From positions 1 to 24,138 of IMG/VR virus record IMGVR_UViG_3300017727_000157: a stretch of DNA of 24,138 nucleotides. The stretch is one strand, 5' to 3'. Below are positions 1 through 24,138 of the stretch, piece after piece. The translations under genes and the position numbers were made by a program. The stretch's first letter is position 1, and every line of letters starts with the position of its first letter. The notes under the pieces are model-generated. The model ran no database searches and was not told the DNA's origin. It worked only from the letters and a program-made list of their open reading frames with translations. The stretch comes from a virus.

Positions 1-1029
1 AAAGAAGATTTTGTTAGCTATCTTTCTTTTAACAATTTCAATAGCTTTTTGTTTATCTCCATCTTTAAATGTAAATTCAACAGTATTACCCGTACCTTTT
101 AGATCAATATATTTTGGTGCATTAGGATCATCAAATTGATACCCTGCTTGTGTTGCTAATATTTGAGCTATAGCAGCATCATCTCCAGTCAAAGCTTCAG
201 CCTGTGAATCAAGCCATTGATCAAATGTAGTAATATCGTCTGGTAGACCTAGTTTTTTTAATCTGTCTTTGTTGTTAAACATTTGTCTAAAATCTGTAAG
301 AGTATACTCTTCGCCAGATTCAGTTACAAAGGCCGTCATCATTACCCCTAAATCATCTACAATTTTATTAGTTTCTACATCTAAATCAACTTTAATTCCA
401 CCATCATACTTCATTAAATCTAAAATAACTCCTGGGTTTTGAAAAGCATTAGGGTTTTTTTCAGGATCAGGCATAATAGTATATTGTCCTTTATCGTCTT
501 TACCCATGGTAACAACTTGTAGTTGTCCATTAGCCGGGTTAGTCATAAATTTTTTATCATTAAGGTTTCCAAAAGACTCAATACGTTTCATAAACGCCAT
601 GTCTGCTTCAGTAGCTGTTTTATTTTTTACCCTTTCTTGAGCGGCTGTATACCATCCATCATAAACTTTAGTTATGTTTTTAAAATTAGTATAACCATTT
701 TTCATTTCATTTAATCTCGTTTTGTAATCATGCATTTTAAATACACCTTTACGAACAAGCCTCATATTCATCATAAGTTGCTCTTGTTGGGATTGTGCAG
801 AATCTAATAAAGCTTCATCTAAAGATTGATTGTTTACATCAGGAAGTTCATTTAATTTTTCTATAGCAGATTGTGTAGCGTCTTCAACTGCCTGTTGATC
901 AGCTTTTCTTTTTTCGTTAAATAAACCTATTTGTCGTGATATAGTGTTAGCTACACTACCCCAATTCACTGGAGCTGCTGGATCTAGTCCTGCGTATGTA
1001 GAATATTTACTTTTATTAGATGTAGCCAT
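1..1029 (-). CDS. Probable internal virion / ejection protein (3' end cut by window)
   Basis: The frame is open from ATG at 1029 (protein begins MATSNKSKYSTYAG) to the window edge, giving 343 residues with no stop, so the C-terminus is missing. The N-terminal 120 residues are helical and rich in Gln, Glu and Lys, with coiled-coil character. The remainder is acidic and mixed alpha/beta. No signal peptide, membrane helix or catalytic motif is visible. The gene starts 6 bases after the stop of the 286-aa gene, so the two are probably co-transcribed from the promoter-like site at 1925-1932. In podoviruses of this layout, large helical proteins downstream of the tail hub are usually packaged inside the capsid and ejected with DNA. 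That role is inferred from position and composition only; I do not recognise the family. Confidence 0.8.
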   Translation of the reverse strand, partial: MATSNKSKYSTYAGLDPAAPVNWGSVANTISRQIGLFNEKRKADQQAVEDATQSAIEKLNELPDVNNQSLDEALLDSAQSQQEQLMMNMRLVRKGVFKMHDYKTRLNEMKNGYTNFKNITKVYDGWYTAAQERVKNKTATEADMAFMKRIESFGNLNDKKFMTNPANGQLQVVTMGKDDKGQYTIMPDPEKNPNAFQNPGVILDLMKYDGGIKVDLDVETNKIVDDLGVMMTAFVTESGEEYTLTDFRQMFNNKDRLKKLGLPDDITTFDQWLDSQAEALTGDDAAIAQILATQAGYQFDDPNAPKYIDLKGTGNTVEFTFKDGDKQKAIEIVKRKIANKIFF

Positions 1030-1035
1030 AAATTA

Positions 1036-1896
1036 TTAATTATCAAAAATCATTGAGGCCAAATCTTGTATGACGCTTGATTTCCCGCCTTTAAGATTTA
1101 ACAGCATTTGTTTCTTTTCAGAGTTGCTTAATTTATTAAATAAAGGATTATCAGTAAACATTTTTCTTGTTTTTTCATTAGTCGCATCAAAGCCTTGAGG
1201 AAGGCCAGTCTCCTTAAACACATCCATACTTCCAACTTGATTGATTATGTCACTTGTTAATTTATCATCTCTACCTTGTAAGTAACCTGGAATCATTCCG
1301 GCAGCACCTTGTAATCCTGAGGCTAATCCTTCTTGAGCTCCCGCCATAGCTTGGCTCGCCTGTCTATCGGCATCTTTAGCTCTAAGAGATTCGTCTTGAG
1401 CCATACCTACATTTATATCTATACCTTGTTGGTTTATACTTTGTTTAGAGTCAGCTTTCATTTTATTATTAGCATACAATGCCTCACCTAATGCTATTCT
1501 AGTTTTTTCACCTTGTTCGCCAGCTAAAGCTCCAACTCTACCAACTCCAGAAGCGACTGATCTTGCGTCACCTTCTTGAAGCGCTTGTAATGATTGTTGT
1601 TGTTGTTGTAAAGTCTCTTCAAATTGTTTGTTAAACGCATCTAACGGTACGTTAACTCCAGCATAAAAATCTTTTTCAGCCATTCTTTTGGCTTCGTCCA
1701 TTAATTGTTTGTTTTTTCTTTCTGCTTCAGCTTGTTTACGTCTCGCTGTAATCATACTGTCAATACCCATACCAAAACTAGCTAACCCAGATAATGCGCC
1801 AATACCTCCAGAAACTGCACCAAAGATTTCTTCTGTGCTCATTCCTTCACCGTCTTTATATCGGTCTTGATTTTGTTTTTGTTTCCACCTAGGCAT
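1036..1896 (-). CDS. Probable internal virion protein with glycine-rich helices
   Basis: This 286-aa protein starts at ATG 1896 behind an A/T leader. A second in-frame Met at residue 19 (1842) is a possible alternative start. A Gly/Ala/Ser-rich hydrophobic stretch at about residues 24-46 (IFGAVSGGIGALSGLASFG) and another at about 182-205 look like glycine-zipper or membrane-inserting helices. Between them is a polar region with a run of five Gln near residue 100, probably coiled coil. Amphipathic, glycine-rich helical proteins encoded just after the tail genes are typical of ejection proteins that help phage DNA cross the envelope, as P22 gp7/gp16/gp20 and T7 internal core proteins do. Function is inferred from composition and location; no specific homology is claimed. 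A TATCTTTG promoter-like site lies 28 bases upstream. Confidence 0.8.
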   Translation of the reverse strand: MPRWKQKQNQDRYKDGEGMSTEEIFGAVSGGIGALSGLASFGMGIDSMITARRKQAEAERKNKQLMDEAKRMAEKDFYAGVNVPLDAFNKQFEETLQQQQQSLQALQEGDARSVASGVGRVGALAGEQGEKTRIALGEALYANNKMKADSKQSINQQGIDINVGMAQDESLRAKDADRQASQAMAGAQEGLASGLQGAAGMIPGYLQGRDDKLTSDIINQVGSMDVFKETGLPQGFDATNEKTRKMFTDNPLFNKLSNSEKKQMLLNLKGGKSSVIQDLASMIFDN

Positions 1897-1924
1897 ATTA
1901 ATAATTTTTAATGGTTAGAATACA

Positions 1925-1932
1925 CAAAGATA
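1925..1932 (-). promoter_or_regulatory. Bacteroidota-type -7 promoter element (TATCTTTG)
   Basis: Minus-strand TATCTTTG followed by T, 28 bases upstream of the ATG at 1896, matches the Bacteroidota -7 consensus TAnnTTTG. I see no clear TTTG at the -33 spacing. It is one of five such sites, all in intergenic gaps and all facing the direction of transcription. Confidence 0.5.
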
Positions 1933-1939
1933 CTAAATT

Positions 1940-2695
1940 CTAAGGATAACTTTTCATGACATCACTACCTACTGAGAATAGTTCAACCGGACTGGTATTA
2001 CTGTTTGTTAAAGTAAATTCCATGTAATATCCTAAAACACCATGCGATTCCGCAATACTGTTTTTGTAGGACATTATAAAGTCTCCTTGTACAGGGATAT
2101 ATGCGTTAGGATCGGATGCGTCTACGGTAAGTGTATTGGCCGTCATTGAAGTGATTGATCCTACTAACTCAGGGGTTGTCTTTGCGTAGATAGCATCGCC
2201 TACACTTAGAATACTTCCTAAGGGTTCTGTGAATGTTATAACTGTAGCATTTGCAGCACCAGCAACAGCTGTAGCAGAACCTAAACCATTTGCAGATCTA
2301 AAGTTCCAATTTACAGTGTCAGCCTTACTTCTAATATATGTAAACCATTCTCCCTCTTTCTTTTCAAAATAAGCGCTTGCCATAGATCCACTGTTTAAAT
2401 CTGTATGTAAATCTGACACTGTCCAACTGTCGTCACTTTCTAAAGACAATGTTTTAAATAATTTTATATCTAATGTTGGTTTAGGATTAAACACACTAGT
2501 AATAGATGATGTTCCCTGAATACCATAATAGTTATTACGCAAAGAGTTTGTATTGTGTTGATATAAATTACCTCCTTTAAAAGAATAAAAGTAACTATTC
2601 ATACCAATCATAAAGTCTGGATAGAAAGTATAGAACGATGGCCAGCCTTTGCTGCCGTCACTATATGATAATGTTTGTAATGTTTCTATTGCCAT
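1940..2695 (-). CDS. Muzzle-associated tail protein (WPSFYTFYP module)
   Basis: A 251-aa protein. Residues 18-95 carry the pattern WPSFYTFYPDFM, then YFYSFKGGNLYQHN, RNNYYG, SSITSVFN and KLFKTLSLES. From memory, this pattern is characteristic of a module found in large tail hub / stabilisation (muzzle-like) proteins of short-tailed Bacteroidota and marine phages. Here it is a separate small gene rather than part of the 1722-aa protein upstream, from which it is separated by three repeat-protein genes. Residues about 137-210 (VITFTEPLG, LSVGDAIY, ITSMTANTLTVD) form a probable small beta-domain insertion like those in the 331-aa ring protein and the capsid protein. It most likely completes or decorates the tail tip. 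The alternative is an independent minor tail protein. Confidence 0.75.
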   Translation of the reverse strand: MAIETLQTLSYSDGSKGWPSFYTFYPDFMIGMNSYFYSFKGGNLYQHNTNSLRNNYYGIQGTSSITSVFNPKPTLDIKLFKTLSLESDDSWTVSDLHTDLNSGSMASAYFEKKEGEWFTYIRSKADTVNWNFRSANGLGSATAVAGAANATVITFTEPLGSILSVGDAIYAKTTPELVGSITSMTANTLTVDASDPNAYIPVQGDFIMSYKNSIAESHGVLGYYMEFTLTNSNTSPVELFSVGSDVMKSYP

Positions 2696-2705
2696 ATCTT
2701 TTTAT

Positions 2706-3647
2706 TTAACATAATTGAGGATAACCTAAATTCACAACACCACTACTATTTACTTGAATATAATTTCTGTTATTACTTCCAGTGCCACTTAAATAATAAT
2801 ACCCACCAATTAAAGTGGTTGTTCCAGCAGAATCACTGTAACAAGTATCCCCAGTAGCTGGCAGCGTGCCACTTCCATCGTGATAATAAGTTTGATTAGC
2901 TGGAGGGTTTGATCCGTCAAATGGACACACTCCGTTAAAGTTACCCATAGTGGATGAGCTGTATGATGTTAATGCTGAAGGACATGATGTGACAGAAGCT
3001 ACTACACCCGCTCCTCCTGTTATTTCTATATAAATCCCACTTCCAGTTGTAGCAATTTTATAAAAACCATTACCTAACACAGTAGTTTTACATAAATCAC
3101 TGTAGCATACATCTGTTGCAACCGGAGGCTGACCAGAAGATCCGTTATGGTAATAAGTTTGATTTATAGTAGCAGCACATGCGTTAGTTGATGTGGTTTT
3201 AACCAAACTAGACGTAAACGCTACCCCTACTGAAATTGTGCCAACACTAGCAACAACACCTGAACCACCTGTTATTTGCATAAACGTAGTTGAAGTTAAC
3301 TTATAATATCCATTACCTAAAACATTTTGTCCAGGATCTGAATAACATACGTTAGTTGCAACAGGCGTACTTCCTGAACCTGTATGGTAATATGTTTGAT
3401 TTATTGTTGCTCCACATGCAGCTGACTCGCTTGCTTCTACCGTAGAAGAACTGAATGTTGTACACTCACAAGTATATGTTGTACTTAAAACAGGTGTGCT
3501 AGGCGCACCCGTTTGTTGTCTAAATGTATTGCTAGACGTTTTGTACCAACCGTTTGGAGCCGCTGTTGTCAATGCCGCATTTGTATATATGGCTGTAGCG
3601 GTTGCAAAGGAAGTTGTGTTTAAAAAGTAGGTTCCTTGCGTGGGCAT
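2706..3647 (-). CDS. Repeat protein with one type-A and three type-B TYY...GYY modules
   Basis: This 313-aa protein is built almost wholly of repeats. The N-terminal type-A module (residues 5-62) begins MPTQGTYFLN and contains LTTAAPNGWYK. Three type-B modules follow at about 78-135, 157-222 and 241-313, with cores QTYYHTGSG, QTYYHNGSS and QTYYHDGSG, each continuing to CYSD and GYY/GFY and ending in an ITGGxGVV or VNSSGVV strand. The composition (Gly, Ser, Thr, Tyr, Cys; few charged residues) suggests an extracellular beta-rich, disulfide-stabilised rod. There is no signal peptide. The first 29 bases of the gene match those of the neighbouring 332-aa gene at 28 positions, indicating recent duplication or gene conversion. 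Its place after the tail-hub gene, which carries the same repeats at its C-terminus, suggests a tail-tip adhesin or fibre component. Function is inferred. Confidence 0.8.
   Translation of the reverse strand: MPTQGTYFLNTTSFATATAIYTNAALTTAAPNGWYKTSSNTFRQQTGAPSTPVLSTTYTCECTTFSSSTVEASESAACGATINQTYYHTGSGSTPVATNVCYSDPGQNVLGNGYYKLTSTTFMQITGGSGVVASVGTISVGVAFTSSLVKTTSTNACAATINQTYYHNGSSGQPPVATDVCYSDLCKTTVLGNGFYKIATTGSGIYIEITGGAGVVASVTSCPSALTSYSSSTMGNFNGVCPFDGSNPPANQTYYHDGSGTLPATGDTCYSDSAGTTTLIGGYYYLSGTGSNNRNYIQVNSSGVVNLGYPQLC
3619..3647 (-). repeat. 29-bp 5' coding repeat, copy 1
   Basis: These first 29 bases of the 313-aa gene are the same as 4632-4660 (start of the 332-aa gene) except for one base (G versus T at the third position of codon 2). 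Both encode MPTQGTYFLN. Similarity fades but persists through the codons for LTTAAPNGWYK, so the N-terminal module was duplicated or converted recently relative to the rest. Confidence 0.85.
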
Positions 3648-3661
3648 TTATTTTATTTTAT

Positions 3662-4660
3662 TTATGGGGCACAATTGCTTATTCCCGCTACATACCCGTC
3701 AGTTCCAGTAATATGAATCTTTTTATTTGCTGAGCCGTCTACATAGTGATAATGTTTTGGATCAGCTACTGCTGTACCTGCTGAGTTTGTAAACATCGTA
3801 TCACCTGCTACTGGATAAGTTCCGCTTCCGTTATGATAGTAAGTTGTTCCTGGCGTTAATGAACATACTCCAAGGAAGTTACCACCTATTGTAGCTGTAA
3901 ACGATGTTAAACTTGAACATCCAGTACAACACACATCATCTGCACTTGTTCCTACACATAAGCTAATTGAAGTTGCACAATCTGAACATGTAGTTTGTGT
4001 TCCTAAAGTTCCTGTTCCTCCCGTTACTTCTCTATAAACAATAGCTCCTCCGTTACCAGGGTTAAATGAATAGAATCCATTACTTGCAACTGTAGTTCCG
4101 TCAGCTGTACTATATAATATAGTTGAAGTTGCAAAAGTTGTTTGGTTCATGTAATATGTACCTGACACACCTGTACAACATCCTATTGCTGCTGTACTAC
4201 CAAATGTTAATCCTACTGCCGGGAAACATGTAGCACACGATACTGCTGTGCTTAAACCTGTTCCATCTTCTGCATCACTTGTTTTTTCTCTACTTTGAGA
4301 ACTATATGAATAAAATTGATTAGCTGCAAAACTACTCAATAATGGATTTGTATAAATACTGTTTGTTGCTGTAAAAGAAGTTTCTACATAAAATGATGAA
4401 GTAGTCCCAGAACAACATGCTGCGAATGCTGACGCTCCGTAACCTAAAGTCAAAAGAACTCCACATGTAGTACATGCAGCTGAAGGGCCTAGCGCACCAG
4501 TACCTCCAGTTACCTCTCTATAAACATTGTTATTGTCTTTATACCATCCGTTAGGAGCAGCTGTTGTTAACGTTGCTTCTGTATATATATTTGTAGCAGT
4601 GTTGGCGTTTCCTGAAGCCCAGACTGTATCATTTAAAAAGTAGGTTCCTTGCGTTGGCAT
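3662..4660 (-). CDS. Cysteine-rich repeat protein with three type-A and one type-B modules
   Basis: This 332-aa paralogue of the flanking repeat genes also begins MPTQGTYFLN. Type-A modules span about residues 5-85, 88-164 and 167-249, and a type-B module (TTYYHNGSG core) spans 251-332. Each type-A unit runs TYY/TYF, then a YT or YS turn, then GWYK/GFYS, often REVTGGTG, then a cysteine cluster. In the third unit the cysteines lie at 225, 228, 235, 244, 245 and 248 (CxxC, C, CCxxC). Units 1 and 2 keep only CxxC and CC (63/66/82/83 and 142/145/161/162). The clusters could form disulfides or bind a metal. No signal peptide or catalytic motif is seen. Context within the tail gene block implies a structural or receptor-binding virion protein. 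A 60-base gap separates it from the previous gene. Confidence 0.8.
   Translation of the reverse strand: MPTQGTYFLNDTVWASGNANTATNIYTEATLTTAAPNGWYKDNNNVYREVTGGTGALGPSAACTTCGVLLTLGYGASAFAACCSGTTSSFYVETSFTATNSIYTNPLLSSFAANQFYSYSSQSREKTSDAEDGTGLSTAVSCATCFPAVGLTFGSTAAIGCCTGVSGTYYMNQTTFATSTILYSTADGTTVASNGFYSFNPGNGGAIVYREVTGGTGTLGTQTTCSDCATSISLCVGTSADDVCCTGCSSLTSFTATIGGNFLGVCSLTPGTTYYHNGSGTYPVAGDTMFTNSAGTAVADPKHYHYVDGSANKKIHITGTDGYVAGISNCAP
4632..4660 (-). repeat. 29-bp 5' coding repeat, copy 2
   Basis: Partner of 3619-3647 with one mismatch; it encodes the identical N-terminus MPTQGTYFLN. The match covers only the start of the gene, so it is a marker of paralogous duplication rather than an insertion element or attachment site. 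Confidence 0.85.
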
Positions 4661-4678
4661 AAACTAATAATTTTATTC

Positions 4679-4692
4679 TTGTAAATTTACAA
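4679..4692. repeat. 14-bp perfect palindrome TTGTAAATTTACAA beside an A/T run
   Basis: This self-complementary 14-mer lies in the 60-base gap between the 166-aa and 332-aa repeat genes. On the minus strand it directly follows a T run, and it precedes the ATG at 4660. It has no loop, and the T run is on the wrong side for a minus-strand terminator. It may be an operator or simply A/T-rich spacer; I assign no function. Confidence 0.4.
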
Positions 4693-4720
4693 AAAAAAAA
4701 TATAATATCCTTAAGGTTGA

Positions 4721-5221
4721 CTAAGGAGTTCCACAAGCTTCAAGTAGCGCTACAAACCCTGTATTATTTGTAATTCTAAAAAACGTACTTGTTCCAGATG
4801 CATTAGTGTGATAATAATCATTAGCTAAAGGATTTACTCCGTTAGCGTCGGAGTAGACTAGCTCTCCAGCCGCAGGTATAGTTCCGGATCCGTTATGATA
4901 ATATGTTTGTGTATAGTTAGTGTCTCCACACACCCCGTTAAAAGTCCCTCCTATTGTTGCAGAAAAAGCTGTAAGTGTTGTTCCACAACCAACACAACAG
5001 ACTTCAGATGCTGAAGTAGAGTCATAGCATAACGACAATGCATCTCCACAGGTCGGACAATTTGCAGCTGCTTGCAGAATACCATTCACCTGTCTACGAG
5101 CAATAGTACCTAAAGAATAATAACCGTCAGCAGCTAAAGTGTTTAGCGCTTGATCAGTGTATAAAGAAATTGCATTTGCAAAACTTAATCCATCAAAGTA
5201 ATATGTTGCTCTTGTTGCCAT
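4721..5221 (-). CDS. Small repeat protein with one type-A and one type-B module
   Basis: This 166-aa protein is the shortest of three consecutive paralogues. Residues 5-79 are a type-A module (ATYYFDG, LYTD, DGYYS) ending in a full cysteine set at 55, 58, 65, 75, 76 and 79 (CPTC, LCYD, CCVGC). Residues 81-166 are a type-B module (QTYYHNGSG, LVYSD, NDYYH) ending in CGTP. It begins MATRATYY rather than MPTQGTYF, so it is the more divergent member. Only 7 bases separate it from the tail-hub gene upstream, whose C-terminus carries type-B modules and a remnant of the LCYD...CC cluster. It probably assembles at the tail tip. The repeat family is not one I can name, and receptor binding is an inference from position and composition. 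Confidence 0.8.
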   Translation of the reverse strand: MATRATYYFDGLSFANAISLYTDQALNTLAADGYYSLGTIARRQVNGILQAAANCPTCGDALSLCYDSTSASEVCCVGCGTTLTAFSATIGGTFNGVCGDTNYTQTYYHNGSGTIPAAGELVYSDANGVNPLANDYYHTNASGTSTFFRITNNTGFVALLEACGTP

Positions 5222-5228
5222 AATTTAT

Positions 5229-5984
5229 TTAACAATTTTGTAATCCATTTCCGTCTATATCTCCCGAGCCGTCAGTTCCAAACCATACGTTAGCAGCTCC
5301 ATTAGTTCCAACACTATACAATAACACTATACCTGTAGCAACCGTTCCTGTATTATCACTATATATAGTAGTTCCAGCACCGTCACTTGGCCCTGTTCCT
5401 GTTGTAGTATAATATACTTCGTCTAAAACTCCAGAATACATACACGCTGTTTGAGGGTTTGCTTGTTGTTTGGTGTTGAACGGATAGTAAGTTACCGTAG
5501 GGCAAGTTACTACCGCATATACTTGTCCAGTACCTAAGTTTAAATTAATAAATTCTGTTGAAGATATTCTGTAGTATCCGTCAGTCAACTTAGTCTGCCC
5601 TTGATCTGAATAACAGAAGTCTCCAGCTTGAGGCGCTGCATTAGCCCCAGTATGATAGTATGTCTGATCTATTGATTGTGTACATATAGTTGATATTTGA
5701 GGATCATTTACACTAGAATTAAATGCCTTTATTGCACAACTTCCATTACTAACAACCACTCCACTACCATTAACTTGTATCCACTCATTATTACTTCCCA
5801 CTTCATAATATCCAGATTGTAATCTTGTACTTGATGCGCTGTCATCACATGTGGAAGAAGAATAAACAGTATCACCAATTGAAGGTAATACGTTTACACC
5901 ATCATGATAATATGTTTGACTTGCAGGCTGTACACACGCTATAGCTATAGAAGACTGTACTGTACTTGATAAATATGGTGTACA
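5229..5984 (-). repeat. Three type-B protein repeats at the C-terminus of the muzzle-like gene
   Basis: Coding repeats of about 78-90 residues: residues 1472-1554 (QTYYHDG), 1555-1632 (QTYYHTG) and 1633-1722 (EVYYTTTG, degenerate). Shared landmarks are a Cys before the core, a YS turn 10-15 residues later, GYY/GYYR about 10 further on, a beta strand with GxGxV, and a closing Cys. They match modules in the next three genes, so the repeat cluster crosses a gene boundary and extends to 2706. Confidence 0.8.
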
Positions 5985-8900
5985 GAAATCTCCACAACCA
6001 CAACACGCATCACCGACTACACTAGCATCATAACAGAACGAAGCTGAGTTAGTTGTTCTGTAATCGTATATTAAATATAAGTATTGATTTTGAACAGGTA
6101 AATTTATTGAAGATATTGTTGCTTGATATAATCCACTTGAAGGACTGTTTACATCTGAGTTTGGCACTGTAGTTGCAGCAGCCAATAACGCATTTATATC
6201 GGTACTATTATTATCATACAAAGTGTTTGATGATAGCCATGCAAAATTATCATTGTTTACTACCCATGTATAGTCATCAAAATTAATTTTATTTGACCTT
6301 ACCGTTACGTTAGATCCTGAGTAAGGATATACACCTATTGATCTTGTTCCTGATTGTATAAAATATTGTGAAGCTATTTGAACGTCTGATCCAAAAGTCA
6401 TCATGTTTGATGCTACTGGACTTGATACATTAGCATCATTCCATTTAAATTCGTTATGAATAAACTTACCAACATCTTCACTTGAACTTATACCTACTTG
6501 AACTACTACTAAAGAAGTTTCTGTAGGACAGTTACATGTTATATCGTAGTCGGCTGATGGGTTTGGCGTAACCGTAACTAAAACAGTTGTTGGACTATTT
6601 TTAGTTTTATTAAAATTTAAACTTCCACTAGTTGTAGCATTACTTACTGAAGCTACTTGAGTGCCGTCCCAAACCATACTTACACTCATAGTTCCTGACG
6701 AAATAGTATAATCAAACACTACATTACCAATTACATTTCCTATTTCTATTGTATATTCTTGAGCACTTGTAGAATTTACTAATGATTTTTGTGTTCCACA
6801 AGGTAATATTACCGGTGGTAATGGTACTGTATCTCCATTAGTGCTTAATACATATTCGTCCATATACGGATCATAAGCTCCTAGTTTCTGTGTATTTAAC
6901 TGAACATTAAACTGATCTCTAAACCATGATCTCATTCCGGTGTCAGATATAACTTCTAACGCATCATTATTAGCTGATGTACCTTTTAGTTTTATTACAG
7001 CAGTTCTTTTAGTGTCGGTAAAATACATGTCATAACCCCAAGAGCTGAAGCTTTCTGGGTTGTAACTAATACCATACTCTTCTATTCTAGCTATTTGTGT
7101 TCCTAAAACTTGAGGCACTGATGCAATAACACCACCACCTGTTGAATCACTAATAAGATTTTTTCCAGTTAACACATAACTTATCTTATCTTCTTGCAAC
7201 ACAAGAATATCTGTTTCTCTTGAATGCAGTTTCATTATAGGGCCAAAGCTTGTTTCTAAATCTTTGAAATTTACTAACCCTAAATTAAATTCATTTAAGT
7301 TATTTAAATTAGAATTACTACTATATATACCACTGTATGTTAATTCAGCAAATCTATCTGCTTCTTTAAAATCTTCTTTTGACACCGCCAAAACTCTTTC
7401 ACCTAAGTTTACAGCTTGACCATCTAACGCATCTAATACTTTGTAACTTTCTACTCCATTTCCAAAAGTGTAACAATTAAAAAACGGTAATGTTACAATA
7501 GCATCTTGCGTTGCAGTTTGAGCTTGGTCTCCATCGCCATTACCACCCATGTGATAACCACCTATAACGTCATAAGCTTCAGATGAATCATAAAACAAAT
7601 TAGGATCTGCATCCGCAGGTTGTGTTTCCCATACAATTAAATTATTAGCTCTAGTAACCACTATCTCAGCTTCCATGAACCAAGTTTTCCCACCGTTAGC
7701 ACACGCAATTACCCCACTTCTACAAGCTAAATATAATGGAGAAGCCGCATCACCTGGCGTTGCTTGCCAAAATTGGAAGCTAGGTGTCCATGGTGCTGGA
7801 CATTGTACAGCTCCAGGGCTAGTAGCAATTGTATTAATAAAAACAGGGTTTTGTAACCTTCCATCACCGTCATCAATAACATCTCCTGCTGCTGGATTTA
7901 TAAAATCTCCCTGAAACCAAGCATGTAAGTCATCATAATCTTGTGAAGAAACATAAGTGTTTTCCCATATATAGTCTATACCAGGACATCCACTTGCATC
8001 ATGTCTGCCTATTCTCCATTTTATTTTTACACTAGACTGTGCTGGTATTGTATAGTTGTCAGTAACATTATTAGAGTCAGTAGTAAAAGCCGGATACTGT
8101 AAATAAGGAGTGCAATAAGATCTGCTAGTATCGGATGCAGTTTTTTCACCCGCATCAATAACAGCATTTGAGTCTAAATTAATACTAAAGTTTTGAGCTC
8201 TAATTTGCATATAAAGCCCCGCTAACTGATTAGAATCAGTAGGAGCCTCGCCCTCAAGTTCTAAAAAATTTGATGATTCAGCGCTAACATCTAACACTTG
8301 ACATGTGACCTCTCTATTCAGCGGCCCACTTGCATCAGTTTTAACAATTAATAAATCACCTTTCTGTACTTTGTTTTGATTATCACCTTCTAACTTAAAG
8401 TATATAACTCTTGTTGTTTGACTTTGATAATAAAAACTAGAATATATTGTCTCATACCCTCCTTCACTTGGTTTTAAAACAAACTTATATTTTGTAGCCC
8501 ATGTAGGGGGATAATTCTCTATATTAACTTTTATTTTATTTTGATCAACAGAAGCTGAAGCTGGAACAAAAGTTGTATTGAACTCTGAGACTAATACTGT
8601 AGAAGCCCTACCATAATCGTCCATATATACAATTCCTGTTTCATAGTCTCTATTACTATGCAGAGAAGATGTGTCTTGACTAGAAGTAAAAGTTCCTTGA
8701 CCTCTTGTAAAATAAAAATATTCATACACATCAGTCGTTCCTGAATTATACTTCATAGCTAACACTTGCAAGGAAAACACATTTGATCCTACTGTAGATC
8801 CTATTCTAAAACCTTGTTGTGTTTGAGAATCAATACTACTGTTTGATTTAGTAAACACACAATTAGTAGGAACTATTGTAACAGTGTTAAATAAGTCTGT

Positions 8901-10397
8901 TAACGAATTACCTTGAGTGGATGTTGCTAAAGGTTGAAAATTAGTATTCAAAACTGTACCAATACGTTCAGCAAATTCTATTGAATTTACCATTTCATAC
9001 ACTGAAGTATAATTTCTATTTACTGGAAATATTACAGATAATTCAAATGGAGTGTTTTCAAACGCTGAGTCATAACACGCATCACCGGTATCTCCATTTA
9101 ATTGAGAATGTTGTATAAATACTGTAAAAGCTAATGAAGATCCTTTGACTAATCTATTAGCAAAATCACTTAAATCAAAACTAATTTTAGAATTTTGTAC
9201 AGTTGTGTTTGTGTTAGGATTTATAGTATATACAGCTCCTGTTGACATTGTTGCCTCTGGCAAATCGTCAAATAATATATCGTTAGTAAATAACGATGTT
9301 GTAAAGTTAATAGGTATATCCTGTCCAGCTGCATTTATTATATCATACCCATCAGTATAGTTACCATAAATTAACCTATTACCCTGTATTGTTTGAGCTT
9401 GTGCAACTTTAGGAACATTGTCATATAATCTCAATAACTCATCGCTTCCTAGTACAGTATATATTTTACTGTTTGTAAAAGTATATGTTTGTTTTGAATT
9501 ATTAGCCCATCCATAGTCAGATTTTTTAAATCTTTCTATAACATAAATAGAATTACTATTACTTGGTTTAAATAATAAATCAACCTCGATAACTTTATCT
9601 GATCCAGTTTCAAACTGTACCTCAATAGAGTTATATATATTTTTCATTGAAGCATTATTGAAATTATTCACATCAAAATCAAAAGGCCCTGGTTGAAAAG
9701 CTGCGGTAGAAAACAACGATGTTGCACTATACTCATTGTTTACATACCTATATCTATAAGCAAAAGTTATAAATCTAGTTTCTAAATAATTCTCTTCTCC
9801 AGGAATATTTAAAAACTCTATACTTGGTGCAGGTAATGTGTCTAAAGTATCAAACCCTGGCGGTTTTAAAATAACACTAATATCAGTTTCTTTAATACCA
9901 TCGTTTATCCCTGCTGGATCCGGATAGTTTTGAGTTACATTTATTTTTCTAGGAGGATTTTTGTCGTCTGTCCAAAAAAGTAAATCTTCTATCTTGTTTA
10001 CTCCAGTAATTAAAAACTTAGGATCAAAGTTTAATACTTGTTTGCTAATAACATGATATGTTATAGCTTGTGATTGTACATTGAAAGAAACAATTAAATC
10101 TAACTTGCCACCTACAACAGGATTGTTTGCATCATGAATAAACCAATAGATAGTTTCTTTTGATCCATCTTGGTAGGCTCCTATACATACAGCTGAATTA
10201 GATAAATTTTGACCACCATAAGCTAGAGTGGTTAACTGTGTGTTACCTTTTGAATTTTCTACAGCACCTATTTCAGTGGTTTCTGTAGATCCTAATCTTA
10301 CGTTAATTGCATTAACATATTGGCCTGGAGGAACAAGACGTTCATCAACGCTCTTGTTCATTTTACCCGCAACAAAATTTGTATTTACTATCGGCAT
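5229..10397 (-). CDS. Large tail hub / muzzle-like protein with C-terminal repeat modules
   Basis: A 1722-aa protein, the largest gene here. The N-terminus (about residues 1-60: NTNFVAGKMNKSVDERLVPPGQYV, split here as NTNFVAGKMN then KSVDERLVPPGQY, followed by NAINVRLG and GAVENSKGN) resembles the start of tail stabilisation / muzzle proteins of short-tailed Bacteroidota and marine phages. A region near 1060-1190 (VLQEDKISYVLTGKN, EEYGISYNPESF, YFTDTKRTAVIKL, DTGMRSWFRDQF, GAYDPYMDEYVLS) looks like the beta-propeller-type core of those hubs. Residues 1472-1722 are three type-B repeats (QTYYHDG, QTYYHTG, then a divergent EVYYTTTG), preceded by a CYD...CCGCG cysteine cluster that resembles the end of a type-A module. 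It probably closes the tail channel and forms its distal tip. The hub identity comes from pattern memory and gene order; the repeats are directly visible. Confidence 0.8.
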   Translation of the reverse strand: MPIVNTNFVAGKMNKSVDERLVPPGQYVNAINVRLGSTETTEIGAVENSKGNTQLTTLAYGGQNLSNSAVCIGAYQDGSKETIYWFIHDANNPVVGGKLDLIVSFNVQSQAITYHVISKQVLNFDPKFLITGVNKIEDLLFWTDDKNPPRKINVTQNYPDPAGINDGIKETDISVILKPPGFDTLDTLPAPSIEFLNIPGEENYLETRFITFAYRYRYVNNEYSATSLFSTAAFQPGPFDFDVNNFNNASMKNIYNSIEVQFETGSDKVIEVDLLFKPSNSNSIYVIERFKKSDYGWANNSKQTYTFTNSKIYTVLGSDELLRLYDNVPKVAQAQTIQGNRLIYGNYTDGYDIINAAGQDIPINFTTSLFTNDILFDDLPEATMSTGAVYTINPNTNTTVQNSKISFDLSDFANRLVKGSSLAFTVFIQHSQLNGDTGDACYDSAFENTPFELSVIFPVNRNYTSVYEMVNSIEFAERIGTVLNTNFQPLATSTQGNSLTDLFNTVTIVPTNCVFTKSNSSIDSQTQQGFRIGSTVGSNVFSLQVLAMKYNSGTTDVYEYFYFTRGQGTFTSSQDTSSLHSNRDYETGIVYMDDYGRASTVLVSEFNTTFVPASASVDQNKIKVNIENYPPTWATKYKFVLKPSEGGYETIYSSFYYQSQTTRVIYFKLEGDNQNKVQKGDLLIVKTDASGPLNREVTCQVLDVSAESSNFLELEGEAPTDSNQLAGLYMQIRAQNFSINLDSNAVIDAGEKTASDTSRSYCTPYLQYPAFTTDSNNVTDNYTIPAQSSVKIKWRIGRHDASGCPGIDYIWENTYVSSQDYDDLHAWFQGDFINPAAGDVIDDGDGRLQNPVFINTIATSPGAVQCPAPWTPSFQFWQATPGDAASPLYLACRSGVIACANGGKTWFMEAEIVVTRANNLIVWETQPADADPNLFYDSSEAYDVIGGYHMGGNGDGDQAQTATQDAIVTLPFFNCYTFGNGVESYKVLDALDGQAVNLGERVLAVSKEDFKEADRFAELTYSGIYSSNSNLNNLNEFNLGLVNFKDLETSFGPIMKLHSRETDILVLQEDKISYVLTGKNLISDSTGGGVIASVPQVLGTQIARIEEYGISYNPESFSSWGYDMYFTDTKRTAVIKLKGTSANNDALEVISDTGMRSWFRDQFNVQLNTQKLGAYDPYMDEYVLSTNGDTVPLPPVILPCGTQKSLVNSTSAQEYTIEIGNVIGNVVFDYTISSGTMSVSMVWDGTQVASVSNATTSGSLNFNKTKNSPTTVLVTVTPNPSADYDITCNCPTETSLVVVQVGISSSEDVGKFIHNEFKWNDANVSSPVASNMMTFGSDVQIASQYFIQSGTRSIGVYPYSGSNVTVRSNKINFDDYTWVVNNDNFAWLSSNTLYDNNSTDINALLAAATTVPNSDVNSPSSGLYQATISSINLPVQNQYLYLIYDYRTTNSASFCYDASVVGDACCGCGDFCTPYLSSTVQSSIAIACVQPASQTYYHDGVNVLPSIGDTVYSSSTCDDSASSTRLQSGYYEVGSNNEWIQVNGSGVVVSNGSCAIKAFNSSVNDPQISTICTQSIDQTYYHTGANAAPQAGDFCYSDQGQTKLTDGYYRISSTEFINLNLGTGQVYAVVTCPTVTYYPFNTKQQANPQTACMYSGVLDEVYYTTTGTGPSDGAGTTIYSDNTGTVATGIVLLYSVGTNGAANVWFGTDGSGDIDGNGLQNC

Positions 10398-10398
10398 C

Positions 10399-11319
10399 TT
10401 ACTTTAACCATTTATCCTGGCCTCTCAAACTCATTAAAAGGCGACCAGGGTGAATATTACTTAATCTAATTTTTGCATTTCTTAACAACGACGACTTATC
10501 TTTCCTTGCTCTATTTACAATATATTCTTGTACCCCTAATCTACCATTTAAAAGAGAATATTTTACATAAGCATATAAATATTCTTCAAACAATTTATTA
10601 ACGCTGATGCTTCCGTCTTCACCATTCTCCATGCCATCTGAAACATACTCTACAACTACTGAAGCTCCGTTACCTATAGAGCTAAAATTAATAACTCCTC
10701 TTTGCTTGTCTATACTAAACGTTGGATTTGCGTTAGCAGTTTCAGTGTTTAAACCAAATCTTGCTCCTATTCCAAAGTCAAAATACCAACATCCATCTAC
10801 ATTCCATCCTGATTGATTGTTGTATGCGCTACTTTCATTTAAATAAATAGTTTTAGCGCCACTTGTAAAAGACATGTCTAGTTGTGAAAACTGTGGTTTT
10901 AATACATTGCCGTCTTGATCATATATAATTTTGGCATTATTATCTTGTAAGTATGTTGATGCCCATCCTGTTTGTATATTCTCTGTCAAAGGATATAATA
11001 CGCCGTTTAAATATTGTGATATTCTTACCCAATTTACATAGTCAGAGGGTAATATAAATCTTAAATTATCATCCAAATCCATCTGCAATACTTTCACTTC
11101 TTTCATCGCATCATAATTCAATTCCTGAATTCCTCTTTTAGCATGAAATAAAACTTGGTATCTATTAAGATTATTAATTAACTCATGATTACCTTGATAC
11201 ATTAACATGAAATTATTTACAATATCATTTAATGAAACGTACTGGTATGATCCCCAATTTTTATCCTGAGGTATTGCTCCTGAGTTTGCGTAATATGCGT
11301 AGTCATTTATATAAGCCAT
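10399..11319 (-). CDS. Tail ring / connector-type structural protein
   Basis: A 306-aa protein. The N-terminal region (about residues 27-105) contains YVSLNDIVNNFMLMYQG, then FHAKRGIQELNYDAMKEVK and LPSDYVNWVRIS. From memory, this pattern recurs in head-tail connector or ring proteins encoded between capsid and tail-hub genes in marine and Bacteroidota short-tailed phages. The middle (110-215) is beta-rich. The C-terminal third is helical and basic, with KLFEEYLYAYVKYSLL and a final Arg/Lys-rich segment. It likely forms an annulus between portal and hub, by analogy to P22 gp4 or crAss-like ring proteins. It is separated by 3 bases from the 331-aa gene and by 1 base from the hub gene, so the three are surely co-transcribed and probably act together. 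The exact ring assignment is uncertain. Confidence 0.75.
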   Translation of the reverse strand: MAYINDYAYYANSGAIPQDKNWGSYQYVSLNDIVNNFMLMYQGNHELINNLNRYQVLFHAKRGIQELNYDAMKEVKVLQMDLDDNLRFILPSDYVNWVRISQYLNGVLYPLTENIQTGWASTYLQDNNAKIIYDQDGNVLKPQFSQLDMSFTSGAKTIYLNESSAYNNQSGWNVDGCWYFDFGIGARFGLNTETANANPTFSIDKQRGVINFSSIGNGASVVVEYVSDGMENGEDGSISVNKLFEEYLYAYVKYSLLNGRLGVQEYIVNRARKDKSSLLRNAKIRLSNIHPGRLLMSLRGQDKWLK

Positions 11320-11322
11320 ATC

Positions 11323-12318
11323 TTACGTTTGTATTTGGTTGTTATTAACTTCTTCTTGTTTACCAAACTGATAAACATCTCCTTCTCTAATCTCTATACC
11401 TATATATTGACATATTTTAGCTACAATCCCAGGTTCGTCTGATGAAGGCAATTCAAAGTCTTGATAATCCGCTTGATTAATGTCAAATAATGGCTCACCA
11501 GAACTAAGTGTTTGGTATGTCCATTTAGGCGATAAAGGGTATCTAATATATTCAGCTGTTACACTTCCGTTATTTGTTATTGTTGTAGGGTAAACTGTAA
11601 TCGTGTTACCTAGCTGACCAGTGTTTGCATCACCAATAACAGACGTAGTTGCTCCTCCTAACACATAAGCCGGGAAACCTGTAGATGGTGCAGTAAGCGG
11701 TGAATTGTTTAAATAAAATATCTTATTCTGATTAACTCTTTCAACTTCAACAATACCTGTTGTATTAAATATACCATAACCATTTCCTATAGTTGCTGCC
11801 ACTCCAAAAGGCGAGTATGATAATGTAAGTTGAGTTTCACTATCTACACTTATAACAAACGCACTAAATCCTGAGTAACTTGATGAAGCCGTGGTATTTA
11901 CTACTTGTTGCCCTACCTTCACTCCGCTAGACACAAACGTAGCAGTCGTATCTGTTAATGTATTTAAACCTGCCGCAGTGCTTGTTCCTGATGTTATTTG
12001 TGTTGGGAAGTAGTTTACTTTATTAATTAAATAATAATCACTAGGTAAATTAAATAAATTAGCTCCTTGTTGAGCTAAACTTCTAGTAACTGAAAAACTA
12101 TCAATTACTTCAACCAATCCTTTTACAATATCAGCATATCCTGTTCCTGAAAGTCTTTGGTTTTCTTTATTAGTCCACGCATTGTATTGATAAAAATAAT
12201 CTTCAAACAAGTCCATTTGCGCTTGTTGCGCATATAAATTAAAGTCTTGAGGAGAGATATATCCGTAATTATTTTTATTAGCAATAGCTAAAACAGTATT
12301 TCTAACCGAGTTAATCAT
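11323..12318 (-). CDS. Tail ring / adaptor-type structural protein with inserted beta-domain
   Basis: A 331-aa protein. The start (INSVRNTVLAIANK, GYISPQDFNLYAQQAQ, LFEDYFYQYN, residues 2-46) and end (FELPSSDEPGIVAKICQYIG, residues 288-307, then a Gln/Asn-rich tail) fit a helical head-tail adaptor family of short-tailed phages. Residues about 111-187 look like an inserted beta-domain (LTDTTATFVSSGVKVGQQVV, then FVISVDSETQLTLS). This follows a pattern common to phage structural-protein insertions: a short strand, GVxVGxxV, NTT, VxSVDSxTxLTLS. It begins directly after a strong terminator and a TATATTTG promoter-like site, so it probably opens the tail-module transcript. Ring or adaptor function is inferred from order and pattern. 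Confidence 0.75.
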   Translation of the reverse strand: MINSVRNTVLAIANKNNYGYISPQDFNLYAQQAQMDLFEDYFYQYNAWTNKENQRLSGTGYADIVKGLVEVIDSFSVTRSLAQQGANLFNLPSDYYLINKVNYFPTQITSGTSTAAGLNTLTDTTATFVSSGVKVGQQVVNTTASSSYSGFSAFVISVDSETQLTLSYSPFGVAATIGNGYGIFNTTGIVEVERVNQNKIFYLNNSPLTAPSTGFPAYVLGGATTSVIGDANTGQLGNTITVYPTTITNNGSVTAEYIRYPLSPKWTYQTLSSGEPLFDINQADYQDFELPSSDEPGIVAKICQYIGIEIREGDVYQFGKQEEVNNNQIQT

Positions 12319-12333
12319 GTTAAATTCTTTTTA

Positions 12334-12341
12334 CAAATATA
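12334..12341 (-). promoter_or_regulatory. Bacteroidota-type -7 promoter element (TATATTTG)
   Basis: Minus-strand TATATTTG followed by T, 15 bases upstream of the ATG at 12318 and directly after the terminator at 12345-12377. Terminator followed by promoter marks a boundary between transcription units. No clear -33 TTTG is seen at normal spacing. Confidence 0.55.
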
Positions 12342-12344
12342 GTC

Positions 12345-12377
12345 AAAAAAAAAGAGGTCACTTTTTTTGTAACCTCT
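12345..12377 (-). terminator. Strong intrinsic terminator after the 138-aa gene
   Basis: On the minus strand AGAGGTTAC pairs with GTGACCTCT (9 bp, one U-G wobble) around a loop of seven A, followed by nine T. The wobble would be a C-A mismatch on the plus strand and the T tract lies on the minus-strand 3' side, so it works for minus-strand transcription. It starts about 22 bases after the stop of the 138-aa gene. Confidence 0.9.
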
Positions 12378-12399
12378 GATTTTTAATAAGTAAAAAAAC

Positions 12400-12816
12400 T
12401 TATGATTGTAATGAAGCAGCTTTTACGCCTGTCACAATCGCAGTGATCTTAGACGGTGGAGTACCAGATGCAGCACTTTTAGGATAACCTCCTGGTGTGT
12501 AAACTGGTTGTTGCCATGAAAGCTTAAGCGATGTTTCTACCGCATCATTTAAGAAATCTTTCCATAAATGAGAATTAGCCACAATTGCATCATGAGTAAT
12601 TTCTAAAGACTGCACTACGTTAGTTTCAGCTGGTACTGTAGCTGAACCATCATTTTGAATAGCATATCCTGCTTGTGCAGAAGAAATACTATTGTAAAAA
12701 ATGTTAACTTTTGTTGTGCTTTCTTGTTTAATCTCCACGATTCCGTTCACGGGGATTAGTTTATATCCAGCATCTTGTCCAACGCCTGATATAAGTAGTT
12801 TGATAAATTTTTCCAT
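12400..12816 (-). CDS. Small virion protein, candidate capsid decoration protein
   Basis: A 138-aa protein (MEKFIKLLISGVGQD...). I place the start at ATG 12816. An upstream in-frame TTG at 12849 would overlap the promoter-like site at 12847-12854 and add eleven residues of different character. The protein is mostly polar and predicted beta-rich, with a Pro/Gly/Ser-rich stretch near residues 105-122 and no membrane segment. It is the only gene between a TATCTTTG promoter-like site 30 bases upstream and a strong terminator 22 bases downstream, so it is probably expressed on its own and in quantity. A monocistronic small gene close behind the capsid gene is what one would expect of a head decoration or auxiliary capsid protein. 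That is an inference; the family is unknown to me. Confidence 0.75.
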   Translation of the reverse strand: MEKFIKLLISGVGQDAGYKLIPVNGIVEIKQESTTKVNIFYNSISSAQAGYAIQNDGSATVPAETNVVQSLEITHDAIVANSHLWKDFLNDAVETSLKLSWQQPVYTPGGYPKSAASGTPPSKITAIVTGVKAASLQS

Positions 12817-12846
12817 AGGTAATAATGTTAATGGGTTAATAAAGCA

Positions 12847-12854
12847 CAAAGATA
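12847..12854 (-). promoter_or_regulatory. Bacteroidota-type -7 promoter element (TATCTTTG)
   Basis: Minus-strand TATCTTTG followed by T, 30 bases upstream of the ATG at 12816. It is identical in its 8 bases to the sites at 1925-1932 and 23288-23295. It argues that translation of the 138-aa gene starts at 12816 rather than at the TTG inside this element. Confidence 0.55.
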
Positions 12855-12860
12855 CGCTTT

Positions 12861-13616
12861 CTATTTATCTTTTTTTAAGCGTTTCTTCAAGAACTTGTAA
12901 GCTTCTAAACCATTGTCACTTTGCATATATGACGTAACGACTCCTATAGGTTCCTCATTAAAAGGTATCGTTAACATTTTCTTTTTATTACTTGGTAAGT
13001 TAAAGTAAACATCTCTTTGATTATTTCTAAATGATAACCAGTTGTTGTCAAAAAACAAATGCACTTCGTTTTGCATTTCCAATAAAGGATCATTGACAAC
13101 CTCTATTAAGTCTTCAGGATTGTTTTTAGCATACACTAAAATATCTCTTTTTAATTCAGGAATAGTTAAAGTATCAACAGACGCTCCCATTAAAATTCTA
13201 GATACAGAAAGTAATTTATCTGTACTTAAATTTTTAGCTAAGATTTGGGCATCTAATTCTAACTCTACCGAAACAAGCTCTTGTGACGCATCTTTAGCTC
13301 TATCAATTTCTTCAAATATCATTCCGTTTCCAGGATGATAATGTAAAAATTGTTGTAATACTTGGTTTTCTCTTTGCACAACCAACATACCATCTTCAAA
13401 CACAATAGGTTCTAGAATAGCATTACCATCTTGTTCGTCTTCAAAAGGGCTTTTTTGGTTTCTTGCATATCTTAAAGGCCTGTTTACACCTTGATCTTCG
13501 TCAAAGTATAATAAAGGTGATCTTACAGAATGTCTTGAGGATAGCATATAAGATAAAGGTCTTTCACTTCTTTTTAATTTATACGCTTTATTTTTAAGGG
13601 TAGTATTTTTTTTCAT
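12861..13616 (-). CDS. Conserved-looking phage protein of unknown function in the head module
   Basis: A 251-aa charged, soluble protein with a very basic N-terminus (KKNTTLKNKAYKLKRSERP) and a Lys-rich C-terminus (KKRLKKDK). The middle contains RPLRYARNQKSPFEDEQ, IVFEDGMLVV, LQQFLHYHPGNG and FEEIDRAKDA (about residues 46-130), followed by a helical region with ELELDAQILAKNL and LKRDILVYAKNNPEDLIEVVND (120-180). There is no membrane segment and no recognised enzymatic motif. Its basic ends would suit nucleic-acid or capsid-interior contact. It lies downstream of the capsid gene, beyond the hairpin at 13654-13680, so it may be expressed at a lower level than capsid. I do not recognise the family. 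Head-completion protein or an internal DNA-contacting protein are both possible. Confidence 0.75.
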   Translation of the reverse strand: MKKNTTLKNKAYKLKRSERPLSYMLSSRHSVRSPLLYFDEDQGVNRPLRYARNQKSPFEDEQDGNAILEPIVFEDGMLVVQRENQVLQQFLHYHPGNGMIFEEIDRAKDASQELVSVELELDAQILAKNLSTDKLLSVSRILMGASVDTLTIPELKRDILVYAKNNPEDLIEVVNDPLLEMQNEVHLFFDNNWLSFRNNQRDVYFNLPSNKKKMLTIPFNEEPIGVVTSYMQSDNGLEAYKFLKKRLKKDK

Positions 13617-13653
13617 TATAATATAATTTAATTTGATTTAATAATAATAAATA

Positions 13654-13680
13654 TTACCCCCGTCTTTAAAACGAGGGTAA
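13654..13680 (-). terminator. Hairpin after the capsid gene, probable attenuating terminator
   Basis: On the minus strand TTACCCTCGT pairs with ACGGGGGTAA (10 bp, one U-G wobble) around a 7-base loop, 15 bases after the capsid stop codon. The wobble is a mismatch on the plus strand, so it is a minus-strand structure. The following sequence is A/T-rich but not a pure T tract, so termination may be partial. It could also protect the capsid mRNA 3' end. Confidence 0.7.
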
Positions 13681-13695
13681 AATTTATGTAACAAT

Positions 13696-15144
13696 TTAGT
13701 CTTGGAATAAGAAGAAGTTGTTTGCACCTAAAGTACATACAGCTCTTTCAGACAGGAAGTTTACTTCCATTGCATCCAAGTCAGAAGTTCTTGCTCCACC
13801 AGCTGAACCAGTAATCCAAGTTTTATATCTTCTGTCTTCAGTTTCTGAAGCTCTATATCTAACATGTAAGAAAGGTCTCTTAGCATTCTTACCTAAGATT
13901 TGATCGTATACAGTAGTTGAACCAGCTGGTACTAATAGACCATTGATTGCTCCACCAACAACGTCACCTCTCATTGTAGGATCGTTAAGGTATTTCCAGT
14001 CAGACTTATAGAAGTCATAACCTCTTCTAAATCCTGTAAATCCAAGATTTAAAGCCATGTCTTTGTCATTGTCAAAAAGACCATAAGATGTACCTCCCGC
14101 TCCGTAAGAGTTTTGAGAAGCAAGCATATCGTCAATATCAAAAGAAAATTCTCTGTTTACGAAAATTACGTTTTCTTCAATTGAACCTTGCTTATCTAGT
14201 CTTTGGATAATGCTATCGAACTGAGAAAGTGTTTGTGGATTTCCTCCGCCCCAAACGTTTCCTCTGTTTCCTACTACATAGAATACACCGTCAGAACCGT
14301 TAAGGTTTGCTAAAGATGCTCCAACACCAGAATTTTGTAAGAAGTCTCCAGCACCAGATCCAGCGTCAGCAGGAACTGCTTCTAACATTGCTGTTTCTAA
14401 ATAGTCTTCGAATCTTAATCTAGTGTCATGCTCAGACTTTAAATACCATAAGTATCCGTTTACTCCGTCTTCACCTGAAACCTCAATCCATCCGATTTGA
14501 GCCATATCAGAACCAGAAACAGAATATTTGTCTTTGATAATAATTGGCTTGTTGTCGAAAATTAAGTCATCAGATTCGTTAGAACCAACCATTCCGTTTG
14601 TTCCTTTATTAAATTCTGATCCATATATAAATATATCACACTCTGCTGTGTTGCCCATTGCTTGACCGCCAGCTTCATAGTAAGCTATCACGACTGTTTG
14701 AGCTCCACCTGCTGCCGATGCTGTTTTTACAATACCTTTGTTAGATAAGTTAGAACCAGGAGTTTTGTCGCTGATCATAACTGTTTGTCCAACTCTTAAA
14801 GCTGATGTGTTTTGTGATCCTAGCGCTGGATTAAAATTAGCGTTAGGAATAGTCCAAGTACCTTCTACAGCAGCTGCTGCTTGACCTGAAGTACATCCTG
14901 TGTACTTAATGTGTAGTCTTCCTTGTTCTGCCCATTTAATAAGGTCAGAGTTAGAAGGCATTTCTGCACCAACCATTCTAAGGAAAGATGCAATTGTTCT
15001 GTTACCATATCTTTCGAATTCTTTTTCATAAGTATCAGGTAGATACTGATTTAAGAAATCAAAATTATTGATGTAGTTTGTACTTACAGGCACTTGTTGT
15101 GCACTTGGTTGTAAGTCAAAACCTGGGGTTAAATTTACTGCCAT
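13696..15144 (-). CDS. Major capsid protein
   Basis: A 482-aa protein, a normal size for a tailed-phage capsid subunit. Support comes from position (after terminase, portal and a scaffold-like gene), the hairpin directly after the gene, and typical character: a helical N-terminal arm (residues 25-75, including FLNQYLPDTYEKEFERYGNR), then beta-rich domains with Asp/Gly turns. Segments such as DTRLRFEDYLETAMLEAVPA, FVNREFSFDIDDML and NLGFTGFRRGYDFYKSDW fit a long spine helix and peripheral domain of an HK97-type fold. It ends with ERAVCTLGANNFFLFQD. Residues about 82-175 look like an inserted beta-domain (ALRVGQTVMISDKT, TVVIAYYEAGG). No cleavage site or protease gene is evident here. It starts 20 bases after the scaffold-like gene. 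HK97 fold is expected from the phage class, not shown by sequence alone. Confidence 0.85.
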   Translation of the reverse strand: MAVNLTPGFDLQPSAQQVPVSTNYINNFDFLNQYLPDTYEKEFERYGNRTIASFLRMVGAEMPSNSDLIKWAEQGRLHIKYTGCTSGQAAAAVEGTWTIPNANFNPALGSQNTSALRVGQTVMISDKTPGSNLSNKGIVKTASAAGGAQTVVIAYYEAGGQAMGNTAECDIFIYGSEFNKGTNGMVGSNESDDLIFDNKPIIIKDKYSVSGSDMAQIGWIEVSGEDGVNGYLWYLKSEHDTRLRFEDYLETAMLEAVPADAGSGAGDFLQNSGVGASLANLNGSDGVFYVVGNRGNVWGGGNPQTLSQFDSIIQRLDKQGSIEENVIFVNREFSFDIDDMLASQNSYGAGGTSYGLFDNDKDMALNLGFTGFRRGYDFYKSDWKYLNDPTMRGDVVGGAINGLLVPAGSTTVYDQILGKNAKRPFLHVRYRASETEDRRYKTWITGSAGGARTSDLDAMEVNFLSERAVCTLGANNFFLFQD

Positions 15145-15164
15145 TGTTTTTTAATTTTTTTAGT

Positions 15165-16295
15165 TTAACTTTTTTTAATACTTCTAATTCTGAGTCCTCT
15201 TCCACTATCTGTATTTCCAACTGGCCTTATTTTCATACCGTCTTTTGAAACGGCTTGTGGAGCCTGTCTCATATCCATATTAATGTTTTTAGATTTTCTA
15301 GTAACATTGTCTACGGCATTTGAAACACCTTGTTCGTAAAAATACTGAGCAAACTTATCAGGGTTCATGGCAACAGATAAAGCTTTGTGATAACCTTTAG
15401 CGTCTGACATTAAACCTTTTTCATCCGTATACTTATTAATAAAATTACCAATGTCTTTTTGAACATTTTTAACCTCATCAGCTGTGCCCGGCTTGTAAGT
15501 AAAATTATTTTCACCAACTTTGAAATCAAAACCTTTGAAATCATTGTTAAAAACCTCGTTGGTTTTATTTAAGAAATAATCATACCTCTTTTTGTTTTGC
15601 TCTTTAACAGTTTTAGATTCATCAAGATAACTCTTATAAGCATTTAAATTTTCTTTTTGATCAGCAGATAATCCATCCCCACTTGACTCAAGAGGAACTT
15701 TATATTTATCTTTTTGTTCATTCAAAAACTTTTTCGCTTTCGCAAGTTCTCGTTTTTTCGCTAACTTAATCTTCTTAATATCTTTTGGATCGTCAATTTC
15801 TTCATCGAAATCAAACTTATCTTCAATAATATCTTGAATATCTATTGCGTCTAACCCTTCTTCAGTGTTAGAGTAATAGTTAGCAAGTACAGAATTGTCA
15901 TCCATAGAATCATAGTCTTTTTGCAAATTGTAAAAATCCTGTATGTTTCTACCGGTTTCTTTTTTGTACTTCAAATACGCAGACACATCTTCAGGTAATG
16001 GTTCGTTTGCCTCTTTTTCCGCAAACAGTTCGTCAACTGAATTTATATCTTTGTTATATCTATCTTTAATATAAGAAAGAACGTTGTCATCATTTAACTC
16101 TAATGACGGAGTTTTATCTTCTACAGGTTCAGTTTTTTCTAACTGAACAGGTTTGTTAGTGTTAACTTTTTCCGCAACTTGTTCTTGTTGTGGAGTATCT
16201 TCAAACTTTTCTTCATGCTTTTTTAAAAGTTGCTCTTCAACTTCAGCACGGGATTTTTCTTCAACCAATCCAAGGTCTTTGACTTTTATTTCCAT
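15165..16295 (-). CDS. Probable capsid scaffolding protein
   Basis: A 376-aa, highly charged, Glu/Asp/Lys-rich and largely helical protein with no hydrophobic core segments of note. The N-terminal 70 residues are acidic and low-complexity (AEVEEQLLKKHEEKFEDTP). The central part has dense charged helices (FDFDEEIDDPKDIKKIKLAKK). The C-terminus turns basic (GRGLRIRSIKKS). It lies exactly between portal and capsid genes, the classic scaffold position, and a basic C-terminal tail that binds capsid subunits is known from P22 gp8-type scaffolds. A TAACTTTG promoter-like site lies 16 bases upstream, so scaffold and capsid may be transcribed together. Scaffold is the best reading; a capsid-interior structural protein is the alternative. 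Confidence 0.75.
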   Translation of the reverse strand: MEIKVKDLGLVEEKSRAEVEEQLLKKHEEKFEDTPQQEQVAEKVNTNKPVQLEKTEPVEDKTPSLELNDDNVLSYIKDRYNKDINSVDELFAEKEANEPLPEDVSAYLKYKKETGRNIQDFYNLQKDYDSMDDNSVLANYYSNTEEGLDAIDIQDIIEDKFDFDEEIDDPKDIKKIKLAKKRELAKAKKFLNEQKDKYKVPLESSGDGLSADQKENLNAYKSYLDESKTVKEQNKKRYDYFLNKTNEVFNNDFKGFDFKVGENNFTYKPGTADEVKNVQKDIGNFINKYTDEKGLMSDAKGYHKALSVAMNPDKFAQYFYEQGVSNAVDNVTRKSKNINMDMRQAPQAVSKDGMKIRPVGNTDSGRGLRIRSIKKS

Positions 16296-16311
16296 TTAAT
16301 TAAATTTTATA

Positions 16312-16319
16312 CAAAGTTA
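16312..16319 (-). promoter_or_regulatory. Bacteroidota-type -7 promoter element (TAACTTTG)
   Basis: Minus-strand TAACTTTG followed by T, 16 bases upstream of the ATG at 16295, in a 50-base A/T-rich gap after the portal gene. It could drive scaffold and capsid expression separately from terminase and portal, whose products are needed in much smaller amounts. Confidence 0.5.
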
Positions 16320-16345
16320 AACAATATTTATATTATTTTTTTAGC

Positions 16346-18781
16346 CTATCTTGGCTCAAACTCTGCCAGATCAAAACCATCTAAACTATCCTCGTTTGAT
16401 TCAAAATTTACAGGAGGTAAATTATTTTTACGCTGCTCTATTAATTTAGATTGCTCTGTCGACTGTTGACTTACTCTTCTGTCTTTTGCCTTTTCTCTAT
16501 CCTGTTCTCTTTGACTTAAATTAGATTGCTCCATACCTTTTAACTGCATTTGAAACTCAAACTCTGTTTGCATCAACTCTCTTTTTAATTGTGCTTCGTT
16601 TTTAAGTTTCTCAATTTCAAAAGCAACATCAGCTTGTCTGTATTGTATTTTAGCTTGTGATTCCATTTGTATCTTTTGCATTTCACCTTGAGACTTAGCT
16701 TGCTGTGCTTGCATTTGCATTTGTGCTTGCATTTGCTGTTCTTGTTGTCTTTGCTGCTGCTCAACTTCCTGTCTTTTCTTACGTTTTAATTTTAAAAGTT
16801 GATTAGCCATTTTAAGATTATTTAACTCCCTAATATCTATAGCGTCTTCTAAGCTAATATCTTTTTGTGACAATGCCATTTGAATGTTTTGCTCTAGCAT
16901 TGCTTTTTGCTCTTCATCAGGTGCCATTTCTATAAATATACCAAAGTCATACAAGTATAAATCTTTTATATCTTCTAATATTTTTAAATTATACTTTCCT
17001 ATTTGCATAGCAAACTCATCTTTAAAATCTGAATACTCTAATATGTCTGCTGTTCTTATTGACAAACACTCCGCAATTGTTCTTGTTATATATAGACTGC
17101 CTTGAAGTACATGCCTAGTTGCTGTATTAGAATTTAAAGCTGCTAATTTTTGAACACCGACTAAAGAGTTAGGATCTGGCGTTGAGCCATCTCTTGCTTC
17201 GTTTAGTCCAGTTACCGCTCTAATCATATCTAAATAATGATTATAATTAGCAATAAGCATTTGCATTTTACTTGCACCGCTATTAGATGTTAATTGAGTA
17301 ATTGGAACTCTAGCATTATTAAACTCGCCATCTTGAGTATAACTTCTACCGACAACACTACCTGTTTGGAAATACAAGCGCAATGCATCTTCTGGATTAT
17401 ATGCGTTTCCTGTTCCTAGATCAACCTCGTTTAAACCATCTGCATCAATAAATACTCCATCAGGCACAACTCTTGATACCACTTGTTGAATTTTTAAATG
17501 TGTCATTTGAATTAAGTCTGCAAAAGGAATCATTCTTCTTACCAAAGACTCTAAAGAACCTTTATACATTCTAGGTGCTGCCGCTACATAATTTGGCATC
17601 GCATACTGATTAGAAGATTTTGGTCTTACCATGTTTTCTGATAGTTTCCATTGCAGAATAATATTAGTTCCCATAACCATAACACCATCATACCATACGT
17701 CGATTCTTTTAGTTACCTTTTCAAACTTTCCTTCGTCCATCATTTCCTGAGGAGGATTAAACTGATCGTCCTTTTCAACTGTCTTGTATGATCCGTCTGC
17801 TAGTTTTTTTCTTTTGTACACAAACGAATGTGTTGTTTTATAATTAAAATACATTAACGTTGCAGTGTCTCTGTAGAACATACTATTTTCGTAAAACTGC
17901 GCAGTATTAAAATAATTATACCATGACTGACTGTACTTAGCAATCTGGTTTAAATCTTCATTTGTTAAATCTGGATCAATCTTAATTAGCTCTGTCATTG
18001 GAACTGTTTTTATTTCTCCCCAATAAAAGCAATCTTTAAAATACGGATCTTCCGTATAACTATAAACAACGTTAGCTGGATCTACATAATCTAGTTTCAC
18101 GCCAGAGCCAGGTAAAAATTGATGTTTAGTAATTCCAATACCTATTGTTGTTAAATCATAATCAACTCTACTTCTAATATCATTGTAATGGTTTTCAGCC
18201 ATTAAGGTATCAATAGCCGTTTCTTGCGCTATTTCAATAGCAGGCTTATATTTCATATTCATGAACAACTCCATTTCATCATCACTTTCTGGTAGTTCGT
18301 CTGGATTCAATGTAAATGCATTAACATTAAAATCTGCTTGTAGTTGCTCAAATAAAGGTTTTGCTAATACCTCACCTTCTACCATTTCTTGAAACTCATT
18401 TCTTTTCTCAGCAGACAACGCATCCTCAGCGTAGGCTTTAACTTTAAAAAGTCTGTCTGACATTCCGTTTACTACGATGTCGACAAACTTTGGTATTATA
18501 GGTACGGGTGACCAATCTAAATTCAGATAACTTAAGTCGCCATCTATTGCTAATTCATTTTTGTATTTTGCTACGGATTGCTCTCCTCTAGCATACAAAC
18601 GTAGTCGCATAAACTCACTCCATTGACTATAAAATCTACATGAGCCGCTGTCTCTTCTAAACCATTCGTATTGTATTGCTTGACCTATTTGTAATCCGTA
18701 CTCTACAGTGTCTTTTGTAGCGTCAGAAACAAATTGATCTGGAAATGCAGCAGCCTGTATATCTATTGTTACTTCTTTCAT
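16346..18781 (-). CDS. Portal protein
   Basis: An 811-aa protein, in the size range of large portals of P22-like and crAss-like phages. It follows the large terminase with an ATGA stop-start overlap, the normal terminase-portal arrangement. Supporting segments include an N-terminal helical region with SQWSEFMRLRLYARGEQ, then LSYLNLDWSPVPIIPKFVDI, VNGMSDRLFKV, SRVDYDLTTIGIGITK, and RAVTGLNEARDGSTPDPNSL followed by a helical stem-like part. Residues about 660-775 form a Gln-rich coiled coil (KRKKRQEVEQQQRQQEQQMQ and onward), a frequent C-terminal extension in large phage portals that may line a barrel in the capsid interior. The portal forms the 12-fold vertex ring that docks terminase and passes DNA. 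Confidence 0.85.
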   Translation of the reverse strand: MKEVTIDIQAAAFPDQFVSDATKDTVEYGLQIGQAIQYEWFRRDSGSCRFYSQWSEFMRLRLYARGEQSVAKYKNELAIDGDLSYLNLDWSPVPIIPKFVDIVVNGMSDRLFKVKAYAEDALSAEKRNEFQEMVEGEVLAKPLFEQLQADFNVNAFTLNPDELPESDDEMELFMNMKYKPAIEIAQETAIDTLMAENHYNDIRSRVDYDLTTIGIGITKHQFLPGSGVKLDYVDPANVVYSYTEDPYFKDCFYWGEIKTVPMTELIKIDPDLTNEDLNQIAKYSQSWYNYFNTAQFYENSMFYRDTATLMYFNYKTTHSFVYKRKKLADGSYKTVEKDDQFNPPQEMMDEGKFEKVTKRIDVWYDGVMVMGTNIILQWKLSENMVRPKSSNQYAMPNYVAAAPRMYKGSLESLVRRMIPFADLIQMTHLKIQQVVSRVVPDGVFIDADGLNEVDLGTGNAYNPEDALRLYFQTGSVVGRSYTQDGEFNNARVPITQLTSNSGASKMQMLIANYNHYLDMIRAVTGLNEARDGSTPDPNSLVGVQKLAALNSNTATRHVLQGSLYITRTIAECLSIRTADILEYSDFKDEFAMQIGKYNLKILEDIKDLYLYDFGIFIEMAPDEEQKAMLEQNIQMALSQKDISLEDAIDIRELNNLKMANQLLKLKRKKRQEVEQQQRQQEQQMQAQMQMQAQQAKSQGEMQKIQMESQAKIQYRQADVAFEIEKLKNEAQLKRELMQTEFEFQMQLKGMEQSNLSQREQDREKAKDRRVSQQSTEQSKLIEQRKNNLPPVNFESNEDSLDGFDLAEFEPR

Positions 18782-21027
18782 TTATTAAGTAATTGACTTA
18801 CTGAGTTCTTGTTATTATATCTCGCAAAGTTAATGCTTATTTTTGATTGTTTTTGAACGGGTGTATACAAGTGTTTTTGATTTGCCATAATTGCTAAACC
18901 AGAACTAATCGCAGCATCAAACTTTGTTCTGTTTGTTATGTCAAATTTAGCCCAGTCTTCTAGTGTTCTTTGAAAATACATACTACCTATATCGTCTTTT
19001 TCTCTATAATCTCCTTCAAAATCTAATCCTACATATTTCTCAATATACGACTCAATAGCTGAGGCGTGAGATTGCTTAACATCTTCAGATGAGTTTGGAA
19101 TACCCCCTAACTCTCTTTCAGTCTTAGATAACTTATTATAAGTTTTATCCGGTCTGTTTAAACAAAAGCCTCGGTATCCTCTATTTTTAAAATGATACAA
19201 TAAACGAGGTTTATTATTTTCACATAATATTGGCATGCCATAAAATATACACGCCATTAAAACTTCTTCAAAAAATATCTCAGCGGTTTGAGGTCTAGCA
19301 ATATATTCTAAAAAGAATTCATTACTAGGTGCATCATCCATATTAAATTTTGTCTGCCCATGTAAAGCTCCGTTAGAACCTTTACCTACTACAACTCCTG
19401 AAATATCATAAGAGTCACAACCAAACGATCCAATATGTTCATTGCCTGGATACATCTTTCCACCCTTCTTAATCACATTGTTTTGAAGAGAAGCTTTAGG
19501 GATGTAAGTTACAAAAAATCTACCTCTTTTATTTGGGCTCCAGATTACCTTAGAATCTTTTATACCATCTTTCCAATGGAACCCACCTTGAGTCATAAAG
19601 TGTCCCATATTTATAGAATCATTATAATCTATTTGCTGGTATATTTTTGTTAAATTAAATAATGATTGTTTGCTTTCATCTCTAAACGCATGTGACTCTG
19701 TTCTAGGAAACTGTCTATAAAATTCATTTAAAGCGTCAGGATCTGAAGTTAATGATTCAACCTCGTTAGTCCAGTAATCTACAGCCCCTTGAGTAATAGG
19801 CTCTTTGTCTATTCCTTTAATAGGTTTGTCTGGATTCTTGAACACAGGCATACCATACATGTCAATAAAACCTTCCATATTCCACTCCATAGGAATAAAC
19901 AGATTATACAAACCGCTTTTTGTTTGTCCGTTAGAGTTTCTGTTTCTGCAATCAGATGACTCAAATAAATCTTTAAAATTTCTACCACCTTTATCTAACG
20001 CATTTGATGTAGATCCCATCATACATTTACCTATGACTTTACTACCTAATCTTAAACATGTTTTGGTTACACGCCAGTTGTTTAATATATTCTCTGGCCT
20101 CTCCCATTTACCACTTTCATCGTGTAACAATAACTGTAACTTCTCACCATCATAACTATTATCAGATGTATTCTTCCAGTCAATTGTTGTGTCTAATCCT
20201 TCAAGCTCCTCTTCACTTACTGTATACATATTCTTTTTAGTAATCTTAGAAGCTGGAACACGATAAGCTAATTCTGTTTTAGGCTTATCCATACCATCTT
20301 GTATAGGTTTAAAAAAGAAAGGATAGTTGTTTGATATTGGCACTATCTTATCTGTAAACATCTTCTTTGCATCCGCACCAGTTTTTGATAGTATACCTAT
20401 TCTAGAATCTTTAGTTATTGTCGCTGTGTTAACACCTTCACACGAGCTCATAAATGAAAACCCAGAACGTCTTATTTTTAAATAACACATACCAAAACTT
20501 CTTTTATCAGCTTTGCATGCCTCCCAGAATATATAGAACAAACGATTTGCTTCTCTAAAGTCTGGATGACCAACGTCAATCTTTGTCCATTGTAAATACA
20601 TATAATGTGTTCCTGTAATATAAGTAGGAACACCGTTATTCATAAACCAAAAACCTTCTTCTCTCCTATCAAACTCTTGTTCGATATAATCCACCCATTT
20701 GTTCTTGAATTGTATCGGAGCTTCATGCCATTGAAATATTGACTGTATTCTTTTTAATTCTTTACTTATTTCATGCGCCTCCCAATACTGATCATCTTTT
20801 TTTTTGGATCTTGAATAAACTTTTGTAGGAGCTTTTGGTAATGCAATATGTAGGCCATTTATTTCTATGACATCACCTATTTGACCTGACTTAGATATAA
20901 CAACAAAATTATATTTTTCGTTATAACCATAAGTCCAAGTTCTTGCTTTATTCTTTGTAGATAAAACATTTTTTGGAACTACTCTAGTTAGTGTAGTGTA
21001 TAAGTTATTTAGATCTTGATTCTGCAA
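18778..21027 (-). CDS. terL: Terminase large subunit (packaging ATPase-nuclease)
   Basis: A 749-aa protein that translocates DNA into the procapsid and cuts concatemers. The ATPase half shows a Walker A-like loop at about 184-195 (KIRRSGFSFMSS, a degenerate form seen in some terminases) and a Walker B at about 298-304 (LQLLLHDES, with D303 and E304). A TTS-type coupling segment (MMGSTSNALDKGG) follows at 336-348. The C-terminal nuclease half has HIGSFGCDSYD (D538, D541) and ILCENN (E603), matching the spaced acidic residues of RNase H-like terminase nucleases. No ATG lies in the first 100 codons or upstream before the in-frame stop at about 21052. TTG at 21027 is the best start, overlapping the 91-aa gene by 23 bases and implying translational coupling. 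It ends in ATGA overlap with portal. Confidence 0.88.
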   Translation of the reverse strand: MQNQDLNNLYTTLTRVVPKNVLSTKNKARTWTYGYNEKYNFVVISKSGQIGDVIEINGLHIALPKAPTKVYSRSKKKDDQYWEAHEISKELKRIQSIFQWHEAPIQFKNKWVDYIEQEFDRREEGFWFMNNGVPTYITGTHYMYLQWTKIDVGHPDFREANRLFYIFWEACKADKRSFGMCYLKIRRSGFSFMSSCEGVNTATITKDSRIGILSKTGADAKKMFTDKIVPISNNYPFFFKPIQDGMDKPKTELAYRVPASKITKKNMYTVSEEELEGLDTTIDWKNTSDNSYDGEKLQLLLHDESGKWERPENILNNWRVTKTCLRLGSKVIGKCMMGSTSNALDKGGRNFKDLFESSDCRNRNSNGQTKSGLYNLFIPMEWNMEGFIDMYGMPVFKNPDKPIKGIDKEPITQGAVDYWTNEVESLTSDPDALNEFYRQFPRTESHAFRDESKQSLFNLTKIYQQIDYNDSINMGHFMTQGGFHWKDGIKDSKVIWSPNKRGRFFVTYIPKASLQNNVIKKGGKMYPGNEHIGSFGCDSYDISGVVVGKGSNGALHGQTKFNMDDAPSNEFFLEYIARPQTAEIFFEEVLMACIFYGMPILCENNKPRLLYHFKNRGYRGFCLNRPDKTYNKLSKTERELGGIPNSSEDVKQSHASAIESYIEKYVGLDFEGDYREKDDIGSMYFQRTLEDWAKFDITNRTKFDAAISSGLAIMANQKHLYTPVQKQSKISINFARYNNKNSVSQLLNK

Positions 21028-21280
21028 ATCCTTTAGGGGTATTATTTTTCTTTATATCACCACCCTCTAATAATTGCTTTTCGTCTTCTATTCTTTTAAG
21101 GATCTCAAAAGCGTCAAAGATAGCAAGCTTTTTAGTAGCAGCAGCATTTTTTAGTCTGTCAGCAGCTAACTCATCATCCTTATCGTATTTAATAATATCT
21201 TCTTTAGCTACCTTTATTAATTGTATAACAGCTTTTTCTCCAGCTTTTATTATTTGTTCTTTAATATCTTTAATATCCAT
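21005..21280 (-). CDS. Small helical protein, candidate small terminase subunit
   Basis: A 91-aa, highly charged, predicted all-helical protein (IKEQIIKAGEKAVIQLIKVA, DELAADRLKNAAATKKLAIF, DAFEILKRIEDEKQLLEG) with a flexible, basic C-terminus. It sits immediately before the large terminase and overlaps it by 23 bases, the usual place of a small terminase subunit, which binds the packaging site and regulates cutting. It is short for that family and I see no clear helix-turn-helix, so the assignment rests on position. The ATG at 21280 directly abuts the TAA of the upstream 187-aa gene. The alternative is a small packaging or morphogenesis accessory. Confidence 0.65.
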   Translation of the reverse strand: MDIKDIKEQIIKAGEKAVIQLIKVAKEDIIKYDKDDELAADRLKNAAATKKLAIFDAFEILKRIEDEKQLLEGGDIKKNNTPKGFAESRSK

Positions 21281-21844
21281 TTACATAATCATAGTTATGT
21301 TATCTGTAAACATTCTATATAGCTTTTCATCTTCTACATAAAACTCATACTCAGACTCAGGAGTAAAAGACACTTCGTCTCCTACCTTTACACCTAAGTT
21401 TTTTAAGTCTTGATTGTTATATTTAACAACACCCATAAGAGGTTCTTCTTTTCCGGTCTTTCCTAAAAAAGATTTTTTTGGCGGAATAGGTTTTATAAAA
21501 CAATACTTAGAATGGCTTTTCCACTCCTCTTTATTATAATACAAAAAAAATTGATCAAAGTCAATAAAGAATAAATCGTCTTTAAAAAAGCTTTTACCAC
21601 TTTTCTCACGCCCGTACATGTCATTGTAATATTTAAAAACATTATGATGTACTAAAAGTATGTCACCTATATTGACATCTCCTGAATAATTTATTGGAGT
21701 TGACACCACTTGCGCATACCTATTAGCCGTTTTATGATCTTCTTTTGATACGCTAATTAAAAAATCTAAGTCTCCTATTTTTTTTACGTTATCATACCTA
21801 GTGCCGTTTACAGGACGTACAATAAATGAAAATGGAGATTGCAT
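21281..21844 (-). CDS. Tandem GroES-like co-chaperonin domain protein
   Basis: This 187-aa protein appears to contain two GroES-like beta-barrel domains. In domain 1 (about 1-105) PFSFIVRPVNG is followed by a mobile-loop-like segment, RYAQVVSTPI, DVNIGDILLVHHNVF and DDLFFIDFDQFFLYY. In domain 2 (about 112-187) YCFIKPIPPKK is followed by a Gly/Lys loop, GVVKYNN, VKVGDEVSFTPES, EKLYRMFTDNITMIM. Both halves repeat the GroES order: RP or KP start, exposed loop, GxVV strand, VKxGDxV, then a final strand of the DIxAII type. Co-chaperonins cap the host GroEL during folding; T4 gp31 does this so that the capsid protein folds. Its place next to terminase and capsid genes suggests the same job. The stop codon of the upstream gene overlaps its ATG by one base (TAATG). 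Inference from motif order, not a search. Confidence 0.65.
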   Translation of the reverse strand: MQSPFSFIVRPVNGTRYDNVKKIGDLDFLISVSKEDHKTANRYAQVVSTPINYSGDVNIGDILLVHHNVFKYYNDMYGREKSGKSFFKDDLFFIDFDQFFLYYNKEEWKSHSKYCFIKPIPPKKSFLGKTGKEEPLMGVVKYNNQDLKNLGVKVGDEVSFTPESEYEFYVEDEKLYRMFTDNITMIM

Positions 21845-22068
21845 TAAAAGTTTATATTATATTCGATAGAAATAGGTAAGGTAGTTTTAAACTCTTTCCA
21901 TATAACAATTTCTTTATTTTTTTCTATCCAAATCTTATATGAACTTGCGCCTGAGTCGTGCTGTATTAAATGAATAATATAAGATCCTCCAAGAACATCC
22001 TGCCCTACTATGTAATGCATAGCTCCAGACTTATAGTCTGCTCCTATTGAAATCTTTCTAATGTCCAT
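21844..22068 (-). CDS. Small conserved-looking phage protein, unknown function
   Basis: A 74-aa protein beginning MDIRKISIGADYKSGAMHY and ending KTTLPISIEYNINF. It is predicted mostly beta with a central GGSYIIHLIQHD strand pair, has no membrane helix and no signal peptide. Aromatic and Lys-rich surface patterns fit a small soluble protein. It is tightly packed: 4 bases after the 172-aa gene and overlapping the GroES-like gene by one base, so it belongs to the same transcript and may be translationally coupled to it. I do not recognise a function. Confidence 0.7.
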   Translation of the reverse strand: MDIRKISIGADYKSGAMHYIVGQDVLGGSYIIHLIQHDSGASSYKIWIEKNKEIVIWKEFKTTLPISIEYNINF

Positions 22069-22072
22069 TTAA

Positions 22073-22591
22073 TTAAAATGTAGAATCTAATTTTAGCTTT
22101 CTGTATGTAATATTTATATATAAAGTTCCATTCCCTGCACTTGGACTAGCCAAACCACCTAATGTTATTCCTGCGTTTTCTGCAATAAATTCAGCAGGTG
22201 AAGGATCGTTTTTATATACTTTTTTACTTGCAGCGTTTAATAAAAGCAGTGGCAATGGTTCTTGAATACCGCCTTGTGTTATATTTAAAGTATTTACAAA
22301 ATTATAAGGAGTTGATCCTGGAATCATTAAGCTTACAATTTGACTAACATCATACACATAACCGTCTCCAGGAGGAGCTAGCAATGTGTATGGTTGTGCT
22401 GCAATTACTTTTAAATAAGTTTCTGGAATAGCTATTGTAACGGACGTAGTATTTAAGCCAAATAAAGTTTGTAAGTTTTCTAACGTACAAGTTTTAGTGT
22501 TTAAATTATTCTCTGCATCTGTTAGCACAAAGTAATCCGGCAGTGTAGGAATTATACTTGAGTACGCTGTGGTATTACTTATTCTAGCCAT
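22073..22591 (-). CDS. Structural-type protein, possibly fibre- or tail-associated
   Basis: A 172-aa beta-rich protein. Residues 18-43 (PDYFVLTDAENNLNTKTCTL, ENLQTLFG) resemble the short N-terminal segment by which many phage fibre and appendage proteins begin, a strand-turn motif with TDxxN followed by TKT. The rest has repeated hydrophobic strands and loops (YTLLAPPGDGYVYDVSQIVS, LNITQGGIQEPLPLLLL, AGITLGGLASPSAGNGTLYI) without charged helices, in keeping with a small trimeric head or tail appendage. No catalytic motif or cysteine pattern is present. It lies 4 bases from the next gene upstream and near the tail-fibre gene. Assignment as virion appendage is tentative. Confidence 0.65.
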   Translation of the reverse strand: MARISNTTAYSSIIPTLPDYFVLTDAENNLNTKTCTLENLQTLFGLNTTSVTIAIPETYLKVIAAQPYTLLAPPGDGYVYDVSQIVSLMIPGSTPYNFVNTLNITQGGIQEPLPLLLLNAASKKVYKNDPSPAEFIAENAGITLGGLASPSAGNGTLYINITYRKLKLDSTF

Positions 22592-22595
22592 TGTT

Positions 22596-22856
22596 TTATT
22601 TTATAGGTTCTGCTTCTACTGCTTGCGGTTTTTTAGTGACAATACCTGTTGCTAAATCAATAACAGCATCTTGCCCATATTTCTCCGCTAATTTTTTCTC
22701 TTCAATACCAAACGCACCTCTTAAGTCTTCTAAAGATTTTAGATTCATTTGCTGTCTTAATACATTATCAGCAATCTCTAATTTAGCTTTAGTAAAGTCT
22801 TGGTTTAGTTCTTGAATTTTTTTTAATTCGTCTTCAGTTAATTTAATTTCACTCAT
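22596..22856 (-). CDS. Small coiled-coil phage protein, unknown function
   Basis: An 86-aa protein with a strongly helical, charged first 65 residues with heptad-like spacing (KLTEDELKKIQELNQDFTKA, NVLRQQMNLKSLEDL, EEKKLAEKYGQDAVIDLA), then a short C-terminal tail with TGIVTKKPQ. It probably forms an oligomeric coiled coil. Related small helical genes are common beside tail-fibre and terminase genes in marine phages, but I cannot name the function. It follows a 50-base gap after the 121-aa gene that contains a tandem 9-bp repeat. Confidence 0.7.
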   Translation of the reverse strand: MSEIKLTEDELKKIQELNQDFTKAKLEIADNVLRQQMNLKSLEDLRGAFGIEEKKLAEKYGQDAVIDLATGIVTKKPQAVEAEPIK

Positions 22857-22888
22857 TTTAATTTATTTTTAATGTTAATTTAATTTAT

Positions 22889-22906
22889 GTAAATATAGTA
22901 AATATA
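22889..22906 (-). repeat. Tandem 9-bp repeat (TATATTTAC x2)
   Basis: On the minus strand TATATTTAC occurs twice in direct tandem, right after the stop of the 121-aa gene and about 32 bases before the ATG at 22856. Each unit resembles the TAnnTTTG promoter element with A in place of G, so it may be a weakened promoter pair or simply A/T-rich spacer. Confidence 0.5.
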
Positions 22907-23272
22907 TTATTCTTCTTCAACCGGCGGAATCGGTGCTGGGTTATCCCATGTAAAGTATAAATCTTCATCTATAGGATGCTTCTCTAAATCTATTTGTTTA
23001 GATAAACTTGCTTCCATGTCAGCTACAGGAAGCCCTGCTTTTAGCCAGCTAATAACTACATTCTCAAATCCTTCGTTATTAGCGTAAGGAACAAAAGGTG
23101 TTGACGGATCATACTTTAAAGAGTAAGTTCCTATTTGACTAGCGGTGTATTGCGACTCTTTGTCGTCTTGAGCGGTATACGTCCAGTGTACTGTGTAGAT
23201 TACGTTTTGATTCCCATCTTCTTCGATACGGGCGTTCATTTGATTTATTGTCCATTTATAAATATTTGCCAT
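22907..23272 (-). CDS. Small conserved phage protein (DUF7936-like pattern), unknown function
   Basis: A 121-aa protein with an N-terminal Trp-containing strand (IYKWTINQMNARIEE), then VIYTVHWTYTAQD, SQIGTYSLKYDP, FVPYANNEGFENVVISWLK, LPVADMEASLSKQIDLEK and a Pro/Glu-rich acidic tail. From memory this order (TVHW, GT..LxYDP, F.PY, VV.WLK, EA.L..QI...K.P) marks a small protein family common near tail genes of marine phages. I recall it as DUF7936 but cannot confirm this. There is no membrane helix. It starts 15 bases after a TATCTTTG promoter-like site and leads a run of closely spaced genes through terminase and portal. Confidence 0.72.
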   Translation of the reverse strand: MANIYKWTINQMNARIEEDGNQNVIYTVHWTYTAQDDKESQYTASQIGTYSLKYDPSTPFVPYANNEGFENVVISWLKAGLPVADMEASLSKQIDLEKHPIDEDLYFTWDNPAPIPPVEEE

Positions 23273-23287
23273 TGTTTAATATTTTTA

Positions 23288-23295
23288 CAAAGATA
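23288..23295 (-). promoter_or_regulatory. Bacteroidota-type -7 promoter element (TATCTTTG)
   Basis: Minus-strand TATCTTTG followed by T, 15 bases upstream of the ATG at 23272, in the 52-base gap between the tail-fibre gene and the 121-aa gene. It would start the transcript carrying the small genes, terminase and portal. No -33 TTTG is evident. Confidence 0.55.
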
Positions 23296-23324
23296 TGAAT
23301 TTTATAATTATGATTTATTGGTTT

Positions 23325-24138
23325 TTAATATTCTGTTTTAATATAACACTCCCAACCATGATCATTACTATGAAAACCAGAAAAACTTATTTTTATTTCA
23401 TTTGTATTTGCCGAAGGTAAAGAAACAGTTACGCCAACACCACTAAAATCGTTTGTTGCAACCGTAACAAGTGTTACAACACCTGTACCAATTTTAGATG
23501 AACCACCCCCATCATTTCTCCAAATAATAATACCATCAAATAATCTAGTTGGCCAGCCTGATACTCTAAGTCCTAATGTTCCTCCAGACGGGTTAGAGCC
23601 AAAAAGAGCTACTGGATCAAAAGTATAATTATAACTAGATCCTCCATAAGAAACAAAAAGATTTCTTGGGACACGCATTGTTGATCCAGTTGCTGTTGCT
23701 GCAAGAATTTCTCTATAAAACAAAGCGTCTCCAGCATTGTTTATTGTTAATCTAGAATCTGATAAAGTAACATTATTACCATTTACTTCATTATTGACTG
23801 CTAATATTAATTCGCCACGACCTTGAGTTGTAGTTCTTTTAAAGAATATTCCTGCCTTTACATAAGTATTATTACTTAGCATACTAAAACCAATACTAGC
23901 AGAATCACCATCTGTGTCATTTTCGTTTACTAAAAGTAAATTATTCGCATCTCCTGATACGTCACCAGTTACAGTTAATTTTCTACCAGGCGAAGTCGTC
24001 CCGATCCCAACTTTTCCGTTTTTAAGAGCTATACTACCTAGAAAACCACCTGTTGAAGCATAATTTTGTATTTCTAAAAAATCAGCTCCACTATAAGCAC
24101 CATTTATTTGAAAAGCAGCATAGTTAGAATCATATATT
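23325..24138 (-). CDS. Tail fibre / appendage protein, C-terminal part (5' end cut by window)
   Basis: The frame is open from the window edge to the stop at 23325, giving 271 residues; an internal Met at 23882 is not the true start because coding continues upstream without a stop. Near 23990-24015 it reads GKVGIGTTSPGRKLTVTG, the VGIGTTSP motif that marks the distal part of many fibre and adhesin proteins of Bacteroidota and marine phages. It follows segments such as AAFQINGAYSG and FLGSIALKNG. Downstream are beta-rich repeats (GIFFKRTTTQGRGELILAVN, AGDALFYREILAA) and it ends HSNDHGWECYIKTEY. In many relatives a C-terminal S74 self-cleaving chaperone follows this motif, but none is present before the stop. 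It probably binds the host surface. Confidence 0.8.
   Translation of the reverse strand, partial: IYDSNYAAFQINGAYSGADFLEIQNYASTGGFLGSIALKNGKVGIGTTSPGRKLTVTGDVSGDANNLLLVNENDTDGDSASIGFSMLSNNTYVKAGIFFKRTTTQGRGELILAVNNEVNGNNVTLSDSRLTINNAGDALFYREILAATATGSTMRVPRNLFVSYGGSSYNYTFDPVALFGSNPSGGTLGLRVSGWPTRLFDGIIIWRNDGGGSSKIGTGVVTLVTVATNDFSGVGVTVSLPSANTNEIKISFSGFHSNDHGWECYIKTEY

Follow-up and report, generated by a model that had tools for sequence, protein, structure and literature searches.

The window, by which we mean the whole 24,138-nt stretch analysed (IMG/VR record IMGVR_UViG_3300017727_000157), probably comes from a crAss-like podovirus of Flavobacteriia. Its minus strand carries a muzzle-like tail gene and three smaller genes, g3, g2 and g1, with repeat modules of two types, A and B, and a strand-helix segment, s, located as follows.

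5229..10397, minus strand: muzzle-like tail gene, 1722 aa, consisting of a body, a spare segment s and modules B1-B3
6000..6056, minus strand: spare strand-helix segment s of the muzzle, TTNSASFCYDASVVGDACC, directly after the body end YLYLIYDYR (segment HMM and reading of the tail)
5736..5915, minus strand: muzzle module B1 (B profile, 69 bits)
5502..5663, minus strand: muzzle module B2 (B profile, 72 bits)
5232..5417, minus strand: muzzle module B3, the most divergent (B profile, 53 bits if in the profile, 9.5 if left out)
4721..5221, minus strand: gene g3, 166 aa, A + s + B (predicted structure, pLDDT 83.7)
5057..5206, minus strand: g3 module A, gene-initial, without s in front (module profile)
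4991..5044, minus strand: g3 segment s (..DALSLCYDSTSASEVCC) (segment HMM and predicted structure)
4733..4906, minus strand: g3 module B (module profile)
3662..4660, minus strand: gene g2, 332 aa, A + s + A + s + A + s + B
4472..4645, minus strand: g2 module A1, gene-initial, without s in front (module profile)
4412..4462, minus strand: g2 segment s1 (segment HMM)
4235..4396, minus strand: g2 module A2 (module profile)
4172..4219, minus strand: g2 segment s2 (strand 6-12 and helix 15-21 of the A-unit model)
3986..4159, minus strand: g2 module A3 (module profile)
3926..3973, minus strand: g2 segment s3, before B (segment HMM)
3671..3844, minus strand: g2 module B (module profile)
2706..3647, minus strand: gene g1, 313 aa, A + B + B + B, without s
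3468..3632, minus strand: g1 module A, gene-initial, without s in front (module profile)
3234..3395, minus strand: g1 module B1 (module profile)
2982..3158, minus strand: g1 module B2 (module profile)
2709..2891, minus strand: g1 module B3 (module profile)
1940..2695, minus strand: detached muzzle C-terminal domain, the far border of the array (PF25729, crAss_MUZ_C)

The muzzle-like gene matched phrog_14478 over residues 6-1461 (E = 5.6e-245), and its tblastn matches were structural proteins of Cellulophaga and Flavobacterium phages. The body matched phi13:2 at 30% over 84% of the protein; this phage was used as an outgroup of crassviruses, according to Bayfield et al. 2023 (PMC10172136). A phmmer search of the body against PDB sequences returned no row at E ≤ 1, so the solved crAss001 muzzle was unmatched by sequence. 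The gene at 2695-1940 matched PF25729 with E = 9.3e-13 and 48.9 bits (Pfam cut-off, 27), which leaves the array flanked by the muzzle body on one side and the detached C-terminal domain on the other. This domain is fused to the muzzle in Elemovirus. According to PMC10172136, the crAss001 tail ends distally in the muzzle, whose exposed domain is regarded there as a likely point of contact with the cell. The locus resembles that protein, gp44, in its PF25729 C-terminal domain and in length variation by insertions in exposed parts, but differs in that the C-terminal domain is a separate gene, with a multi-gene module array between both parts. The end of the muzzle acts as a cassette site; in phi13:2 it holds a Big_9/cadherin-like domain (E = 1.6e-21) and also a domain related to the insert of relative L107 (23% over 171 aa, E = 3e-8, in a single comparison).

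A first-pass annotation of this DNA had described about eleven modules. The profiles gave 13 (five of type A and eight of type B), all on the minus strand, and the annotation's own list also sums to 13. Its composition of the genes was reproduced, with B+B+B at the muzzle C-terminus, A+B in g3, A+A+A+B in g2 and A+B+B+B in g1. Each module was scored against a profile built from the remaining modules of its type in the window and compared with 500 shuffles of itself. Twelve modules exceeded every shuffle (24.5-66.4 bits; best shuffle among these, 12.8), and this result confirmed the repeats as real and ruled out pure chance as their origin. The last muzzle module failed, at 9.5 bits versus 9.7 for its best shuffle. 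It has counterparts at the equivalent place in relatives and shares 57% identity with the module that ends a separate gene of locus L123.

Comparison of the A and B profiles by hhalign gave an end-to-end alignment with a probability of 94.5 and a score of 37.2, against scores of at most 15.2 in 100 column shuffles. Tested with the profile of the other type, all five A modules and three of the eight B modules beat all 500 shuffles; for four more B modules, one to three shuffles reached the score, and for the last muzzle module 80 did. Judged by these profiles, every module is a copy of a single small domain. The proposal that A and B are diverged copies of one domain was thus upheld, by profile homology together with the same order of predicted structural elements. 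The folded unit spans approximately 80 residues, because the strand-helix lead before the TYY motif belongs to it.

The A unit, predicted alone from s2 and A3 of g2 (4234-3977), gave a pLDDT of 94.1 and a pTM of 0.83, and s was a confident part of this model (pLDDT ~95); behind A in the g3 model, s was predicted at a pLDDT of ~65. A common fold of A and B, which had been named beforehand as a test, survived it, since the types share a common origin and the same order of predicted elements. The predicted structure of gp62 from Cellulophaga phage phi17:1, which we take to be a siphophage from its tape measure gene, matched the g3 model at 2.1 Å over 91 columns. Because gp62 was absent among the BFVD matches of the A unit, the common fold rests on element order, profile homology and shared BFVD targets; one such target, A0A218MLI3, matched g3, through one or other of its halves, at 1.5 Å over 87 columns and A alone at 2.8 Å over 88. 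Neither the g3 model (best Foldseek E, 0.93; best Z, 3.1) nor the A-unit model (best Z, 3.6) had a trustworthy match among PDB folds, and the fold is therefore tied to no known binding domain. Propeller-blade, CROP-repeat and OspB rows (Z 2-3.6) were taken as common beta arrangements. Profile matches to two designed beta-trefoils, Mitsuba-1 (E = 4e-4) and ThreeFoil (0.03), covered ~20 residues with no stretch passing alone and were set aside; no trefoil was noticed among the fold matches listed for g3 and the A unit, which does not argue against one.

The first-pass annotation knew of no named family for the module. This held for Pfam, where the module proteins had no match above a family's cut-off, but not for the phage library, in which type B falls within phrog_21885, a family of unknown function and the only library family found to hold it. 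The matches of g1 (3.6e-12) and g3 (2.9e-6) to phrog_21885 were partial, with best stretches at profile positions 83-138 and 64-136 of 145, and neither g2 nor the muzzle matched this family at E ≤ 1. Its member gp62 of phi17:1 has one B at its C-terminal end and is encoded after a tail protein gene; unlike the array, it presents this B behind another N-terminal part, and no A and no array were found. No known domain with another role turned up in Pfam, PHROGs or NCBIfam (the last searched with g1-g3 and four relatives), and a known named domain was rejected; rows such as Glyco_hydro_20b, Lar and zinc ribbons were weak and under their cut-offs. In 84,980 cellular species genomes, one strict pattern, TYYH[TND]GSG[TS], which would miss divergent copies, found two stretches, of which one was accepted, an 11-residue match in a Paceibacterota MAG. 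The array was described in no title or abstract opening found in a literature search that covered few subscription papers and no preprints.

The closest precedent is the tail-associated BACON repeats of crAssphage. According to de Jonge et al. 2019 (PMC6949934), BACON repeats of crAssphage and related gut phages are tandem small beta-rich domains in tail-associated genes, occur as single-domain genes in some lineages, have grown through duplication and horizontal transfer, and have been proposed to bind the host surface. The present system is similarly a tandem array of small beta-rich domains in tail-associated genes of crAss-like phages, with single-domain genes in some lineages, duplication and horizontal transfer, and a proposed role in binding the host surface. 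In contrast to BACON, the domain is a different one by Pfam, with no row for BACON (PF13004) at E ≤ 1 in the four module proteins when the Pfam profile was used rather than the special crAss-BACON profile. The array also extends across the muzzle and as many as three further genes, its two types keep a fixed order, spare segments occur in matching numbers, and the same module is found at muzzle and S74 fibre loci. In addition, the annotated relatives came from water, not gut.

A set of 204 frames was reduced to 98 module genes by removal of near-copies: 40 separate genes at the muzzle locus, 27 muzzle genes, 24 genes within 1 kb of a Peptidase_S74 fibre gene and seven elsewhere. For S74, a profile was made from four fibre proteins, each of which Pfam confirmed. 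Lone B modules terminate small proteins beside these tail-fibre genes, a context that fits host recognition. Four of seven IMG/VR records tested held both the array and a distant lone B, with S74 genes beside the lone B in all four. Among the array modules, B3 of g1 was closest to the B that ends each of three fibre-locus genes used for comparison (60, 62 and 71% identity).

The first-pass annotation had further proposed that modules were added, lost and swapped across gene boundaries. Gain, copying between genes and a whole-gene swap were all seen in relatives, but the order of the array is mostly inherited by position, as in the module tree. Modules were gained in L014 and L013; the extra three modules of L014 stand in the place of g3 and are nearest to those of g1 (3647-2706). 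Modules occur both in the muzzle and in separate genes in L123 and L073. A fibre-locus protein of L058 and a muzzle-locus protein of L080 were 48% identical over 350 aa, with only the N-terminal 73 and 66 residues unmatched. L009 and L010 were 99% identical in g3 and 66% in g2, and g2 of L009 was 92% identical to that of the window; on these identities, the whole g2 gene is swapped in L009. The L058/L080, L014 and L009 exchanges, seen despite the mostly position-wise tree, rule out position-wise inheritance as the sole account.

The array lies with tail and fibre genes and diverges faster than head genes: the window and L010 were 95, 92 and 95% identical in terL, portal and MCP and 64 and 62% in g2 and g1, the most divergent of the nine parts compared. 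Relative to L013, the muzzle tail (54%) differed more than g1 (66%). High divergence could equally reflect weak constraint, and it is not uniform, as the near-identity of g3 in L009 and L010 illustrates. These data bear on the possibility that the modules, rather than being adhesive, make up a cysteine-rich shell or plug and thereby stiffen or gate the muzzle, with drifting copy number. Cysteines are indeed conserved in A (reference C83 and C86 in at least 90% of rows), and in PMC10172136 disulfides stabilise the crAss001 tail barrel and fibre hubs and the muzzle is called a likely gatekeeper. However, the marked divergence of g2 and g1, the exchange of g2 and the presence of B at the end of small tail-fibre-cluster proteins, where a muzzle plug makes no sense, argue against such a structural collar, which we consider unlikely.

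A polarity of A to B and the spare segments are features absent from the first-pass annotation. A was never seen after B, and stood first in 38 of the 40 separate muzzle-locus genes. All 24 fibre-locus genes held only B, although an A-only fibre gene would escape recruitment, because loci L055-L132 were fetched with a B pattern. Gene-initial A modules are without the segment s that belongs to their fold, and the neighbouring chains carry an equal number of spare copies. The number of spare s equalled that of segment-less A in 27 of 27 loci, covering all 24 clusters of 55 loci, two clusters being counted by eye. By HMM threshold alone, the counts matched in 49 of the 55 loci, near-copies included; the remaining six, which form the two clusters, had s assigned by eye: in L097, L101 and L107 it scored below threshold, and in L041, L047 and L048 it is a CQC variant. 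The muzzle tree shows only three joint changes in spare s and segment-less A, and common descent therefore explains much of this agreement.

Donor-strand complementation in chaperone-usher pili completes a domain lacking one element with a segment of the neighbouring subunit. At the level of counts the array shows a comparable arrangement, an acceptor domain without a fold element and a spare copy on another chain; the likeness would be one of analogy, with strand plus helix as the piece lent here. We propose that the muzzle lends its spare s to an A module in another chain. Alternatively, each A might take the s behind it, as a circular permutation, so that g3 and g2 fold alone and the extra s of the muzzle and the A of the last gene are the only inter-chain pair. 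The orders A-s-B in g3 and A-s-A-s-A-s-B in g2 agree with this arrangement, under which the totals of s and A are also equal, and in both genes each A could use the s behind it, leaving one inter-chain exchange. Self-complementation nevertheless seems doubtful to us: the single A of L073 comes after its s and is followed by a Gly-rich linker without s, and the A unit with s in front was predicted far more confidently than s behind A in g3. Still less probable is that the spare s is a mere cap or linker needed ahead of a B block and unrelated to A. It does lie directly before B in the muzzle, g3 and g2, but B blocks without s occur in g1 and in separate genes of the L107 type, the fibre-locus proteins inspected have no s, L073 has neither s before B nor a separate A gene, and the L050 muzzle has s without a detected B.

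We favour, at a probability of roughly 0.55, the explanation that the four genes form a modular adhesion array on the muzzle complex, in which A is a dock completed by the s of another chain and B is the tip. Type A would be the docking form that starts each separate protein without s, and this gene-initial A would be completed by a spare s of a neighbouring chain, first by the one where the muzzle body ends. Type B, always C-terminal to A, would be the outward, variable, cell-facing module, and host range could change by adding, losing or swapping B blocks and whole genes. We infer that the modules are exposed on the surface, that they dock by donating a segment, and that they bind a molecule on the host surface as receptor. 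The copying, swapping and re-use of modules in relatives suggest a rapidly reshuffled host-recognition organ.

As a more tentative extension of this adhesion array, the tail tip might be a branched, self-docking organ with the chain order muzzle, g3, g2 and g1. Each upstream protein, from the muzzle on, would hold exactly one spare s just before its own tip modules, and g1, without a spare s, would be the terminator. Gene number would then set the number of branches, and B blocks would be exchangeable without breaking assembly.

If the adhesion array is real, it would name the recognition parts in one crAss-like group and split them into a dock and a tip, each of which could be cloned and tested singly, and it would explain how modules can move between the muzzle and the fibre locus without breaking assembly.

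The window, 24,138 bases long, takes up an entire virus record of IMG/VR and carries its structural genes on the minus strand: terminase (so called because it resembles the terminase annotated in its relatives), portal, capsid-type and other virion proteins, then the muzzle-like gene, the three small genes g3, g2 and g1, and a PF25729 gene. The TYY...GYY modules, which exist in two versions, A and B, are distributed over this region as follows:

10397-5229, minus strand: muzzle-like protein, 1722 aa, ending in modules BBB
5221-4721, minus strand: small gene g3, A+B
4660-3662, minus strand: small gene g2, A+A+A+B
3647-2706, minus strand: small gene g1, A+B+B+B
2695-1940, minus strand: muzzle C-terminal domain PF25729 as its own gene, 251 aa

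The first-pass annotation described about eleven modules. The repeats themselves were substantiated in a leave-one-out test, in which 12 of the modules scored above all of 500 self-shuffles per module, although the count proved to be 13. The last muzzle module failed the shuffle test alone and has clear counterparts in relatives. The A and B profiles aligned end to end (probability 94.5), far above 100 column shuffles, which bears out the earlier suggestion that the two types are diverged copies of one domain. The shared order of elements expected on that view was also seen in structure predictions of g3 (84-row alignment; pLDDT 83.7, pTM 0.63) and of one g2 A unit together with its lead (54 rows; pLDDT 94.1, pTM 0.83), where A and B alike are predicted to run strand, short helix, TYY strand, Y-T/S-D strand, GYY strand, further strand. 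Because a strand and short helix precede TYY in both predicted types, the modeled folded unit is approximately 80 residues long and starts upstream of TYY. PDB fold searches with the g3 and A-unit models gave no trustworthy match. At E<=0.001 in BFVD, g3 had 14 matches, all unnamed or uncharacterised and including phi17:1 gp62, and the A unit had a single, unnamed match. Three BFVD phage proteins named ClpP-like (A0A6J5QVQ4, A0A6J5SVL3 and A0A6J7X5L3) matched weakly by fold (probability 0.63-0.99, E 0.1-1) and are perhaps fusions with a module.

Related loci (L numbers) were recovered with the g2 protein (14) and the muzzle (30), and by an IMG/VR scan with a pair of peptide patterns drawn from ten B modules, which gave 265 stretches, 188 of them confirmed, the best 80 of the 188 being used. 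Removal of near-copies reduced 204 frames to 98 module genes: 40 separate muzzle-locus genes, 27 muzzle genes, 24 fibre-locus genes (with a Peptidase_S74 fibre gene no more than 1 kb away) and 7 elsewhere, three of these being no more than 4 kb from terL, at loci spanning at most 1.2 kb on the other side. At L082:7596-8222, on a 114-kb contig, a B module follows a Gly-rich linker and another N-terminus; neither an S74 nor a muzzle gene was found in the stretch examined.

The order of the two types was strongly polar. A followed B in none of the 98 genes, and A came first in 38 of the 40 separate muzzle-locus genes; both exceptions are fragments (L015 lies at the end of its contig, and L131 has two overlapping reading frames). 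All 24 fibre-locus genes contained B only. Many fibre-locus proteins have a different N-terminus (e.g. MALPSSGTIS...SEFYG, a kind of start familiar from phage fibres) and one or two B modules at the C-end; in L105, a Peptidase_S74-like end follows the B module (E=0.0011, under the Pfam cut-off). A B profile was searched against 11 whole records, 7 from IMG/VR (G001-G007) and 4 annotated phages. Four of the seven (G002, G003, G004 and G006) combined an array with a lone B far from it, and this lone B adjoined S74 genes in all four; G001 had an array only, G005 an array and one weak second B match (E 0.009), and G007 a lone B only. Among the annotated phages, phi17:1 has one B, and none was found in Manatee Spring phage, phi13:2 or Elemovirus. 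Manatee Spring phage carries one A, and was matched by g3 in tblastn (3e-8; phi17:1, at E 7, was not significant) and as the sole match of an L107 array gene. Searches of the phage collection with g1 and g2 (tblastn, E<=0.01) and with an L069 fibre-locus gene gave no match. The start of window frame 23325-23882 resembles by eye the middle of L069's 1153-aa S74 fibre, its end is unlike, and no S74 domain was found in it. The contig ends near this frame, so a fibre-locus B gene of the L069 kind would fall outside the window.

The strand-helix segment, s, gave a second regularity. Chain-internal A modules have s in front, predicted as part of A; gene-initial A modules are without it, and spare copies of s are found in g3, in g2 and where the muzzle body ends. 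By HMM, with near-copies counted, s and A were equal in number at 49 of the 55 loci. Among the remaining six, a second s is readable but below threshold in L097, L101 and L107, and in L041, L047 and L048 s is a variant in which CQC replaces CC. The muzzle tails of the latter three also show by eye, after the variant s, an uncounted degenerate-B-like stretch (..PVVGSICYRYPTC..DGYYW..). In 27 hand-picked loci (L041 and L107 set by eye), representing every one of the 24 clusters that the 55 form at 95% identity, spare s equalled segment-less A in every case (3=3, 1=1 or 0=0). Where there is no separate A gene there is no spare s, namely in L073, L075 and L076 (sAB) and in phi13:2 and Elemovirus (none). 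This state changed only three times on a muzzle tree, few enough that the match is suggestive evidence and not proof.

In a tree, 163 modules of the window and of 26 loci, two of which share a contig, were split by a supported branch into A on one side and B on the other; the tree used only 61 columns and a quick method, with 69 of 160 inner branches open. The array had been called shuffled, and modules have indeed been gained and copied from gene to gene, and one entire gene exchanged, but most modules cluster by position in this tree. As the proposed comparison of relatives showed, module number varies and the order A before B within a gene is kept: the g3 place holds five modules in L014, and the g1 place in L013 holds an additional B together with an inserted domain. 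The three extra L014 modules are nearest to g1 modules (54, 56 and 42%), and in the tree the last two of them join modules from the g1 gene of L014 itself. A separate L123 gene closes with a module that has 57% identity to the last muzzle module of the window, and the last muzzle module of L073 has 60% identity to the final module of g1. L009 and L010 share 99% in g3 and 91% in the muzzle tail but 66% in g2, and L009 g2 is 92% identical to that of the window; the window and L010 are 92-95% identical in terL, portal and MCP, with g2 at 64% and g1 at 62%. At L013:11012-12553, a B module is interrupted by a domain that bears the motif YYCQYHSGMGG and that we take to be cupredoxin-like; PHROGs 708 and 677, both named as baseplate wedge proteins, match this region. 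An unnamed domain of ~180-200 aa (..GAIVVYF..PDG..) accompanies modules at L016:10512-11753, L107:6963-8687 and L058:1212-2462, at both muzzle and fibre loci, and is a relative of a domain in the phi13:2 muzzle tail.

Muzzle relatives were found in 87 annotated phage records, with identity below 60% in every one. Because they include phages of Flavobacterium, Cellulophaga, Tenacibaculum and Maribacter, besides Manatee Spring phage (41%), the host is likely flavobacterial. The PF25729 domain is a separate gene in the window and in phi13:2 (L051) and is fused to the muzzle in Elemovirus (L052); the array lies exactly at the muzzle/C-terminal-domain split. A small gene behind the C-domain in L041, L050 (annotated as an acetyltransferase complex subunit), L051 and L052 is absent from that place in the window. 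The phi13:2 muzzle ends in a Big_9/cadherin-like domain followed by a domain related to the L107 insert, so the muzzle end is a site for cassettes other than this array too.

Tandem domains on the tails of crAss-like phages have a direct precedent in the crAssphage BACON arrays (PMC6949934). The window array is similar in this respect, and differs from them in having another domain, several genes, a fixed two-type order and spare segments. Fibre-locus L058 and muzzle-locus L080 are 48% identical over 350 aa, with the N-terminal part alone unmatched. At the fibre locus, a B-containing block resembling its muzzle-locus counterpart has another N-terminus in place of A, which fits a role for A as the part fixing a protein to the muzzle. 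We propose that A would be a dock, completed by the s of a neighbouring chain, and that B would be the exposed tip. The segment might be passed on step by step in the order muzzle-g3-g2-g1, or the muzzle alone might lend it, to the last gene; the counts fit both.
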